Under the pieces are notes generated by a model that had not been told where the DNA came from, made no database searches, and was given only the letters and a program-made list of their open reading frames with translations. A stretch of 64,000 nt of DNA from a virus: IMG/VR virus record IMGVR_UViG_3300045051_001056, positions 33,746 to 97,745 of that record. One strand, 5' to 3'. This document shows, in pieces, positions 1-64,000 of the stretch. Within the stretch, counting starts at the first letter, position 1. Each line of letters begins with the position of its first letter. Position numbers and translations under genes: made by a program.

Positions 1-152
1 AAACCAGAATTTTAATATAATTTTAGTTTTCTCAGCTGGTTATGCATGTTAACGATAACGATCAAGTTTGAATCTGTTGATTATTTTAAGGAATAATCTT
101 AATAATATGTTTTAATAAATGAATTGCTTCCTTTTAAATATAATTTAAAATT

Positions 153-434
153 ATGATAAAGATATGTGTAAACAATAAAGAAGAATTTGATAAAATAGTG
201 GAAATATGGACAGAGGAGGGATGTGTTAAAAATTTTATGATTAATCATTTTTCTAGATGTTTCGACTTATATAGGAAAACAAATATATTCTTAATAAAGC
301 AAACCTTAGAATTTGGCATAAAACAAATAACTGCTTCCACGAATCGTACTTTTCCAAACCCAAAAGAACGGGAACAAGGAGTAATCTCTTCGGACAAATA
401 TTTATTATATAAAGATATCTATAAGCTTGAATAA
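153..434 (+). CDS. Hypothetical protein, 93 aa
   Basis: I do not recognise this protein. It is a mixed-charge, soluble-looking 93-residue protein with several cysteines and no membrane segment. The ATG start follows an AT-rich leader without a clear Shine-Dalgarno site, as is usual in Bacteroidota. It is the first complete gene of the + strand arm and ends directly before a tRNA-like element. Confidence 0.6.
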   Translation: MIKICVNNKEEFDKIVEIWTEEGCVKNFMINHFSRCFDLYRKTNIFLIKQTLEFGIKQITASTNRTFPNPKEREQGVISSDKYLLYKDIYKLE

Positions 435-436
435 TA

Positions 437-529
437 GTGGAAGTGATTGGTGTCAAGTGGTAACACGTCAAAGATTTCATCAGCGAAAGCACTGGAAGAT
501 GAGAGTTCGAACCTCTCATCACAACTGCT
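437..529 (+). other. tRNA-like element, probably degenerate
   Basis: A perfect T arm is visible (stem GAGAG/CTCTC at 501-505/513-517, loop TTCGAAC). A D-arm-like hairpin is also present (GTGT/ACAC at 450-453/463-466, with GTGGT in the loop). GTGAT (443-447) can pair with ATCAC (518-522) as the inner acceptor stem, but the next two positions are A-A mismatches. The 33 bases between the D and T arms have the length of a type II tRNA, yet I cannot fold a 5-bp anticodon stem, so no anticodon is assigned. It may be a decayed tRNA, an intron-bearing tRNA or a tRNA mimic. Confidence 0.4.
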
Positions 530-565
530 ATTAATTTAAAAACAAATTTAAAAAATAATTACATT

Positions 566-664
566 ATGGACCCACTGCCTTTCATTATATTAGGACTCTT
601 ATTATTATATTGGATGATTAAGAGTATGAATTCTGGAGGAAATAATAATTGTTGTACAAGATAA
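566..664 (+). CDS. Small membrane peptide, 32 aa
   Basis: A 32-codon ORF starts at ATG 566. It has one hydrophobic segment (FIILGLLLLYW) followed by a short polar tail with two adjacent Cys near the C terminus. The layout is that of a single-pass phage micro-protein. No family is recognised and no ribosome binding site is obvious, so its reality rests on position, composition and the tight packing of neighbours. Confidence 0.35.
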   Translation: MDPLPFIILGLLLLYWMIKSMNSGGNNNCCTR

Positions 665-761
665 CAATAACCCCCCTCCTTAAGGTTCCCCCCCAAAAAC
701 AAAAAACCCTACCGCTTACCATAAACCTTCCAACTTTATTAGGTGGTCTTAGTTTTGCCAT
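618..761 (-). CDS. Possible small antisense ORF, 47 aa
   Basis: This ORF begins with ATGGCAAAAC on the - strand, 43 nt downstream of a well-formed host-type promoter and just after an AAGGA-like stretch. It runs antisense over the small gene at 566-664. The sequence is rich in Gly, Arg and aromatic residues and resembles no family I know. The transcript from this promoter may instead be a non-coding antisense RNA. Confidence 0.2.
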   Translation of the reverse strand: MAKLRPPNKVGRFMVSGRVFCFWGGTLRRGVIVILYNNYYFLQNSYS

Positions 762-803
762 TCTTTATCCTTACTCAGGCGTGGCTACATTCTATATTTA
801 ATG

Positions 804-835
804 CAAAGATAATACAAAATTTTTCAATTTCCAAA
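804..835 (-). promoter_or_regulatory. Bacteroidota-type promoter, leftward
   Basis: On the - strand the sequence reads TTTG (832-835), 20 nt, TATCTTTG (804-811). This matches the Bacteroidota -33/-7 consensus (TTTG, about 19-20 nt, TAnnTTTG). It faces left, against the surrounding + strand genes, and would start RNA near 797. The only ORF downstream is the 47-codon one at 618-761. Confidence 0.6.
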
Positions 836-864
836 TATTGTTTAAAAATTTAACATTATTTAAC

Positions 865-1113
865 ATGTCACTTATTGCTAAAATAATTATTGTCATCTTA
901 ATAATGGCAATTTGGTTCATTTGGGCAAGATATCTTCGATACAAATACTATCGAAGAAAAATCTGGAATTTTATTAACCTATCGTGGTTGGAAAAAAACT
1001 TATTGATAATAGAAATTATTCTAAATTGGATAATAATTATATCTACCTTTTTGATATTATGTTGGTTAATGTTTTCAATAGGTCTTTCGATCTGGATATT
1101 AATATTACATTAA
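865..1113 (+). CDS. Membrane protein, 82 aa
   Basis: The first ATG in the frame is at 865; the upstream TTG at 838 is less likely. The N-terminal helix (LIAKIIIVILIMAIWFIW) is followed by a basic loop (RYLRYKYYRRK) and then about two further hydrophobic stretches. It is an integral membrane protein of unknown role, ending 1 nt before the next gene. Confidence 0.6.
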   Translation: MSLIAKIIIVILIMAIWFIWARYLRYKYYRRKIWNFINLSWLEKNLLIIEIILNWIIIISTFLILCWLMFSIGLSIWILILH

Positions 1114-1114
1114 A

Positions 1115-1675
1115 ATGAAAAAAAATCAATTACCATTATCATGGTATATAGAAAATGATAAAAGTCAATTATTTAAAGATACAGTAATCTCATACCTTAA
1201 TACCAAGTATGGTGGAAATTATGCTGGAACTGATAAATATTATGGAATGACCGGGAAATATCATGTCAGTTCATTAAGTAATGCAGCTTTTCGAGCAAAT
1301 AATTACACACGTCTTACGTTGCAGGATTTTATTGATCTCAGCGCAATCAAAATAAAGGCTGTAAAAGAAAAAAAATATGAATTAACCAGGTCCACCATAT
1401 TAGAAATGGCCTCTCGTAATCCTGCAGTAAAAATGGCTTTAAGAGGTGCATTTCCTGATGCATTCGAACCAGAAGACAAATCTGTAAATATACCACTTGC
1501 ATCCAATATGAAAACTGAGGGGTTCCAAATAATTAGAGATAGTAATCAAGTACGCTTAGCAGAACCTATACAATATGGTGAATATTTCGGAAAGGCACTT
1601 TTTCTTAATACATCATTCAATTGGGAGCTAAGGTTGGGTGAAACACAAAGCATTTTAATACCAACAAAAAAATGA
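1115..1675 (+). CDS. Hypothetical protein, 186 aa
   Basis: A soluble 186-residue protein with no family recognised. It has an aromatic-rich first half and a Lys/Glu-rich middle (KAVKEKKYELTRS). Its stop overlaps the ATG of the following lipoprotein by 4 nt (ATGA), implying translational coupling. Confidence 0.6.
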   Translation: MKKNQLPLSWYIENDKSQLFKDTVISYLNTKYGGNYAGTDKYYGMTGKYHVSSLSNAAFRANNYTRLTLQDFIDLSAIKIKAVKEKKYELTRSTILEMASRNPAVKMALRGAFPDAFEPEDKSVNIPLASNMKTEGFQIIRDSNQVRLAEPIQYGEYFGKALFLNTSFNWELRLGETQSILIPTKK

Positions 1676-2136
1676 AAATAATATTATATATTGTAATAAT
1701 TTTCGCAACAATAAGTTGTGCCGAAAAGAAAAATCCAATTTGTTTGGAATTCCAAGGAAAATGTGAATTGCGCAAATTCAAGTGTGAAAGCGAAAAAAAC
1801 AAAACTTCTAGCGGATATTGGGTTATTGCTGGTGGAAGCTATTCTTCTCAAGAGACCACTAAAAAATGGATAACTTTTTATTGTAAAAACAATAACGGGG
1901 AATACTGTAAGTTTGATGTTATGCCTAACAAAATTAGGATCTCTATTAATGATACGATAAGTAGGCCATATGTCATATTTCACACAAAATATGATTTCTA
2001 TAATGATATTTATTTTTGCCTTTACACCGAAGGGTGGAGTCGTGGGCCCACTTCACACACATTCGATGGGCAATATGTCACAATATTTTGCAACAATGAG
2101 GATTTTCCAGAAAGTTTAAACATTGATCAATTATAA
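1672..2136 (+). CDS. Lipoprotein, 154 aa
   Basis: The N terminus is a type II signal peptide: a basic start, a hydrophobic core (IILYIVIIFATIS) and then Cys at residue 16 followed by AEKKN. The lipidation site is therefore Cys16. The mature part contains six or more further Cys, suggesting an exported, disulfide-bonded protein. Phage lipoproteins are often involved in superinfection exclusion, but nothing here shows that directly. It overlaps the upstream gene by 4 nt and lies just before the tmRNA locus. Confidence 0.7.
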   Translation: MKIILYIVIIFATISCAEKKNPICLEFQGKCELRKFKCESEKNKTSSGYWVIAGGSYSSQETTKKWITFYCKNNNGEYCKFDVMPNKIRISINDTISRPYVIFHTKYDFYNDIYFCLYTEGWSRGPTSHTFDGQYVTIFCNNEDFPESLNIDQL

Positions 2137-2149
2137 ATAAAAACATTAA

Positions 2150-2209
2150 CATTCGTTGAGATTGCTAGTAAAATTCGTTTGGACCGGGGTTTGATTCCCC
2201 GCACCTCCA
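2150..2209 (+). ncRNA. tmRNA acceptor piece
   Basis: This piece supplies the 3' part of the tRNA-like domain: P2 strand TTCGTTTG, a complete T arm, the acceptor strand CACCTCC and the discriminator A. The 5' limit is uncertain. CTA at 2165-2167 can extend P2 by pairing with TAG in the coding piece. The bases after A73 read CAT, so CCA must be added after processing. Confidence 0.8.
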
Positions 2210-2372
2210 CATGCAGGAGTCGGTATTGGACATTTCTTATATACCGTTAGATTTGTATAGGATAATATCGACTCCCCTTTCTACAACGTAATCGCCAATT
2301 ACGACACCTCGGAGGAAGCAGGTGTATTTCGTCTGCTTAAGAAAGATGTGGCACGTCGAGGTTAAATTTTAT
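2210..2372 (+). ncRNA. tmRNA intervening segment, highly structured
   Basis: These 163 bases join the mature 3' end to the mature 5' end and must be cut out. They are not unstructured. GGAGTCG (2216-2222) pairs with CGACTCC (2269-2275). CGTAAT/ATTACG (2287-2292/2298-2303) is a perfect hairpin. CCTCG (2307-2311) pairs with CGAGG (2357-2361). Two helices exclude each other: ACACCT/AGGTGT (2304-2309/2320-2325) and AAGCAG/CTGCTT (2316-2321/2333-2338). No ORF of note is present. It may be a processing scaffold or a second small RNA. Confidence 0.55.
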
Positions 2373-2489
2373 GGGGGTGATCGAGTTTGACAGCGAAAGA
2401 ATAGGGTAATTGAGAGTGTTAGTAAGCGCAAACGGCAATCAGTTTGAAATTGGTTTTCAGTCATCAAGGATGGCTGCTTAATCACGCCT
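2373..2489 (+). ncRNA. tmRNA coding piece
   Basis: It starts with the acceptor strand GGGGGTG and the TGATCGAGTTTGACAG region, followed by a PK1-sized segment, the resume codon and the tag frame. Only about eight bases separate the tag stop codon from the terminator stem. The usual downstream pseudoknots are therefore absent and the coding RNA is minimal. Confidence 0.8.
2428..2481 (+). CDS. tmRNA tag peptide reading frame
   Basis: Read from resume codon GCA, the frame encodes ANGNQFEIGFQSSRMAA and stops at TAA. The terminal Met-Ala-Ala fits the small hydrophobic C termini recognised by ClpXP-type proteases. The first residues ANGN resemble the AND/ANN start seen in many tmRNA tags. There is no start codon; translation would enter only by trans-translation. 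Confidence 0.75.
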   Translation, partial: ANGNQFEIGFQSSRMAA

Positions 2490-2519
2490 AGCCCCAGCGA
2501 AATGGGGCTTTTTCTTTTT
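2490..2519 (+). terminator. Intrinsic terminator of the tmRNA
   Basis: A stem AGCCCCA/TGGGGCT (2490-2496/2503-2509) with loop GCGAAA is followed by a T-rich run (TTTTTCTTTTT). It ends the tmRNA transcript. Confidence 0.85.
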
Positions 2520-2537
2520 ATTAACAAAACATTTATA

Positions 2538-2669
2538 ATGGAAGAAGAAGATAACGGATTCCTAGATAATATATCTTCTAATCCTAAGATAGTATGGGCA
2601 ATGTCTATTATATATCTCTTGCTTTTTATTTTATATATATTTATCAGTGTAATTATTTTAAATCTTTAA
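2538..2669 (+). CDS. Small membrane protein, 43 aa
   Basis: An acidic N terminus (MEEEDNGFLDN) precedes one long hydrophobic segment (IVWAMSIIYLLLFILYIFI) that runs to the C terminus. It is a single-pass tail-anchored type of micro-protein with no recognised family. It starts shortly after the tmRNA terminator. Confidence 0.45.
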   Translation: MEEEDNGFLDNISSNPKIVWAMSIIYLLLFILYIFISVIILNL

Positions 2670-2681
2670 AAAACAAGCAAA

Positions 2682-2945
2682 ATGAAAAGAATTGAAACGC
2701 CTGCAGGAAACACAGTTTTACAATTTACTGGAGAGTATTACCGTCACAGTAGGCCTCAGAGAACAAAGAACACTCAGGTGACCGAGAATTCCATCTCATT
2801 AGATCAAAAATTGTCAGTAAAAAAATCTTTTGGGGTAGACATGTCTACAAAAACAACAGAAAAGGCGGCTGCCGCTACATTAAAACATCTTACCAACAAG
2901 ACATTCAAAGGGGAAACCATTTGGAGGTCACAACTTGCAAGATAA
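2682..2945 (+). CDS. Hypothetical basic protein, 87 aa
   Basis: A small protein with a basic N-terminal half (HSRPQRTKNTQ) and Lys/Ala/Thr-rich C-terminal half. No membrane segment or known domain is visible. Its stop lies 1 nt before the ATG of the next gene. Confidence 0.5.
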   Translation: MKRIETPAGNTVLQFTGEYYRHSRPQRTKNTQVTENSISLDQKLSVKKSFGVDMSTKTTEKAAAATLKHLTNKTFKGETIWRSQLAR

Positions 2946-2946
2946 T

Positions 2947-3216
2947 ATGGACTGGCTGTCAATAATCTATTTGATTGGGATTATATTGGCTCCAGCCATG
3001 TTTGCTATTATGGATTCGTTCGAAGAAAAAAACCGAACAAGAATTATTGACGATGAGAATTGGGGATGGGGAGCTATTTTATGCTTCTTTTCCCTATTAT
3101 GGCCATTAGTGATAATGGTATATATTTTTCGTCATTTTTTTAAAATCTTTAGCTATATTTATTGTAAAACAGAATCTATTATTCTTAACCTTAAGAATAA
3201 AAATAAAATTGGCTGA
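2947..3216 (+). CDS. Two-TM membrane protein, 89 aa (paralogue 1)
   Basis: The start is placed at ATG 2947 rather than an upstream TTG in the preceding gene. Two hydrophobic segments flank an acidic, aromatic loop (IIDDENWGWGAI). The plan of hydrophobic helix, DE-rich loop with NW and a second long helix recurs in the gene at 3235-3474, so the two are probable tandem paralogues. Function unknown; a holin-like or host-membrane role is possible but unproven. Confidence 0.55.
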   Translation: MDWLSIIYLIGIILAPAMFAIMDSFEEKNRTRIIDDENWGWGAILCFFSLLWPLVIMVYIFRHFFKIFSYIYCKTESIILNLKNKNKIG

Positions 3217-3234
3217 TAATTTAAAATAAATCTT

Positions 3235-3474
3235 ATGAACACAATATTACTTATTTTTTTATTAGGAATAATATTCATTCCATTAATTACATTGATCCTG
3301 ATCAAAGACGAAGATGTTGAAAACTGGGAGCCTGGGGATTGGGTAGCATTTTTCATTGTATTCGGCTTGGGATGGATTGCGATTGCAATATATACCCTGA
3401 TATGGGCGCTTTTCGTTATTTTATTAAAATTGTCAGATAAATTAATTTTAATCTTTAAAAAAACAAACAAATGA
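3235..3474 (+). CDS. Two-TM membrane protein, 79 aa (paralogue 2)
   Basis: An N-terminal helix (ILLIFLLGIIFIPLITLILI) is followed by an acidic loop with NWEPGDW and then a second hydrophobic region. The layout matches the preceding gene, suggesting tandem duplication. Its stop overlaps the ATG of the next gene by 4 nt. Confidence 0.55.
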   Translation: MNTILLIFLLGIIFIPLITLILIKDEDVENWEPGDWVAFFIVFGLGWIAIAIYTLIWALFVILLKLSDKLILIFKKTNK

Positions 3475-3794
3475 AAGTACTTTTATCAGTAGATGGGTCT
3501 AGGGCAAGCTTTGCCTATATTCGATGGAATCATTCGATTCACCATGTGTCAAATGTTATAAAGACGGATATTGACAATACAATTCCATTGAGTAAAACTA
3601 GTTGTAAAATTGATTTTTTTGATTCGAAAGGAAACGCGCTAGGTCATGTTGAAGGTAGCTCAAAAGTATCTCCAAGAGATTTTTATAACAAAGAACTTGG
3701 TAGAAAATTGACCCTTAAACGTGCCATGAAAGATATAGAAAAGCCGATTAGAACAGCTTTATGGGAAGCGTATCTCAATCGTAAAAGCAGATAA
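3471..3794 (+). CDS. Hypothetical protein, 107 aa
   Basis: A soluble protein with a probable beta-rich N terminus and a basic helical C terminus (RKLTLKRAMKDIEKPIR). It has no recognised family. An ATGA overlap couples it to the upstream membrane protein. Confidence 0.5.
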   Translation: MKVLLSVDGSRASFAYIRWNHSIHHVSNVIKTDIDNTIPLSKTSCKIDFFDSKGNALGHVEGSSKVSPRDFYNKELGRKLTLKRAMKDIEKPIRTALWEAYLNRKSR

Positions 3795-3804
3795 AGCTTT
3801 CAAT

Positions 3805-4479
3805 ATGCGTAATCAAAAAAAATATCCATTTGAGGGAATTATGCACATTAAGTCCCATATAGAAATGATATTTTATGGCATGGCCCGTAAAGCAATGTTA
3901 GGAAGAAGAGATTTTGAAATAACTATTGTTTCTGGGCCTGCCATTTGTAGACATTGTAATGCTGCAAGATCAATTGGGGCAAAATTCATAAATATCTACG
4001 AAATTTCAAAAGAAGTTTATGAGAAAATTCTTGAGAGTGGAAAAAGCTTAAAAGGAGTAAAAATCCATTGTGCATCAGTTGAAAAAAGCAACGACCCATT
4101 CATAGACTGCGATTTAACTGGTATAAGCGAAATTCCATCGATAAAGAATACATTGAGAAATCAATCTTCAATACCTGGAAAAAAAGCTTTTATATGGACC
4201 GTAGCAGAGGATAGGAGAGAAAAATCTAAAAAAATTGATAACATCAATATAATAAAATCAATTTTAGATACTATAAGCGCAGGAGATGTTAAGATCGTCA
4301 ACAAAATTAGATTAAAAACTCCTAGATTAGGATTAAAAGACAGCCTTGGAAGAGAGAGACATGGCTACATTGATCAAATAGATCTGGAAACTTCTAATAA
4401 AAATATCTTATCGCTCTTGTGCTTCAAATATAACTCTGGTGGCGGGAATATGTTAACTTGTTATATAGAATATATTTAG
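3805..4479 (+). CDS. Hypothetical Cys/His-containing protein, 224 aa
   Basis: I do not recognise this protein. A CRHC motif near residue 49 and an IHC motif near residue 88 could form a zinc site. The spacing loosely recalls the zinc ligands of nucleoside deaminases but in the opposite order, so I make no functional call. The C-terminal part is basic and then polar. Confidence 0.5.
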   Translation: MRNQKKYPFEGIMHIKSHIEMIFYGMARKAMLGRRDFEITIVSGPAICRHCNAARSIGAKFINIYEISKEVYEKILESGKSLKGVKIHCASVEKSNDPFIDCDLTGISEIPSIKNTLRNQSSIPGKKAFIWTVAEDRREKSKKIDNINIIKSILDTISAGDVKIVNKIRLKTPRLGLKDSLGRERHGYIDQIDLETSNKNILSLLCFKYNSGGGNMLTCYIEYI

Positions 4480-4480
4480 T

Positions 4481-4681
4481 ATGGAAATTAAACTTTCAAT
4501 GGCAACATGGGTAATTATAGCGTTACTTACTTTAGTAATTATAGTAATCCAGCATCTTTTAAATTGGTGGTACCGTCATGAGATAAAATATGGAGCTTTT
4601 TATAATGATGCATGGCTATCAATTGCCGTAGGAATTTCAGTTTTTATCCTATATTGCATATTACTTTGTTGCATACTTTAA
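4481..4681 (+). CDS. Two-TM membrane protein, 66 aa
   Basis: Two hydrophobic segments (WVIIALLTLVIIVIQ and IAVGISVFILYCILLCCIL) are joined by a short polar loop with HEIKYGAF. The start is 1 nt after the preceding stop. No family is recognised. Confidence 0.5.
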   Translation: MEIKLSMATWVIIALLTLVIIVIQHLLNWWYRHEIKYGAFYNDAWLSIAVGISVFILYCILLCCIL

Positions 4682-4692
4682 AAATAATCAAA

Positions 4693-4902
4693 ATGCCAAA
4701 ATCAAAATTACGAAAAAATAGAAAAACCGTAATACAAACCATCATGTCTGCACCAGTAAGAATTCTTATCATGGTGAAAAAAGGGAAAAAAGAAATTCCA
4801 TTAATTAAAACTACTAAAAGTGGCGACAAAAAAAAGGTTTACAAAAACAACCCGGATTCGAAAGTTGTTAAGCAAATCAAACATTTTAGACCGCATGCCT
4901 AA
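4693..4902 (+). CDS. Small basic protein, 69 aa
   Basis: The start is set at ATG 4693 (MPKSKLRKNRK), since the upstream part of the frame overlaps the previous membrane gene. It is very rich in Lys (KKGKKEIPLIKTTKSGDKKK) and may bind nucleic acid. No known family. It overlaps the next gene by 8 nt. Confidence 0.45.
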   Translation: MPKSKLRKNRKTVIQTIMSAPVRILIMVKKGKKEIPLIKTTKSGDKKKVYKNNPDSKVVKQIKHFRPHA

Positions 4903-5122
4903 AACATTATTTACTGTACACAAAATTGCCACAGCCCTGGAATTCCTAAGAAATATCGAACTGCAAGAAGGTGTTAATGACGGAGAAATAAATCAACAAA
5001 CTCAAAGTGACATAGAGACTTGCAAAGGAATCCTAGAAAATTCCATGAAAAACGAAGGATATGTAATTGTTTATGGCGAAACAGGTAATATGATGATTAA
5101 AAAAATAGTAGAAAATGTTTAA
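4895..5122 (+). CDS. Hypothetical protein, 75 aa
   Basis: ATG 4895 is preferred over an upstream in-frame GTG at 4820. It is a small, soluble, mostly helical protein with several Glu/Gln residues and no recognised domain. It overlaps both neighbours by 8 nt. Confidence 0.45.
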   Translation: MPKTLFTVHKIATALEFLRNIELQEGVNDGEINQQTQSDIETCKGILENSMKNEGYVIVYGETGNMMIKKIVENV

Positions 5123-5366
5123 AAAAATTGGAGCATTAATTAAAATTCAAGGAGCAAAATCTAGGCCTAAAATTACTAAAACATATCCAATATTAGGAAT
5201 ATGGGAAGACGGTACAATCGCAATATTTGTATCTCGCGGCGAAGGCTATGTTGTGCAGAGGGGGGAAAAAACATCTGAGTGGGATTTTCTCGAAAATGTT
5301 GACGAAAGTGGTTTTTCCTTTCCAGCTGGATTAAGCTATTCGATTGAAAATGTAGATATAAAATGA
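5115..5366 (+). CDS. Hypothetical protein, 83 aa
   Basis: A small protein predicted to be beta-rich (YPILGIWEDGTIAIFV, GEGYVVQRG), suggesting a compact barrel-like fold. No family is recognised. It overlaps the upstream gene by 8 nt and the downstream membrane ORF by 4 nt. Confidence 0.45.
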   Translation: MFKKIGALIKIQGAKSRPKITKTYPILGIWEDGTIAIFVSRGEGYVVQRGEKTSEWDFLENVDESGFSFPAGLSYSIENVDIK

Positions 5367-5536
5367 GATACATCATTGTCCCATTAACAGCTATTCTATA
5401 TTTTTGGTGGACCATTAAATCTATCAAGAACTTAATTGATAATTGGAGGAGTGGATATGACTTAGAAGGACACACACTCTTGTGGTGTTTTTTACATATA
5501 ATCATTTTCATATTCTTTTCGTTTCTTTATTGGTAG
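5363..5536 (+). CDS. Small two-TM membrane protein, 57 aa
   Basis: The ATG overlaps the preceding TGA (ATGA). An N-terminal hydrophobic segment (IIVPLTAILYFWW), a polar centre and a C-terminal aromatic hydrophobic segment (FLHIIIFIFFSFLYW) give two membrane spans. No family is recognised. Confidence 0.45.
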   Translation: MRYIIVPLTAILYFWWTIKSIKNLIDNWRSGYDLEGHTLLWCFLHIIIFIFFSFLYW

Positions 5537-5545
5537 ATAAAATTT

Positions 5546-5617
5546 TGCGGGGTAGAGCAGTGGTAGCTCGTGAGTTTCATAATCTCAAGGTCATAGGTTC
5601 GAATCCTATTCCCGCTT
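5546..5617 (+). tRNA. tRNA-Met (anticodon CAT)
   Basis: The cloverleaf has U8 (5553), D stem GAGC/GCTC (5555-5558/5566-5569), an anticodon loop TTCATAA with CAT at 5578-5580, and T arm ATAGG/CCTAT with loop TTCGAAT. The acceptor pairs GCGGGG (5547-5552) with TCCCGC (5610-5615). The outermost 1-72 position is T-T and the innermost anticodon-stem pair is also T-T. CCA is not encoded. The anticodon stem lacks the GGG/CCC pairs of initiators, so it is an elongator Met or an Ile2 type (lysidine-modified CAT). Confidence 0.75.
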
Positions 5618-5681
5618 CAAAAGAAAATTGAAAATCAGACTATAATATCTGAACAATTATTATTAACTAAAAATTTGTACT

Positions 5682-6239
5682 ATGTTCTACAGATTAGACA
5701 AAAAAGGATTAGAATATGTTAGAATTAAAATGTTTTGGTTTATAATCCTTTTACTATCAGTGATTTTATTTATTGTAATAATCTTAAGTTTTTTTAACAC
5801 TATAGAAGAAAAGATTATTGAACAAAAGGTTATTGTTGTAATGAATCAGCAAAATAAATTTGAGGAATCTAAATTTATTAAAAAAATAAAAGAATTAAAT
5901 TTTCAATTTCCTCACATTGTTTATGCACAATCAATATTAGAAACGGACAGCTTCAGATCTAATATTTTTAAAGAGAATAATAATCTTTTTGGTATGAAAC
6001 AGGCCGTGATTAGAGTAAATCTTGCCAAAGGAGTTCAATATAATCATGCATATTACGATAATTGGACGGATTCCCTGCTTGATTATGCCCTATATTATTC
6101 TACATATTTATCACAATTAAAAACAGAAGACGATTACTTTAACTATCTGTCTCAATTTTATGCAGAAGATAAAGAATATGTGAATAAATTAAAAACATTA
6201 ATCAATAAATTATCATTAAGAGAAATTTTTAACAAATGA
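5682..6239 (+). CDS. Membrane-anchored N-acetylglucosaminidase (lysis)
   Basis: The protein has an N-terminal signal anchor (residues 17-38) and a glucosaminidase domain from about residue 60. The segment FPHIVYAQSILETDSF carries the likely catalytic Glu87, followed by the family's NNLFGMK and the downstream YDNWTDSLLDYALYYS. Such enzymes cut the beta-1,4 bond after N-acetylglucosamine in peptidoglycan. The anchor suggests it acts from the inner membrane on the periplasmic wall, as in a signal-anchor-release type endolysin. Its position next to a tRNA and far from the structural genes is unremarkable for crAss-like phages. Confidence 0.8.
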   Translation: MFYRLDKKGLEYVRIKMFWFIILLLSVILFIVIILSFFNTIEEKIIEQKVIVVMNQQNKFEESKFIKKIKELNFQFPHIVYAQSILETDSFRSNIFKENNNLFGMKQAVIRVNLAKGVQYNHAYYDNWTDSLLDYALYYSTYLSQLKTEDDYFNYLSQFYAEDKEYVNKLKTLINKLSLREIFNK

Positions 6240-6258
6240 AAACGTAAAAATTAAAGCT

Positions 6259-6549
6259 ATGAAAACACCAGAAAGATATGCAGAATTGATTTTAAACAGT
6301 ACAAAAGCCCATCTTCTTGTATTGATCGAAGAAATTCAATCCGAAGCCTACGCAGAGGGCTACAACTCAGGGGTACACGACACTGTTATTGCGTGTGCAG
6401 AAAATGCGAAGCTTAAAGTTGAGCGTATGAACGGAAAAGTGCATACCGAATTTAAGAATTATGTAAAAGGTGATTACATTACAGTTGACAAAGAAAGCAT
6501 TATGAGTGTTGAGCAAACTTTAAAAAATAAACTATCCAAAATAGTATAA
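6259..6549 (+). CDS. Hypothetical protein, 96 aa
   Basis: A soluble, largely helical protein with an Ala/Glu-rich first half (IQSEAYAEGYNSGVHDTV). The YAEGYNxG stretch is common in small phage proteins of unknown role. No domain is recognised. Confidence 0.5.
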   Translation: MKTPERYAELILNSTKAHLLVLIEEIQSEAYAEGYNSGVHDTVIACAENAKLKVERMNGKVHTEFKNYVKGDYITVDKESIMSVEQTLKNKLSKIV

Positions 6550-6570
6550 TCTATAATTAGAAAGAATTAA

Positions 6571-6744
6571 ATGAAAAAAATAAAATCCGTATATATTATA
6601 GTTCGATGGAAACCCTTAAATTCCAAAGATCAACTGTTGGATGAGAAAATAGATTCTATATCTGAAGATTTTAGGGAATCTGTTCTTAAACATGTTAGCA
6701 AATTGCCAAAAGTTTCAGTTATTAAAATAGAAAAAAATGGCTGA
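6571..6744 (+). CDS. Hypothetical small protein, 57 aa
   Basis: A 57-codon ORF from ATG 6571 with alternating beta and helix character and no recognised family. Its stop overlaps the start of the next gene by 8 nt, which supports real, coupled translation. Confidence 0.4.
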   Translation: MKKIKSVYIIVRWKPLNSKDQLLDEKIDSISEDFRESVLKHVSKLPKVSVIKIEKNG

Positions 6745-6976
6745 TATATCAATGTGTAACAATGAAAATTGTCCACACAAAGAAAAATGTTATCGTTATA
6801 CGGCACCAAAAGGAGAATTCCAATACTATGGCACTCATCTTTTGAAAGAAGATAATACTTGCGAAGATTTCTGGCCTAACGATGGGCATATGAAGGGAAT
6901 GGAATTTTTAAAAATAATTGGCAAATTGTCAAGAACAAAAGAATATTTACAAATATTAAATCAGACAATTTTTTAG
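6737..6976 (+). CDS. Cys-rich putative zinc-binding protein, 79 aa
   Basis: The N terminus carries MCNNENCPHKEKCYRY, a Cys cluster (C-x4-C-x5-C) seen in many small phage proteins, plus a later Cys near CEDFWP. It is likely a zinc-binding micro-domain. The partner is unknown. Confidence 0.55.
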   Translation: MADISMCNNENCPHKEKCYRYTAPKGEFQYYGTHLLKEDNTCEDFWPNDGHMKGMEFLKIIGKLSRTKEYLQILNQTIF

Positions 6977-7000
6977 GCCATGTTGTTTGTTTTTAGGTAT

Positions 7001-7033
7001 GAGGCGAGAGCAGTATTGCCCGCTCTTTGCTTC
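7001..7033 (+). other. Strong intergenic stem-loop
   Basis: GAGGCGAGAGC (7001-7011) pairs with GCTCTTTGCTTC (7022-7033), including G-U pairs and one bulge, around the loop AGTATTGCCC. No T run follows, so it is not a typical terminator. It could be a processing site, a small RNA or an mRNA-stabilising hairpin. Confidence 0.4.
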
Positions 7034-7047
7034 TAAAAATTAAAATT

Positions 7048-7113
7048 ATGGAATCTGATTATAACAGTATCGGACCAATACTTGACCCATCAGATCAATA
7101 TACTGAATTTTAA
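7048..7113 (+). CDS. Possible 21-aa peptide
   Basis: A 21-codon acidic ORF (MESDYNSIGPILDPSDQYTEF) lies between the stem-loop and the next gene. It has an ATG after an AT-rich leader. Nothing supports it beyond its position and reading frame. Confidence 0.2.
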   Translation: MESDYNSIGPILDPSDQYTEF

Positions 7114-7190
7114 AAATCTAAAATAACGCCCAAATCAAAGAAGTAATTTTACTAGGCTATTGAGAGATAACCCTTTAATTTTTATTTCTT

Positions 7191-7451
7191 ATGGTTAATT
7201 ATGTGACGACAGACGGTATTGTTAGGGAATTCTCTGACATTGACATCGTAGCAATGAAAAATGGTTCTGCTCAGCTTATTCAGCATGTTGCCAGTGGTAA
7301 GTATGACGAAAATCCTGAAAGGGAAATCCGTCGGGCAGTAATTAATGTTGCTGATGATGAGACAAAAGAATCTCTTTGGGAAAAACTCAATGATGAGGAA
7401 ACAATCATCAATGGCAAAGGTAATATTGCTAAGATAAAATACGCTGTCTAA
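7191..7451 (+). CDS. Hypothetical protein, 86 aa
   Basis: A soluble alpha/beta protein without a recognised family. It has a higher GC content and less AT-biased codons than its neighbours, and its own terminator follows, suggesting a separately transcribed, well-expressed gene. Small abundant phage proteins of this size are often host-takeover or DNA-binding factors, but the sequence does not decide this. Confidence 0.55.
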   Translation: MVNYVTTDGIVREFSDIDIVAMKNGSAQLIQHVASGKYDENPEREIRRAVINVADDETKESLWEKLNDEETIINGKGNIAKIKYAV

Positions 7452-7463
7452 GTAAGGGTGTTT

Positions 7464-7494
7464 AAGGGGGGAGAAATCTCCCCTTTATCCTTTT
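7464..7494 (+). terminator. Intrinsic terminator
   Basis: A GGGGAG/CTCCCC stem closed by loop AAAT is flanked by AAGG and CCTT and followed by T-rich sequence (TTTATCCTTTT). It follows the gene at 7191-7451. Confidence 0.7.
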
Positions 7495-7514
7495 AATCAA
7501 TTAAAGTAAAAGAA

Positions 7515-8012
7515 ATGAATACATTCGGAATCATAATAATTGCAACTGTAATATTTATAGGAATCATATGGGTTACATATGATATGTTTTTCATGATTCC
7601 ACGATGGGAGAAATATTATGCAGATTTAGATAGATTAAGCCAGGCTGAGCTGAAACTACAATTTTCGCAAATACGTTCAAATAAAAAGAGCTACAAGATG
7701 GAAAATAAATATTACAAAATTAATCACAATGACATTCTCGTAAAAAGCAAAGGGGAAAATAAAGGGAAAGTTAAAATGACGGGCGAAGGTGTTAAGCCTT
7801 ATGAAATAGGAGATATTGTTCATTATAATAAAGATGACGTTAAAAATATTGAAATAAATAAAAAACAATATTTGCTAATATCTATGGACAAAATTCTCTT
7901 TGCAAAAAGCAAGACCAAACATTATGAGCATCCACGTGGATGTCCACTTAAAATGGTAGATGGGTGGCTGCAATCATGGCCATATGACGATGGATTAGAT
8001 GATTGTATTTAA
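7515..8012 (+). CDS. Membrane-anchored GroES-like co-chaperonin
   Basis: Residues 1-20 form a hydrophobic helix. Residues about 66-130 resemble GroES/Cpn10: the start YYKINHNDILVKSK corresponds to the PLxDRVLVK strand, EIGDIVHYNKDD to the VGDxVLF strand, and KKQYLLISMDKILFAK to the EYLIMxExDILA end. The usual mobile loop is shortened or absent. An internal ATG at 7698 (residue 62) would give a soluble form starting exactly at the domain. Phage GroES-like proteins (T4 gp31) alter the host chaperonin for capsid folding. A membrane anchor would be unusual. The similarity is by eye only. Confidence 0.55.
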   Translation: MNTFGIIIIATVIFIGIIWVTYDMFFMIPRWEKYYADLDRLSQAELKLQFSQIRSNKKSYKMENKYYKINHNDILVKSKGENKGKVKMTGEGVKPYEIGDIVHYNKDDVKNIEINKKQYLLISMDKILFAKSKTKHYEHPRGCPLKMVDGWLQSWPYDDGLDDCI

Positions 8013-8028
8013 ATTTAAAACGAACAAT

Positions 8029-8148
8029 ATGACAAAAGAAGAAGCTAAAGAAGTCCTAACGAAGAAGTTTCACATAACCGAAATGACGAAATTTCACTCT
8101 TACGAATACTTATATAAAGTAATGATAAAACTAATGGAATCGCTATGA
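8029..8148 (+). CDS. Hypothetical small protein, 39 aa
   Basis: A short, Lys/Glu-rich helical ORF from ATG 8029. Its TGA overlaps the ATG of the following membrane gene (ATGA), supporting translation. No family is recognised. Confidence 0.4.
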   Translation: MTKEEAKEVLTKKFHITEMTKFHSYEYLYKVMIKLMESL

Positions 8149-8456
8149 CAAGAATTCTTGCATTTACAATTAATTCATTAATAGGACTTTCGGCGATCGT
8201 CGAGAAGAAGAAAAGTGAAATCATATTTTTCTCAATAGGTTTTGGACAGATATTGGTTATGGCTATAAATACATATTTCATTAGTCATACTAATTGGGCT
8301 GGCATGATATTAAGTCAATTTGCTACATCATATATATGGGCAATAAATGTGAATAAAATATTTTCTAGTGGCAAAAAAGTTAAAATATTATATGCAACTG
8401 GGGCAGCCGTTGGCTGCATAATAGGGGTTTTAATAGCAAAAAACTTAACAAAATGA
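8145..8456 (+). CDS. Integral membrane protein, 103 aa
   Basis: Three hydrophobic segments are visible: around residues 28-46 (IFFSIGFGQILVMAINTYF), 50-68, and 80-99 (LYATGAAVGCIIGVLIAK). A short KKK cluster lies at residues 21-23. The layout resembles small phage or cellular membrane proteins of unknown role. It overlaps both neighbours by 4 nt. Confidence 0.55.
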   Translation: MTRILAFTINSLIGLSAIVEKKKSEIIFFSIGFGQILVMAINTYFISHTNWAGMILSQFATSYIWAINVNKIFSSGKKVKILYATGAAVGCIIGVLIAKNLTK

Positions 8457-8698
8457 AAAATAATTTTATTGATACAGAAGATGGCAGACTTAAGCTAGAG
8501 CAAATTTTTGATTCATTTAAGGCATGGTTGCTGAAGGATGAAGATCTTGACCTTGAAGTAATAAGACAAAAAACCGTCTTTTACAAAGCATGGTGCTGGT
8601 TTCTTTTTCGTCATACAGAAAATCCAACTGATGATAGTAGGTGTAAGCGTTGTGGAAAAAAGGCCAAAAAATATTCTATTAAACCATATACTGTATGA
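8453..8698 (+). CDS. Hypothetical protein with CxxC, 81 aa
   Basis: A helical N-terminal part rich in acidic residues is followed by Trp/Phe-rich sequence and a C-terminal CKRCGKKAKK that could bind zinc. ATGA overlaps link it to both neighbours. No family is recognised. Confidence 0.5.
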   Translation: MKNNFIDTEDGRLKLEQIFDSFKAWLLKDEDLDLEVIRQKTVFYKAWCWFLFRHTENPTDDSRCKRCGKKAKKYSIKPYTV

Positions 8699-9102
8699 AT
8701 ACGCAAGAGGAAGACCAAGATGAAAAATTCGCAAAAATCACTCAAGAACTAGATTGTCTGAAAGCTGGTATTGGGGAAGAATTTATAGCAATGCTCCCAT
8801 TGAGCGTTAGGGCAAGGCTGATGAAAAATTACCAAAAAATATATAATAAAAATCAAATTTATCATATTAATACTGGACTGATATTAGATATATCGGTATT
8901 GATGAATGGTTTTTTGCCATGGTCTGACACCGAGGAAGGTGGATCATACTGGTTAAAGGTTTATTCTCACTATAACAACAGGGTATGGCGAATGCATACT
9001 ATTGTCAATAAGTATAGGAGAATAAAGGGTGAGCCAATTTATATAGAAAGGGGTAATTTTATTGATGCAGTTAAATTAGGTGAAATTGAATATACGGATT
9101 AG
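8695..9102 (+). CDS. Hypothetical protein, 135 aa
   Basis: A soluble protein with an acidic N terminus (NTQEEDQDEK) and an aromatic, basic C-terminal half. No domain is recognised. It is followed 3 nt later by the RNase H gene and overlaps the upstream gene by 4 nt. Confidence 0.5.
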   Translation: MNTQEEDQDEKFAKITQELDCLKAGIGEEFIAMLPLSVRARLMKNYQKIYNKNQIYHINTGLILDISVLMNGFLPWSDTEEGGSYWLKVYSHYNNRVWRMHTIVNKYRRIKGEPIYIERGNFIDAVKLGEIEYTD

Positions 9103-9105
9103 ATA

Positions 9106-9651
9106 ATGGCAATAGAAATATATACAGATGGCGCCTGTAGCGGAAATCCTGGTTATGGAGGTTGGGCTTACCTTATATTAGACCACAACTTAGAGATCAT
9201 GGTGGCAGATAAAGGTTTTATTCACCAATTTCCAACAACTAATAATTATGCAGAATTATCGGCGGTCTTAGAAGCCCTAGGGCGGGTGCTGGGAACATCT
9301 ATACACAGTCTAGAAAAATATAAAATTTTTAGAGATAACGGGATTGTTCTATATTCAGATTCTCAATATGCCATTCATGGTATTAATGAATGGATGCAAA
9401 ATTGGAAGAAAAATGGTTGGAAAAATTCCGATAATATAGAAATTGCAAATAGGAGTTTGTGGGTATCGATTTACTATATGATAGTAAACTTAGAAAGTCG
9501 AGACATTAGGGTAGAATTTGAATATGTTCCAGCTCATACAGGGAATAAATTCAATGAGAAAGTAGATAGAGCTGCAAAAATTGCAGTTAAAAATTTTAAA
9601 CAACATATAATTAAATTAAAAAATATAAGAGCACCTCAATCATCATCGTAA
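9106..9651 (+). CDS. rnhA: Ribonuclease HI
   Basis: All four catalytic residues of the RNase H fold are visible: Asp8 in YTDGACSGNPG, Glu50 in NNYAELSAV, Asp85 in YSDSQYAI and Asp154 in KFNEKVDRAA, with His144 in the AHTGN loop. The 181 residues are slightly longer than bacterial RNase HI. It degrades RNA in RNA-DNA hybrids, for example primers and R-loops during phage DNA replication. It is followed 3 nt later by an unrecognised gene and lies upstream of the replication core. Confidence 0.93.
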   Translation: MAIEIYTDGACSGNPGYGGWAYLILDHNLEIMVADKGFIHQFPTTNNYAELSAVLEALGRVLGTSIHSLEKYKIFRDNGIVLYSDSQYAIHGINEWMQNWKKNGWKNSDNIEIANRSLWVSIYYMIVNLESRDIRVEFEYVPAHTGNKFNEKVDRAAKIAVKNFKQHIIKLKNIRAPQSSS

Positions 9652-9654
9652 ATT

Positions 9655-10650
9655 ATGAAAATAGTAAGAAATAAATTCCTGACAAAGATTGAGAGGGGAA
9701 AGGGTCTCGAATTAAGAATACCAACTAAAAAATTCGATGATCTAATAGGAACTTCCGATGAAGGATTTCCTAAGCCTACTGGAAGAATGCAAGAGGAAGA
9801 GGAAGGGGGGCAGAAGAAGCAAGGCAAATCAAAAGAATTAATATATTATAATGGAATGGAAATATCCATTAAAGATATGTGCGAATTCTCAGATATGTCC
9901 GAAAAAACATTTCACAAATCCATAGAAAATGCATCAACAGAATATGTTTCTCTAAATAAATTATTTTTGGTTCCCCAGATAAAAATTTATAAAATACTAA
10001 GATCAATATGTTTCATAAATTTTAGTAAAAGATTTGCATTCGAAAACTCGGCGGATATTGATATCATTAATGCCATTATTCACGCAGATTGCGGAATCGA
10101 TCTTGCAGCAGAAATAAAGCAAGAATATTTTTCGACAATTTCTAGATCATCTTCAGACTTTGATTTTGCCAGGGGAATCATTGTCAGAACATCAATACCA
10201 GATATTTCATCCACTACAGCCATAGAAGATTTGCGAGGCAGATACAATGATGCTTTTTCTGAACTTCGCCTTTTTGATTTGTATTTCAATGAATATCGAG
10301 TTCCTGAAATTACTACAGAAAAATTAACTGAAGCTCTTAAGAAAGTACATCAATCTACTTTTCAAAATAAGGACAGAAATATTAATTTTATATTAACTCC
10401 GGCATCTTACTCTTATTTAAGTACAATATTGAAACTGTCAACATGGAAAAATTGCGTATTTTCAAACATAGTACTACAGCAGAGGAAAAATGGACAAATT
10501 GTTCAAATGGATTGTCGAAAACTAATTTCGGAAGAAACTCTTCCAATATTTCAGAAAATGAAATCGGTTTTGCAGGAAAATCAGATGATTCCAATAAAAA
10601 CTTTACAAGAAATTTTAATGAATTTTTATCAGAAGAAGACTTCGAATTAG
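9655..10650 (+). CDS. Unrecognised protein, 331 aa
   Basis: I do not recognise this protein. Its first 60 residues are basic and contain an acidic, probably disordered stretch (RMQEEEEGGQKKQGKSKE). The rest looks globular, with helices rich in Phe and Ile. It begins a block of four unknown proteins between RNase H and the helicase, so a role in replication or transcription control is plausible but unproven. Confidence 0.6.
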   Translation: MKIVRNKFLTKIERGKGLELRIPTKKFDDLIGTSDEGFPKPTGRMQEEEEGGQKKQGKSKELIYYNGMEISIKDMCEFSDMSEKTFHKSIENASTEYVSLNKLFLVPQIKIYKILRSICFINFSKRFAFENSADIDIINAIIHADCGIDLAAEIKQEYFSTISRSSSDFDFARGIIVRTSIPDISSTTAIEDLRGRYNDAFSELRLFDLYFNEYRVPEITTEKLTEALKKVHQSTFQNKDRNINFILTPASYSYLSTILKLSTWKNCVFSNIVLQQRKNGQIVQMDCRKLISEETLPIFQKMKSVLQENQMIPIKTLQEILMNFYQKKTSN

Positions 10651-10658
10651 AGTCCAGA

Positions 10659-10751
10659 ATGATGTCTAATGAATTTAAAAATTATTCACAAATAATAAAA
10701 GAGCATGAAAGAATATATGAAATTTTGGCTGGGACCAACATTAGGGCTTGA
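10659..10751 (+). CDS. Possible 30-aa overlapping ORF
   Basis: A short frame (MMSNEFKNYSQIIKEHERIY and onward) bridges the gap between two larger genes and overlaps the next one by 47 nt. The same frame extends upstream to 10443 inside the preceding gene, where it looks like a shadow. It is included because its composition is protein-like in the gap. Confidence 0.2.
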   Translation: MMSNEFKNYSQIIKEHERIYEILAGTNIRA

Positions 10752-11832
10752 TAAGGTTATCAATCTAAATGCAGTGTTGGACAACATTAGAAGAATAGTA
10801 GGCAAATCAGATTGGATCGTGGAAGATTTTATTGTATTTAAAAAGTCTTTTAACGAATACGATGTGACCGGACAATTGGATATTGCTTCAAAAATGAGCG
10901 ATTTGTTTGTAAGTATTGACAAGCAGGCAAAAAGAATTCGATTTTCCAAAACTGCCAGACGTGGATATATCCTAATGTCTCCATATCTGTCTAAAGAGAT
11001 ATTAATTGAAATTGGCAGTACTGGAGAAAGAAAGTCGGAAGCATACGCTGTGATTAATAGATTTCTCAATAGCGAAAAAAATTCTAAATCTTTCTTTGAT
11101 GAAGGGATAGTCATAAGAAATAATTTTCTAAAAGAATGTTTAAGTAAAACTAGAAGTTTTGATAGTCTTGGGGAAGTAACTCTAGGAAATCTTTCTGGTA
11201 AATTAGGGTCATTAAGAGCTCAAAATTCTATTGATATGAAATCTTTGGCCAAGATTGTAGATAAAAATACATATAGCATAATATCCTTTATGGACCATTT
11301 TGTTCAAAGAACTGCTAAATACAATTCTATATACCGAATTATTCCAGACTCTATTTTCTTAGAAATATTTGGATGTGTTCCCGAGGAACTGCTTGACGCT
11401 TGTAAGGAAAAATCTTCTAATTTCACAAAACATGAATCCATAATCAATCCCGAGAAAAAGAAGAGAGTATTTTCTCCGCAGATCATTCCTAATGTTTTTC
11501 AGCTAAATGGCTTCAGAATTCATAATTCAGACTATTTAGAGGTTGCTGATTGCTCGTTTAATGTATTAATAAAAAACATGGATAATGCAGTTGATGCAGA
11601 AGGCAACACTGCTATTATGAAAATACATTTTCTATCTTTTTTTAATGATAATAATGATAAAACGTTTTTTGTATCATATCTACCGGGGAAAAAGATAATA
11701 AAAGATGATTATAGTGAGTTGGGTAATCTCATCTATTTCTCGATTCAGAATGGTTCTGAAATAAATTTTAGGCCAAATATTGAGATTAAAAAATTAATAA
11801 TGACAAATAATTTTGAACTAGATTTAATTTAA
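10705..11832 (+). CDS. Unrecognised protein, 375 aa
   Basis: No family is recognised. The protein appears globular and mixed alpha/beta with an aromatic N terminus (MKFWLGPTLGLDKV) and basic patches (KQAKRIRFSKTARRG). The C-terminal third is beta-rich. It sits in tandem with unknown genes of similar size, ending 2 nt before the next. Confidence 0.6.
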   Translation: MKEYMKFWLGPTLGLDKVINLNAVLDNIRRIVGKSDWIVEDFIVFKKSFNEYDVTGQLDIASKMSDLFVSIDKQAKRIRFSKTARRGYILMSPYLSKEILIEIGSTGERKSEAYAVINRFLNSEKNSKSFFDEGIVIRNNFLKECLSKTRSFDSLGEVTLGNLSGKLGSLRAQNSIDMKSLAKIVDKNTYSIISFMDHFVQRTAKYNSIYRIIPDSIFLEIFGCVPEELLDACKEKSSNFTKHESIINPEKKKRVFSPQIIPNVFQLNGFRIHNSDYLEVADCSFNVLIKNMDNAVDAEGNTAIMKIHFLSFFNDNNDKTFFVSYLPGKKIIKDDYSELGNLIYFSIQNGSEINFRPNIEIKKLIMTNNFELDLI

Positions 11833-11834
11833 TT

Positions 11835-12845
11835 ATGAAATGTATTTTTATTCTCAACGGATATAGCGCGATAAATGATATAGTTCGCCAAATATCAGGT
11901 TCCAGCAACATAACAATTAAGGTGAATCTATTAAGTTCATCTCCAGAAAATGCTTATTGTATATATGATGAAGAATTGCAACAAATAAGTTTTTACAATA
12001 AGCTTAACAACGAAAAAGTTAAACAATATCCGGCAATCAAAATAGATGCATATCACCGATTAGTATTCTCGATGATAACTGGAGCACTTCAAGGAAGATA
12101 TTCCCTTATATTTGCAGACGAGATTTCATCATGTGAAAATCAAATTTATAATAAAATCATTGGAATAAAGAAATATTCTAAAGATGAAAATCTTTTGGTT
12201 AAAATAAAGTCCAATGGGTATAATATAAATTCGCCATTTATGGCTGCACTCATGCTATCTCCCAATAGTAAAAAGTGGAACATCCCATTTGACTGTGAAA
12301 ATATTCCAAAAAATAATCTCATTTACCTGGGGATAGTGCCTGAAAACTATAAAAAAAGCGACGCCTCCATAACGGCAAATAGTGGAGTCGTATCCTATCT
12401 AAATGTACCGATTGGGGATGAAGAAGGTTTGTTTGGATGTAAAATATCTGAATTCATGAATTCTTCTAATGATATCGATATATCAAAAGACGTCCTGCAT
12501 TTAATTAAAAACAATACACTTCCTAGCTCGTCCAAGTTATTTCTAAAGATTGCAAGGGGTGAGCCATACAACAGTGGAAAACCCCTATGGCTAGTATCTT
12601 TAAGGGAAATTAGTGGGAAAAAAAGAATACAAATATACACACAGGAAGATTTTTTGTCATCCATAGATTGTTCTAGGCGACTGCTAGTCAATACATTGAC
12701 GTCCATGTCAGATATGCCAACATTTGCCACTATAGAAACTCATCCGTATAAAAGTATTAGAAATAGTGGAATTATTGTTGATGTGGAAAATCTTATAAAT
12801 TTTAAGCAATTTTCATATAATATATTAGATGGAACACTTAGTTGA
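11835..12845 (+). CDS. Unrecognised protein, 336 aa
   Basis: No family is recognised. The N terminus looks like a beta strand followed by a loop (MKCIFILNGYSAINDI), somewhat like a nucleotide-binding fold, but there is no Walker motif. It overlaps the next gene by 17 nt. Confidence 0.6.
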   Translation: MKCIFILNGYSAINDIVRQISGSSNITIKVNLLSSSPENAYCIYDEELQQISFYNKLNNEKVKQYPAIKIDAYHRLVFSMITGALQGRYSLIFADEISSCENQIYNKIIGIKKYSKDENLLVKIKSNGYNINSPFMAALMLSPNSKKWNIPFDCENIPKNNLIYLGIVPENYKKSDASITANSGVVSYLNVPIGDEEGLFGCKISEFMNSSNDIDISKDVLHLIKNNTLPSSSKLFLKIARGEPYNSGKPLWLVSLREISGKKRIQIYTQEDFLSSIDCSRRLLVNTLTSMSDMPTFATIETHPYKSIRNSGIIVDVENLINFKQFSYNILDGTLS

Positions 12846-13401
12846 TTTCAATTTCATTATATATAATGGAATTAAAAATGGTTTAACCATATTACAATCA
12901 ATCTATTTGGCAAATATTGTTGGAATATTTAAAAAATTTTCTCCAGAACTTGTTCCGACCACAACAACTATTCGTGCTAAAGATTTAGAAGAAATGGGAT
13001 TTGTGGTCATAGATGGCACAAATATAAGAGCCACCCCAAAAGGTCTTCGCGTTTTTAGGAATATTCGCAAAGATAATTCCAAATTGGCCTCTAGCCTTAG
13101 ACTAATGTATCCTCCAGGAATGAAGGATGATAAATGGCCATGGAGGGGAACTATTCCATCTATTGCCAAGAAGCTAGATCAGTTTAATAAGTTATACCCA
13201 GATATTACTAATGAAGAAATTGCGGAAGCAACAAAAGAATATTTGGAAAAATTTACCGACGATACTGGTAGGTCTTTATTGGCATATTTTATTTTAAAGG
13301 ATATTGGAGGATTCGCAAAAAGTATTCTTGCCGAATGGGTATATGCTAGGAGAGAAAAAATCGATTCACAAAAGTCAAATAAAAATTACGAGCAATTATG
13401 A
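12829..13401 (+). CDS. Possible winged-helix protein, 190 aa
   Basis: Residues about 20-75 have the pattern of a winged helix: helices, then RAKDLEEMGFVVIDGTNIRA and TPKGLRVFRNIRK as wing and following helix. This is typical of DNA-binding regulators. The C-terminal half is helical and ends in a basic, polar tail. No specific family is recognised. It may be a regulator or a DNA-binding partner of the three unknown proteins upstream. Confidence 0.55.
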   Translation: MEHLVDFNFIIYNGIKNGLTILQSIYLANIVGIFKKFSPELVPTTTTIRAKDLEEMGFVVIDGTNIRATPKGLRVFRNIRKDNSKLASSLRLMYPPGMKDDKWPWRGTIPSIAKKLDQFNKLYPDITNEEIAEATKEYLEKFTDDTGRSLLAYFILKDIGGFAKSILAEWVYARREKIDSQKSNKNYEQL

Positions 13402-13637
13402 AAACAACGATAACGGACGGAAAAGTTAATATAAGACCAGCATTTCCCATACTTGCAAGAAGTATTAAAACGGGCATTATAGTATTATTTACTAATGAAC
13501 GCAGTGGTATGGTTATCCATGCTCAAGAGGATGCCCCGAATTATATTGGGGAATATAGTCGCACTTGGATATCTTGCTTCGACGGGAAGGTGTGGAAAAT
13601 TATTGATAAGCCGATATCCATAAGATTTGAGCCATGA
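13398..13637 (+). CDS. Hypothetical protein, 79 aa
   Basis: A small beta-rich protein (TGIIVLFTNERSGMVIHA, WISCFDGKVWKII) with an ATGA overlap with the preceding gene and 4 nt with the next. No family is recognised. Confidence 0.5.
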   Translation: MKTTITDGKVNIRPAFPILARSIKTGIIVLFTNERSGMVIHAQEDAPNYIGEYSRTWISCFDGKVWKIIDKPISIRFEP

Positions 13638-13798
13638 AAGCTTTTATTATAATGGGAATTAGCGTTTATGGAGGCATTGACCCAGATTCTATTAAAGTTA
13701 GTCTTTCGTCAAAAGGTGCCAAACGTGTAGAATCTAAAATTAAAAAGAAATACATAAACGTTATGAGAATCGAAAGAACGTTAAAAAATGTTAAATAA
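13634..13798 (+). CDS. Hypothetical small protein, 54 aa
   Basis: A 54-codon ORF overlaps the preceding stop by 4 nt. Its second half is very basic (KRVESKIKKKY, MRIERTLKNVK). It is the last gene before a promoter. Confidence 0.4.
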   Translation: MKAFIIMGISVYGGIDPDSIKVSLSSKGAKRVESKIKKKYINVMRIERTLKNVK

Positions 13799-13830
13799 TT
13801 TGGTAAGTTACTGAAAATCTTGTATCTTTG
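13799..13830 (+). promoter_or_regulatory. Bacteroidota-type promoter of the replication genes
   Basis: TTTG (13799-13802), a 20-nt spacer and TATCTTTG (13823-13830) match the Bacteroidota sigma factor consensus. RNA would start near 13837, about 34 nt before the helicase ATG. Confidence 0.75.
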
Positions 13831-13870
13831 TATAGGGAAACGATAAGAGAGATAATCCCAAATACAATAG

Positions 13871-14992
13871 ATGGAAGAAAAAAATCAGCAACTTTATGAA
13901 CAGACATTAGAAAAATTAAAACTTAACAAATCGAGGAGACTTTCGGGGGAAATAATCGCAATCCCTTGGAGTCTCCCCAGGTTAAGCAAAGCGCTACCCG
14001 GCATAGAACCAGAAAAAATAGTGGTTGTAACAGCCGGTCCCAAAGTTGGCAAATCTCAATTAGCCAACTTTCTTTATCTTTTTCAACCTATAGATTATTT
14101 ATACGAACACCCTCACTGCAATTTAGACTTAAAGATCTTCTATTTTTCCCTAGAAGTGTCTAAAGAGGCAATTATGAGGCAAGCTATGGCGTATAGGTTG
14201 TATACGAAATATCAAATAATAGTTTCACAACAAAAGCTGCTGTCAGTTTTCAATGATTATGTTTTAGATGATTATGTAGAGGAACTGATAGAAAAAGAAA
14301 GACCATGGTTCGAATTCTTTGAAAGTAAATTGGATGTTAATGATGAGATTCGACATCCAACAGCTATGTTTAAATACATAAAAGAATGGTACGATACCAA
14401 TGGGACTTGGAGTTATAAGAATCTCAAATTTGGCGATAAAATAGAGCGGGTGAGAGATAGGTATACTCCCAATAACCCTAATTTAATAGTGGAAGCAATT
14501 TTTGATCACTTGGGGTTACTCTCGACGGAGAAAGATCTTGATCAATGGCAAACTATTGGCAGATTCTCATCAGAATATTGCTTAGAACTTCGAGATAAAT
14601 ACAAGGCGTTAATAGTTGAGGTGCAACAACAGGCCCTAGCTGGCAGTCAGCAACAGTATACAAATTCTGGAAAATCAATAATTGAGAAACTAAAACCAGA
14701 AGTTGGTAATCTCGGAAATAATAAGGAAGTTAGTAGAGATGTTAATCTTATGTTAGGATTATTTGCTCCATCAAAATATGGATTCTCTAGTTATAAGGAA
14801 TATGATTTAGATCGTTTGAGGGACAACCACAGAGAATTAATTATAATGTTGAATAGGGACGGTGTATCTCAGCGCAATATTGACTTATATTTTGAAGGTG
14901 CTTGCAGTTATTTCAAAGAATTGCCAAGGCCAGAGGATATGGAGGAAAGGCATTATGTCGCCATAGAACAGCTTAGAAATAAAATTATTTAA
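13871..14992 (+). CDS. DnaB-like replicative helicase (SF4 ATPase)
   Basis: The RecA-type core carries Walker A (AGPKVGKS, residues 55-62), a following strand FYFSLEVSKEAIMRQ (the DnaB H1a/S-x-E-M-like segment), a Walker B-type EAIFDHLG (208-215) and a Gln-rich VEVQQQA (249-255) at the place of motif H3. The 373 residues lack the N-terminal DnaB collar domain, as in several phage helicases. It would unwind DNA at the fork with the TOPRIM primase encoded downstream. It is the first gene after a host-type promoter. Confidence 0.8.
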   Translation: MEEKNQQLYEQTLEKLKLNKSRRLSGEIIAIPWSLPRLSKALPGIEPEKIVVVTAGPKVGKSQLANFLYLFQPIDYLYEHPHCNLDLKIFYFSLEVSKEAIMRQAMAYRLYTKYQIIVSQQKLLSVFNDYVLDDYVEELIEKERPWFEFFESKLDVNDEIRHPTAMFKYIKEWYDTNGTWSYKNLKFGDKIERVRDRYTPNNPNLIVEAIFDHLGLLSTEKDLDQWQTIGRFSSEYCLELRDKYKALIVEVQQQALAGSQQQYTNSGKSIIEKLKPEVGNLGNNKEVSRDVNLMLGLFAPSKYGFSSYKEYDLDRLRDNHRELIIMLNRDGVSQRNIDLYFEGACSYFKELPRPEDMEERHYVAIEQLRNKII

Positions 14993-14993
14993 A

Positions 14994-15554
14994 ATGAGTC
15001 CACTAGAAGAAGTAAAAGAAAAGTACAGATTACTGGAAAGGGCTGGAGAATTAAGATCTGTATATGAAGTATTAAGTGCAAACAATGAAATCACTGAAGA
15101 TGAGTCGTACGAAATTCTTGATTGGTATATTGAAAAGCATGCATTGCTAACAGTTGCAGCAGAAGGATTTCGCGATTATGAAAAAAAGGGCGGTATGAAT
15201 TTAATTTTTGGCTTAAGAATTAATGAGAATGCCGGTTCGGAGAGGGGCTTTAGGTATCTTCGAGAATTTAATATTGAATTGGGAACATTTGGTAATGACA
15301 GCCCAGAATTTGATCCTAAATTCTTATTTGAAAAATATTTAAAAGCAGGAAATTCCAAAGAATCGGCATTATACATTGCCAATAAGGCTAAAAATAATAT
15401 TTTCTATATAAAATATTTATATGAAAAACTCAATAAATTCAAAATTATTTCAATAGATTGGAACCCCTCAACACTTGATAACGAAAAATTGGTTAACAAG
15501 GTGCAAGATCTTGTCAAAGATTTTATAAATAAATTATCAATAAAACAATATTAA
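14994..15554 (+). CDS. Hypothetical protein in replication operon, 186 aa
   Basis: A mostly helical, charged protein (MSPLEEVKEKYRLLERAG) starting 1 nt after the helicase stop. The spacing suggests a helicase partner or loader, but I recognise no loader motif and it has no Walker site. Confidence 0.5.
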   Translation: MSPLEEVKEKYRLLERAGELRSVYEVLSANNEITEDESYEILDWYIEKHALLTVAAEGFRDYEKKGGMNLIFGLRINENAGSERGFRYLREFNIELGTFGNDSPEFDPKFLFEKYLKAGNSKESALYIANKAKNNIFYIKYLYEKLNKFKIISIDWNPSTLDNEKLVNKVQDLVKDFINKLSIKQY

Positions 15555-15561
15555 AAGTAAA

Positions 15562-15861
15562 ATGTCAAAAGTCGCAACAATTGGCCCCCCAATAGGAAGG
15601 GTTAACAATTTAGTATCCCCAGAGATGGAATTAATAAGAATAATCTCTCGATACCCAGACTGTACAAAATTTCTCTTGAGGTTTTATATTGGCAATAGGC
15701 CCAAGGATAAACTCAACACAATAAAGAATTTGTTAAACGAACACAAGATTTCGAGAGCATTCAATTATATGTATGAAATAATTCCTAATAAGGATACAAA
15801 TATTGTTGAGATATATAGATCTCCAGAAGATTCAGGTGAAATAAATAAAAATAATCATTAA
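15562..15861 (+). CDS. Hypothetical protein, 99 aa
   Basis: A small, basic, helical protein with no recognised domain. Its stop overlaps the ATG of the Sak4-like gene by 1 nt, placing it in the replication operon. Confidence 0.5.
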   Translation: MSKVATIGPPIGRVNNLVSPEMELIRIISRYPDCTKFLLRFYIGNRPKDKLNTIKNLLNEHKISRAFNYMYEIIPNKDTNIVEIYRSPEDSGEINKNNH

Positions 15862-16616
15862 TGGAATTACCACAAGAAAAAATTAGTCCATTAGCCATAG
15901 ATCCGGGTCTATTGATTATAGCTGGATTTCAAAAATCTGGCAAAACCACTGCAGTAGCTGCACTAGATGATAATCTTATTATTGATTTGGAAGGTGGGGC
16001 AAAGTATTTTAACGCAATGAGAGTTGATGTTAATAATTTAAAAAGCTTTTCCGAATTGATTAGGGCGCTACAGGCTAGCACAAAGAGAATTGGTAACAGT
16101 GAATATCGATATAAATATGGGACAATAGATACTGGTTCTAAACTGGAAGATATTGCACTTGAATTAGCTGTTATTAATTATAGAAAAACCCCTATGGGCA
16201 AGCGATGGGATGGAGGGGTCAAAGATATCCTCTCTCTTCCCAATGGCGCTGGATATGGATTTTTAAGAACCGCATATTTAGAGTTAATCGAATGGTTAAG
16301 GCCCTATTTTAAAACGCTAATATTGGTATGTCATATAAAAAATAGTTCTATCCAAAAAGATGGAGAAGAACTTGCAATTGTTGATATATCTTTAACTGGT
16401 CAATTAAAAACAATTATAGCTGCGCAGGCTGATGCCATTGGAATATTGTGGAGAAAGAAAAACCAATCCATTTTAACTTTCCGTGGAGGTGAATCTTTCA
16501 TGGTTGAGGCTAGGCCAAAACATCTAGCTGGAAAAGAATTCGTTTTAATTGAATCAGATAAGGACAATAATCTGACAATTAATTGGAATAATATTTTTAT
16601 TGAAGAAGGAATTTAA
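15861..16616 (+). CDS. Sak4-like RecA-fold ATPase (recombination mediator)
   Basis: Walker A is GFQKSGKTT (22-30). A strand with IDLEGGAKYF (41-50) and the Walker B-like YGTIDTGSKLED (86-97) follow, and then LILVCHIKNSS (153-163), the pattern of phage Sak4 proteins. Sak4 proteins bind and anneal single-stranded DNA in phage recombination and usually sit next to the SSB gene, as here. About 250 residues is normal for the family. Confidence 0.8.
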   Translation: MELPQEKISPLAIDPGLLIIAGFQKSGKTTAVAALDDNLIIDLEGGAKYFNAMRVDVNNLKSFSELIRALQASTKRIGNSEYRYKYGTIDTGSKLEDIALELAVINYRKTPMGKRWDGGVKDILSLPNGAGYGFLRTAYLELIEWLRPYFKTLILVCHIKNSSIQKDGEELAIVDISLTGQLKTIIAAQADAIGILWRKKNQSILTFRGGESFMVEARPKHLAGKEFVLIESDKDNNLTINWNNIFIEEGI

Positions 16617-16641
16617 TTGTAAACAAATAAAATAAATAAAT

Positions 16642-17358
16642 ATGTTTGGTACAAAAGGTGTTGAAACTGTCGAAGGCAGCAGTACGAGTAAGTATTTCTC
16701 TTATGGCGTGAATAAGGCAAAAATTGTTGATCTAAAATTGGTCAAATCTCCCAGTTCTCCTAATCAAAAGTTGGAAGTATGGTTGGAGGGCGAGCCAGTT
16801 ACTGAAAAAGGTTTTGTAGGTGTCGATGGGGCTAGGGGAAAAGTCGGCAAACTCGTAACATATTGGTTACGCGAGGACAAACATTACCAGGATTTATTAA
16901 GACAAATCGGTATTATAGCTGATAAGCTTGGTGTACGTAAAGAAATTGATGAAATCAGCGTTAATAGCGTTTCAGAATTTGGTCAATATCTTCAGAATAT
17001 TAAGCCATATTTGTGTGGAAAATATCTTTGGTGGGTGATTGGTGCTGATTATTACAGCGAAACTCGTTACAAACTTTTGTTAGTAAAATTCAATTTTGTT
17101 AAATCCCCTTCAGAAGTTGACGAAAGTTCTCTTGTTGTGGAGCGCGGTATTCCAGTTCAAATTAATTTGACAAGTGGAGGCCCTGCGCTATTCTTCAATA
17201 AGGATAATAGATATCACTTTCGCCCATTCGAAAAGGCTGATGCAGAAGAATCTGCGCCCTCAGCCAGTTCTTTCAAGGCATCCGGGCCAACCGAGAATCT
17301 TTTCAAAGAAATTGCTGATAGCAATATCGAAAAGAAGGAGGACAATCTACCATTTTAA
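16642..17358 (+). CDS. ssb: Single-stranded DNA-binding protein
   Basis: The protein has a beta-rich body and ends in a disordered Ser/Ala linker and the acidic tip EKKEDNLPF, the hallmark by which SSBs recruit partner proteins. Its place between Sak4 and primase supports the call. At 238 residues it is longer than bacterial SSB and the OB fold itself is not obvious by eye, in line with diverged phage SSBs. It would coat fork and recombination DNA. Confidence 0.75.
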   Translation: MFGTKGVETVEGSSTSKYFSYGVNKAKIVDLKLVKSPSSPNQKLEVWLEGEPVTEKGFVGVDGARGKVGKLVTYWLREDKHYQDLLRQIGIIADKLGVRKEIDEISVNSVSEFGQYLQNIKPYLCGKYLWWVIGADYYSETRYKLLLVKFNFVKSPSEVDESSLVVERGIPVQINLTSGGPALFFNKDNRYHFRPFEKADAEESAPSASSFKASGPTENLFKEIADSNIEKKEDNLPF

Positions 17359-17361
17359 ATT

Positions 17362-18384
17362 ATGAAAATAACGACACGAAGTCCAGCGAGCAAGGAATTG
17401 CTCCTGGGCAAAGTGCCGGAATTAGCCATATTTAAATTATTTTGTTCAAATTTTAAATCAGTAGGTAAAAGATTTAAGTCTCCCATATCATTAAATGGGA
17501 AAATGAATACTGGCCAAGACGCAGCAATTGTCTTGCCAAACAAAAGAAAGGGTTTCGTATTATATGATTTTCGGATTGGCAGAGCTTTCTCTGCCATTAA
17601 TTTTGCTATGTTGATGACTGGCTTAAATTTTCATGATACCATAAAATATCTTTGTGGAAAATTCAATGTATCAGAGATAGACCCAGAAATTACCATAAGG
17701 CAAATGGATGTAGAATTTAACGAAAATATTATTAGAGATCTTGCCTATCCGTGTATCATAACAGTTAAATATGATGAATGGAGCCAAAAATCCATAGACT
17801 ATTGGAAGCAATATGGCTGGGAACCTTTCATGCTTGATAAGGCTAAAATTCGTCCAATCCAAAAATTTTGGGTGGCATATGAAGAGGATAAAAGAATTGA
17901 ATATAATAAACCGTTAATAGGAGACCTGTCTTTTACTTATGATTTTTTTAAGGTTGATGAGGTTTTTAGAAGAAAAATATATAACCCATTAGCTGAAAAT
18001 AAAGCATTGAAATGGAAAACAAATACCAATAAGGGCATAATTCAGGCATTAAACACTATTGAGGGCAAAGTTAAAACATTATACCTGGTATCCTCAATGA
18101 AAGACTGTGGACCATTTTGGAACGTATTAGGGCATCCATGCGCAATTGCGCCAAATTCAGAAAGTACCATGTTATTCCCAGATCAAGTAAGATATTTAAA
18201 ACAAATATCTGAACGTCAAGTTGTGTGGTATGATAATGATGAAACCGGTACTCAGAATGCATTAAAACACTCTAAAGCGTATGGTTTTGATGTCATGTGG
18301 AATCCAATTGGAACACCAAAAGATCAGAGTGATTATGTAAAAGAAAGAGGATTAAAAGAATTTAAAAAATTAATGATTCAATAA
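17362..18384 (+). CDS. TOPRIM-type DNA primase
   Basis: The C-terminal half holds a TOPRIM fold. KTLYLVSSMKD (238-248) stands at the place of the usual VEGxxD motif, and VVWYDNDETG (287-296) supplies the DxD pair Asp291/Asp293, followed by helix GTQNALKHSK. The N-terminal 100 residues resemble the DnaG/gp4 zinc-domain region (GKRFKSPI, VLPNKRKGFVLYDF) but lack its four cysteines. It would lay RNA primers for the helicase encoded upstream. The start is 3 nt after ssb. Confidence 0.75.
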   Translation: MKITTRSPASKELLLGKVPELAIFKLFCSNFKSVGKRFKSPISLNGKMNTGQDAAIVLPNKRKGFVLYDFRIGRAFSAINFAMLMTGLNFHDTIKYLCGKFNVSEIDPEITIRQMDVEFNENIIRDLAYPCIITVKYDEWSQKSIDYWKQYGWEPFMLDKAKIRPIQKFWVAYEEDKRIEYNKPLIGDLSFTYDFFKVDEVFRRKIYNPLAENKALKWKTNTNKGIIQALNTIEGKVKTLYLVSSMKDCGPFWNVLGHPCAIAPNSESTMLFPDQVRYLKQISERQVVWYDNDETGTQNALKHSKAYGFDVMWNPIGTPKDQSDYVKERGLKEFKKLMIQ

Positions 18385-18388
18385 AAAT

Positions 18389-18955
18389 ATGTCAGTTAAA
18401 AAATATTTCACAAGAGAGGAAAAAAGAATTGCGAATAATAATAGGGCAAGACAAAAGTATGCAAAAATGAAAGATGATCCCAATTTTCTAAAGCATGAAA
18501 GAGAGAAGGCAAAGAAATTAAGATTAGAGAAAAAAAATGGTGATCCTTTGATATGGAAGAAAATATTAGAAAGGGATAGATTGTATGCAGCAAAAAAAAG
18601 AATCTCGCAGGGGAAAATTTATATAAGTATTGAAGAAAGGCTCCTCATGAGAGCGGAAAGGGAATCATTAATTACATATTGGGTAAAGAAGTATCCCCTT
18701 AATATCAAATATGCATTTATGAAATGTGCAGAAGAACTTTCGACAACTAAAAATCCTATCTCGTGGAGGACAATACAGGGGGAATGGTATTCGAGAGTTA
18801 AGAATAAAACCATTATATTAACATGTGGATCACAGGTTGGATTTAGTAAAAATGTAAAAAATTTACTTGTAGATGAAAATGGTAATCTTCCCTCCTATAA
18901 TTTTGTTGAATTCAACAATATAATTCAAGAATTAAATAGATTAATAATATTTTAA
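18389..18955 (+). CDS. Basic protein of unknown function, 188 aa
   Basis: The N-terminal 70 residues are extremely basic with repeated Lys/Arg helices (NNNRARQKYAKMKDD, REKAKKLRLEKKNG), suggesting nucleic-acid binding. Its C-terminal part is more globular. It follows the primase in the same operon. The arrangement recalls phage proteins with an HNH-like or AP2-like accessory region, but no such motif is seen. Confidence 0.5.
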   Translation: MSVKKYFTREEKRIANNNRARQKYAKMKDDPNFLKHEREKAKKLRLEKKNGDPLIWKKILERDRLYAAKKRISQGKIYISIEERLLMRAERESLITYWVKKYPLNIKYAFMKCAEELSTTKNPISWRTIQGEWYSRVKNKTIILTCGSQVGFSKNVKNLLVDENGNLPSYNFVEFNNIIQELNRLIIF

Positions 18956-18958
18956 AAA

Positions 18959-19186
18959 ATGAGTAATATAAAAAAATTCTTAGAAGCGGTTGAAAACGCA
19001 CAAAAACCAGGACGGACTACAACATTTACCATAATTGCTAGAAATAGCGATGTTGGCAACGGTTCTCACACAATAAATCTCGATGATGAAGACGTTAAAC
19101 ATCTTGAAAAAAAGTATAGATTATTATATAAAAAAGAAATCCAACAGGAAATCGATCATTTACAAAAACAATTAAAGTCGTTATGA
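18959..19186 (+). CDS. Hypothetical protein, 75 aa
   Basis: A small protein ending in a charged helix (LLYKKEIQQEIDHLQKQLK), probably a coiled coil. ATGA overlap with the next gene. No family is recognised. Confidence 0.5.
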   Translation: MSNIKKFLEAVENAQKPGRTTTFTIIARNSDVGNGSHTINLDDEDVKHLEKKYRLLYKKEIQQEIDHLQKQLKSL

Positions 19187-19536
19187 GTGAATTAATTCTC
19201 TTATTGGTCCTCATCTTTCATTGGTTAGCAGATTTTGTATTCCAAAAAGAAGAAGATCAAATTAATAAATCCCATAGTTTCCACCATTTGCTCAATCATG
19301 CCATATGGTATTCCCTGATAATGTGGACCCTATTCCTTATCATTCTTCCAGCAAAGACTCATGTTTACGCATGGGCAATAACCCTATTGTCTCATACTAG
19401 TATTGATTTCTTTTCGAGTAAATTAAATAAAAAATTATGGGACGCTGGTAGAATCCATTACTTTTTTGTCAATATGGGATTTGATCAGGTCTTACATTAT
19501 ATACAATTATATCTTACAGTTAAATATCTTTTATAA
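19183..19536 (+). CDS. DUF3307-like membrane protein
   Basis: The pattern HWLADFVFQKEEDQINKS near the N terminus, HHLLNHAIWY in the middle and LLSHTSIDFFSSK further on match the DUF3307 family (HWLxDFxxQ, K, H, H...D). Four hydrophobic stretches make it an integral membrane protein. The conserved His and Asp suggest a metal or substrate site, but the family's function is unknown. It occurs in phages and bacteria. Confidence 0.65.
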   Translation: MSELILLLVLIFHWLADFVFQKEEDQINKSHSFHHLLNHAIWYSLIMWTLFLIILPAKTHVYAWAITLLSHTSIDFFSSKLNKKLWDAGRIHYFFVNMGFDQVLHYIQLYLTVKYLL

Positions 19537-19539
19537 AAA

Positions 19540-19947
19540 ATGAACAAGAAAATCGCAGTTTACGGAAGTTTGAGAGAGGGAATGGGAAATTATGGACTAA
19601 TCGCCCATGCTATAAAATTATCAACAGAAGATGTTGAATTGCCATTTGCTATGGCTGATTTGGGGGGATTTCCGGGATTATACCCATCAGAAGAGAAACA
19701 TAAAATTAAAATTGAAGTTTTTGAAGTTGATGAAAATACTTTTAAAAATGTTGAACGCCTTGAAGGTTATCCTAATTTTTATGATAGGGCTAATATCGAT
19801 ACCAGTGTTGGTACCGCTGGTATATATTTTCTTCATAATACGCGGTATAGCAATGGCAGAATGGTTGAAAAATTTGATGGTGTATTTGACTGGACCAGGC
19901 ACTATAATAAAAAAGTTGAAAATACGAGAAAAGAATATTATAGATAA
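19540..19947 (+). CDS. Gamma-glutamylcyclotransferase-like protein
   Basis: The N-terminal VYGSLREGMGNYGLI is the YGSL substrate loop of the GGCT/AIG2 family, and VERLEGYPNFYDR provides the conserved Glu75 proposed as the catalytic acid/base. The size (135 residues) is normal. GGCTs cyclise gamma-glutamyl groups to 5-oxoproline, releasing the attached amine. It lies next to ATP-grasp and amidoligase genes, a grouping described for phage amide-ligation systems, where the cyclotransferase may trim or reverse gamma-glutamyl linkages. Confidence 0.8.
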   Translation: MNKKIAVYGSLREGMGNYGLIAHAIKLSTEDVELPFAMADLGGFPGLYPSEEKHKIKIEVFEVDENTFKNVERLEGYPNFYDRANIDTSVGTAGIYFLHNTRYSNGRMVEKFDGVFDWTRHYNKKVENTRKEYYR

Positions 19948-19960
19948 GAAAGAGAGAAAA

Positions 19961-20206
19961 ATGAGAGTATCTATTAAATTTTTCGAAAAAGACCGAGGCG
20001 ATATAACCGGTGGAACATATGTGCAAAAAGCCATTAGAACGATATTTGTAAAAAATAATTCTTCCCTAGAGGAATATATCCTAGATCTTACAGATAGAAC
20101 TGGGGGAAAATATCGCAAGATGGCGGATAAGAATGAGTATCAATATGAGTCAGAATGGGGTACATTAAAAATAGAAACATTCAAACATTCAGGTGATGAA
20201 TTATAG
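19961..20206 (+). CDS. Hypothetical protein, 81 aa
   Basis: The start is set at ATG 19961, because the upstream part of the frame only overlaps the cyclotransferase gene. A small alpha/beta protein (MRVSIKFFEKDRGDITGG) without a known family. It overlaps the ATP-grasp gene by 14 nt, so it belongs to the amidoligase island. Confidence 0.5.
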   Translation: MRVSIKFFEKDRGDITGGTYVQKAIRTIFVKNNSSLEEYILDLTDRTGGKYRKMADKNEYQYESEWGTLKIETFKHSGDEL

Positions 20207-20969
20207 AGTTAAACTTCGTAGTAAAAATCCTTCTGCTTCTAAGTTGAGAAGTATGTTGAGGAGTATTAGGTGTAATAATCCTTTCCTTGTGAGGTTGGGA
20301 AGCAGAACGCCTCTTGCAGAAATTTTTCCCAGAAATAACTCTAGGGTAATAGAGTTAAATACAATAGAAGCTATTGAAAATAGTAGGAATAAGTTGAGAA
20401 TGAAAGCCTGCTTCAATACGGAAGGTATTTCTCATGCAAAATGGTTTCCCAGAGAGCAATTCAATAATGATCCCCAACAGGCTAAATATCCAATTGTTGT
20501 AAAACAAATATTTGGATTTAAGGGACATGGAATGAGATTGGTTGAGAAGCTGGAAGATTTTAGGCCTATACCAGACGGCAGCTATGTTGAAGAATTCAAA
20601 AATTTCTCGAGAGAATATAGGATTCACTGCACAAGAGATGAATCGTTTTTAGCATGGAGAAAACTTCGTCGTGAAGATGCAAAAGAGAGATGGTTTTTCA
20701 ATTCCACAAATTGTAATTGGGTCAGCGAGGAACACGAAATGTTTCAAAAACCTAAAATCTGGAATCTCATGTGCGAACATGCCCAAAGAGCTATATCTGC
20801 TACTGGACTAACAATAGGTGCAGTTGATGTAAGATGCAAATCAGATGCTAAGTCAGAAAAGGATTTCATAATATTAGAAGTAAATTCCGCTCCAGAACTT
20901 GGAGAAGTTGGAACCGAATCATATTTTAAAGTAATTAAAAAAATAGTAGAAGATAATGATACCAAATAG
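20193..20969 (+). CDS. ATP-grasp ligase
   Basis: ATP-grasp signatures appear in order: a nucleotide-binding strand and glycine-rich loop VVKQIFGFKGHG (102-113), YVEEF (131-135) with the adenine-contacting Glu, GLTIGAVDVR (205-214), and the metal-binding ILEVNSAPE (227-235). These enzymes join a carboxylate and an amine through an acyl-phosphate. Its neighbours are two GS-fold amidoligases and a glutamine amidotransferase, so it probably makes a peptide-like bond in the same pathway. It overlaps neighbours on both sides by 14 nt. Confidence 0.85.
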   Translation: MMNYRVKLRSKNPSASKLRSMLRSIRCNNPFLVRLGSRTPLAEIFPRNNSRVIELNTIEAIENSRNKLRMKACFNTEGISHAKWFPREQFNNDPQQAKYPIVVKQIFGFKGHGMRLVEKLEDFRPIPDGSYVEEFKNFSREYRIHCTRDESFLAWRKLRREDAKERWFFNSTNCNWVSEEHEMFQKPKIWNLMCEHAQRAISATGLTIGAVDVRCKSDAKSEKDFIILEVNSAPELGEVGTESYFKVIKKIVEDNDTK

Positions 20970-22098
20970 CGCAACTATTTCTATTTTCCGCAATAAGAAT
21001 TATCAGTTTACTCAAACTGGGTGTACAGAATTTCCTTCCGGAGATCCAAATATACATGAACACATAAGTCTTGGAATATATACCCTCTTAGACCCCTCTG
21101 TCAAAAGAACAATAGAACCACAAGTAGGTAAATTATTTGGGAATGAGTATTCTATCGATAAATATCTAGAAGATTACGTAGATCTTTTAATGGAGATTTT
21201 TGGAAAGTTAAATACTGACGGAAAGACTTTTTTCTCCAAATATACCATTCAAGATCTTTGTACAGATGCACAAAAATGTGGTAGCGGGATCAGTAGCAAT
21301 GTGGACGATAAAAATATGTTTATCTATATTTCTGGTTTTAATCCACTAAAAATTTCCAAAGATAGTGAACAAGTCATTGGCATAAGAATTAATTGTCATG
21401 AAATTCGAGCAAAAGTTTGGAAATCTGGGTATGCTAGATGTAGGAAGGTTCAGCTAGCACATACTGCTTTGCGATACATATATTCATCTGGGTATATGAT
21501 TCCTATAATATCAGTAAAACTATGGAAAGATCATGGACTATCTGCTTGGGATGCATTGTATTTTGGAACCCTAATCAAATACGGTCATCAGCCATATTAC
21601 AATGATTTTGGAGATTTATATAATCATTCGAACATGAAATATGTTTCTGAAGAGGATTTTCAAAAAAGATTTTTTGATGAAAAGCTCAATAATAGCGTTA
21701 TGGAGCATTTCAAGCCAGAGGAAAATTATATTCGCAAACATCTTGACTTAGATGTGGAAGAAGAAAATCTTTCCTCGAAATTATTAGTTCGTAAAATGTA
21801 TGAATCTATTGGCTTGACATATCGCAATTCGGACACATCGATGATATCATTATTGACAAATAGTGCATTTGAAAAGTGTTTGTTGCAATTAATTGAGACG
21901 TCAAAGGCTAAGGAAGAAGATTTGCTTATAAAAAATAATTTTAAATTTATTAAAAAGTTATTTAAATCTGCAGTTGTTGGCGCGAAATATGAAGGATATG
22001 TCCTTAAGAAAAGTAGGCTAAAAAGAATCATCTTTAAAGACGAAAATGAAACGCCATTATCAATTTTACCAACAAGTAAATATATTGAGATATTATGA
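20956..22098 (+). CDS. Unrecognised protein of the amidoligase island, 380 aa
   Basis: I do not recognise this protein. Positions rich in Cys, His and Asp occur between residues 90 and 160. The C-terminal half is helical and charged. It overlaps the ATP-grasp gene by 14 nt and is followed by the COOH-NH2 ligase, so it is probably a dedicated partner or the protein substrate of this pathway. Confidence 0.6.
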   Translation: MIPNSATISIFRNKNYQFTQTGCTEFPSGDPNIHEHISLGIYTLLDPSVKRTIEPQVGKLFGNEYSIDKYLEDYVDLLMEIFGKLNTDGKTFFSKYTIQDLCTDAQKCGSGISSNVDDKNMFIYISGFNPLKISKDSEQVIGIRINCHEIRAKVWKSGYARCRKVQLAHTALRYIYSSGYMIPIISVKLWKDHGLSAWDALYFGTLIKYGHQPYYNDFGDLYNHSNMKYVSEEDFQKRFFDEKLNNSVMEHFKPEENYIRKHLDLDVEEENLSSKLLVRKMYESIGLTYRNSDTSMISLLTNSAFEKCLLQLIETSKAKEEDLLIKNNFKFIKKLFKSAVVGAKYEGYVLKKSRLKRIIFKDENETPLSILPTSKYIEIL

Positions 22099-22184
22099 TA
22101 ATAAAAATAGATCCCAACGATAAGAGGCAGGTTCAATATGCTAATTATTGGATAGAATTTAGTAAGCGTCTTAAAAAAAATTAG
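22095..22184 (+). CDS. Possible small peptide, 29 aa
   Basis: A 29-codon ORF overlaps the preceding stop by 4 nt (ATGA) and ends in a basic tail (SKRLKKN). Within the amidoligase island a small coupled ORF could encode a peptide substrate, but nothing in its sequence proves it. Confidence 0.35.
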   Translation: MIIKIDPNDKRQVQYANYWIEFSKRLKKN

Positions 22185-22211
22185 TAAACAAATCCTCAAA
22201 AAACAAAAGAA

Positions 22212-23042
22212 ATGAAATTTACAATAGGTAGTGATCCAGAAGCATTCATAATTAATGATTCATCCGGCAAGGTAGTTTCTGCAAAAAGATTTACCCTTGG
22301 CACAAAAGATGATCCAGAGGTTTTAGGTGGCGGATATGCTATTTTAAATGACAATATTCTAATCGAAGGGAATGTGCCTCCGGCTAATAATAAGGAAGAA
22401 TTTGTGATTAACATGACAAATTTGTGGAATGTCATGAACGATAGGGCTAAAGAGAGAGAGGCCCATCTACATAATGCAGATTGCATGGAAATTACAGATG
22501 CACTTTTTAATACCCCAGAAGCCCAAGAATTTGGATGCTCATCATTTAGAGATGCATGGAATGATATGATCGAAATATCGACTCCACAATTAGAAGGCCT
22601 TACGAGGCCAGCAGGTTGCCATATTCATATTGGATTTGAAAAAAATCTACTTGAAAAATATGGGCACCATTTTAGGCAAGCGGTAGTTAGATTATTTGAC
22701 ATGAATATTACCCTGCCGGCAATCAAGATTACTGGGAAAAATTATAGAACAAATAATTTATATGGTCTTCTTGGCGCATGTAGAATAACTTCATATGGAG
22801 TTGAATGTAGGTCTCTTGGGGGAACATTTTTCGATCTAAAATATTTTGAATGGATTTACGATAAGGTTGAAGGAGTGATTGAGACAATATATTGGGAAAA
22901 TAATATTGAAAAGAATCTATCCTTCATATTAGGTCTTCCTAGTATTCATACCTACAATCTAGATACTAGAATAAGAATGATTGAACAATCTAAATCATCT
23001 TTAATTAAAGGAATTTTTAAAAACTCTAAAATCATTGCTTAA
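22212..23042 (+). CDS. Phage COOH-NH2 ligase (GS-fold amidoligase)
   Basis: Signatures of the phage COOH-NH2 ligase family are clear: GSDPEAF (6-12), the ILIEGNVPP strand (49-57), the metal-binding AGCHIHIGF (134-142) and GVECRSLGGTFFD (196-208). The fold is that of glutamine synthetase/glutamate-cysteine ligase, forming amide bonds with ATP. About 276 residues is the usual length. It shares its stop with the start of the amidotransferase gene, which can supply ammonia. Confidence 0.85.
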   Translation: MKFTIGSDPEAFIINDSSGKVVSAKRFTLGTKDDPEVLGGGYAILNDNILIEGNVPPANNKEEFVINMTNLWNVMNDRAKEREAHLHNADCMEITDALFNTPEAQEFGCSSFRDAWNDMIEISTPQLEGLTRPAGCHIHIGFEKNLLEKYGHHFRQAVVRLFDMNITLPAIKITGKNYRTNNLYGLLGACRITSYGVECRSLGGTFFDLKYFEWIYDKVEGVIETIYWENNIEKNLSFILGLPSIHTYNLDTRIRMIEQSKSSLIKGIFKNSKIIA

Positions 23043-24961
23043 TGTGTAGCACTTATATTGCGAATATAATCTTAATTTCACTTTTAATACACGGTATTCT
23101 ATTTCTAATACTTAAACCAAAGCTCAACACATTAAATTGTGGCATTTGGGCGTGGTCTGCGAATACTAAAGAAGAATGGACCCCTTTGGAAAAATTTAAA
23201 TTCATTATCCTCGGTATGGAAATGGATTCTAGGGGTGGTGATGGCTGTGGAATAGCCTATGATAATCTTATATGTAAAACTGAGGAAGTAAAAAAGTTTA
23301 ATGACTTTTGGCGACAAGATCCAGTTCCCGACATATTAGATCAGCCTGTAATTATGGGTCATGATAGGAGGGCTAGTGTAGGAGCAAAAACCTATAACAA
23401 TACTCAGCCAATATTTTTCCCAGAAAGTGAGAGTGTTAAAATATGTTCAATTCTTTCTCATAATGGAACTTTGTATAATCATGAAGAATTGTTAAGAAAA
23501 TACAAAGCACATATAGGATTCGAAAAGGAACTTGATAAAATGTCTGATAGTCAGATGTTGGCGATATTAATAGAAAAAGTTGGCTGGAAAATTCTCGATG
23601 AATATATTGGATCTGCTTCAATTGTATATATGCATGCGTCTGAGCCGGGAGTAATGTATGTTTATCATGGAAGATCCAAGAACACTAAATATGTTCAAAC
23701 AGAATCCGAAGAAAGGCCACTATTTTATGGTGTCGACAATAATCAATTATGGTTTTGTAGCACAAAAGATGCATTGACGAAAATCATTTCCAATACTGAA
23801 GCTATTTGTGAACTTCCCTTTAACGCAGTTTTTAAAATTGTTGGAAACACAATGACAAAAGTTTGTGATATAGATCGCAGTAATGCCTATCAACAATCCT
23901 TTGAGGTAAAAGTTTTCAACAGCAAGAGCTCATATTATTCAAATGATTCTGACGAAGAAAATTGGCACGGAAAGAAAAATGAACATTATTGGAGCAAATA
24001 TGGTCATAAGGTTGAGAATAGGAAGTCTTTCACAGAAAATAAAGCTTCTAACGTTTCAAAAGCTGAAGACGAAGCCGTACAGTTATCTCTTTTGCCAACT
24101 CATTACAATAGGCTGACTGATTCCATATATTGGAAAAATGGAGTTTGGGTAGATCCCAATGACAAGCTTTTGCATGGCAGAGTTCTTATAACCACTGTGG
24201 GAAGAATATTTGAATCTGAAAATGCCAAAACATATTTAAAACTATATGCATTTTATTTCTGGAGAGGAAATTTAATGCTGGGGAGAACTGAATATTTAGA
24301 TTTATTAAGGGCCTCCATGAAGAATCCTGACATGAAGGGTTCTCATTTTTGGATTAACTATGCATGTAAGGGATTCGCTCAACCATACTATATCCCTTCT
24401 GAATATAATGGAAGTAACAACATATTATTTTGCAATAAAACTCATGAGCCTTTTAGTGGAGAATTTTGCCCAACCTTTTCCTCGAGAAAAATAACATTCA
24501 AAATGGGTAAGGTTGTTAAATCTCAAATGTCTGTATATAATCAACTTTCGGACATCCTTGTTTATCATGATCCATTTCCATCTGATTATGATGATGAAAT
24601 GAAAAAAATAATGGCAGAATTTCATGAAGACGAGAAACCCATAGAAGAAAAATTAGAATGTCCAAATTGCATGGGAATTACTTATGATGGATCATTGCCA
24701 TGTTCTGTATGCGGAGGCGAAGGAATAATTAGCAAGGACGACTTGGATAAAGAAATCGCCGATTTAGAGAATATTGGAAAAATGATTTCCTCCATGACCG
24801 ACGAAGCTTTTATTGCTAGAGGAATGGTACACTTGGCAAATCGAGGAATTGAAATACTTGAAGAGCCAGAGGTTTCAGATTATAATAATGGAATTTGTAA
24901 ACAATTAGAAAAAGTAAAAGAACTACTTGTAGATGGAAAGTACAATTGTAACGACATTTGA
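23042..24961 (+). CDS. Class II glutamine amidotransferase with hydrophobic leader
   Basis: The Ntn-type glutaminase core is visible: Cys33-Gly-Ile-Trp as the catalytic N terminus, RGGDGCGIAYDN, MGHDRRASVG (substrate Arg), ILSHNGTLYNH and MSDSQMLAIL. Family members need the Cys free at the N terminus, but here 32 residues with a hydrophobic stretch precede it, implying cleavage. The C-terminal region carries two zinc-type CxxC pairs (CPNCMG, CSVCGG) as in DnaJ zinc fingers. It likely releases ammonia from glutamine for the neighbouring ligases. Confidence 0.8.
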   Translation: MCSTYIANIILISLLIHGILFLILKPKLNTLNCGIWAWSANTKEEWTPLEKFKFIILGMEMDSRGGDGCGIAYDNLICKTEEVKKFNDFWRQDPVPDILDQPVIMGHDRRASVGAKTYNNTQPIFFPESESVKICSILSHNGTLYNHEELLRKYKAHIGFEKELDKMSDSQMLAILIEKVGWKILDEYIGSASIVYMHASEPGVMYVYHGRSKNTKYVQTESEERPLFYGVDNNQLWFCSTKDALTKIISNTEAICELPFNAVFKIVGNTMTKVCDIDRSNAYQQSFEVKVFNSKSSYYSNDSDEENWHGKKNEHYWSKYGHKVENRKSFTENKASNVSKAEDEAVQLSLLPTHYNRLTDSIYWKNGVWVDPNDKLLHGRVLITTVGRIFESENAKTYLKLYAFYFWRGNLMLGRTEYLDLLRASMKNPDMKGSHFWINYACKGFAQPYYIPSEYNGSNNILFCNKTHEPFSGEFCPTFSSRKITFKMGKVVKSQMSVYNQLSDILVYHDPFPSDYDDEMKKIMAEFHEDEKPIEEKLECPNCMGITYDGSLPCSVCGGEGIISKDDLDKEIADLENIGKMISSMTDEAFIARGMVHLANRGIEILEEPEVSDYNNGICKQLEKVKELLVDGKYNCNDI

Positions 24962-26516
24962 CGGAAAGAAAGAGGATAAGAATGATTGCGTTTTTATAAG
25001 AGGAAAATATTATCACAAAAAACGAGATTGTTTTCTTCACGACGGAATATATTATTCCCCATTTAGCAGATATCTTGTCTTTGATAATGAATCCGGCAAA
25101 AGAGTGCATAGGGCAGCAGTAAAATTAGTTTATGGGATAATTGGGTTTGACAAATCAGGGTCTCCAGTATTGGGATATTATACTCCCAATATTTCTAAAA
25201 ATGGTTTCATATATATCGCCGATAAAGAGGAGTCGGGCAGATTGAGTAAGCTTCTGAATGAAGCTTCTGATGATGGAATTGATTCTAGGACGCACGGAAG
25301 GACTACTTCTAGATACGCCGACCACAGAGATTCTTCTGAGAGAAGCACAGAAACGACCACTACAGAGTTTAACGAATTACATGTGAATGCTCCAGGATTA
25401 TTTCTGGTGCCAGTAATGAATATTCATCAAATATCTGGGAGTGGAATTATTCAGTGTAAAAATAATGATGTAGTTGCCAGAGAAGAGGAAGTTAAAATTT
25501 ATGACAAACAGAGTAAAGTTTCTTTTAATAAAATTTCTGCTATTAATCCTTATACTTTTGAGTTAAGCTATAATTGCGAAACAATGTTGAAAGAATTTTC
25601 CAATGTATTTAATCCCGAAAACTTCCAAATCGACGACAGAACAAAAGTGCTTGCCGAACATCTTCATGAATATTCTTTCGGAATAGAATATGAATCTTGG
25701 GATGGAAGAATTCCAACTTACACCGCTGCTCATAATGGGCTAATTCCGCTAAGAGATGGCAGTTTGAGGCATGACAATGTTTGTGGATTTGAATATGCAA
25801 CTGTCGTTTTAAACGGAGCGCATGGATTATCTGCAATCAAGTCTCAATGCAAAGCACTGTCGGAATATACTGAATTCAATGAACGATGCTCTATGCATAT
25901 TCATGTTGGTAATATTCCTAGGACAAAAGAAAATTTATGTAATATCTATAAGGGGATCATAAGTATTCAAGATTCCTTATATAAATTATTCCCATCCTGC
26001 CTCTCTAGGACTTCTGCTTATAAGCAGAAAGACTATTGCTCTCCATTGCCCAAAATTAGCTGTAATGAAAATTCTATTGTCGGATTTCTTAGTGATGGCA
26101 ATGAGGCATTCGATAAATTTGGAAGACATCATCCCAAGGATAGGAATATGCAGAATAAGTGGCATGTTAATTCTAGGTACCATATCGTAAATTTAAATAA
26201 TTTTTACTATACGAATAGGGGAACTATTGAACTTAGAATATCTACGCCAACATATAATCACAATAAAATATCTGCATTACTTCTATTATTCGCTGAGATC
26301 ATTAATGAATCTATTAATGGGAGGTTCTATACTGACGTATTCAAATTAATAAAGGAGAGGTTTGCTGGAGATATTCAAGAATGGATGGAGCAATATTTCC
26401 AATTCAGAGAAAAAGAATTATCTCAATGGACCACTGATAAAAATAATGGAGCTGTAAAGTATTATGAAACAATGAAAAATGACAAAGAAATTGGATGTAA
26501 AAGAGCCCTCTATTAA
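24933..26516 (+). CDS. Amidoligase_2-type amidoligase
   Basis: The C-terminal half matches the putative amidoligase family with a GS fold: YSFGIEYES (247-255), the glycine loop and strand around DGSLRH, FEYATVVLNG, the metal site CSMHIHVGNIP (319-329), and RGTIELRISTP (429-439). The N-terminal 240 residues are specific to this protein and include a Ser/Thr/Arg-rich linker (115-146). It overlaps the amidotransferase by 29 nt and the next gene by 38 nt. It should form a second, distinct amide bond in the island's pathway. Confidence 0.82.
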   Translation: MESTIVTTFDGKKEDKNDCVFIRGKYYHKKRDCFLHDGIYYSPFSRYLVFDNESGKRVHRAAVKLVYGIIGFDKSGSPVLGYYTPNISKNGFIYIADKEESGRLSKLLNEASDDGIDSRTHGRTTSRYADHRDSSERSTETTTTEFNELHVNAPGLFLVPVMNIHQISGSGIIQCKNNDVVAREEEVKIYDKQSKVSFNKISAINPYTFELSYNCETMLKEFSNVFNPENFQIDDRTKVLAEHLHEYSFGIEYESWDGRIPTYTAAHNGLIPLRDGSLRHDNVCGFEYATVVLNGAHGLSAIKSQCKALSEYTEFNERCSMHIHVGNIPRTKENLCNIYKGIISIQDSLYKLFPSCLSRTSAYKQKDYCSPLPKISCNENSIVGFLSDGNEAFDKFGRHHPKDRNMQNKWHVNSRYHIVNLNNFYYTNRGTIELRISTPTYNHNKISALLLLFAEIINESINGRFYTDVFKLIKERFAGDIQEWMEQYFQFREKELSQWTTDKNNGAVKYYETMKNDKEIGCKRALY

Positions 26517-27237
26517 AGTCAGAAGTTCTTATATCGATCAGACGACATTCTACAATTTTTCCCAAGCAAACAATGTCTCCGGAGAAATACTCAGTCAGAT
26601 GATATCGTCTGTCGAATGTAAGGATTCTTTTAGATACATAAACACAATTGCCCTAAAGGAGCAGATGTATCCCAAAAAGGCTTTTAATGCCCTATCATAT
26701 TGTGATTTGGCTAATATTAGGTGTATAATTTTAGGGGGGATGCCGCAGCAATCTAGAATAGAATCGTGGACCGGAAGTGCATTTTCCTACAATAGTGGTG
26801 ACAATATTTCTCAAGGAACAATATTCACAGATAAATTACAGGAAGATTTGGGCAAAGTTTCCACATATTCCAATATAATATCAGATAATTGTCAATTACA
26901 AGAATCTGGAATATTGTTAATGCATGATGTGCTGTCTGTAACAAGATCACAAGAGAATATATTAAAAGTGTTATGGAGGCCCATTATAGGATATCTATTA
27001 AGCTATCTATTATACAACGATCCAGAAATTCCTGTTGTCTTCACGAACATGTCCTCCATGGTCAATCATGAATTCTCTTCCATAAGTGCAAAAAATAAAT
27101 TTTGCCTAAACGGAGGAGGATCTAATCATGCTTTTCCAGCCTCACCAAGCATATTTGACGTAGTTGAGGCTATATGCAATAGAGGTGTTCTTCATATGGC
27201 AGACAGGATTAGTTTTATTGATTTAATTTCGAAATAA
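26479..27237 (+). CDS. Uracil-DNA-glycosylase-fold protein, catalytic motif degenerate
   Basis: The overall plan follows family 1 UDG: FNALSYCDLANIRCIILG (69-86) as the first strand, GSAFSYN, ESGILLMHDVLSV (142-154) and VVFTNMSS (186-193). The GQDPYH motif is replaced by GGMPQQSR (86-93), removing the catalytic Asp. The HPSPLS motif is replaced by NHAFPASPS (216-224), which keeps a His and PxSP. It may bind uracil or base-modified DNA without cutting, or use other residues. It overlaps the preceding gene by 38 nt. Confidence 0.65.
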   Translation: MTKKLDVKEPSIKVRSSYIDQTTFYNFSQANNVSGEILSQMISSVECKDSFRYINTIALKEQMYPKKAFNALSYCDLANIRCIILGGMPQQSRIESWTGSAFSYNSGDNISQGTIFTDKLQEDLGKVSTYSNIISDNCQLQESGILLMHDVLSVTRSQENILKVLWRPIIGYLLSYLLYNDPEIPVVFTNMSSMVNHEFSSISAKNKFCLNGGGSNHAFPASPSIFDVVEAICNRGVLHMADRISFIDLISK

Positions 27238-28278
27238 ATGACAAAAGATGAAATTTTAAGATTACAATCTTTTAACACAGAGGGGGAGTATCGGGCTTCC
27301 CCCTCTTTAAACTATTCTTTATTAAAGGAGATTCCTAATGGTCCGAAATGCCTCGCAGAGGATTCTGCTAAAGATTTATCTGGTTCCGCAATAACTGTTG
27401 GTGGATATGTGGACTCATTTTTTACTAATAGGGAACATTTGGGAGAATTATACTACACGGAGACCTCTAAGCCAAAATTAACTGAATCAATAGATTTGTT
27501 ATTCCAAGTTTTTGCGGCAGAGGGAAATTACGAGCCCACATTGGATGAATGCGTCAAGAAGTGTAGGGAATATAAAATATATAGTTCCATCACAAAAGAC
27601 GATAAGCTAAAGAAAAGAATTCCAGAAGACTTGTTTAATAGGCTGTCAATGGAAAAAGCGGCCAGGGGAAAGACAATTTTAACTCAGGAACAATTATTTC
27701 AAAGTACTTGTGCCATTGAGAATATACTATCATTTCAGCCAGCAGTAAAATTGATTAATGGGGAAGAGGATGAGATAGTGATTTATCAATTTAAATATGA
27801 GTTTGTCTTAAAAATGAACGATGGCAAATATCGAAGCTTTAAGGTTATGTATGATATCATAAGATTCAACCTAACCAAAAAAACCATATCTGCATCTGAC
27901 ATTAAGACGGGCACAATTCCAACACATGAGTTTGGAGGCCAAATTTTTAAGTATAGATATGACATTCAGGGGATTTTATATTTTTTCGGATTGTTATCTT
28001 TACATAAAAGATATTTCCCAGAATGGAATCAACCTATGCCAGGTGATTTTCAGTTTATTTATTCTAGAAAAATTCCTAACTGTCTTCCAATTATAGTACG
28101 ACTCTCTGAAAGATTTATGAATAGCTGTGCAGAAAATTTTGAATATAAAGGAGAAAGATGCCAGGGATTGTGGAGGATAATGGAGGATGCGCACTGGTAT
28201 CTAGAAAATAAAGAATTCTCTCAACACAGGATAATTGCAGAAAATTCTAATATTATATCAATAAATCAATTATTATAA
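27238..28278 (+). CDS. PD-(D/E)XK superfamily nuclease
   Basis: Core residues are seen as MYDII (Asp206), then ISASDIKTG (217-225) giving the D-x-K pair Asp221/Lys223, followed by KYRYDIQGILYF (238-249), the Q/Y helix of RecB/Cas4-like exonucleases. The length of 346 residues fits phage PDDEXK exonucleases that make 3' overhangs for single-strand annealing, consistent with the Sak4-like gene upstream. It starts directly after the UDG-fold gene and shares its last base with the next start. Confidence 0.8.
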   Translation: MTKDEILRLQSFNTEGEYRASPSLNYSLLKEIPNGPKCLAEDSAKDLSGSAITVGGYVDSFFTNREHLGELYYTETSKPKLTESIDLLFQVFAAEGNYEPTLDECVKKCREYKIYSSITKDDKLKKRIPEDLFNRLSMEKAARGKTILTQEQLFQSTCAIENILSFQPAVKLINGEEDEIVIYQFKYEFVLKMNDGKYRSFKVMYDIIRFNLTKKTISASDIKTGTIPTHEFGGQIFKYRYDIQGILYFFGLLSLHKRYFPEWNQPMPGDFQFIYSRKIPNCLPIIVRLSERFMNSCAENFEYKGERCQGLWRIMEDAHWYLENKEFSQHRIIAENSNIISINQLL

Positions 28279-29489
28279 TGAATGTATCTCTAGCAATACA
28301 ATTATTTTCTTTATTTAAAAATATAGTAGAATGTGAAGACAATTTAGCGCTTGGAGGATTCCCAGCATTAGTAGCTCAGGGCATATTGCCCGAAGGAGAC
28401 AGGAAAACTAACGATTTAGATATTTCACTGTTTACAGACAATATAAATGATAGCGAACAATTTATACAAATTTGCAATAGGCTTCATCGATATAGGGATA
28501 TAATTAACATGCATCTGGAGAGCCTACGAGTTAATAGAAGGATGTCCGTGATAATAAAAACTTTTTCTAAATCTGGTGGAACCTTCAATCCAGATGGAGG
28601 CCTTGAAAACGTTATTGATATACAGGCTATAGCAGAACAGTCTAGAGCACTAAAGAGTAATGTTGGGGTAGATTCATCATATAGTATTATGATATCCTTT
28701 TCTCCGCATAGAGAATTTGAATATTTTCCGTTATCTACATTCTCTGATATGGTTGACTCGTTTAATCATCGCCTTTCACGGACTTATGAACGAGAGATAC
28801 TAAAATCTCTTACCATTTCTCCGGGTAAATGGTATGCAAATAGTCTAGAACATATTAATATTGTGTGTAGTAATATATCTAACATTGCCAGTCCTTTATT
28901 TTTTAATATAGAAATGAAGAAATCGGTGGAAAATTTTATTGTAGAAAAAATGAATTTTCTTTCTGAAAGATTTTCCTTGATTGACACACTCTTTCTAAAT
29001 AATATTAATGAATTGAAAGTTGATTTGTTTGTTATAGGAAAAAGGAGCCGGGAAAAATTTACTAAAACTATAGATGGCACCACATTCGTTAGGCCATATC
29101 CAATTTTAAAAGCAAAATATGAATACTGTAGGAACATAAATTCATCAGATGATGCATTCTTAAAGCATATAAATGATTTGAAGAGTTCGTATTCTATTAT
29201 AAAAATGAAGGGAATAAATGATCCTCCTACGATAGATAAATTGTCTTTAGCAAGAGATGCTCAAAAGGAATCTTTAGAAATTAAAAAATTGACAAAACAA
29301 AATAACGAAGAAATTAAAATTCAGAACATCTCACCTTCGTATTCCATATCTTCAGATTTATACGATAGGCTTAATGTGATATGGTCACACTCTTTCACCG
29401 AACACCCTTCAGCACATGGAATACTTTCACAAATTAGAAGTAATTCCCCAGCAAGTGCAGGGCGTGGTAATGTAAACATAAATGAATAA
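28278..29489 (+). CDS. Nucleotidyltransferase-fold protein, 403 aa
   Basis: Near the N terminus LALGGFPALVAQGIL (23-37) and DRKTNDLDISLF (41-52) form the GG...(R/K)xTxDLDI pattern of nucleotidyltransferases such as AbiEii/MNT proteins, with Asp46 and Asp48 as metal ligands. The remaining 350 residues are helical with a charged region near 330-345 and a polar, Ser-rich tail. It might nucleotidylate a protein or RNA, or act in defence. The neighbouring PDDEXK nuclease is the closest functional clue. Confidence 0.6.
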   Translation: MNVSLAIQLFSLFKNIVECEDNLALGGFPALVAQGILPEGDRKTNDLDISLFTDNINDSEQFIQICNRLHRYRDIINMHLESLRVNRRMSVIIKTFSKSGGTFNPDGGLENVIDIQAIAEQSRALKSNVGVDSSYSIMISFSPHREFEYFPLSTFSDMVDSFNHRLSRTYEREILKSLTISPGKWYANSLEHINIVCSNISNIASPLFFNIEMKKSVENFIVEKMNFLSERFSLIDTLFLNNINELKVDLFVIGKRSREKFTKTIDGTTFVRPYPILKAKYEYCRNINSSDDAFLKHINDLKSSYSIIKMKGINDPPTIDKLSLARDAQKESLEIKKLTKQNNEEIKIQNISPSYSISSDLYDRLNVIWSHSFTEHPSAHGILSQIRSNSPASAGRGNVNINE

Positions 29490-29949
29490 ATCTATGCTAT
29501 ACATACTTCCACTAATAAGTGGATGGTCTCCGGACGCAGATTTGCCAATTAATTGTTTTGCTTTTTCTAATGTATCGGACGGCCTGGTTCTCCTATATCC
29601 AAAGGCCAGCCACGAAGAAGTTAAAGTGCATCCAAATTACATAAATAAGAAGGAATTAGAAAATTTCACATATTACGTATACAATATTGAAGAAAAATAT
29701 TTGGATGATTATCGATTATTATTAAAGGGCAAATTTAGTAAAATAAAAGAATCTACCAAAACGTTGATATTATCAAGAACGAGACGACAGGAGGATTATG
29801 ATAAAATAGATGAGATATTATACAAATCATCTTCTGCAAGGAAGAGGTACGAAAGAATGTTGGAAATACCTGACATTGATAATTTAGTTGACGAATACGA
29901 GAGTAAATTTGGAGAAGAAGAAATATTAATATTAGGAGAAAATGAGTGA
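29482..29949 (+). CDS. Hypothetical protein, 155 aa
   Basis: A soluble, charged protein with a helical, acidic C terminus (YESKFGEEEILILGENE) and no recognised family. Overlaps with both neighbours by 8 nt indicate coupled translation. Confidence 0.5.
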   Translation: MNKSMLYILPLISGWSPDADLPINCFAFSNVSDGLVLLYPKASHEEVKVHPNYINKKELENFTYYVYNIEEKYLDDYRLLLKGKFSKIKESTKTLILSRTRRQEDYDKIDEILYKSSSARKRYERMLEIPDIDNLVDEYESKFGEEEILILGENE

Positions 29950-30262
29950 AATAAGCACGCCGAAGGCCCTCAGATTTAATGAGGGAAAATTAGACTGGAC
30001 ATTGTTAGACTTTGATTCGGTAGAGCCCTTGGTTAAAGCAATGACCTATGGGATGAAAAGATACAGTAGAGAAAATTGGAAATTGCCCTGCGATAATCCA
30101 AGACAACACTTACAGAGCGCAATTAGACACCTTCTTGCCATTGTCAAGGGAGAAGAAATTGACCCTGAGAGTGGAGAACGCCATAGTGGACATGTTATGG
30201 CTAATATGATGATGTATAATTTTCATACAAAAGATGTAAAAAATGAACATGCTGACTGTTGA
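29942..30262 (+). CDS. dATP/dGTP diphosphohydrolase-like protein (DUF5664)
   Basis: The typical pattern is present: ALRFNEGKLDWTLLDF, KAMTYGMKRYSRENWK, SAIRHLLAIVKGEEIDPESG and RHSGHVMANMMMYN. This all-alpha MazG-like family includes phage enzymes that hydrolyse dGTP or dATP, some in pathways for modified purines. The His/Glu/Asp residues in the last two helices would bind metal. The 106 residues are full length for the domain. Confidence 0.75.
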   Translation: MSEISTPKALRFNEGKLDWTLLDFDSVEPLVKAMTYGMKRYSRENWKLPCDNPRQHLQSAIRHLLAIVKGEEIDPESGERHSGHVMANMMMYNFHTKDVKNEHADC

Positions 30263-30527
30263 TAAGATTCAAGTAGCAGTAAATACTGTATATTTGGGGT
30301 TTGATTGCCATTCTGGAATCAATATTAATAAATGTACTAGGGCACCTTCTTCTGGCAAACTGGCATTCTTAAAGGAAATAGCCTCGTTTCCAAATAGCAA
30401 TTCAGTTATTCTTAGTAAAGTCTCTGAAGCACTACACAGTATTCATGATGGCTCTAATAAGAATTACATAAGAATTATAACAAATGAAAATGGAATCTTC
30501 TTTTGTTTGTGCAAATGGGAGCCTTAA
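30243..30527 (+). CDS. Hypothetical protein, 94 aa
   Basis: A small alpha/beta protein with six Cys and a beta C terminus (IRIITNENGIFFCLCKW). It overlaps the DUF5664 gene by 20 nt. No family is recognised. Confidence 0.45.
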   Translation: MNMLTVDKIQVAVNTVYLGFDCHSGININKCTRAPSSGKLAFLKEIASFPNSNSVILSKVSEALHSIHDGSNKNYIRIITNENGIFFCLCKWEP

Positions 30528-30557
30528 ATAATTAATTATATTGAAATATTTTAATCT

Positions 30558-31016
30558 ATGAGTGGTATAACGTATTTAGCCGTTCCGTATACATGGAACC
30601 CAGAACGCTCTTTTGAAATTGCTAATAAGGTGTCATCATATTTTATGGCCGAAGGGAAGATTATTTTTTCCCCAGTTAGTCATTCGCATCACATTGCAGA
30701 TCATATGGCCGAACCACTTCGGCTATCTCAGGAATTCTGGATGAATCAAGATTTGCCAATCTTAAGAATATGCGACGAGATAATATTTGTTCTTATTAAT
30801 GCTCACGATGTTAGGTCTGGCGAAGAATTATTGGAAAAAAGTAAAGGATGCATGCGAGAACTTTCTGAAGCGATTCTAGAAAATAAATCCATCAAGATGT
30901 GCGAATATGTGGAGTTTGAGGATGGTTTTGCGGTCAATATATTAACCAATAATAAAAAAGAAAATGAAGAGATTTCTAGCACTCATCTCGACAGCCTCCT
31001 CGATGAATATCTCTGA
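30558..31016 (+). CDS. DUF1937 / nucleoside deoxyribosyltransferase-like protein
   Basis: The Rossmann-like pattern YLAVPYTWNPER near the N terminus, then FMAEGKIIFSPVSHSHHIA, FWMNQDLPILRICDEIIFVL, fits DUF1937, which is related to nucleoside 2-deoxyribosyltransferases. Those exchange the base of deoxynucleosides. The C-terminal 45 residues are polar and acidic. Together with the DUF5664 gene it suggests control of the deoxynucleotide pool or supply of an unusual base. Confidence 0.7.
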   Translation: MSGITYLAVPYTWNPERSFEIANKVSSYFMAEGKIIFSPVSHSHHIADHMAEPLRLSQEFWMNQDLPILRICDEIIFVLINAHDVRSGEELLEKSKGCMRELSEAILENKSIKMCEYVEFEDGFAVNILTNNKKENEEISSTHLDSLLDEYL

Positions 31017-31191
31017 AAAGAAGAGACTTGTAGAGGTGGTAGAGTCTGATAGCGAATATTTTGCAATAGCCAAAATCAAAGAGAAATATGGTAGAGAATC
31101 TGAGATTAGACGAATTAGAGAGCTTGAGGAGCCAGGAATTTCAAGCGGAGAACCATCTATGTTTTATTGGGGGCAACATCCCATCTCTTAA
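31003..31191 (+). CDS. Possible small overlapping ORF, 62 aa
   Basis: A Lys/Glu-rich helical ORF beginning MNISEKKRLVEVVESDSEYF overlaps the preceding gene by 14 nt and the RusA-like gene by 104 nt. Its first half falls mostly in the gap and looks protein-like, while the second half is probably constrained by the RusA frame. It could be a real small gene if RusA starts further downstream. Confidence 0.3.
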   Translation: MNISEKKRLVEVVESDSEYFAIAKIKEKYGRESEIRRIRELEEPGISSGEPSMFYWGQHPIS

Positions 31192-31546
31192 AAATGGACG
31201 TGTTTTTAATTTTAAGATGAAAAGATTATTAGACAGTCCATCTGTTTCAAAATATAAAAAAACATTTGGATTTCAGTGGTCTAATAAAGAATTAATTGAT
31301 AGATTTAAAAATCATTGCAATAATAAACCTATTATAGTTGGATTTCATTTTATAAGAGACTCAGCTAGAAAATATGATTTCATAAATGCATTACAATTGC
31401 CATTAGATTTGATGAGAGATAATGGATGGATTATTGACGATAATATCAATGAAATTTTACCGATACCTTTATTGATCAACGGAAAATTTACCACTATTAA
31501 TAGGGAAAATGCGGGGGTAATTATTAAAATTTCAAACGATGAATGA
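31088..31546 (+). CDS. RusA-like Holliday junction resolvase
   Basis: The RusA pattern is visible: CFIGGNIPSLKNGRVFN (25-41), the centre KPIIVGFHFIRDSARKYDFINALQLPLDLM with Asp97 and Asn100, and GWIIDDNINEILPI with Asp117/Asp118. These acidic residues form the metal site of this dimeric endonuclease, which cuts four-way junctions symmetrically. A length of about 150 residues is typical. It would resolve recombination and replication intermediates before packaging. It overlaps the DnaE-like gene by 8 nt. Confidence 0.82.
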   Translation: MVENLRLDELESLRSQEFQAENHLCFIGGNIPSLKNGRVFNFKMKRLLDSPSVSKYKKTFGFQWSNKELIDRFKNHCNNKPIIVGFHFIRDSARKYDFINALQLPLDLMRDNGWIIDDNINEILPIPLLINGKFTTINRENAGVIIKISNDE

Positions 31547-32318
31547 TGAAGTGTCCAATATATTAAGAGAAAGAGCTAAAATTGCCATAAATATAGACAA
31601 ATTAATAAATCATGGAAAGAAGAAACAGGAAAATCCTGGACAATTATCTTTATTTGATGCTGACAACTCCCTAGAATCCTTCCCAATATTAGATGAGCCA
31701 GAAAATTTTGATCCAATTAATATGATTAAGAAAGAAAAAGAGTTGTTAGGGTTCAATATATTGCATTCACTATTTGATGAATATGAATTAATTCGATGCA
31801 GATATTGTGATTCTACGTTTAACGAACTTATTACTAGCACAGAACCATTTGAGAATAAAACCATTTTGGCAGAAATTAGAGAAATTGAATATAAGAAAAG
31901 TAAAATGGGAAATCAATATGCCAAAGTTACATTTTCAGATAGAAATGTTGAAGAGAAGTTATATTTATTCGGGAAATTGTATAAAAATAATATTAGCAAA
32001 TGTCATCCGGGTGAGATATATTTGTTAACATTATCATCTGACTCTGAGGATGATATGAGAATTAGAATAGTAAATTTTCAGCCAGCAAGAGAAGTAAATG
32101 TTTTAAATGATTGTCATATCGCCTATATAAAAACAGATTTGAATAAGCTTTATGAGTTGAGAATGTATGTTAAATGTTACATGAAAGGCGACAAGCAATC
32201 TGTTGTTGTTAAGGTTGAAGATCTTGACAAAATAATATACTTGCCCGACAAAATTTCTGTTGATAATGAAAATATTCTTGAAATGAGAAAATTGGGATTT
32301 ATTATAAAATTGAGATGA
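31539..32318 (+). CDS. Stand-alone C-terminal segment of DnaE-type DNA polymerase III alpha
   Basis: The protein reads like the C-terminal end of DnaE. Residues 24-41 (INHGKKKQENPGQLSLFD) match the helix and GQxSLF linker. Residues 64-82 (KKEKELLGFNILHSLFDEY) match the EKExLGfylsgHPl segment. Residues about 108-180 (ILAEIREIEYKKSKMGNQYA and FSDRNVEEKLYLFGKLYKN) match the OB domain with its K-x-K-x-G-xx-A motif. The palm, fingers and PHP parts are absent. It may bind single-stranded DNA, or complement a polymerase encoded elsewhere in the genome. Confidence 0.75.
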   Translation: MNDEVSNILRERAKIAINIDKLINHGKKKQENPGQLSLFDADNSLESFPILDEPENFDPINMIKKEKELLGFNILHSLFDEYELIRCRYCDSTFNELITSTEPFENKTILAEIREIEYKKSKMGNQYAKVTFSDRNVEEKLYLFGKLYKNNISKCHPGEIYLLTLSSDSEDDMRIRIVNFQPAREVNVLNDCHIAYIKTDLNKLYELRMYVKCYMKGDKQSVVVKVEDLDKIIYLPDKISVDNENILEMRKLGFIIKLR

Positions 32319-32321
32319 AGA

Positions 32322-32564
32322 ATGAAACAAAATAATACAGTATCTTCTCGCACAGTGGCGAGAAATATTTTGGCAAAAGACTATGCATTATGTCTAAGTA
32401 GAGACACCTTTTATCGCTGTGTTTGTGATTATAATACGAAGGGACGGGGATTGAAAAACTTCGCAGAAGTTGTTGACAAGATGATTTCCGATAAAAAGGA
32501 AATGGAAATGTTTTTCTCATATGTTAAACAAAATACTAATAGGTTATTTGCGAAGAGGTTTTAA
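32322..32564 (+). CDS. Hypothetical protein, 80 aa, last gene of the + arm
   Basis: A basic protein (SSRTVARNILAKDYALCLSR) with a helix-turn-helix-like spacing in the first half. It starts 3 nt after the DnaE-like gene and ends just before the shared terminator. No family is recognised. Confidence 0.5.
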   Translation: MKQNNTVSSRTVARNILAKDYALCLSRDTFYRCVCDYNTKGRGLKNFAEVVDKMISDKKEMEMFFSYVKQNTNRLFAKRF

Positions 32565-32572
32565 TGATATTA

Positions 32573-32600
32573 AAAGAGGGGAGAATATTCTCCCCTCTTT
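32573..32600. terminator. Bidirectional terminator between convergent arms
   Basis: A perfect 28-bp palindrome, AAAGAGGGGAGAAT and its complement, with T-rich or A-rich flanks on both sides. It can end transcription from both the + strand arm and the - strand structural arm, whose genes stop 8 and 2 nt away. Confidence 0.9.
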
Positions 32601-32601
32601 A

Positions 32602-35600
32602 TTATTGTACATTCCTCAATAATGGCCTATCCATATTATATTGAATTTTGTGATAGACATTTAATATCGGAAATTGTTTATTGAATTTTTCCAGCAATTT
32701 CTCCTCGTCATAATAATCATCGCCTGCCAAATATCTTTCACTAGCATATATAAACCTAGAAAAATCCATATATATCGATAGTGTTGGTATTGGATTGTTT
32801 ATCATTTGTGCTAATGTTCCTGGGTTGCTATAAAAAGATATGTCACTCATAATCCTATTGAGCATATTCATAGATGCGTATAAAAATCCTTTATCATCAT
32901 CGTCTCCAGCCACAATTGATGCGAGAAGTAAGTATGCTCCATATAATGTTGCCATGTAATAGATTTCATGAAATGTTTTTCTTACATTAGCAATCACCAT
33001 CGCCTTATCGATTGCGCTCATTTTTCTATTTGAAAATGCGTCTTCACCTTGAAATGCCATGAGTTTGAACATTGTTGCAAATCCATCAAGTATTCCATTG
33101 TCTTTAAAGAATTTAAAAGTAGTAACATATCTTCCCTCTTCAGTTCTTTCAAGAATCTCGTCATATCTCTTAGAGTCAAATCTATTGGCTATTCCTTCCG
33201 CCATCCAGGATAGCCTATATTGAGCTAAGAGCCTACCAATTAAATGTCTTTTAATCTCTGGAGTAGTGTCGGCATCCATATTTCCATGCAATGCTCTATT
33301 AATCTTCTTGACCTTATTTGAAAATTTGTAGAATTCTTTATTCTCCATATCATTGCCAACATCTCCATTCCAGTCTTTATTTTCCCCAAATTCCGCAGTG
33401 TTCCACTCTCCATCATCATTAAAGGCTTCGTAAAGAGATCTTTCCTTTCCAGATGAGTCTTGTATCTTTATATGTCTCATCATGGCCAATAATGTTGCCA
33501 CACGGTTTATGTATTCAGAGCTAGACATGAATCCCATTGGACCGAATAAATTTAGGTCATAAGATTTATTCTTTAATACCGCTTCCGACACGTCTATTGT
33601 TACGCCAAATTTTTGGGCCATATTATAGGCCTTATTTTTATGTAAAGAACTTGGTCTTATAGATTTTAAAGATGAGTGCATTGCTTCTAATATAGAAGCT
33701 CTAGCTTCTGTGGGATTAAAGTCTAATCTGGCAGTTGCATGATTCAATATTGATATATTTCCAAATCCTAAGTTTCCAACACCTGGGAATATGTTATACC
33801 AAAAAGCTTTCATATAAGACATTTTAATGCCAATATCTGCAGCTTTTGCTATGTCAACATTTCTGCCCAGAACTTTCATTGCACTTTCATACATGGATGA
33901 CAGAGACTTATATTCAGACTCAGTTATTTTCTTATCGTCCAGATCCTGTTCAAGTTGATTCATCCTATCTTCTAAATCTTTGTAGGCATCCTTTTCTGTA
34001 ACTATAATTACTTGATTAGGGTACTTCTTTAATATTGCCTCCGATGCTTCTTCTATCCCAAGGGAGGTGGACATCTTATTGAAATCTTCAATTATTTTAA
34101 CTGTGTTTGGAGTGCTTCCAATCACCTTAATCATATTCTTCTTTTTATCAAAGAATTTTATCTTTGTGTGCGTCCAGGTTTCATCGTCATATTTGTTTCC
34201 ATAAATATTGGCATCAATAGTGTGCTGTAACATTTTAGATGCATTAATTAGTCCTCTATCAACTAATTTTGGTCCAAGACTATCTGTTATTGGAGTTCCA
34301 TCCGAATTTTTCAAAACAGCTTTGGCCTCTTTGATAAAATGATTTCCAAGAAGAACCATTCCCTCAGTGTTAGACATGTGCTTATAGGTTAATGCCATCT
34401 CAGTAAATTTATACATTATATCCTCGAGATTTTTGCTTCTGTCAGCCATATCTATGGACCTCATGTATTTTACGGGAATGCTCCTAACTGGATTTCCGAA
34501 TTCATCAACTTCTACCCTAATCTCCTCATCGCTAGCAGGCGTTGTTGCTGAATTTATTAAATTTTGACCCAATCCAGAAAAAAACCCTTTCAAACCTCTT
34601 CGCGATACTCGATTCCATACCGTGTCCCTAACTGCTGGGATGAAATTTGGGGCCAGACCTTTCTTTGAATACGAGGGAAGATATGATAACATTTCTTCCA
34701 TAAGATTTATGTACTCATAATAAAATTTCTTAGCTAACGGATTCTCAAGTATTGATTTTTTAAATTCTGAATTATAATATCTAGTTGAATCTCCATTAGA
34801 AAATTTTGATAGAGGGATTTGCGTTATGTAATTATCTATAAATTGGAATATCCTTATATCTCTTCCGATATCATCTTTTTTTATGTATTTAATATATGCA
34901 ATTGGACTATTATTCCTCTCGTATGCATCTATTTTGGCCACTAATGCTGTATCAGAATCTATCTCCCCAGAATCTTTTTGTCTCTGGAACTCTTCCTTTT
35001 TATAGGAAAAATTCTTTTTAAAGGTTTCATATTTTAAGATAGCATCGTTAATTCTATCTTCTGCATATTCTGGGTCTCCAGTAATGCTAATAATTTTTTT
35101 CTTAACCTTCTCCCTGCCTTCTTCTGTAAAAATTTCTTCTGGATTAATGGTATATGTTCTATTTCTTAGCCAAGTATTCTTTTCTACCACAGCCTCTTGC
35201 TGCCTGGCTATTCTTTTTGCAGCATCTTTAATGCGAACAGAATCATCTATATTCTTGTAAAACTTAGACTCCATTTCTGATTTATCTGTATGGAAATTTG
35301 ATGAGATTCTTCCTATTAGATTTCCTGTGTAATTTCCATCATCATCTTTTTCCCAAAAAATATCTGGGTTTATCTTGCCTCTGATATCGTCAAATAATCC
35401 CCTAACCCTTTTTCTGATTTTGTTTACCTCTAATTGCGTTCTAGAGTTGGCCCTCTTAATAAATCCATCCACTGCACTAAGGATTTTTATTCTAGTGTCA
35501 GCTATTGTCATTGTTTTCCTTCTTATGATGTCTATGTCCTCAGCCTTTTCCAGATCATCCTGTTTCATGTTCTTAACAAAAGATTGACTTTCTTTCAGAA

Positions 35601-36732
35601 ACATATCACCAGCTTTAGTTCTTAGTTTGATTACCAAATCATCGCTTGCCCCTTGCTCTATCTCATGCAATGCTTGCTGTATCTCATCATGTATTAATGT
35701 TCCCTGATTGAGCAGAGATTGTGATACATTTTTCCACATAGTCATAGAATCCATGGCCGTAACCATGTCATCGGCGCTGGCATCTTTGGCATTGGCTATT
35801 CTTAATGCGAATTTTTTGTGAGAATCAAATAGTCTCCTTAGATTGTCAATAGTAAAATTTCTTCCATCAGATGTAAACATATCGTTAACATCATTAAGTA
35901 GTGATTTTTGTTCGACAATCATGTCTTGTTTTTTTTCCCTAATCCTATCGATTCTTCGCACTAAATCTTCTATCCTTTCATCGTTAGGTTGAACTATTTT
36001 CCTCAATTCCTGCAATTCCCTTTTCAGCGTATCTTCATTTGTTTGAAGCTTCCCAATCAAAGAATTAATGGATTTGATTTTTATTTGTGCCTGCCTTAGT
36101 ATTAATGGAATACCGCTATGCAAGCCTTTAATATCCTTAGGATTGATATTTTGATATATCTCAATAAAGTCAACATCTTCGTCCAATATTGGGAGTTCCT
36201 GCATTTCATCTCTTGTGACGGGTATATCATTTATATGATTTGATACATCTTCTCCAAAGCCAATTTCAGTATTTTCAAATGCATTTGAAATGGATGCTTC
36301 ATCATACATACTCTGCTCACCTTCATTTGATATGGAGTATAAGTATGTTTCATCAAATTCACCATCTTCCATTGGAGGCTGATCGATTCCTGGGCTAGCA
36401 TATACTTCATCATTAACAGAATTTCCCCAATCAATATTGAATTTAGTGTTATACTTCTTGCCGGTGGTGAGATTTACCTTATCTGGAGTTGTCCATTTGC
36501 CCTTATCAAGCACTAGCACGCCATGGTTTGAATCATTTTCTAGGTTATAATTATTGATACTCTTCTGATAATCAATAATTTCTTTACTAGTCTTAATTCC
36601 ATCACTCACATTCAATTCTTCTAAAAGTGTAGCATTCTCCTTTAGGTACATGGTGATACCAGCATCAGTTCCATATCTCTTGATATATTTTTGAAGCTTT
36701 TCGTCCTGTATGTTTTCTATTCTACACGCCAT
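32602..36732 (-). CDS. Giant virion cargo-type protein, 1376 aa
   Basis: This is the last gene of the structural/RNAP arm. The first 200 residues are acidic and polar. Residues about 210-290 are long charged helices (LIGKLQTNEDTLKRELQELR, VRRIDRIREKKQD), probably coiled coil. Later parts are helical, with a hydrophobic segment near the C terminus (YYMATLYGAYLLLASIVAG). No catalytic motif is recognised. In crAss-like phages the giant proteins next to the RNAP gene are packaged in the virion and injected with it. Its ATG overlaps the stop of the 3219-aa gene by 1 nt. Confidence 0.7.
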   Translation of the reverse strand: MACRIENIQDEKLQKYIKRYGTDAGITMYLKENATLLEELNVSDGIKTSKEIIDYQKSINNYNLENDSNHGVLVLDKGKWTTPDKVNLTTGKKYNTKFNIDWGNSVNDEVYASPGIDQPPMEDGEFDETYLYSISNEGEQSMYDEASISNAFENTEIGFGEDVSNHINDIPVTRDEMQELPILDEDVDFIEIYQNINPKDIKGLHSGIPLILRQAQIKIKSINSLIGKLQTNEDTLKRELQELRKIVQPNDERIEDLVRRIDRIREKKQDMIVEQKSLLNDVNDMFTSDGRNFTIDNLRRLFDSHKKFALRIANAKDASADDMVTAMDSMTMWKNVSQSLLNQGTLIHDEIQQALHEIEQGASDDLVIKLRTKAGDMFLKESQSFVKNMKQDDLEKAEDIDIIRRKTMTIADTRIKILSAVDGFIKRANSRTQLEVNKIRKRVRGLFDDIRGKINPDIFWEKDDDGNYTGNLIGRISSNFHTDKSEMESKFYKNIDDSVRIKDAAKRIARQQEAVVEKNTWLRNRTYTINPEEIFTEEGREKVKKKIISITGDPEYAEDRINDAILKYETFKKNFSYKKEEFQRQKDSGEIDSDTALVAKIDAYERNNSPIAYIKYIKKDDIGRDIRIFQFIDNYITQIPLSKFSNGDSTRYYNSEFKKSILENPLAKKFYYEYINLMEEMLSYLPSYSKKGLAPNFIPAVRDTVWNRVSRRGLKGFFSGLGQNLINSATTPASDEEIRVEVDEFGNPVRSIPVKYMRSIDMADRSKNLEDIMYKFTEMALTYKHMSNTEGMVLLGNHFIKEAKAVLKNSDGTPITDSLGPKLVDRGLINASKMLQHTIDANIYGNKYDDETWTHTKIKFFDKKKNMIKVIGSTPNTVKIIEDFNKMSTSLGIEEASEAILKKYPNQVIIVTEKDAYKDLEDRMNQLEQDLDDKKITESEYKSLSSMYESAMKVLGRNVDIAKAADIGIKMSYMKAFWYNIFPGVGNLGFGNISILNHATARLDFNPTEARASILEAMHSSLKSIRPSSLHKNKAYNMAQKFGVTIDVSEAVLKNKSYDLNLFGPMGFMSSSEYINRVATLLAMMRHIKIQDSSGKERSLYEAFNDDGEWNTAEFGENKDWNGDVGNDMENKEFYKFSNKVKKINRALHGNMDADTTPEIKRHLIGRLLAQYRLSWMAEGIANRFDSKRYDEILERTEEGRYVTTFKFFKDNGILDGFATMFKLMAFQGEDAFSNRKMSAIDKAMVIANVRKTFHEIYYMATLYGAYLLLASIVAGDDDDKGFLYASMNMLNRIMSDISFYSNPGTLAQMINNPIPTLSIYMDFSRFIYASERYLAGDDYYDEEKLLEKFNKQFPILNVYHKIQYNMDRPLLRNVQ

Positions 36733-39700
36733 TATTCACATTTTGTTTTGAAAATTCCACGCTCAACAGCATCTCTGAATGCAAATCTAACATTTTTTTC
36801 TGAATTACGCAAATACTCCACCACGGTAGAGCCTAATTGAGCCATTGTGCCACCATTTGCTATTATATTTGCAGTATGTAATGTCCTTGGAACATCCGAT
36901 GTAATTATTACTGAGGCGTTAGATAGTTTCTTGCCAAGCTCCTTGGCCTTATTTATTCCATTTTGAGTGAGCCTAGTCTGTTCTGATCTAAAATTGCCAG
37001 AGACATTATCCTCAGTTTCACCATGGCGCACAATATTAATAATGCCATTTCTACTTTTGATTTGGAAGGTGTCGCCGGGGCTGCTTTCCATTTTGGTATA
37101 TCTTGTTCTGAAATTATTGTCAAGATTCTGCGGCCTGCCTAAGGTATTCCATAATCTCATCAATCCAAATGCACTATTATGAGTTATTATAACCGCATTA
37201 TCTGGGGCTGATTCGATTAATTTATTTAAAGCTGATAATACATTGGTACTAAAATTGGTAAAGGATTCCCCATTAGCTATTGGCATATCTGGGTTGTTTA
37301 TAATTATATCGTCCACCATTGCTACGGCCTCCTTAGACTGTTTCGTACCAACCAAATCCTTTAAATCCAATGTTCTAAAATTGGGCTCAACAAGTATTTG
37401 TGGCTTCTGAAATTCTATTCCAATAGATGCTTTGTCGGGATTGTCTCTCCTGAATTGTTCTAACGATCTAAAGTAAGATGCTTCATCGCCCTGAAAATCT
37501 TCTAACTTCGGTAATTCTGTCATTTTTTTGGGTATTTTCTTCGCTCTCGGCAGAGCAACGTTGCTTTCTTTCCACTTCATCTCAAATTCTAATTGTTCTG
37601 AATGCGACATAGGTTTGGTGGTGGTTTCCATAGGTTTTAAGACTTCAAATTCTATAGCCGCTGCACCATCTTTAAATCTTTTTATATTATCTATTCCCTC
37701 CTGCGTCCATCCTTCTTTATACCATGTGCTTAGATACTCGGGGGTTCCCTTAGGATAAATTGCAGTTATTTTTGTTTGAACTTTCTTAATAGTCCCATCG
37801 GCAGATATTCCAGACTGAGTGATAATATCCCCCACTCTAATGTTATACTTTTGCATTTCTCCAACACTTCTCGTGGTTCTGGTCCTCAATCCAGCCTCTA
37901 TCATATCAATAGAATGGGGATTTGGTCCCAATAGTTTTTTAGATTCTGAATTTGCCACCTGAATTGTTCCAAATGACAATTTGCCAGATACAAGATTTTG
38001 GGGAATACTAACTACTGGAACAGAAACATCTTTTCTTTGTGGAATTTCCTTAACCTTATCAACCAGCGTCATCATATTTATAAACGCAGCCTCGTAAACG
38101 CTGTTTTTAGACGATTTCTGACCATTTTCGTTTTTAAAGGTTATAGAGTTTAACTTTGTGAATAACTTCGCAAATGACTCTAAAAATGCCCTTAAAACGT
38201 TTTTACCCTTTGTTATGCCAATTTTCTTTGCAGTTTCGGGTGAAATTTGAACCTGCTTCATCTGTGTCTGAAATTTTGGTCTTGACATAAGATTTGCCAC
38301 AAATTCTTCTGGAGAATTAAAGCTGTACATAGTTAACTTTAATTCATTTCTACTATCCGTATCATCTGGATAGAAATGTTGTGCAATTGAATCTATGTGC
38401 TCATCGTGAGATATAGCTGTTAGAATATATGTCCAGTCAGCATTAAGGGTTTTCCCTGTTACTATACTTATTACCGGAACATTATCCATAGAGTTCGCCG
38501 CATCCCTATATAACGCATCAACCGTATCAGAGATTTTCTTAAATGTTTTATTACCATTCTTGCCAAGAGAATAAGCCTCCGCCATCATAGCGTGATTTAA
38601 TTCGTGGGCAATAGTTTCGTGTGCATACTCTATACCATATTTATCGATAACTTCTGACATCTGTTTCTTGTAGATGCATATCTGACGTTTTTCTAGTTCA
38701 TATACGGCAACCCTACCCTCTGGGTCATTTGGTTCATAAACCATTTTGACATTATTCATATAGTCGCCCATAGACTCAGCCAATGCACCACTCCAGGCAA
38801 CGTTCGTATTCTCAGAGTTTGAGAAGAAGCTTTTTAGGTCTTTCACATACGAATTGTGTGGAATGTCTGACATAAGTTGGTCTGACGAAAAGCCAGAGTC
38901 AACCGCCGTTTCTGAACCGAGTGGTCTAATATCCTTTAATAATTTGGGAGTAACCCTTTCGCCATAACTACCAGAGTAATCTGAGAACGAAGGTGTTCCC
39001 CTTCTATTGATAGAGGCGCTACCCCTAGTAGGGATTTCGTCATATCTAGCAAATCCGTCAACCAAGGCTTCAGGGTTAAATTTGTACAATTTTATGTCGC
39101 CACCAACATATGATGATATATAGTTTTTGTATGACGGTTCTCCAGAATCATCAATAGTTATTATTCTTCCCAGAAATTCTCTATCCACGTTGTCGAACGA
39201 TTTAGAAGATGTGTCCACATTTATTCTAACGTAAGACTCCTTAGACTCCTTATCCTTAAATAATTTTCTATTAATTTTTGATATAATAGAAGCCTCTTCC
39301 GGATTATTCTGAAAATATTTCTCAACAAACTCAGCACTTCTATCCACGGAGATATCATCACCTTTCAATAGCATTGACACTTGGTCATTTACGCCCATCT
39401 TATCGAGAATATCGGCGTCCATATACTTGAGAGAACTAGTCATTTTTTGAAGTCCACCCATTAAGTATTCGTATTTAACCATATCCTCTGCAAATTTTCT
39501 ATACTCTGGATTATCGCTGGTGGCTAATTCATAAAATCCTAATGTCAAATTTTCCGCAGCAGAACTATCAGATATCCTAGCCTCCATGGTTACGAATCTG
39601 AGTTGTTCATCAGATTGCAATGTCTGAATAAATAAGTTGTTTGATAAAGCTCTTTCTTTCTTAAGCCTAATGAGATCGTTGGCCAACTGATGGTTATCGA

Positions 39701-42700
39701 CTAAATTTTCAAATGTAACACCATCCAATAGGGGCATTTTAGAGAAAACGAATGATTTGAATTCATTGGCAATATTTCTTTGGGCGTTAAATGTTCTCTT
39801 TGATTTAAACATACTACCCTTAGTTCTTTCAATATCAGACGTAGCCTGAATCAACATTGGATTGTTGTAACCCATAAGTTTTCCAATCGCATTCTGAACC
39901 TTTAGGGCGATTGATATATTGTGACCCGATGCAGTGATTTTATCGTTGTCGTCAATCTTCCATAGATATTTACCATTCTTAAGCTCTATGAATGCACTAC
40001 CATTTCTGGACCATAATGTAGATAAATTAGCCAAATCGCCAGATTGCATACCCTTTGATGCACGATATATGGTTCCCGCATTTTGATGATAGTTTGTACC
40101 AAGTCCACGAGAGTCTATTGTTGCAACGTTGGTTGCATCGGAGAACGGCCACGCTTTATCGCTAAGTTCTATGAACATATTGATAAAGTCTATTTGCTTA
40201 CCAAGATATTCTTTAGAGTTTCTTTGATCCGGAGGAGTCAATTCTACTTCACGAAAATCGTTTGGGGAATATGCTTCACTTTTCAGTGAATCGACATACG
40301 CGTCCAACTCCGACTTATCTCCAGAATATCTATTTCGAAGTTCATTAATGATTTCCTTAGCAGCGGTTGCAATTCTGGTATCACCTTCTGCTCCTTTTTT
40401 GAATTTTGCAATCGTGCCATTCGATTCAACCAAGTGGTCAGTCAGCATCTTAATCCCTTCTTGTCGAAGAAATCTTGCATTTGTAGATAGACTAAGTCCA
40501 TTTCCGCTAGAATCAGATAATATTGACATTAATGCAGACACATTGAATGTTTGCACGTTTAAATTATTCTTAGCCAACACAGGCTTATTTGCATTATCCA
40601 CTGCCCCAGACTGTTGGGTTCTAATATTTTCTATCCCAGAACGTTCGTGTGGTTTACCGTTAATATCTATATAAGTATTCTTATTGTTGGGATTTAGTCT
40701 ACCAAGTTTCAATACCTTATCTTTATTATTCTTAAATTTTGCAAACACGTAATTTTTAACTTTTCCACTCTCTGGATCTTTTACCATTATTGCGATATTT
40801 TTATTCTCCATCTTAATGGCCGCAGAAATGATTTTGGAAAATATTGCAACGCCAGACTTTGAGCCGGATTGTAACATATAATCACTAATCTGGCGAACAT
40901 AATCGCCAAATTCCCCCTTTGGATTATTTGCTATAACAAGAGAGGCCTCTTCCAGTAAATCTGGTTTCTCTAATGGTGAAAGTGCTTTTTTTATGACATC
41001 TTTATCAGACAGAACACTCTCGAATATTTCGAAGTAAGAATCTTGCAAAGCCTTCTTAATCAGGGAATCGGGTGTTTCCATATCTTTGACTAGCAACTCT
41101 CCGTACTCCTGGTCTGAAAGCATTGTATTCATTAGGTCTGCTATATCGCTACTCTCGCCAGTATCGGTAGCTTTAGATAAAGACCTCGCAACCTTCTCAT
41201 CAATCTCTCTTGCTCTATCAATTTTTTTCAATAATCTTTCATCATTTTTTACCCTACTGAGCCACCAAGAATTTATTACATCATGATTAATAATTATATC
41301 ATTATTTTCATCAAATGATATGGCATTAGATGGGATTGATGATAATTTTCCATCTTTTGTAAGAAATGTATTTCTCCAATATGTGTACAATTTGTCAATA
41401 TCAAAGTCAGATCCCATCTGAGTAGTAATCTCTGGAGGAACTATTGCAACATCTCCATATGATTTTGGTAAAAATCCTACTATCCTACCAATAACTTGAG
41501 ACGAGTGTCCTTGGTTTGGAATGCGCATTCCAATAATTGTAAGTAATTTTTCAGCCTCTTTTTCATTTTCGCCAAATTTACTCAAGTCAATTAAATTAGT
41601 CTTATCGTCAACAAAATCTTTTATATTGGCAAGTTTATTCATTTCATTCCATGCCTTAAACGGAAGAAGTATATCCATATAAGATATCCCATCTTTTGTC
41701 GAAGACATATATTTTAGTCCAGTTTCTGCATTATACCACTTAGTCTTTATTAGGCCATTAATATTATTAATCTTATCTGCATCTAGTGTATCTATTCCCC
41801 GACCAAGATCTGGGAATTGAACGAATGATCCACCTGGCTGTTTGGGTTTAATAACCCTATTGGAATACATTGAGAATAATATATTTTCCAATTTAGATGC
41901 AACGGCGCTAAACAATAATGGGATCTTGGCCTTAGCAGCATTCTGGACATGTTTAACATTGTTTTCCATCACCCCTATCCTGGATGCCTCTGAGGACATT
42001 ACACTAACGGCCTTATCCTCGTTAAACAACCCATCATTATATCCCAATTCACTATCCACATCTCTTTCTTCTGCCTGGGATAATGCAATCCTAATAGAAT
42101 GCTTTCTCTCTAAGAGGTCATTACCATTAACTTTTTCACCTTTATATTTAAATTCTTTGTCGAGAAGTCCTTCTAATATCGAAGTATCTGCCTGTGTTAC
42201 AAGTCTAATCTTGTCATGAGATTCGTCATATGGCAAATCTTGTTGATACCCAAAACCGGCAAATTCCATATTGGTTCTACCCCTGGAAAATGATTTAACC
42301 AATTCATCTTTTGGTAAGAAATTTCCTTTATCATCATAGATCGTCATTATATTTTCTGCGCCAACCTTAGCCGCCGACACGTGTACGAGCCTATCAATTT
42401 TCTCATCCTCCATAACCTGACGAAGGTCATTGAGCGGACCATTCATGGTTTCTGTTATTTGTCGTATCAGGGGCATCTCCGCAGATTTTACATAAATCTT
42501 TTTAAAATATAGTACTCCATCAATATCAACAAATCTATGAGTAACTTGCCTGGGCTTTCCCGCACCTATGATTATCTTTCTCAAGTCGGATTCATCCAGG
42601 TCTCTCCCAGAATTATATTTACTTTTTAAGTGAGTATATTCATTCTCTAATAATTGCCCATACTTAAATAATAAGTCTAATTTGTGATCCAGGGAGACAA

Positions 42701-45700
42701 ATTCAAGAGCATCTGATCCAACGGTGGATAAGTCTTTTATATCGACATTTAATTCTTTTGCCAGAGATTTTTTGTATTCGTCTCCATTGGTTTTCATATC
42801 ATTCACAAAGACTGCACTATATGTATCTGGCAATCTCTTCCCGCTTTTTAGAACGACGCCTTTGGCAACAGAAATTCCCGGGGCATTATCTGACGCCAAT
42901 CTCTTCTGATATTCTGCCATGGCATCATCTATTGCGAAATCTAATGTCTGTTCGCCCCTATTTAAGTGTTTTGCAATAAATCCCTTTACCGACTTATTGA
43001 TTTCAGCCGGATCGCCAGATATTAGCATCATTGAATTGTGGACAGCCACTTGGCTATTGAGGTTTAGATCTAATAATAGATGTAATAATGCCTGCTTTTT
43101 ATTCTTAAAAACAAATTCTGTTCCCCCCCATTGATTTGGAGCGAAGTATCCCAATTTATTATTTAATGCGTATGATTGATTTACTGGTATATCCTTAATC
43201 AATTGACCATCGACTTCAACTAATCCATTTTTCTTAAGAAGTTCAATATCATCCTCAGCCTTTTTGATGAAATAATCCGCCAGTTTGTCCTTGAAAAAGT
43301 TCTCGTACTCTGGATTTTCGAGAGACATTAATTTAATAGCAGATACCTGCTTGCCATTAACATCTATTTTTTGGTTTGGAACTATATTGTTAGAGGCATC
43401 TCTTTTAAAAATCTTGTTCAGGAATTTGTATGAGTAAATAAATTGACCATTATCAACATAATGTGCAGAATATTCATTTCTTAGCCTCTCTCTCCCATTA
43501 GAATCTGTTGTAATTATGGCCAAAATTCTTCCAAGCTCTCCACGAACAATGCAAAACGCGTCATCAAGGGCGTCGCTTTTCATTAGGACATCTTTATTTA
43601 TGGAAGCCATATTACCTTTTTGTCCTGGAATAACTATGCCCTTCGGTAGGCTAGTCCTTGGCAACTCAAAAACACTTGTAAGATGCTTGTCGGCTTTAGT
43701 GGTATCCCACACAAACATGGTGTCTTTACCATTATTCTGAAAGTCTGAGATTAAGCTTAATACTGCCTCAGATTGAGCCATTAATTTTCTTGTAGAGGCC
43801 TTTTTCGTGCCATCCTTTCTTATGCCATCCTTATAGCCAATCCTCCAAGAATTTCTAAATGGAGTATTATCCCTTCCAAGGTTTTTATTTTTAAGCCAAG
43901 AAGCCTCTCCCGTAAAGATAGAGTTCCTCAAGGCCTCTATCAATGGGAATCTTTTAATTCCATTCTCCTCAACTTTATCGTTGATTAGGTCATGAAGCAT
44001 ATTGGTTTGATAGGTGTTGATGCCAAAATTATAGTGGGCATTCCCATCGACCCCAGTACTCATATTAGCAAAATATCCATTTTTATGTCCAGCCTCAATA
44101 TTGGCAAGAAACTTAAACGCCGACTGATCCAACTTCCTCAATATTACATCTGGAGAATCATTGTCCGCTATTCCGTTCTCACCTTTTCCACTAAGAGTTT
44201 GCTCTATAGCAGAAAATATCCCAATGGGATTTCCCGTTTCGCTATATCCAAATTGGGAATCTAGGGATTTCCCCGAAAAAGTATATCCCTTTCGCTTATT
44301 ATATGTCTTGGGGAGCCTTAGTTCATCATATGTTTTATTGCTCAATCTTATACCAAGGCTGGCGAAAGCCTCTTTAACAAATTCAACCAATTCGGCATCA
44401 AGTTTAGGCCCAATCAGAGAAATATTTTTTTTCCTATATTCCCTTGCATCACTTATACTTTTAGAAAAGCTGTCAAATATATTCTTGCGCTCCTTAGGAT
44501 TATTATATAAAACTCCAGATATCATGGATTTCCATTCATTAAAAACAACCCTATCGGCTCTCCTTCTCTCTGAATTATAAGTTGACAAAGTGCTATACTT
44601 AGTATTCCAAGAATTCATTATAAACATATTCCTATGCCTATTCATTGCAATGGCAAATTGAATTCTTAATTGGGCGTCACCCTCTTTTAAATTGTCAGAC
44701 AATTGTCTGAACATATTATTGGGAATAAATTTATCCAAGATTGATGCCTCATCCTCTATGGCCCGCAATATTCCATCAACACTCCTGTCTGCAGTCATAG
44801 ACGTAAGCGCCAAAACCTTCTGATAAGCTCTCTCGGTATCCATGTGTCTTGCTAGTCCCAATGCATTTTCGCTAGGATCTTTTAGTGACCACATCAATAT
44901 CTTCACGGAATCGCTCGAAGTGCTAGATTCACTCCTGCTGAACATGCCATCATTATTCCAATCCTCTCCGCTCAAATAATCTGTGTCGGACGTGTTGATC
45001 ATTTCATCGTCTTCACTTTCAGATTCTATTTCATCCTCAGACATTTCTCTCAATCTGTCCTCATTTGAGATAGAGTTAATTACATCTTCTGAAACATCTA
45101 TGCCCAATCCTCGCAACTCTTTTATGGTAGAATCAACGATCCTCTTCCATGCTGTTATGTCAAGAATCTTTCTTACGCTTAGCGCATTATTATATGCTAT
45201 ATCGCGTTCATCTTCTGAGATTGAATCGTCCTCAGACAGTTCGGCCTGCCTATTATAGTGCGATTTCAGAGAATTATATGCAACATTTAACATTCTACGC
45301 ACGCTGACATTATTGCCTTCTTTCCTAATCAAGGTAGAAAATGCATCCTTAATTACTCCAATGCCCGCATGTTTCTCCTCACTAGTTATAGCTTGATTAT
45401 CTGAAGTCTTTATAATGAAGTCTCTATCAATATTTTTTTCATCTGACGGAACCTTGATGGCGAAAATTGACGCTTCTGGCCGCGCACCCCCCTGAACCTC
45501 ATCAACAGATTTTGCAGAATGGTCTAATAAGCTTGAGGCCACACTTACAAAATCGTTATATGCGCTACTAGGTATTTTTAATATCTTGGACACCCAGTCA
45601 AGAAAGTCTTGGAATATATTTTTCTCACCAATTTGAGGAGATGAAATGCTAGATAATTCTTTTATAAATTTAGAATTAGTAAACCCCTCGCTAATAAATT

Positions 45701-46391
45701 CATTTAAATTTTTTAATCCATAATATTTACCTTTTGCCTCAGCTTCAGTGATATTATATTTCTCCTGTATATTAGACAACACATGATTATATATGTCCCT
45801 TAATTTCTCCACGTGGGTTGATTGTGGATTATTATTAATATATCTGGCAGATATAGAGTGAATTATTTCATGAATTATTGCATTATGGGATAACCCATTT
45901 GGGGATGTTTGACTATAGTCTCCAAATTCAGATATTCTAATGGAATGTAATCCTGAATTATATTCAGCCAATGTAATATTACCCATACTGTTTTCCAGAT
46001 AGTTAACCGGCTCTAGGTCGATCCTAATATTATAATCGCCAAGACTAATTACATTGCGTAATGCATTTATTATTGGACTTAACCCAGGATTTCTAATATT
46101 GATTCTATCCAAAACCTCTCCGACAGTGGAATCATTTCTGCCATCAAAAATATCCCTCCTAACAAACTGATCGGTAGGATTACCCAATCTCCTGGCTTCA
46201 TTAAATCTTGCTTCATGTATGGCGGATAGCTCTTCCGCAGACAACTTGCCTTGCCAATAGCCATTCATGGGTAGCCCAAGGTTATCTATATTACCCTCTG
46301 TTTTATTCCATATGGAATATGCGAGAGTTGTTCCAACTTTTTCTTCTAAAGATTTAAATGCTTGAGAGGATTTATTTGGACAATTTATCAT
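36732..46391 (-). CDS. Giant virion RNA polymerase multidomain protein, 3219 aa
   Basis: Residues 1662-1666 are DFDID within TQMGSDFDIDKLYTYW, the metal-binding DxDxD motif of the crAss-like single-chain two-barrel RNA polymerase (known from phage phi14:2). A zincin-like HEIIH site lies at 174-178, within NAIIHEIIHSIS, and a second, HELNH, at 2596-2600. An ASCH-like region (MIEAGLRTRTTRSVG) lies near 2800-2920. A histidine phosphatase domain lies at the C terminus, with its halves swapped: GESF 3041-3044 and ITHN (His3071) before RHGE 3122-3125 and SDVPRT 3165-3170. Such polymerases are injected to transcribe early genes. Domains may be separated by proteolysis. Confidence 0.85.
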   Translation of the reverse strand: MINCPNKSSQAFKSLEEKVGTTLAYSIWNKTEGNIDNLGLPMNGYWQGKLSAEELSAIHEARFNEARRLGNPTDQFVRRDIFDGRNDSTVGEVLDRINIRNPGLSPIINALRNVISLGDYNIRIDLEPVNYLENSMGNITLAEYNSGLHSIRISEFGDYSQTSPNGLSHNAIIHEIIHSISARYINNNPQSTHVEKLRDIYNHVLSNIQEKYNITEAEAKGKYYGLKNLNEFISEGFTNSKFIKELSSISSPQIGEKNIFQDFLDWVSKILKIPSSAYNDFVSVASSLLDHSAKSVDEVQGGARPEASIFAIKVPSDEKNIDRDFIIKTSDNQAITSEEKHAGIGVIKDAFSTLIRKEGNNVSVRRMLNVAYNSLKSHYNRQAELSEDDSISEDERDIAYNNALSVRKILDITAWKRIVDSTIKELRGLGIDVSEDVINSISNEDRLREMSEDEIESESEDDEMINTSDTDYLSGEDWNNDGMFSRSESSTSSDSVKILMWSLKDPSENALGLARHMDTERAYQKVLALTSMTADRSVDGILRAIEDEASILDKFIPNNMFRQLSDNLKEGDAQLRIQFAIAMNRHRNMFIMNSWNTKYSTLSTYNSERRRADRVVFNEWKSMISGVLYNNPKERKNIFDSFSKSISDAREYRKKNISLIGPKLDAELVEFVKEAFASLGIRLSNKTYDELRLPKTYNKRKGYTFSGKSLDSQFGYSETGNPIGIFSAIEQTLSGKGENGIADNDSPDVILRKLDQSAFKFLANIEAGHKNGYFANMSTGVDGNAHYNFGINTYQTNMLHDLINDKVEENGIKRFPLIEALRNSIFTGEASWLKNKNLGRDNTPFRNSWRIGYKDGIRKDGTKKASTRKLMAQSEAVLSLISDFQNNGKDTMFVWDTTKADKHLTSVFELPRTSLPKGIVIPGQKGNMASINKDVLMKSDALDDAFCIVRGELGRILAIITTDSNGRERLRNEYSAHYVDNGQFIYSYKFLNKIFKRDASNNIVPNQKIDVNGKQVSAIKLMSLENPEYENFFKDKLADYFIKKAEDDIELLKKNGLVEVDGQLIKDIPVNQSYALNNKLGYFAPNQWGGTEFVFKNKKQALLHLLLDLNLNSQVAVHNSMMLISGDPAEINKSVKGFIAKHLNRGEQTLDFAIDDAMAEYQKRLASDNAPGISVAKGVVLKSGKRLPDTYSAVFVNDMKTNGDEYKKSLAKELNVDIKDLSTVGSDALEFVSLDHKLDLLFKYGQLLENEYTHLKSKYNSGRDLDESDLRKIIIGAGKPRQVTHRFVDIDGVLYFKKIYVKSAEMPLIRQITETMNGPLNDLRQVMEDEKIDRLVHVSAAKVGAENIMTIYDDKGNFLPKDELVKSFSRGRTNMEFAGFGYQQDLPYDESHDKIRLVTQADTSILEGLLDKEFKYKGEKVNGNDLLERKHSIRIALSQAEERDVDSELGYNDGLFNEDKAVSVMSSEASRIGVMENNVKHVQNAAKAKIPLLFSAVASKLENILFSMYSNRVIKPKQPGGSFVQFPDLGRGIDTLDADKINNINGLIKTKWYNAETGLKYMSSTKDGISYMDILLPFKAWNEMNKLANIKDFVDDKTNLIDLSKFGENEKEAEKLLTIIGMRIPNQGHSSQVIGRIVGFLPKSYGDVAIVPPEITTQMGSDFDIDKLYTYWRNTFLTKDGKLSSIPSNAISFDENNDIIINHDVINSWWLSRVKNDERLLKKIDRAREIDEKVARSLSKATDTGESSDIADLMNTMLSDQEYGELLVKDMETPDSLIKKALQDSYFEIFESVLSDKDVIKKALSPLEKPDLLEEASLVIANNPKGEFGDYVRQISDYMLQSGSKSGVAIFSKIISAAIKMENKNIAIMVKDPESGKVKNYVFAKFKNNKDKVLKLGRLNPNNKNTYIDINGKPHERSGIENIRTQQSGAVDNANKPVLAKNNLNVQTFNVSALMSILSDSSGNGLSLSTNARFLRQEGIKMLTDHLVESNGTIAKFKKGAEGDTRIATAAKEIINELRNRYSGDKSELDAYVDSLKSEAYSPNDFREVELTPPDQRNSKEYLGKQIDFINMFIELSDKAWPFSDATNVATIDSRGLGTNYHQNAGTIYRASKGMQSGDLANLSTLWSRNGSAFIELKNGKYLWKIDDNDKITASGHNISIALKVQNAIGKLMGYNNPMLIQATSDIERTKGSMFKSKRTFNAQRNIANEFKSFVFSKMPLLDGVTFENLVDNHQLANDLIRLKKERALSNNLFIQTLQSDEQLRFVTMEARISDSSAAENLTLGFYELATSDNPEYRKFAEDMVKYEYLMGGLQKMTSSLKYMDADILDKMGVNDQVSMLLKGDDISVDRSAEFVEKYFQNNPEEASIISKINRKLFKDKESKESYVRINVDTSSKSFDNVDREFLGRIITIDDSGEPSYKNYISSYVGGDIKLYKFNPEALVDGFARYDEIPTRGSASINRRGTPSFSDYSGSYGERVTPKLLKDIRPLGSETAVDSGFSSDQLMSDIPHNSYVKDLKSFFSNSENTNVAWSGALAESMGDYMNNVKMVYEPNDPEGRVAVYELEKRQICIYKKQMSEVIDKYGIEYAHETIAHELNHAMMAEAYSLGKNGNKTFKKISDTVDALYRDAANSMDNVPVISIVTGKTLNADWTYILTAISHDEHIDSIAQHFYPDDTDSRNELKLTMYSFNSPEEFVANLMSRPKFQTQMKQVQISPETAKKIGITKGKNVLRAFLESFAKLFTKLNSITFKNENGQKSSKNSVYEAAFINMMTLVDKVKEIPQRKDVSVPVVSIPQNLVSGKLSFGTIQVANSESKKLLGPNPHSIDMIEAGLRTRTTRSVGEMQKYNIRVGDIITQSGISADGTIKKVQTKITAIYPKGTPEYLSTWYKEGWTQEGIDNIKRFKDGAAAIEFEVLKPMETTTKPMSHSEQLEFEMKWKESNVALPRAKKIPKKMTELPKLEDFQGDEASYFRSLEQFRRDNPDKASIGIEFQKPQILVEPNFRTLDLKDLVGTKQSKEAVAMVDDIIINNPDMPIANGESFTNFSTNVLSALNKLIESAPDNAVIITHNSAFGLMRLWNTLGRPQNLDNNFRTRYTKMESSPGDTFQIKSRNGIINIVRHGETEDNVSGNFRSEQTRLTQNGINKAKELGKKLSNASVIITSDVPRTLHTANIIANGGTMAQLGSTVVEYLRNSEKNVRFAFRDAVERGIFKTKCE

Positions 46392-46416
46392 ATAAGTCTT
46401 ATTTTAATTTGTAATA

Positions 46417-46424
46417 CAAAGATA
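46417..46424 (-). promoter_or_regulatory. Possible promoter of the RNA polymerase gene (-7 box)
   Basis: TATCTTTG on the - strand fits TAnnTTTG and lies 25 nt before the ATG of the 3219-aa gene, in the only gap between giant genes. I see no TTG at the normal 19-20 nt spacing, so it may be weak or need an activator. Confidence 0.45.
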
Positions 46425-46428
46425 CAAA

Positions 46429-49400
46429 TTATTTACAATATTTTATTAATTTTTCTCCCATAGAAATACCGTCTTCTGGGTCTGAGTTGAACAAAGTGTT
46501 ATCGACCACCTCAATTCCTATTGATGCCTTCTGCGTCGATATATCATTAGATTCAAGCAACTCAATGGTTTCCCCATCAACCTTCATTGGCTTTAATTTT
46601 GGCCTAACCTTTTTCTCTGTAGCCCTAGGCGCAGTAGTCGTAGTAGATGTTGGCTTTTCAGGGGGCGTTACAGTCTTTGCGCCTTCTTTAGTGGCATCCC
46701 TCTTTAGGTCGAAGGTTATGGTTGGCTGAATGAGATATATATTCTTTCCACCAGATTGTCCAGCAACCTTGGCATTAGTTTGAAGTGTTTCCATATATAC
46801 GCTCGAATGATTCTTATTTTCGACCGTTCCGCTCTTGGTTATAAGATTTATTCCTTCATTAGACTCTAATTTTCCAGATTGAAAATTATGACGCATAATG
46901 CCAATTACATTAACCAGATCGTTTATTATTTTCTTTCCCTTATTAGAAGTCTCTTCGCTGTCGGACTTTAGCATAGTCGCAAGGGTTGATGTGGCTATAA
47001 CATTAGATGCACCATTAGTTTGACCATATTTAATCATGGTTTTACCATCTTTATCCCAAATGGTTATAGCCGGCCTATCTTTAAAGTTTTTATCACCCCA
47101 CAAATGGGAAGGTATCATATATACAAACTGTTGTAAGTAGTTCCTAAGACCATCCATCGTGTCTATCTCCTGGCCAATCATGGAAGAATCCTTATTCACC
47201 TTTTCTGTGATTTTGGGGTCTATATTTAAATGTGCTAATATTCCATTTTTAACATACTCAATCCTTCCAGAATCGTTTACGGTTTTTGACATCACTGGCA
47301 TAGCATAGAAGGAGCCATCCCCAATCGGCAATAATATAACAGGTCTGCCAGACGTTAAGTCTTCTCGTCCAATCATCTCTTGATTTACTACATTCGATAC
47401 AATGGTTTTACCTTGATACACAACCCCATTAACGACGTGTGCAAATGGAAGAATCCCATTAAATTTCGCATCTCCAATTAGATTTGGCATAGCATCCTTA
47501 ATGGATTTATATCCCTCAGTATTAATTAAAGGATGGCCAGCAGAAATATTCTCTATCTTTGACGATATTGAAACTTTATTTCCATTTCTAAATTCATCCG
47601 TAATGGTGCTCCTTAAAGCTGTAACCTCTTGGGCAATCGATTCCGATGAATTTGTTATATTCTTTCTTGCTCCTGGCCCACCTTCGTCCAGCCATTTGGA
47701 CTCCCTTAGAAATCCTATAAGGCTACCCTTTTCTCCATTTTTTTCGGCTAAATATATCGCAATTGGTATATCTCTCCCCTCCCTTATGGCACTTGCTGCA
47801 TTGTGCGGAGTAGTCTTTCTTTTCCCATTATGATATAGTGCCTTGCCATTTTTATCATAATCTGCTAAAGGAATTTTCTCTCCCTCGTATGGCTCAATTA
47901 TTATATTTCTACCAGCATATACATGACGTCTATCTGAATTAATTAGATATTCTTCATTAATGACTCCAGTTCCAATATATTGACCATCTATAAAATTATA
48001 TTGCTCCGCAAGAAATGCTATCGAATTTGGATTTGCATTTATCTCGCCCTTCGATGATTTTCTAATTATATCACCTATTTCTCCATCATTAATATCTGAT
48101 ACTGGTTCTGCTGGATCAGATATGATATTTTCAACAGGCTTTTTTTCCTTTTTCTCTACCTGCTTAGCAGCGTCATCAATCTTTCTATCTGCAGGAACAG
48201 ACTTTCTAGAATTAATAAATTCAAACAAATCATCCTTAGTCAAATCGTCTATAGTATATCCCTTTGAATTTAGGAATGCGTCTATATCTGCCCTATTAAA
48301 TTTCGAGTCTCCTATCTTAATTGACGCCCTTGGGTCATATCCAAGCTCTCCATATAAATTCTTTATAGTTGACAATATCGTAGGCTTTCCCTGATTATTC
48401 TTATCCATGAGATAAATCCTAGCACCCCTCATTGCTCCCATAACATCTTTCATCCTTGGCTTAACTACAAGATAATCCTTTTCCCCATTAGGCTTTACTT
48501 CGGAAATTATAGATATAGTATCCTTATCTGCATCGAACTGAGATAGCTCATCGTCTTTCAGATTCTTGGCAGTATTATCTTCATTTAATTCAAATTTCTC
48601 GGATGGACGCATTTTCACGCCCTTTGGACCATCTACGACGTAGCTATGCGGGATATCTTGATTCTCGGCTGGATTATTATTAATGGTAATCGAAGAACCT
48701 GGCCTAGTCTCTGTAGCTAAATCTTTTTCATTTATAATTCCTGGAGCTTTAGGGAGAATTTCTGATCTATTATTTTGCACAACCTCATCATTCTTCTGAT
48801 CCTCAGCCTTCTGAACTTTCTTCTCCTCTTTGATCTGGAGTTCTTTTTGAAATTCTGGGCTAGTGATTCTTTTCAGGGATTCGTCAGAAATCTTTTTATT
48901 ATCTCCTAAAACAATCTTCCTTGAATTTAATTCCGATGTAGCCTCATCCAACTCCTTCTCAGTTATTTCTGGATTCTGTTTTTTGAGAGAATCCTTTGCT
49001 GCATCTATCTGGCTATTTACAATATTAATTGCCTCTCCCAAATCATCTGATGCAAGCTTCTGATTTAGAACCTCCTCTTTGTTTAAATATCCCGAGAGAT
49101 TGACACTATCACCAGACTGCTTAATTCTATTAAGTCTGTCTATGGCAATTTTTGCTCTATCTACCTCATCCTGTACCTCACTTTCTGGCCTTCCAGTTTT
49201 CTTAGAGATATCTTGAACATTCTGATTTGCAGCAATTGAAAATGAATTGATGGTATTATCTATGTCTCCATTCAAATAATCTACTTTTCCCTGCTCATCA
49301 AGATAATCTCTATCAATCCTATCATGCTCCTCCTGTGATGATGCATTTTTCTTTGCTTGGAAATAATCATCGATCCTCTTCGACCTGTTGAAAGCTGCAG

Positions 49401-50679
49401 TTCCCTTATTGTTTGTGTTTCCCCCAGCGATGGTTTGCTTTAAATTATTAACAGCCTCTTGAGAACGCTCAATCGCCGTAGTAAGAACATGGGTTCCATA
49501 CGTTTGTATTCCACCACCTAGCGCACCCATAAACATTTGCTCCAATCCTTTTGGAGCCATTAAATTATTTAGTATCCTCTCTGGATCAAGTTGATACCTA
49601 AAACCATCTTTAGACTGTTGCATTGCCTCCGTTTGAGCAGCATAGTTAACGCCCTCCTCTAGGCCCTCTTGTAGCGTTTCGGATATAACTTCCTTGTTTA
49701 GCCCTCCCATATTCTTAATCAAAGCTTGATGGGCCTTCGTAAATAATCCAGCAGAAGTTAGGTTCGACAATATGTTTACTCTATTGATATTGACATCTAA
49801 CGCGGCAGCATCTGCTGCCAATTGCTTGGCGGTCTCAATGTCCTTTCCCTCCGCAACCTTGTTATTGAAAACATCTCGATACACCCCCATCCCCTCCTGA
49901 ATGGATTCTGCCTGATTTAGAGCTATTGCATTTGCAACAGTTGTTCCAGCTTGAACTCCTGAAATATGTTTCGAAATCATTCCCTCTAGGGCAATCTGGG
50001 CTTCCGCCTCTGGGACCTTTCCCTCGGCAATTAGCCTCTGGATTCTTGCCTCATATTTAGCAAGAGCTTTTGGCGATAAAGCACCGCTACTAATGTTGCT
50101 GGATAATCTATTTAATATGCCACCAGTGATCATACCAGTGAGCACAAAAGATCCAGCAGAATTTAATAGATTAGAAATATTTTCAGTCCAATATCCAGGA
50201 TCACCTATGTCCCACGATTTATTGGGCTCTTGTCTATATATGGGTTGATTCGCATTAATCTTATCCATCCAATCCTGCATAATATTTCCAACGGCATTCC
50301 CAACCTCATCATCTATATTGAAATAATCTTCTACATCCGCTATATTGGATAAATTTTGAACTGTTCCAAGTAAGACATTTGGAATAAGTCTCGTAGCGAT
50401 ATGACCGACCTGTTCTGATGTTGGCTGCGATATGGCACGCATCTTATTGATATCGACACCTAATTCGATTCCAGCAGGATTATATAAATAATCTTGATAT
50501 TTAGATATTTCATCTATGCCAGTAGCCGATTCTGGTCCAAACGTTATAGGTCTTTCTTCTAGCGGTTTTGTCCAATCCGGAACTGAAAGAGGCCCCTCTT
50601 GAGGAGGCCCCAGTATTTGACGATTTTCCTTTTGGGCTAATTTATTTTCTGAATAAAGTATTGATAGTGGATCTGGCAT
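46429..50679 (-). CDS. Giant virion cargo-type protein, 1416 aa
   Basis: No enzymatic motif is recognised. The first 350 residues include a Gly/Ala-rich membrane-like segment (FVLTGMITGGILNRL) and Ala-rich helices; residues about 400-640 are charged helices with Gln/Lys/Asp; a Pro/Thr-rich linker (TPPEKPTSTTTTAPRATEKK) precedes a short C-terminal domain. Its gene lies directly upstream of the polymerase gene, as for cargo proteins of crAss-like virions. It could form the ejection conduit or accompany the polymerase into the cell. Confidence 0.65.
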   Translation of the reverse strand: MPDPLSILYSENKLAQKENRQILGPPQEGPLSVPDWTKPLEERPITFGPESATGIDEISKYQDYLYNPAGIELGVDINKMRAISQPTSEQVGHIATRLIPNVLLGTVQNLSNIADVEDYFNIDDEVGNAVGNIMQDWMDKINANQPIYRQEPNKSWDIGDPGYWTENISNLLNSAGSFVLTGMITGGILNRLSSNISSGALSPKALAKYEARIQRLIAEGKVPEAEAQIALEGMISKHISGVQAGTTVANAIALNQAESIQEGMGVYRDVFNNKVAEGKDIETAKQLAADAAALDVNINRVNILSNLTSAGLFTKAHQALIKNMGGLNKEVISETLQEGLEEGVNYAAQTEAMQQSKDGFRYQLDPERILNNLMAPKGLEQMFMGALGGGIQTYGTHVLTTAIERSQEAVNNLKQTIAGGNTNNKGTAAFNRSKRIDDYFQAKKNASSQEEHDRIDRDYLDEQGKVDYLNGDIDNTINSFSIAANQNVQDISKKTGRPESEVQDEVDRAKIAIDRLNRIKQSGDSVNLSGYLNKEEVLNQKLASDDLGEAINIVNSQIDAAKDSLKKQNPEITEKELDEATSELNSRKIVLGDNKKISDESLKRITSPEFQKELQIKEEKKVQKAEDQKNDEVVQNNRSEILPKAPGIINEKDLATETRPGSSITINNNPAENQDIPHSYVVDGPKGVKMRPSEKFELNEDNTAKNLKDDELSQFDADKDTISIISEVKPNGEKDYLVVKPRMKDVMGAMRGARIYLMDKNNQGKPTILSTIKNLYGELGYDPRASIKIGDSKFNRADIDAFLNSKGYTIDDLTKDDLFEFINSRKSVPADRKIDDAAKQVEKKEKKPVENIISDPAEPVSDINDGEIGDIIRKSSKGEINANPNSIAFLAEQYNFIDGQYIGTGVINEEYLINSDRRHVYAGRNIIIEPYEGEKIPLADYDKNGKALYHNGKRKTTPHNAASAIREGRDIPIAIYLAEKNGEKGSLIGFLRESKWLDEGGPGARKNITNSSESIAQEVTALRSTITDEFRNGNKVSISSKIENISAGHPLINTEGYKSIKDAMPNLIGDAKFNGILPFAHVVNGVVYQGKTIVSNVVNQEMIGREDLTSGRPVILLPIGDGSFYAMPVMSKTVNDSGRIEYVKNGILAHLNIDPKITEKVNKDSSMIGQEIDTMDGLRNYLQQFVYMIPSHLWGDKNFKDRPAITIWDKDGKTMIKYGQTNGASNVIATSTLATMLKSDSEETSNKGKKIINDLVNVIGIMRHNFQSGKLESNEGINLITKSGTVENKNHSSVYMETLQTNAKVAGQSGGKNIYLIQPTITFDLKRDATKEGAKTVTPPEKPTSTTTTAPRATEKKVRPKLKPMKVDGETIELLESNDISTQKASIGIEVVDNTLFNSDPEDGISMGEKLIKYCK

Positions 50680-50680
50680 A

Positions 50681-52381
50681 CTATTCCTCCTCTTTTCTTC
50701 TTCTATCTTCTTTTATTTTCGATAAGACTGGCAATGACGACTGCTCCCACCTATTATACAATTGCCTCGTTAGAGCCAATCTCTGATTATTCTCATCTGA
50801 TGGATTTTCTCCGCCCAAGAACTGTGGACTAGTAAATACGTCTACGGCCGTCCTAGTGTCTCTTGGAGGCATTTTAATTAATGCATGCTCCATTGATATG
50901 TCTTTCGGCTTACTTCCTGAATTGTCTTTCGCGCTTAATGAAAAGTCGAAAAATATTTGACCAGTCACGCTATTAACATGTATTCCATTGAAAGTAATGG
51001 CTCTGTCAGATGTGTCTGGAGAAGTGAATTTTCCCTTCTTCTTACCATTACCTATGAATTCCCTAGTAACCTCATCGCCACCACCCCAATTCAGGGAATT
51101 CTCTGGCAAATTCTGTAAGTTTTGTCTCAAATTCTCACCAACAGCCTTACGATAATTGTCCACCCACTCGGTCAATTTCTTGTCTCCAAACAATTGTATC
51201 GATTCCCAATCTGGATTTATCATTATATGGGATTTCCATGGTTGAGCCGCCTGGGTATCTGAAAGAATTTTCTCCCTACCAGCCAAGAGATTTGAATATT
51301 CTTTATACTCTGGAGTATTTGAGGATATATTCCAAGCATCTGCAGGAGCATATCCTGTAAGGCCAATTTGTATCTGCCTATCCACGACCGGCTTTAAGGA
51401 TTTTATTCTATCATCCATCTGTTGTAATGTGGGATATTTCCCTCCAGTAGCATCAGAAATTCTTTTGTCAACATCCTTTTTAGCCTCTGGCGCAATAGAT
51501 ATTATGTCCTCAATATTTTGAGATGGCAATTCTGGACCAGTTGCAGTAATTGCAGTTCTAACCAGTGCTGGCTTTGCATATTGGGGATTCTGTCCTGCTC
51601 CAATATTTTTAAGGATTTCGGATGGCAATTGGTGTCTTTCTACGCCACCAACAACTGACGTCATTATACCACTACGTATTGCATCGCGAACTTCTTGATT
51701 AGGCTTTTCTACACCAGCAGCCTTAGCTGATAGTTCTGTTTGGCTATCTACCCAAGATTTAAATTGTGGATTAGATTGATAAGCCTCCATTGCCTCATCC
51801 GCGTTCTTGAACCCTTTCTGAACATTGAGGAATCCATACTTATCCACATCTTCCCTAACTTCACCCTCTGCAAAATTCTTCCCGATCAAAATACCGTGAG
51901 ATAGCAATTTGTTTCTATCGACAGCTTGATAGGGCTCTAGGGTTCTGCCACGCTTTGTCCAATCGTCGAAAGATTGTTCTAATGGATTTTGACCTAATAA
52001 TATGTTTTCACCAGTAGATTTATCCTTGAGATATTGTTTATATAATTCTTGACGTTGATTTGCGAATTGTTCCATTGGAGCCACATCTCTGAGATAGAGC
52101 TTCCTGAGACCCTTTGCCTCCTCGAGCAATCTTTGGGTAGCACCCTCCTTTGCCATCCTATTCATTAGGTTTGCCGATGCTACCTCGAACTCATCAGTTT
52201 TGCCAGCCTTATCTCCGAGCATTGTCACCAGGGTAGTCTTAGCCTCATTCATTGCATCAACTTTGGCCTCTACATCTTTTTCTCTTGTATACATTTGCTG
52301 TGGAACGAATGCCAACTCCTGCATACTTAGCGGCGTATATTGAGCCGTGGGAGCATCTCCCCAAAATCTATTAACTGCCAT
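50681..52381 (-). CDS. Virion cargo-type structural protein, 566 aa
   Basis: A soluble protein with a helical first half (VDAMNEAKTTLVTMLGDK, RLLEEAKGLRKLYLRD) and a mixed second half, ending in a very charged tail (SKIKEDRRRKEEE). It has the size and position of a crAss-like cargo protein, immediately upstream of the giant genes (1 nt spacing), and has its own promoter. No catalytic motif is visible. Confidence 0.6.
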   Translation of the reverse strand: MAVNRFWGDAPTAQYTPLSMQELAFVPQQMYTREKDVEAKVDAMNEAKTTLVTMLGDKAGKTDEFEVASANLMNRMAKEGATQRLLEEAKGLRKLYLRDVAPMEQFANQRQELYKQYLKDKSTGENILLGQNPLEQSFDDWTKRGRTLEPYQAVDRNKLLSHGILIGKNFAEGEVREDVDKYGFLNVQKGFKNADEAMEAYQSNPQFKSWVDSQTELSAKAAGVEKPNQEVRDAIRSGIMTSVVGGVERHQLPSEILKNIGAGQNPQYAKPALVRTAITATGPELPSQNIEDIISIAPEAKKDVDKRISDATGGKYPTLQQMDDRIKSLKPVVDRQIQIGLTGYAPADAWNISSNTPEYKEYSNLLAGREKILSDTQAAQPWKSHIMINPDWESIQLFGDKKLTEWVDNYRKAVGENLRQNLQNLPENSLNWGGGDEVTREFIGNGKKKGKFTSPDTSDRAITFNGIHVNSVTGQIFFDFSLSAKDNSGSKPKDISMEHALIKMPPRDTRTAVDVFTSPQFLGGENPSDENNQRLALTRQLYNRWEQSSLPVLSKIKEDRRRKEEE

Positions 52382-52396
52382 ATTTATATATTTTCA

Positions 52397-52426
52397 CAAA
52401 TATACGTAAAATTCTTTAAACTACAA
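52397..52426 (-). promoter_or_regulatory. Bacteroidota-type promoter, structural/RNAP arm
   Basis: On the - strand TTG (52424-52426), a 19-nt spacer and TATATTTG (52397-52404) match the host consensus. It lies in the 48-nt gap before the 566-aa gene and would start RNA near 52390 for the cargo and polymerase genes. Confidence 0.75.
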
Positions 52427-52429
52427 TAT

Positions 52430-55400
52430 TTAAATCTTTGGCAACTTTTTGCCAGTCTTTGGATCATAACCATACAGTCCAGCTATAAGCTTGGCCGACC
52501 AATTTTCTTTTCCAATTTGACCCATCTGAGATAGTGCATCACTAATATATTTAGCACGAATCATGTCTCTAGCAGCCAAATCCTGCTGATTTGCTATCAA
52601 GTTTTCTCTTGCAATTTTAGACGCCTCTGTCTGCTGTTGCAAATTAACTCTATTGGAAGCGTCAGTTGCGGAGGCATTATACTTATCAACATCTGCACGC
52701 AAGGCAAGATTTCTGGCATTAATATCTGTAATTGCCTCTCCAGCGCCCCGTGCGCCAGATAATGCTAGTCCAGCCATAGTTCCCCTTGCGGCGGCACCAG
52801 ACCCACCAGATATAGTTGGCAACATATTCAAGTTAGACCTATATTGACTAGCTATCGCCTCTTGAACTGGTGCGGTAGACAATTGCTCCGCAGATATAAG
52901 TGATGGACTAGTTGTTGGAAGCGACACACTTGTTGGAAGTGGCCTTGCCCTCCTTGCAAACAATCCAGCTATTGCGTTAAATGCAACTGGAGAATATCTC
53001 ATTAAGTCATTCATATCAATTTTGTCACGCCCTGCAGCAACTTCTTGCTGCCTATTTTTAATTGTGGCAAGTTCTACGTCTTTCGCTGGTTCCCCGGAGA
53101 CAAGTGATTCGACCGGTTTCATTTCCGTAATTTCACCATCCTTCAACGGTGTGGCTGCGTATGGATTCTTTCTACCAGGGCCCAGGGATGGAACTCCAAG
53201 TCCCATTCTTTTTAATACGTTTGATGCATATTCATTAATGCTAGGCTCTTTTCCATACCCCTGCCTTCTATTTAACGCTAAGTCTGAATATCCAAGAGAA
53301 CCCTCGCCAGCATACCACGCCTTAGCCGCGCCTTCTGGTCCATATTTATCGTAATATTGTTTCAGCTTAAACGCTGCAACTTTCTCCTGATTCTCGGGAG
53401 TCATTGGCGCCAACTTCGGTAGCCCAGCTTCTTCTGCCCATGACGGCCAATTCCCTGGCATAATTTGGTATTTACCAGATGCACCAGTTCTTTTATTTCT
53501 TGACGAATAATCTCCACCAGATTCCTGACCGCTAATCGCCGACAGAAAAGATTGGAATTCCTCATCGCTACCATTATATTTTGATGAATATTTAGATGCA
53601 ATAATTGGTGCAGAATATTTATCAATATCAGGCTTTTGCATTGCAAGAACGTCTGATAATGGAGTTATCCCGGTAGTTGGTTGAACTATAGTTGGCTGAA
53701 CCTGTGCCACATCTTGTTTTTCAGGCGCTAAACCGATAAGATTAGACAATCCTCTATATCCAGCATAAGCCAATCCTGCGCCAGTTGCACCAGCTCCCAG
53801 CAACTTTGCTCCGGCGAGTTCATCTTTCCATTCATCTCTCCATCCCTTCGGTTCAGCCATTTGTGGCTCAGCTTGACTAGCGGCTTGTGCTGCCCGCTGT
53901 GCGCTTGGAGTTACTTTTGTTTTAGGTACTTTACCAGAAATTAATTCCCCAAGAGAACCTTCTGGAATGCCAGCGCCAACGCTACCTTTAGCAGCGGCTA
54001 ATTTATCAAGCAATTCGGCTTCTTGCGCGGATTTATATGCAGCGCGACCAGCCTTACTAGACCTATACGACCTAGCTATTCTATCTATAGTTGGTTGAAA
54101 TGTTTTAAATGCTATTTGTTCTGCCTCAGACATTGGCTTATTAATCATTTTACCAACTCCAGGCAAAATGTTAGCCAAATAATCTGACTCATTTTCAGGA
54201 GGATTTGCAAAGAAATCATAGGCGCCAGTTATGGGTGACAATAATGCTTGAGCCCCTGGAGTCATTCCATATATGGAACCCCTTAGTCTCGATATGGGAG
54301 TTGATCTGTCCTCTTTTATCGTGCCACTATCGGGTCTCTTTAAATAATCTGGGACCCGAATATCCAATGGATTCCCATCTGCATAGACTATTCCACCAAT
54401 ATTTCTCATATTGCCCGGAGATAATAATCCTCCGAACTCAAATCTATTCCTAACCTGCTGATCTGGCAATAACATACCACCATCTTCGTGATGCCATTTT
54501 CTTGCATTTTGTGCAAATATCGCACGCTTCCTCGTTAATGGATTTTTACTATGAGTCAGTTCCTCCGTAGTTTTTCCTGTTGCCTTTTTTGTCGCAGTAA
54601 ACTTGCCACGATTTTCTGGTTTAATATGAATAGTCCCGCCACTTTTATATTGGAATGCATCTGCGGCCCTATTGGCAGCATCCCCAAATGACGCACCATA
54701 TATTCTTCCACCCAAATCAAACCCATAAGGACTCTGACCAGTTGGAGTTAGCGCCTTAAATGCGGCTGAACGTGGCCCAAAATATCCAAGCTTGCCTTCG
54801 TTAAATTTTATCTCATCCTTTCCAATTATGGGGAGCACCGTACCGGTTCGTCCTGCCGCAAAATTTTGATAGTCTTGCGCAGCCTTGATAAATTCTGGGG
54901 AAGCTTTTACCATAGGGAATGCGCCATAACCAGTGTTCTGAACAGAATCTAATCTGTGCTCTATTTGTGAATTTCTAAATGTTGGATCTGCTTCAAATCC
55001 CTTCAAAACACTCTCAAATCTTGGATCTTTTGCCAAAAGTTGTTTTCTTAGCGGATTTGCTGCCCTATGATATCTGGCGGCCAGAGTGTCTCCCATCGCA
55101 ATAGACTCGGCATCTGATTTAAATTTTCCAGCAGTTCCCTGCAATTCCCCAGACACTATTGGTCCCCCATCCTTCATGAATCTCAATACGCCATCCTTGA
55201 ACCTTTTTTCAATCCGTCCACCAAGTTCCTTTTTTAATTCTGGATATTTAGCATAAACCTTTGACCTAACATCAGAACGACCATGTAGCCCAGCCAATCT
55301 TAATGCATCGACTGCATCTGCCCTGGTTGGTATCGGATAACTACGATGACCTCCGGCAAAATCACTACCCTTTACAGATGGATACGGTTTCTTCTTAGAA

Positions 55401-56119
55401 CCATAATCTTCTTTTCTAGAAAGCCCTCCTCCCTGGGAGTGTAAAAATTCATTAATGGAACCCTGACCGCCCTGTATCGCAAGAGTATCGAGTATGTCCA
55501 TTTCTCCACCTTTATGATATTTGTGGTCTATCGGGTAATTCCCTCCCCACGCATATTCATCAAATCTCTTTGGATTTCGTGCGTGATATTTTCCAAATCT
55601 AGTAGGAATAGTAAGAGGTATTTCTGCGGTAGTCCCACCGAATTCCATGTCTCTGGGGGTGATCGGCATATTCATAGGGTGAATACCTCCACCAGTAGCC
55701 ATCTTGCGCATATTCTCTAATTCTTGATCGGGAATATTCATTGGATGCATAAAGCCCCCCATAGCATACTGGGACACTTCATCAGATAAGCCTCTATCTA
55801 TGAGTCCCTTATAATAAGTTTCATCAACCATATTTGGATTTTTCTTAGAATCCTCAATATGATCAATAGCAATTGATTTCGCAACCTTGTTGATAGTCGG
55901 GAATTTTCCATTCTCTTTATAGTATTTCTTTACAAAATCTAGTGTGGGTTTATGTTCCTTCTCAACTTCAATGCCTTTATCTAGTTCTCTATCAGTGTTG
56001 ATCGAACTCTCATAATCAAACTGCTCTCTACGCAAGGCGTCTAATTGGGCAAGTATATTTTTCTTGTCCCCACCTTTTGCGACTATTTCTTTTGCCCTCT
56101 GTGCGAATTTAGTATTCAT
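52430..56119 (-). CDS. Structural protein with transglycosylase domain, 1229 aa
   Basis: ATG 56119 is chosen because it follows the previous stop by 1 nt; a longer frame starts at 56203. The lysozyme-like domain is clear from SAISGQESGG (catalytic Glu866), GASGKYQIMPGNWPSW and AAKAWYAGEGSLGY, as in lytic transglycosylases that open peptidoglycan for DNA entry. Residues 1-560 contain repeated short motifs with an aromatic residue and Gly-Gly (YAMGGFMHP, ATGGGIHPM, YAWGGNY, FEFGGLLSP). The centre and C terminus are Ala-rich. Likely a virion-packaged ejection/cell-wall protein. Confidence 0.75.
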   Translation of the reverse strand: MNTKFAQRAKEIVAKGGDKKNILAQLDALRREQFDYESSINTDRELDKGIEVEKEHKPTLDFVKKYYKENGKFPTINKVAKSIAIDHIEDSKKNPNMVDETYYKGLIDRGLSDEVSQYAMGGFMHPMNIPDQELENMRKMATGGGIHPMNMPITPRDMEFGGTTAEIPLTIPTRFGKYHARNPKRFDEYAWGGNYPIDHKYHKGGEMDILDTLAIQGGQGSINEFLHSQGGGLSRKEDYGSKKKPYPSVKGSDFAGGHRSYPIPTRADAVDALRLAGLHGRSDVRSKVYAKYPELKKELGGRIEKRFKDGVLRFMKDGGPIVSGELQGTAGKFKSDAESIAMGDTLAARYHRAANPLRKQLLAKDPRFESVLKGFEADPTFRNSQIEHRLDSVQNTGYGAFPMVKASPEFIKAAQDYQNFAAGRTGTVLPIIGKDEIKFNEGKLGYFGPRSAAFKALTPTGQSPYGFDLGGRIYGASFGDAANRAADAFQYKSGGTIHIKPENRGKFTATKKATGKTTEELTHSKNPLTRKRAIFAQNARKWHHEDGGMLLPDQQVRNRFEFGGLLSPGNMRNIGGIVYADGNPLDIRVPDYLKRPDSGTIKEDRSTPISRLRGSIYGMTPGAQALLSPITGAYDFFANPPENESDYLANILPGVGKMINKPMSEAEQIAFKTFQPTIDRIARSYRSSKAGRAAYKSAQEAELLDKLAAAKGSVGAGIPEGSLGELISGKVPKTKVTPSAQRAAQAASQAEPQMAEPKGWRDEWKDELAGAKLLGAGATGAGLAYAGYRGLSNLIGLAPEKQDVAQVQPTIVQPTTGITPLSDVLAMQKPDIDKYSAPIIASKYSSKYNGSDEEFQSFLSAISGQESGGDYSSRNKRTGASGKYQIMPGNWPSWAEEAGLPKLAPMTPENQEKVAAFKLKQYYDKYGPEGAAKAWYAGEGSLGYSDLALNRRQGYGKEPSINEYASNVLKRMGLGVPSLGPGRKNPYAATPLKDGEITEMKPVESLVSGEPAKDVELATIKNRQQEVAAGRDKIDMNDLMRYSPVAFNAIAGLFARRARPLPTSVSLPTTSPSLISAEQLSTAPVQEAIASQYRSNLNMLPTISGGSGAAARGTMAGLALSGARGAGEAITDINARNLALRADVDKYNASATDASNRVNLQQQTEASKIARENLIANQQDLAARDMIRAKYISDALSQMGQIGKENWSAKLIAGLYGYDPKTGKKLPKI

Positions 56120-56120
56120 A

Positions 56121-57746
56121 TTAAATGTCTTTAAATATGTAGCCACCATATTTGAATTGTCCTCGTATTTGGGTAGGCGGCATACAATATCCCATCTTTC
56201 CACCCATATTAAATTGCTGGCTTTGTTCCTCGAACTTTTTCATCTCGATTGCATCGTCATTTGCCTGTCGTAATCTTTCAAGCATTTTATCCTGACTGCC
56301 TTTTGCTATTGGGTCATTCGGCCTATCTTCGACCATCTTTGACAATTTTTTGCTTATGCTGGCAAATGATTTTCCAGTTAGATTTCCGCCAAGGTTGTAT
56401 TCCTTGGGATTATTTAATTTTAATCTATCTGAATATATATAGTTTTTAAATTTAGTTTCCCCTTGCTCAACAAGATTAGGCTCCCCGTTGGGACCACCCA
56501 CTCCCTGCCTAACACCTCCGTCTGGATTTTGCTCATGAGAGCCACCCTCATTGAACTCCGTTAGTCTGGGAATTACGTCTCCACCTTTCGCAAGATATCT
56601 GCCGCTGGGATTTTCCCCAGAATATTTGTTTCTAATCATTGCGCCCATCTCGTACTTCATTCCACCGTAATTATATATATGTGCTTGTGGTGATATGTTT
56701 TTAGTAGCGCTACCAAGCTCCTCCCTCTTTTTGATTATTTCTTGCAATTGCTCTGCCTCAGCTTGTTTGTTGCCACCTACTACACCAGACACGCCACCAA
56801 TCACTGCTCCCACACCCATTCCAATTGGGCCCAATGCTGCTCCAGCCTGTGCTCCTTTTAATGCTCCGCTAATTCCACTGCCAACTGGACCCTTCGAAGC
56901 AAAGGGCTCTGCGGCCATATTAGCCAAATCCAAACCAGTGCCGACACGATCCATACTTAGTCCAGAAACTCTCGGGTTAAAGTTTTTGAACGCGTAATTT
57001 GTTGCAAGTTCCGCTTTGGGCATAATCTGTGGCAAGCCAGTATTCATCGATGGTTGTAAATTCCCATTACCCAAATATCCAGGCTGACCCGGTAGGAACG
57101 TTTCCCTTCCACCATCCTGAAATGATTGTGGTTGATTCGTATTTTGTACTGGAGAATTTAATTCCGAAAGATTGTTTCTCATAAAGTTAACCATGGCCCC
57201 ACCAGTAAAAAAGGTTTTTCTTGAATTAATTATATCCTGCGCAAACCCAGCAGCGTCCGCGCTTTTTTTAAAATAATTAAGAACCTTTGGAATTTTTCCC
57301 AACATTGGGATCGCGGATAACGGCTGTGTTATGTCATCAGAATTAAATGTGCTATCTTGCCAGGATTTAGCAACATCAGGCCAACTGGACAATCCAGTTG
57401 GATCAATCGCTTTATACACAGCACCCAATGGAGAATTTAACGCTTTTCGGTAATCATCAATTGACACATGCTTCATACTTCTCTCTAAAGACTCTTTAAA
57501 TCCAATCTGTGTTGGGCCACCTTTGATGGTGAAAAATTTTTTTAATTTTTCTAATTGTCCCCCATTAGAATATTCTTTACCGCCCATAGAATATACACCA
57601 CCACCATGAGAGTGAATTATTGGCAGTTCGCCCCCAAATGCTTTATTAGACATTGCTCCAAAGAATCGTCTCTGGGCATCTGTGATCTTTTTTCCTCGGA
57701 TAGTGCCATCGTGCAAAATTTCCAAGGCTTTACTTTTAGATATCAT
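56121..57746 (-). CDS. Gly-Gly-motif structural/cargo protein, 541 aa
   Basis: The N terminus (TIRGKKITDAQRRFFGAMSN) is a common opening of Bacteroidota phage virion proteins. A glycine zipper (ALKGAQAGAALGPIGMGVGA and the following glycines) in the middle could insert into membranes. The segment NPDGGVRQGVGGPNGEPNLV followed by EQGE and NYIYSDRL is a recurrent motif in crAss-like structural proteins. Nine aromatic/Gly-Gly motifs (for example YSMGGKEYSNGG, FNMGGKMG, FKYGGYIF) match those in the next gene, suggesting related assembly roles. Confidence 0.6.
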   Translation of the reverse strand: MISKSKALEILHDGTIRGKKITDAQRRFFGAMSNKAFGGELPIIHSHGGGVYSMGGKEYSNGGQLEKLKKFFTIKGGPTQIGFKESLERSMKHVSIDDYRKALNSPLGAVYKAIDPTGLSSWPDVAKSWQDSTFNSDDITQPLSAIPMLGKIPKVLNYFKKSADAAGFAQDIINSRKTFFTGGAMVNFMRNNLSELNSPVQNTNQPQSFQDGGRETFLPGQPGYLGNGNLQPSMNTGLPQIMPKAELATNYAFKNFNPRVSGLSMDRVGTGLDLANMAAEPFASKGPVGSGISGALKGAQAGAALGPIGMGVGAVIGGVSGVVGGNKQAEAEQLQEIIKKREELGSATKNISPQAHIYNYGGMKYEMGAMIRNKYSGENPSGRYLAKGGDVIPRLTEFNEGGSHEQNPDGGVRQGVGGPNGEPNLVEQGETKFKNYIYSDRLKLNNPKEYNLGGNLTGKSFASISKKLSKMVEDRPNDPIAKGSQDKMLERLRQANDDAIEMKKFEEQSQQFNMGGKMGYCMPPTQIRGQFKYGGYIFKDI

Positions 57747-57748
57747 AA

Positions 57749-60700
57749 TTATGACCTTTGTGCTGAATAATACAAGACTAAATCGTTTAAAAGTATAGTT
57801 TTCTTTGGATCATTTGGAGTATAACTTATTTTTGCAAACAAATAATGGCCCCTAATCCTAGAGACATTATCACTGCTTGATCTTGGTATATATATTCTAG
57901 ACATTCTAAATCTACGTTGTATTGTAGAAACATCTGCAGCATTTGCAGTTAGATAATCATTATAGCAAGATAAGGCAGTGATATTATCATTGTAATGTGT
58001 TGTTGGATTCGTAGTATCAACCACATCATGAGTCCATTCTAGCGCATTAAACACGCAGTCATTCTGGCCGCCCTCTGGATTCAGACATATAGTCAATTCC
58101 ATTGCATATTGAGTTCCATAGAAATTGCATGACTTATTAGCCAGAAAGTGATTCCACACCTTGTTGTCATTTGCTGTCGAAATGGAATACAACTTGCCAT
58201 CAATCGTAAATACAAACTTAGCTGGCATATCGCATACCTCAGTAAACCGCTTGATTCCCTCGTCATAAATAAGAGTTTCAGTTGTCCCTGTATTATCGTC
58301 TGACTGTCGAGTAATCGTAAAATATACATCATCAGTTATTGGGTTGAACCCTAAAACAAATTTGGGCTTATACTGCTTATCTGTATCGTATCCTTTAACA
58401 TATTGAGACATCCCAAGCGTGTCGCTAAGTCCGGAGACAGTGGCCCCCTCAATCATGTTAATAGTCCTACGTATCCTGTCGCCATAATATACTGCAGATG
58501 AGGTTGATACTATTCCATTGAAATCATCACACCCAGAATTAGTATTAATATATTGGTATGTATTGAGTACCTGTCCTACCCCTAATTCAATTGCGATAGA
58601 ATCATTTGTAGCTATCTGAACTCTTGGTAGAACGCTAACAATACTTACCCCATCTCTCTGGAACGAATATAGGATATCGTTAAATTTGAATAACCGATTT
58701 ATTCTCCCATATTCCCCTTCAAGATATAACTCTTCATTAACTAAAACATCTGTCCATGAATCGATTATTTCTCCAGAGATTTTGGGTTTGGTGGCCAGAA
58801 TTCTATTAGTGAAATGCACATTCTTAATCAATAAGAATGGATCGGGTTGAGAGATAATTGCATTTCCCAATTGAGAATATACAGAATTGTATTTATGGAA
58901 TTCATCATTTGTAGGAAGGAATGTGGATTTCCAGCCACCAAAGGAATTATCGCTTCTCTCTTTTAAGTTTATAGTTGTCTCAACAGGTATGCTAACGATT
59001 TCAGACATCTGAATTCTAGTCTCTGAAAAAGAGACTCCACCTATTCTAGATATCCTTGCAAATAAGAAATTGCCAACAAATACATCGCCACAATCCATTA
59101 TTTGATAAGTATTGTCGCCAGCCGTTATTGTTTGGTATTTCCCTACTCCTATATATTTATTAATACTTCTATCCTCATAATATTTGCCACCATACTGATT
59201 CTCTATATCAACAACAAGTTCTGCCAGTAAAACATTGTCATCCGAAGTGGGCGTGGCTGATGTTGCGCTATTTGAAAGCGACAACATTAATGTTTCATAT
59301 GAATCCTGATTACTCAAAACAAATGTTATATTCGGAGCGGCAACTGAGTCGACACCATATATAGGTTTATCCCAATTGGCAGTATTGCTACCGCCATCAT
59401 AAACATATTCCGTCCTACCGTCAGCAAGTATAGATTGCAGAGAATTTGTGTACCTGTAGTCGCCATTCCCATTATATGTTCTTATATTAGAATCATTCCT
59501 GGAAAATTCAGGGGAACCCAATAGTTCTTTTTCGTTTACGGTTCCATCTATTTTTAATGCCCAATTTTCCTGATATAAATATTCTCTATAATATTGCAAT
59601 AGTTGCTCGGTGTTTACGCCTGGTGCAGCTACATCTGGTTTGTTTGGACCAATGTATCCATTTGCATTAAGAAAATTATGGGTCTCTGTGAATGAACCGC
59701 TATTTGTATATTTCGATATATTGAATAAAGTGCCAAGGGATTCGGATGAATATTCTCTGAAAATATTATTCAAATCTGAGTGAACCATTTTGCCGTGTGC
59801 AGAACGTTTATTCTGCTTCAACGAGGCAACCGCCCTCAACCTCATGCCAGAATATAGACTAGGATTACCAAATACTGTCTCTGGAGAAAATAATTGCATA
59901 ATTCGATTATCCTGAAATGAGAATTGCAGCCCAGCAACTACGGCCAAACTATTGGAGGACTGTGTGTCTCTATATATCTCCTGCCAGGGGGTGGGATTCC
60001 TATCATTTGCCGCCATTGCCACATGGGTAGCAGAATCCTTGGGTTGTAAATTTATGCAAGAATTAGTAAGAAGCTTGTTTATTTTTACATCATATCTATA
60101 TTGAGGGGAGCCACCAAAAAAAGATGTATATGGAATATCAATTTGATCCTGATAGTGCCTTACCCACGGGCATGATATTTTTACATTATTATTCTTATAA
60201 CTGGCGCCATTTACAAAATTGGCATCAACCTTCGCTATTGCCGGAGATGTTTCCTGGAATATCATGGGGGTGATAATTCCTTGAGCAATAACCGACTTAT
60301 CAGACTCCTGACGTTCTACTCTCAAAAATTTATATCCAACAATGTCTTGAGCCTGCAATCTAGCTATACCGGCCGAAGATATAACAAATTGTATCGTCGC
60401 TCTATTAACTCCATTATTAGAAAATCCTGCTGGGACAACTACATCCGCAATCCACTGTGGAGTAGACTTTTGCGACTTATCATTATAAAACTCAATAGCC
60501 CAACGATAAACCTCGCCACATTTCATATATCTTATATCATCTGGATCATATCCAGCAGCAATAATATCTGTCGTAGATTCGCTAATTATCGTATAAGACA
60601 CGAAGCGACCCTCTCCACCAGGTACCGCGGTAGCAGGATGTAGCTGATAAAGCGTTCCATCCGCTGGGACATTCTTGTTCTGAATAGCATCGTGCGTTAC

Positions 60701-61984
60701 AGACACATTGCTTCCACTAATAGTATAGGCTCTTGCTGTTTTTAATAAGGTATATTCTGTTCCAGATTTATCTTTTATCTTAACATTCCCAGCAACATCT
60801 GCAGAGTATGCTCTTGAATCGAAATAATTAGAACTATCGACAGTTAATCCCTGATTAATCTCCCATATATCTTCTTGTATATTAGCTAGTAAAAATCTAT
60901 TTTTCTTTGCAATAATACATCTTGGAATAATCTCAGTTCCGCCAAGAAATACTAATTCCTCTAAAGTTATATTATATTTTACCCTACCATCATCAGTTAT
61001 TGTTATTGTGCCAGAATTTGGCGTTGCGCCTTTGGGGGCAGCAAATTCTCCAACAACGCTAACAATCGGCACTGTATTTAGGTCATTGTATTTAATAGAA
61101 TAGATCCTCATATAGTCATAATTCGAGTCTATATTATCTATCGTTATGATATTTGATTTTCCTATAATCTCATTAACGTCACCACCATTATTTGCCTTGC
61201 CAAGAAAAATCAATTCTGATGTAGGCGATATCTTTGTCTGTCCACCGTTAACATTAAATAAGTTGTAGCAATATTGTATTGCCCCGGAAGTATGTTGCCC
61301 CCCAGCTATTTGCTGTTTAAGGTATGGCTCTGACATATTATATTGTGGAACCATATACAATACCTTCTTTGATTTGGAAAGATCTGTGGTAGACAATAGA
61401 TTCACTGAAAAAACCTGATGCTCCCCATCGGCAATATACATCTTAACAACACTCTCACTCTCAACATTGACTACTATATCAAAATTCTCTTCTGCGAGTG
61501 AATTCCATTCCAAATCATTGATGTAAATTAACTCCAACCCATCGAATTCTGTATAGCTCCAGATGCAATCTATACTATGCTCAGGAGACGTTGTGGTTGT
61601 TAAAAAATAAGTGGTTGGACCATTTGATGCGGTAGCAACAATATCTATATTCACAACTGGCAAATATGCATTTAATGCCACTATGTCAGCATTAACTACT
61701 CCCGCAAATGTTTTAGTAGTTAGGACGTTGTCTATCTTATACGACACTTGTAGATTGCCGCTATTGGCAGATATTGTATCTATAGAGGTAAACGTAAATT
61801 TTAATTCATTACCACTCTGGCACCTAATAACTCCATTTGATGGAACATTATTATTTTCACCAGTAGCATATGTAGACGTTATGCGACCATTCCTCAGGAA
61901 AAAATATTGATCTTTACTTCTGCGAGCAGGCGGCATGTCAACATTCATTCCACCAAGATATGTATATTGATCTTTTTTTATCAT
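57749..61984 (-). CDS. Tail stabilisation/muzzle-type protein, 1411 aa
   Basis: The opening MIKKDQYTYLGGMNVDMPPA with YFFLRNGRI is typical of the large beta-rich tail protein of crAss-like phages, usually annotated as stabilisation protein and comparable to P22 gp10/T7 gp12. The rest is almost entirely beta-strand with many Asn, Ser, Thr and Tyr and no coiled coil. It probably builds the distal barrel of the short tail. Its position right after the small ring-type genes supports this. The ATG overlaps the upstream gene's stop by 1 nt. Confidence 0.75.
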   Translation of the reverse strand: MIKKDQYTYLGGMNVDMPPARRSKDQYFFLRNGRITSTYATGENNNVPSNGVIRCQSGNELKFTFTSIDTISANSGNLQVSYKIDNVLTTKTFAGVVNADIVALNAYLPVVNIDIVATASNGPTTYFLTTTTSPEHSIDCIWSYTEFDGLELIYINDLEWNSLAEENFDIVVNVESESVVKMYIADGEHQVFSVNLLSTTDLSKSKKVLYMVPQYNMSEPYLKQQIAGGQHTSGAIQYCYNLFNVNGGQTKISPTSELIFLGKANNGGDVNEIIGKSNIITIDNIDSNYDYMRIYSIKYNDLNTVPIVSVVGEFAAPKGATPNSGTITITDDGRVKYNITLEELVFLGGTEIIPRCIIAKKNRFLLANIQEDIWEINQGLTVDSSNYFDSRAYSADVAGNVKIKDKSGTEYTLLKTARAYTISGSNVSVTHDAIQNKNVPADGTLYQLHPATAVPGGEGRFVSYTIISESTTDIIAAGYDPDDIRYMKCGEVYRWAIEFYNDKSQKSTPQWIADVVVPAGFSNNGVNRATIQFVISSAGIARLQAQDIVGYKFLRVERQESDKSVIAQGIITPMIFQETSPAIAKVDANFVNGASYKNNNVKISCPWVRHYQDQIDIPYTSFFGGSPQYRYDVKINKLLTNSCINLQPKDSATHVAMAANDRNPTPWQEIYRDTQSSNSLAVVAGLQFSFQDNRIMQLFSPETVFGNPSLYSGMRLRAVASLKQNKRSAHGKMVHSDLNNIFREYSSESLGTLFNISKYTNSGSFTETHNFLNANGYIGPNKPDVAAPGVNTEQLLQYYREYLYQENWALKIDGTVNEKELLGSPEFSRNDSNIRTYNGNGDYRYTNSLQSILADGRTEYVYDGGSNTANWDKPIYGVDSVAAPNITFVLSNQDSYETLMLSLSNSATSATPTSDDNVLLAELVVDIENQYGGKYYEDRSINKYIGVGKYQTITAGDNTYQIMDCGDVFVGNFLFARISRIGGVSFSETRIQMSEIVSIPVETTINLKERSDNSFGGWKSTFLPTNDEFHKYNSVYSQLGNAIISQPDPFLLIKNVHFTNRILATKPKISGEIIDSWTDVLVNEELYLEGEYGRINRLFKFNDILYSFQRDGVSIVSVLPRVQIATNDSIAIELGVGQVLNTYQYINTNSGCDDFNGIVSTSSAVYYGDRIRRTINMIEGATVSGLSDTLGMSQYVKGYDTDKQYKPKFVLGFNPITDDVYFTITRQSDDNTGTTETLIYDEGIKRFTEVCDMPAKFVFTIDGKLYSISTANDNKVWNHFLANKSCNFYGTQYAMELTICLNPEGGQNDCVFNALEWTHDVVDTTNPTTHYNDNITALSCYNDYLTANAADVSTIQRRFRMSRIYIPRSSSDNVSRIRGHYLFAKISYTPNDPKKTILLNDLVLYYSAQRS

Positions 61985-62817
61985 TATTGTTTCCTAAGAC
62001 GTTCTGGATGACCCATATTTCTATAAAACGTTTTACTTTGCTTATCATTGAGCATAAGTCTATTCATGGTGTCGCTTAAGGACTCCCTCTTGTCTAGTGA
62101 CATGGCCACTGCATGAGACTGAGACTGACCTATATACCAACAATATTCCCTCTCAGCATGTTCGGCAGCATATCTCACATCTTTTCCAAGATCTGCCATG
62201 ATGCCAAAATATTGAGACTTTACATAATTTTCAATAGCCTTTTCCACAGATGGATCATTTGGTATCATAGGAAGACCCTCGTCATCTAAAATGATCCCAT
62301 CATAAGCTACATCGATAGTTCCTAGCGGGAACGATGTGTAGATGTAATTACCATTACATTGATATGTATTCCCGGGAGAAATATTATGAGTATACGATTT
62401 ATTCATGAACACATGGAATGGATCAGTTGCCTCCCACATCTGAACATACTCCTCGCCCTTAACTACTGGATTCTGTATGATATTTTCACTATTAAACGTC
62501 CATATACCATCCTCAGGATAATTTACAATTATATTTGGATCGGCATTTTCAAAAGTCCATGTATCTGCCCTGAAGGTATCGCTGGGGGTTAGGACCCTGC
62601 GAGCTGCTTTCATGAATACCATGTCCCATGGTTTAGGGGCTCTATTATCTTCTATTCCTAGACGAATAATTTTTCTTTCCATATAATTATCAGATCCAAT
62701 GAGACGTATTACATCTATAGCCCATACTATGCAAGACTCATATGTAACGTCTGTCATCATGGGATGCCTCATGATCCTATCAATTACAGATCTTAGTGAT
62801 ATAAATGAATTGTACAT
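61984..62817 (-). CDS. Tail tubular/ring-type connector protein, 277 aa
   Basis: The N-terminal helices (RSVIDRIMRHPMMTDVTYES) are followed by a beta-rich centre and a helical C terminus (RYAAEHAEREYCWYIGQSQS). The size and place between the small connector gene and the large tail barrel fit a T7 gp11/P22 gp4-like ring protein of crAss-like phages. No direct motif proves this; the call rests on order and composition. Confidence 0.6.
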   Translation of the reverse strand: MYNSFISLRSVIDRIMRHPMMTDVTYESCIVWAIDVIRLIGSDNYMERKIIRLGIEDNRAPKPWDMVFMKAARRVLTPSDTFRADTWTFENADPNIIVNYPEDGIWTFNSENIIQNPVVKGEEYVQMWEATDPFHVFMNKSYTHNISPGNTYQCNGNYIYTSFPLGTIDVAYDGIILDDEGLPMIPNDPSVEKAIENYVKSQYFGIMADLGKDVRYAAEHAEREYCWYIGQSQSHAVAMSLDKRESLSDTMNRLMLNDKQSKTFYRNMGHPERLRKQ

Positions 62818-62818
62818 T

Positions 62819-63286
62819 CTATTTCGTTTCTAATGTGTCAAATTCGCTATCCATTATTCTTTTGGCAATACTTCTTTTTATGGATCTATTAACCTGCGCA
62901 GTATAAAATAACCTATTCTTAAACAAGCAGCCACGCTTTCTATAGAGTATTGCGAATATGTACCCTCCACTATGAGGATTAGTATGATAAACATATTGCA
63001 CCTTCTCTAGATATGGATATTCTTTCCATAACTTTTTAGTCTCCTTCCAGTCTATAGGCCTTTTCATGGTTATTTTTCCATCTTCATCAACATGTGCAGT
63101 CGGCCTATATTTCCTGGTAATTATTCTTCCAAGATTATACGGTAATTTAAAATCATACATTTTCTCGGACATAGCGTTTGCAATTCCTAGAAGAATCCCA
63201 TCAAGTATTTTACTGTGCAATTTTCGGTCAACCTCATTTTTAGTTCCATCATATATTTTACTATAATGTCTATAGTAATCATTCAT
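62819..63286 (-). CDS. Ring/connector-type small structural protein, 155 aa
   Basis: ATG 63286 (MNDYYRHYSKIYDG) is preferred because it follows the previous stop by 10 nt; the longer frame to 63343 would overlap the upstream gene by 47 nt. The protein is basic and mixed alpha/beta, and holds the conserved-looking stretch KLPYNLGRIITRK. The place in the connector cluster suggests a head-tail ring protein. Confidence 0.55.
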   Translation of the reverse strand: MNDYYRHYSKIYDGTKNEVDRKLHSKILDGILLGIANAMSEKMYDFKLPYNLGRIITRKYRPTAHVDEDGKITMKRPIDWKETKKLWKEYPYLEKVQYVYHTNPHSGGYIFAILYRKRGCLFKNRLFYTAQVNRSIKRSIAKRIMDSEFDTLETK

Positions 63287-63296
63287 CCCGTAATCG

Positions 63297-63959
63297 CTAA
63301 TTACCTTGTGGATTCTGAGACAACCCTTCCTCTGTCGAGTCATTTAATTGGTCTTTAGGTATTTTAAGTAAATTCGCTAACTTCACGTCAACAATCTTTC
63401 TAACATCTATTAGATTCTGCTCTGATAGAGGATATTTTTCTGAATAAAAATCATTAGCACCACCGTTAATAGTATATGCTAATTCTGGATCTTCAAATAA
63501 TCCTCTGACAATAACTGATTCTATTAGTTTGTAGACATTATTCTTGCTATTAAACACAAGGTATCCGGATTCATCTATTGCGCAATAGATCTGATCTGTA
63601 ACATATGGATTGTTGCCAACGAATGGCAATCTTTCTATTGAAACTACATTTAATGGAAGTTGTAAAGAAGTTCCAGATAGCCCAGTCCCATACGCCTTTA
63701 ACGGAGAATTTGCATTTCCAGTTGTCTTAATTATGCTAGGCAGCGCAATGGATGACCTACCATTGAGGCCAATGGCGGTAGTTATACTCTGCATCTCAAC
63801 AGAGGGTACCACGTTTCTGGGATCCGAATATCTCTGCTGCAATACGGTGCCCCTAGCATTCCTAACTAGATAAGCGAGAAATTCGTTTGTCTGATCCGCG
63901 TCATCGCTCATAATTCGAAATTCCTCTCGTATAGAATATATGATTTCCTTAAGAGTCAT
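63297..63959 (-). CDS. Head-tail connector/ring-type protein, 220 aa
   Basis: ATG 63959 (MTLKEIIYSIREEFRIMSDD) is preferred to the in-frame ATG at 63977, which would start inside the promoter's -7 box. The helical N terminus and the following basic, beta-rich part (NARGTVLQQRYSD, LNGRSSIALPS) are typical of the first adaptor in crAss-like phages. It is the first gene after a promoter and opens the tail/RNAP arm in this window. Confidence 0.6.
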   Translation of the reverse strand: MTLKEIIYSIREEFRIMSDDADQTNEFLAYLVRNARGTVLQQRYSDPRNVVPSVEMQSITTAIGLNGRSSIALPSIIKTTGNANSPLKAYGTGLSGTSLQLPLNVVSIERLPFVGNNPYVTDQIYCAIDESGYLVFNSKNNVYKLIESVIVRGLFEDPELAYTINGGANDFYSEKYPLSEQNLIDVRKIVDVKLANLLKIPKDQLNDSTEEGLSQNPQGN

Positions 63960-63974
63960 TGTATAAAATTTTTG

Positions 63975-63982
63975 CAAATATA
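63975..63982 (-). promoter_or_regulatory. Bacteroidota-type -7 box at the right edge
   Basis: TATATTTG on the - strand matches TAnnTTTG and lies 15 nt before the connector gene ATG, so the leader would be very short. The expected -33 region falls at the window edge (near 64000) and cannot be judged. Confidence 0.5.
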
Positions 63983-64000
63983 ATAAAAATTTTCAGAATA

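Follow-up and report, generated by a model that had tools for sequence, protein, structure and literature searches.

A circularly permuted tmRNA gene in a crAss-like phage and a probable phage lineage of two-piece tmRNA

The 64,000-nt stretch of DNA analyzed here, hereafter the window, corresponds to positions 33746-97745 of a 97,745-base virus record and contains a circularly permuted tmRNA gene at 2145-2519, in which the 3' half of the molecule (2145-2209) precedes the 5' half (2373-2519), with 163 nt between them. The gene probably specifies a phage two-piece tmRNA that supports ribosome rescue, and probably belongs to a phage lineage which came from the one-piece tmRNA type of Bacteroidota, lost pseudoknot 1 and was permuted independently. 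Permuted tmRNA genes have been described in mitochondria as well as in bacteria. The bacterial ones fall into three main lineages, those of Alphaproteobacteria, Betaproteobacteria and Cyanobacteria (PMC11915505). The literature search, in which subscription papers were mostly outside the scope, found no description of permuted tmRNA in phages of Bacteroidota; some genomes already annotate the gene as 'SsrA', and no paper recognizing the permutation was found.

Results

Structure and detection of the gene

The original prediction had placed the gene at 2150-2519. Its location was correct and every element named for the reversed order of the halves was found, while the left end had to be extended to 2145, to which P2 reaches back. 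The elements are the following:

2145..2209, + strand: acceptor (3') piece with the P2 3' strands, T arm, acceptor 3' strand and A73; CCA not encoded (RF04321 match, P2 pairs, sequence)
2185..2201, + strand: T arm CGGGG-TTTGATT-CCCCG (5/5 pairs in the sequence; within the RF04321 alignment)
2202..2209, + strand: acceptor 3' strand CACCTCC (2202-2208) and discriminator A73 (2209), the expected 3' end before CCA addition (7/7 pairs with 2373-2379)
2210..2372, + strand: intervening segment, expected to be removed, with three predicted hairpins (fold)
2373..2519, + strand: coding (5') piece with G1 at the expected RNase P cut, D-loop region, P2 5' strands, tag frame and terminator (RF04321 match to 2481; terminator scan)
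2373..2379, + strand: acceptor 5' strand GGGGGTG, with the G3-U70 alanine identity pair (sequence; compensatory changes at pairs 5 and 6 in relatives)
2392..2423, + strand: P2 5' strands, three helices of 6, 7 and 10 pairs (duplex fold; native-versus-swapped test, 42 genes)
2434..2481, + strand: tag frame GNQFEIGFQSSRMAA and TAA stop (2479-2481), with GGC at 2434 as the probable resume codon (homology)
2458..2476, + strand: 8-bp hairpin just 5' of the stop codon, in a position like that of helix 5 of other tmRNAs (fold, -8.8 kcal/mol including the stop codon)
2490..2519, + strand: intrinsic-terminator-like hairpin (2490-2509) followed by a T run (terminator scan: 1 found, shuffle mean 0.4)

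The predicted pairing of the acceptor strands over 7 bp, the pairing of the P2 strands and the terminator after the tag were all borne out. By duplex fold, the P2 helices join 2392-2397 with 2174-2179, 2405-2411 with 2160-2166 and 2414-2423 with 2145-2154. The fold of the intervening segment is moderately more stable than those of shuffled sequences (z -2.0). The tag frame of the window gene finishes Met-Ala-Ala-stop, in agreement with the expected Ala-Ala end. By homology, GGC and not the GCA upstream of it is the most likely resume codon.

The covariance model RF04321 (tmRNA_permuted), which merges RF01849, RF01850 and RF01851, matches 2160-2481 with 56.1 bits (cut-off 47; E 3.1e-8 for 64 kb and 4227 families), which, together with the conservation of the form in related phages, supports the identity of the gene as a permuted tmRNA. 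None of the three lineage-specific models exceeded its cut-off in the window, the best being the betaproteobacterial RF01850 with 23.1 bits (cut-off 84). ARAGORN, which had been proposed as a check, did not find the gene as run here and reported only a tRNA-Met in the window. A layout search, defined by a T arm, a 7-pair acceptor stem with G3-U70 and the 3' half upstream, gave a single occurrence in the window and none in 60 simulated 64-kb sequences. The DNA similarity search against known phages with the first 8 kb of the window and with its 3' half returned no crAss-like tmRNA; the search with the permuted gene of the related contig G006 and other permuted genes reached gut crAss and isolate records, via the T arm. 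Elsewhere in the window, 443-522 on the + strand resembles a degenerate tRNA interrupted by a long insert (RF00005, 21.9 bits, cut-off 29).

The phage and the genomic position of the gene

Its proteins place the phage in Crassvirales, as had been proposed. The terminase (TerL), portal and major capsid protein match phrog_6681, phrog_6547 and phrog_11589, which are families of Crassvirales. The best-matching Crassvirales records, e.g., cr85_1, show 39-44% identity to the terminase. About 150 crAss-like contigs were collected from IMG/VR by terminase-based searches. The suggested search at the syntenic place was successful in G006, whose permuted gene is flanked by orthologues of two window-phage genes that lie close to the tmRNA of the window, at 37216-37539 and 37550-38224 (genome coordinates). 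When coordinates were compared in the crAss-like contigs, permuted and one-piece genes alike proved to lie on the strand opposite to the terminase gene, some 8-20 kb upstream of its start, and the gut phage cr50_1 has the same arrangement; in many related Crassvirales, this slot is occupied by a one-piece tmRNA. In the two closest relatives (TerL 70-74%), no tmRNA was detected in G002, the contig of which spans the slot, and G004 likewise showed no tmRNA layout. Therefore, the tmRNA is not essential.

Several other observations were made in these genomes. G004 has a below-threshold match to the freshwater-1 sRNA at 2446-2506 of locus L104 (39.3 bits, cut-off 72), the terminase genes of some relatives (L007, L008, L017) have about 1000-1100 codons, as if an intein were inside, and the window encodes at 36732-46391 (- strand) a 3219-residue protein in which a histidine phosphatase domain and, more weakly, an SprT-like domain were recognized. 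Contig G104 was rejected as a crAss relative of G006, as it encodes none of nine window-phage proteins looked for, including terminase, portal, capsid and DnaB.

Distribution in phages

Among the crAss-like contigs, RF04321 was above cut-off in G006, G073, G112 and G114, the last two of which were found by pattern and carry distant crAss-type terminases; G072 displayed the permuted layout by pattern, with an intervening segment of 337 nt. The one-piece model RF00023 was above cut-off in G009, G015 and G027; among 46 further records another 15 passed, such as G061, G070, G071, G096, G098, G100, G134 and G135. The 5'-end pattern yielded 116 loci in viral contigs (37 permuted, 63 one-piece, 16 unresolved), a sample that leans to the G006 type, from which the pattern was derived. 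Moreover, ARAGORN called a permuted gene (tmRNA*) in the gut Crassvirales cr7_1, cr124_1, cr272_1, cr273_1, cr50_1 and cr10_1, and in two isolates with Bacteroidota hosts, Chryseobacterium phage MA9V-3 and Maribacter phage Panino. The RF04321 scan covered six of these eight phages and was above cut-off in cr7_1, cr50_1, cr10_1, MA9V-3 and Panino and below it in cr272_1. The genes of the gut Crassvirales, MA9V-3 and Panino are labelled SsrA in their records, where the permutation is unremarked, and their tags are unlike that of the window gene. The tmRNA of Cellulophaga phage Calle_1 is one-piece. Contig G083, considered as possibly permuted, was rejected, as no 3' half was found, and was entered as standard in the terminase tree on weak grounds. 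In cr50_1, a RAGATH-22 RNA (155.6 bits; 570-736 of L485) precedes the permuted gene by about 450 nt.

The window comes from an assembled record of the IMG/VR type and not from an isolate, so that the halves of a one-piece gene might have been joined in reversed order during assembly. The probability of such an artefact is negligible, however, as the same order recurs in several independent contigs, complete gut genomes, two cultured isolates and a prophage on a 1.6-Mb contig.

tmRNA genes of Bacteroidota hosts

One genome per species was scanned for a 22-base 5' end resembling the one of the G006 gene. This end was found at no fewer than 119 bacterial loci, which, among the matches listed, bore Bacteroidota titles except one Clostridium-titled MAG. 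The host loci among the matches listed comprised 111 one-piece, 0 permuted and 8 unresolved genes; the expectation that Bacteroidota normally use one-piece tmRNA was thus correct for all 111 resolvable genes. RF04321 matched in 1 of 393 Bacteroidota genomes, in a scan with stricter filters in which weak matches can be lost. This sole permuted locus belongs to a prophage on a 1.6-Mb contig (with integrase, DNA polymerase, DnaB, primase, rIIA and rIIB), and the same genome also has its own one-piece tmRNA (160 bits). Because the hosts show the permuted form only within an integrated phage, the permutation probably arose in phages. A further RF04321 match, in genome G162, was set aside; its tag, ANDNVYGARLAA, is of the alphaproteobacterial type and the contig was taken as misbinned. 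Searching bacterial genomes for proteins like the phage glucosaminidase yielded no match. SmpB was found in none of the phages tested and is present in hosts, and therefore host SmpB would be used.

Conservation and loss of pseudoknot 1

Forty-two permuted phage genes were compared. Pair 5 of the acceptor stem is GC, CG, TA or AT among them; the stem was part of the selection of these genes, and its covariation is supporting rather than independent evidence. P2 played no part in the selection, and its native strands pair with a mean of -16.3 kcal/mol vs. -12.1 for swapped ones (0 of 5000 permutations as good). The window P2 5' strand likewise pairs better with its own 3' half than with the 3' halves of the 41 other phage genes. 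The intervening segment varies from 15 to 337 nt among phages.

These results bear on the possibility that the gene is a functionless relic or a chance look-alike. The silence of ARAGORN and the lack of a detectable gene in G002 and G004 would fit such a reading, but it is very improbable, as the 7-bp stem with G3-U70, the native P2 pairing, the tag frame and the terminator are intact and conserved in relatives.

A feature that the original prediction missed is the absence of pseudoknot 1. The resume codon lies at a median of 60 nt from G1 in 34 phage permuted genes vs. 95 nt in 109 hosts, and the distance in the phage genes leaves no room for pseudoknot 1 before the tag. The window gene has 10 nt from P2 to the resume codon. 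Judging by this spacing, the phage genes lack the approximately 35 nt that hold the pseudoknot. Pseudoknot 1 is not obligatory, since plastid tmRNAs have few pseudoknots or none. Two-piece tmRNAs typically retain pseudoknots 1 and 2 (PMC3985003), and the phage form is therefore smaller than the known ones.

Most genes use GGC as resume codon (101 of 109 in hosts; 21 of 34 among the permuted phage genes, some of the others having GCA, GAC or CCA), while that of the RF04321 consensus is GCA (GCA AAC GAU AAC). The first residue of the phage tags is mostly Gly and the motif GKVIxLF..PVRLAA is frequent. The Bacteroidota 5' sequence GGGGNTGACTGGTTTTGACAGC is exact in 14 of the 42 phage permuted genes, including that of G006, although most of these genes were found by a pattern requiring part of it. 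The window gene keeps only TTTGACAGC of this end, its D-loop deviates from that of its relatives (ATCGAGTTTGAC vs. ACTGGTTTTGAC), and the exact 22-base Bacteroidota mark is absent from it.

Discussion

The window gene shares with bacterial two-piece tmRNA the order of the halves, the acceptor stem with G3-U70, the T arm, P2 between the pieces, the tag frame and the intervening segment. It differs in being phage-borne and in having relatives with a Bacteroidota-type 5' end and a Gly resume codon. In the Caulobacter two-piece tmRNA the resume codon is situated 82 nt from G1 (PMC1168896), and not about 60 nt as in the phage form. With the Bacteroidota one-piece genes, which have GENNYALAA-type tags, the relatives of the window gene share the 5' end, and GGC as Gly resume codon is common to both; the host genes, however, are not permuted, are about 397 nt long and have room for pseudoknot 1. 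The one-piece Crassvirales genes (e.g., G009, G015, G027, G135) have the same slot and the same orientation relative to the terminase gene, yet they are not permuted and their resume codon lies near 84-90 nt (G015, G027). The permuted gene of marine phages such as Melnitz is also phage-borne, but it is of the alphaproteobacterial type and linked to a glutamine riboswitch (PMC9004378).

By homology with two-piece tmRNAs, host RNase P would cleave a single precursor at 2373, trimming would take place near 2209, the acceptor piece would gain its CCA, and the two RNAs would remain paired. Host AlaRS would charge the acceptor piece and host SmpB would bring it to stalled ribosomes, where the addition of the tag would free the ribosomes and lead to degradation of the product. 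It is also conceivable that the RNA acts as a decoy, which would draw SmpB, AlaRS or ribosomes away from host tmRNA and thus inhibit host trans-translation. The absence of pseudoknot 1 is in line with this idea, as is the form without a reading frame from phage DS6A, reported to inhibit endogenous tmRNA (cited in PMC11915505). A decoy would, however, have no need of a tag frame with its resume position, stop codon and Ala-rich end, all of which are retained in diverse phages with varied tags, and this role is unlikely. Ribosome rescue is thus the function that we favor.

As regards origin, the gene might have been acquired, already permuted, from Alpha- or Betaproteobacteria or Cyanobacteria. 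Acquisitions of this kind are on record for other phages, e.g., Melnitz (PMC9004378), and among the three old lineage models the betaproteobacterial one scored highest. Against this, all three scored far under their cut-offs, the consensus of the known permuted genes contains UUCGAC and resumes at an Ala codon (GCG in Caulobacter, PMC1168896), and the relatives of the window gene carry the 22-base 5' end of Bacteroidota, with Gly as the usual resume codon, so that acquisition in permuted form is unlikely. Descent from a Bacteroidota one-piece gene, with permutation in phages, is favored because of the GGC resume codon, the weak matches of the old lineage models and the host data. The phage lineage would accordingly have started from the one-piece type, lost pseudoknot 1 and become permuted independently of the alphaproteobacterial, betaproteobacterial and cyanobacterial genes. 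The independent permuted lineage of the original prediction is hence supported rather than proven, by the one-piece hosts, the Bacteroidota 5' signature of relatives, the mostly Gly resume codon and the one-piece forms in the same slot. It is a phage lineage, as was proposed, but one common to other phages and not peculiar to this one.

The terminase tree requires at least five changes of form among phages with a tmRNA, a count that is a rough guide, as the deepest branches are long and unreliable. The form would therefore have switched repeatedly. Gene exchange is a more likely cause of this switching than new permutation, because unrelated phages share the tag motif. It is somewhat favored that these genes constitute a fourth two-piece lineage, born in phages of Bacteroidota from the host type, devoid of pseudoknot 1, alternating with one-piece genes at the Crassvirales slot and spreading between unrelated phages. 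If so, Crassvirales phages would bring their own ribosome-rescue RNA with tags unlike those of the host, and the step from one-piece to permuted gene would be open to direct study, with one-piece relatives occupying the same slot. The cultured phages that carry the gene, MA9V-3 and Panino, make a further lineage testable now.

Two minor observations concern the tags. In two permuted tmRNA genes (L267, L281), the tag frame runs to about 40 codons, which is unusually long. In MA9V-3, a gene annotated as ClpX (PV245944, locus L492, 26938-27777) is situated about 4 kb from the permuted tmRNA gene, and a link to phage-coded degradation of tagged products is possible.
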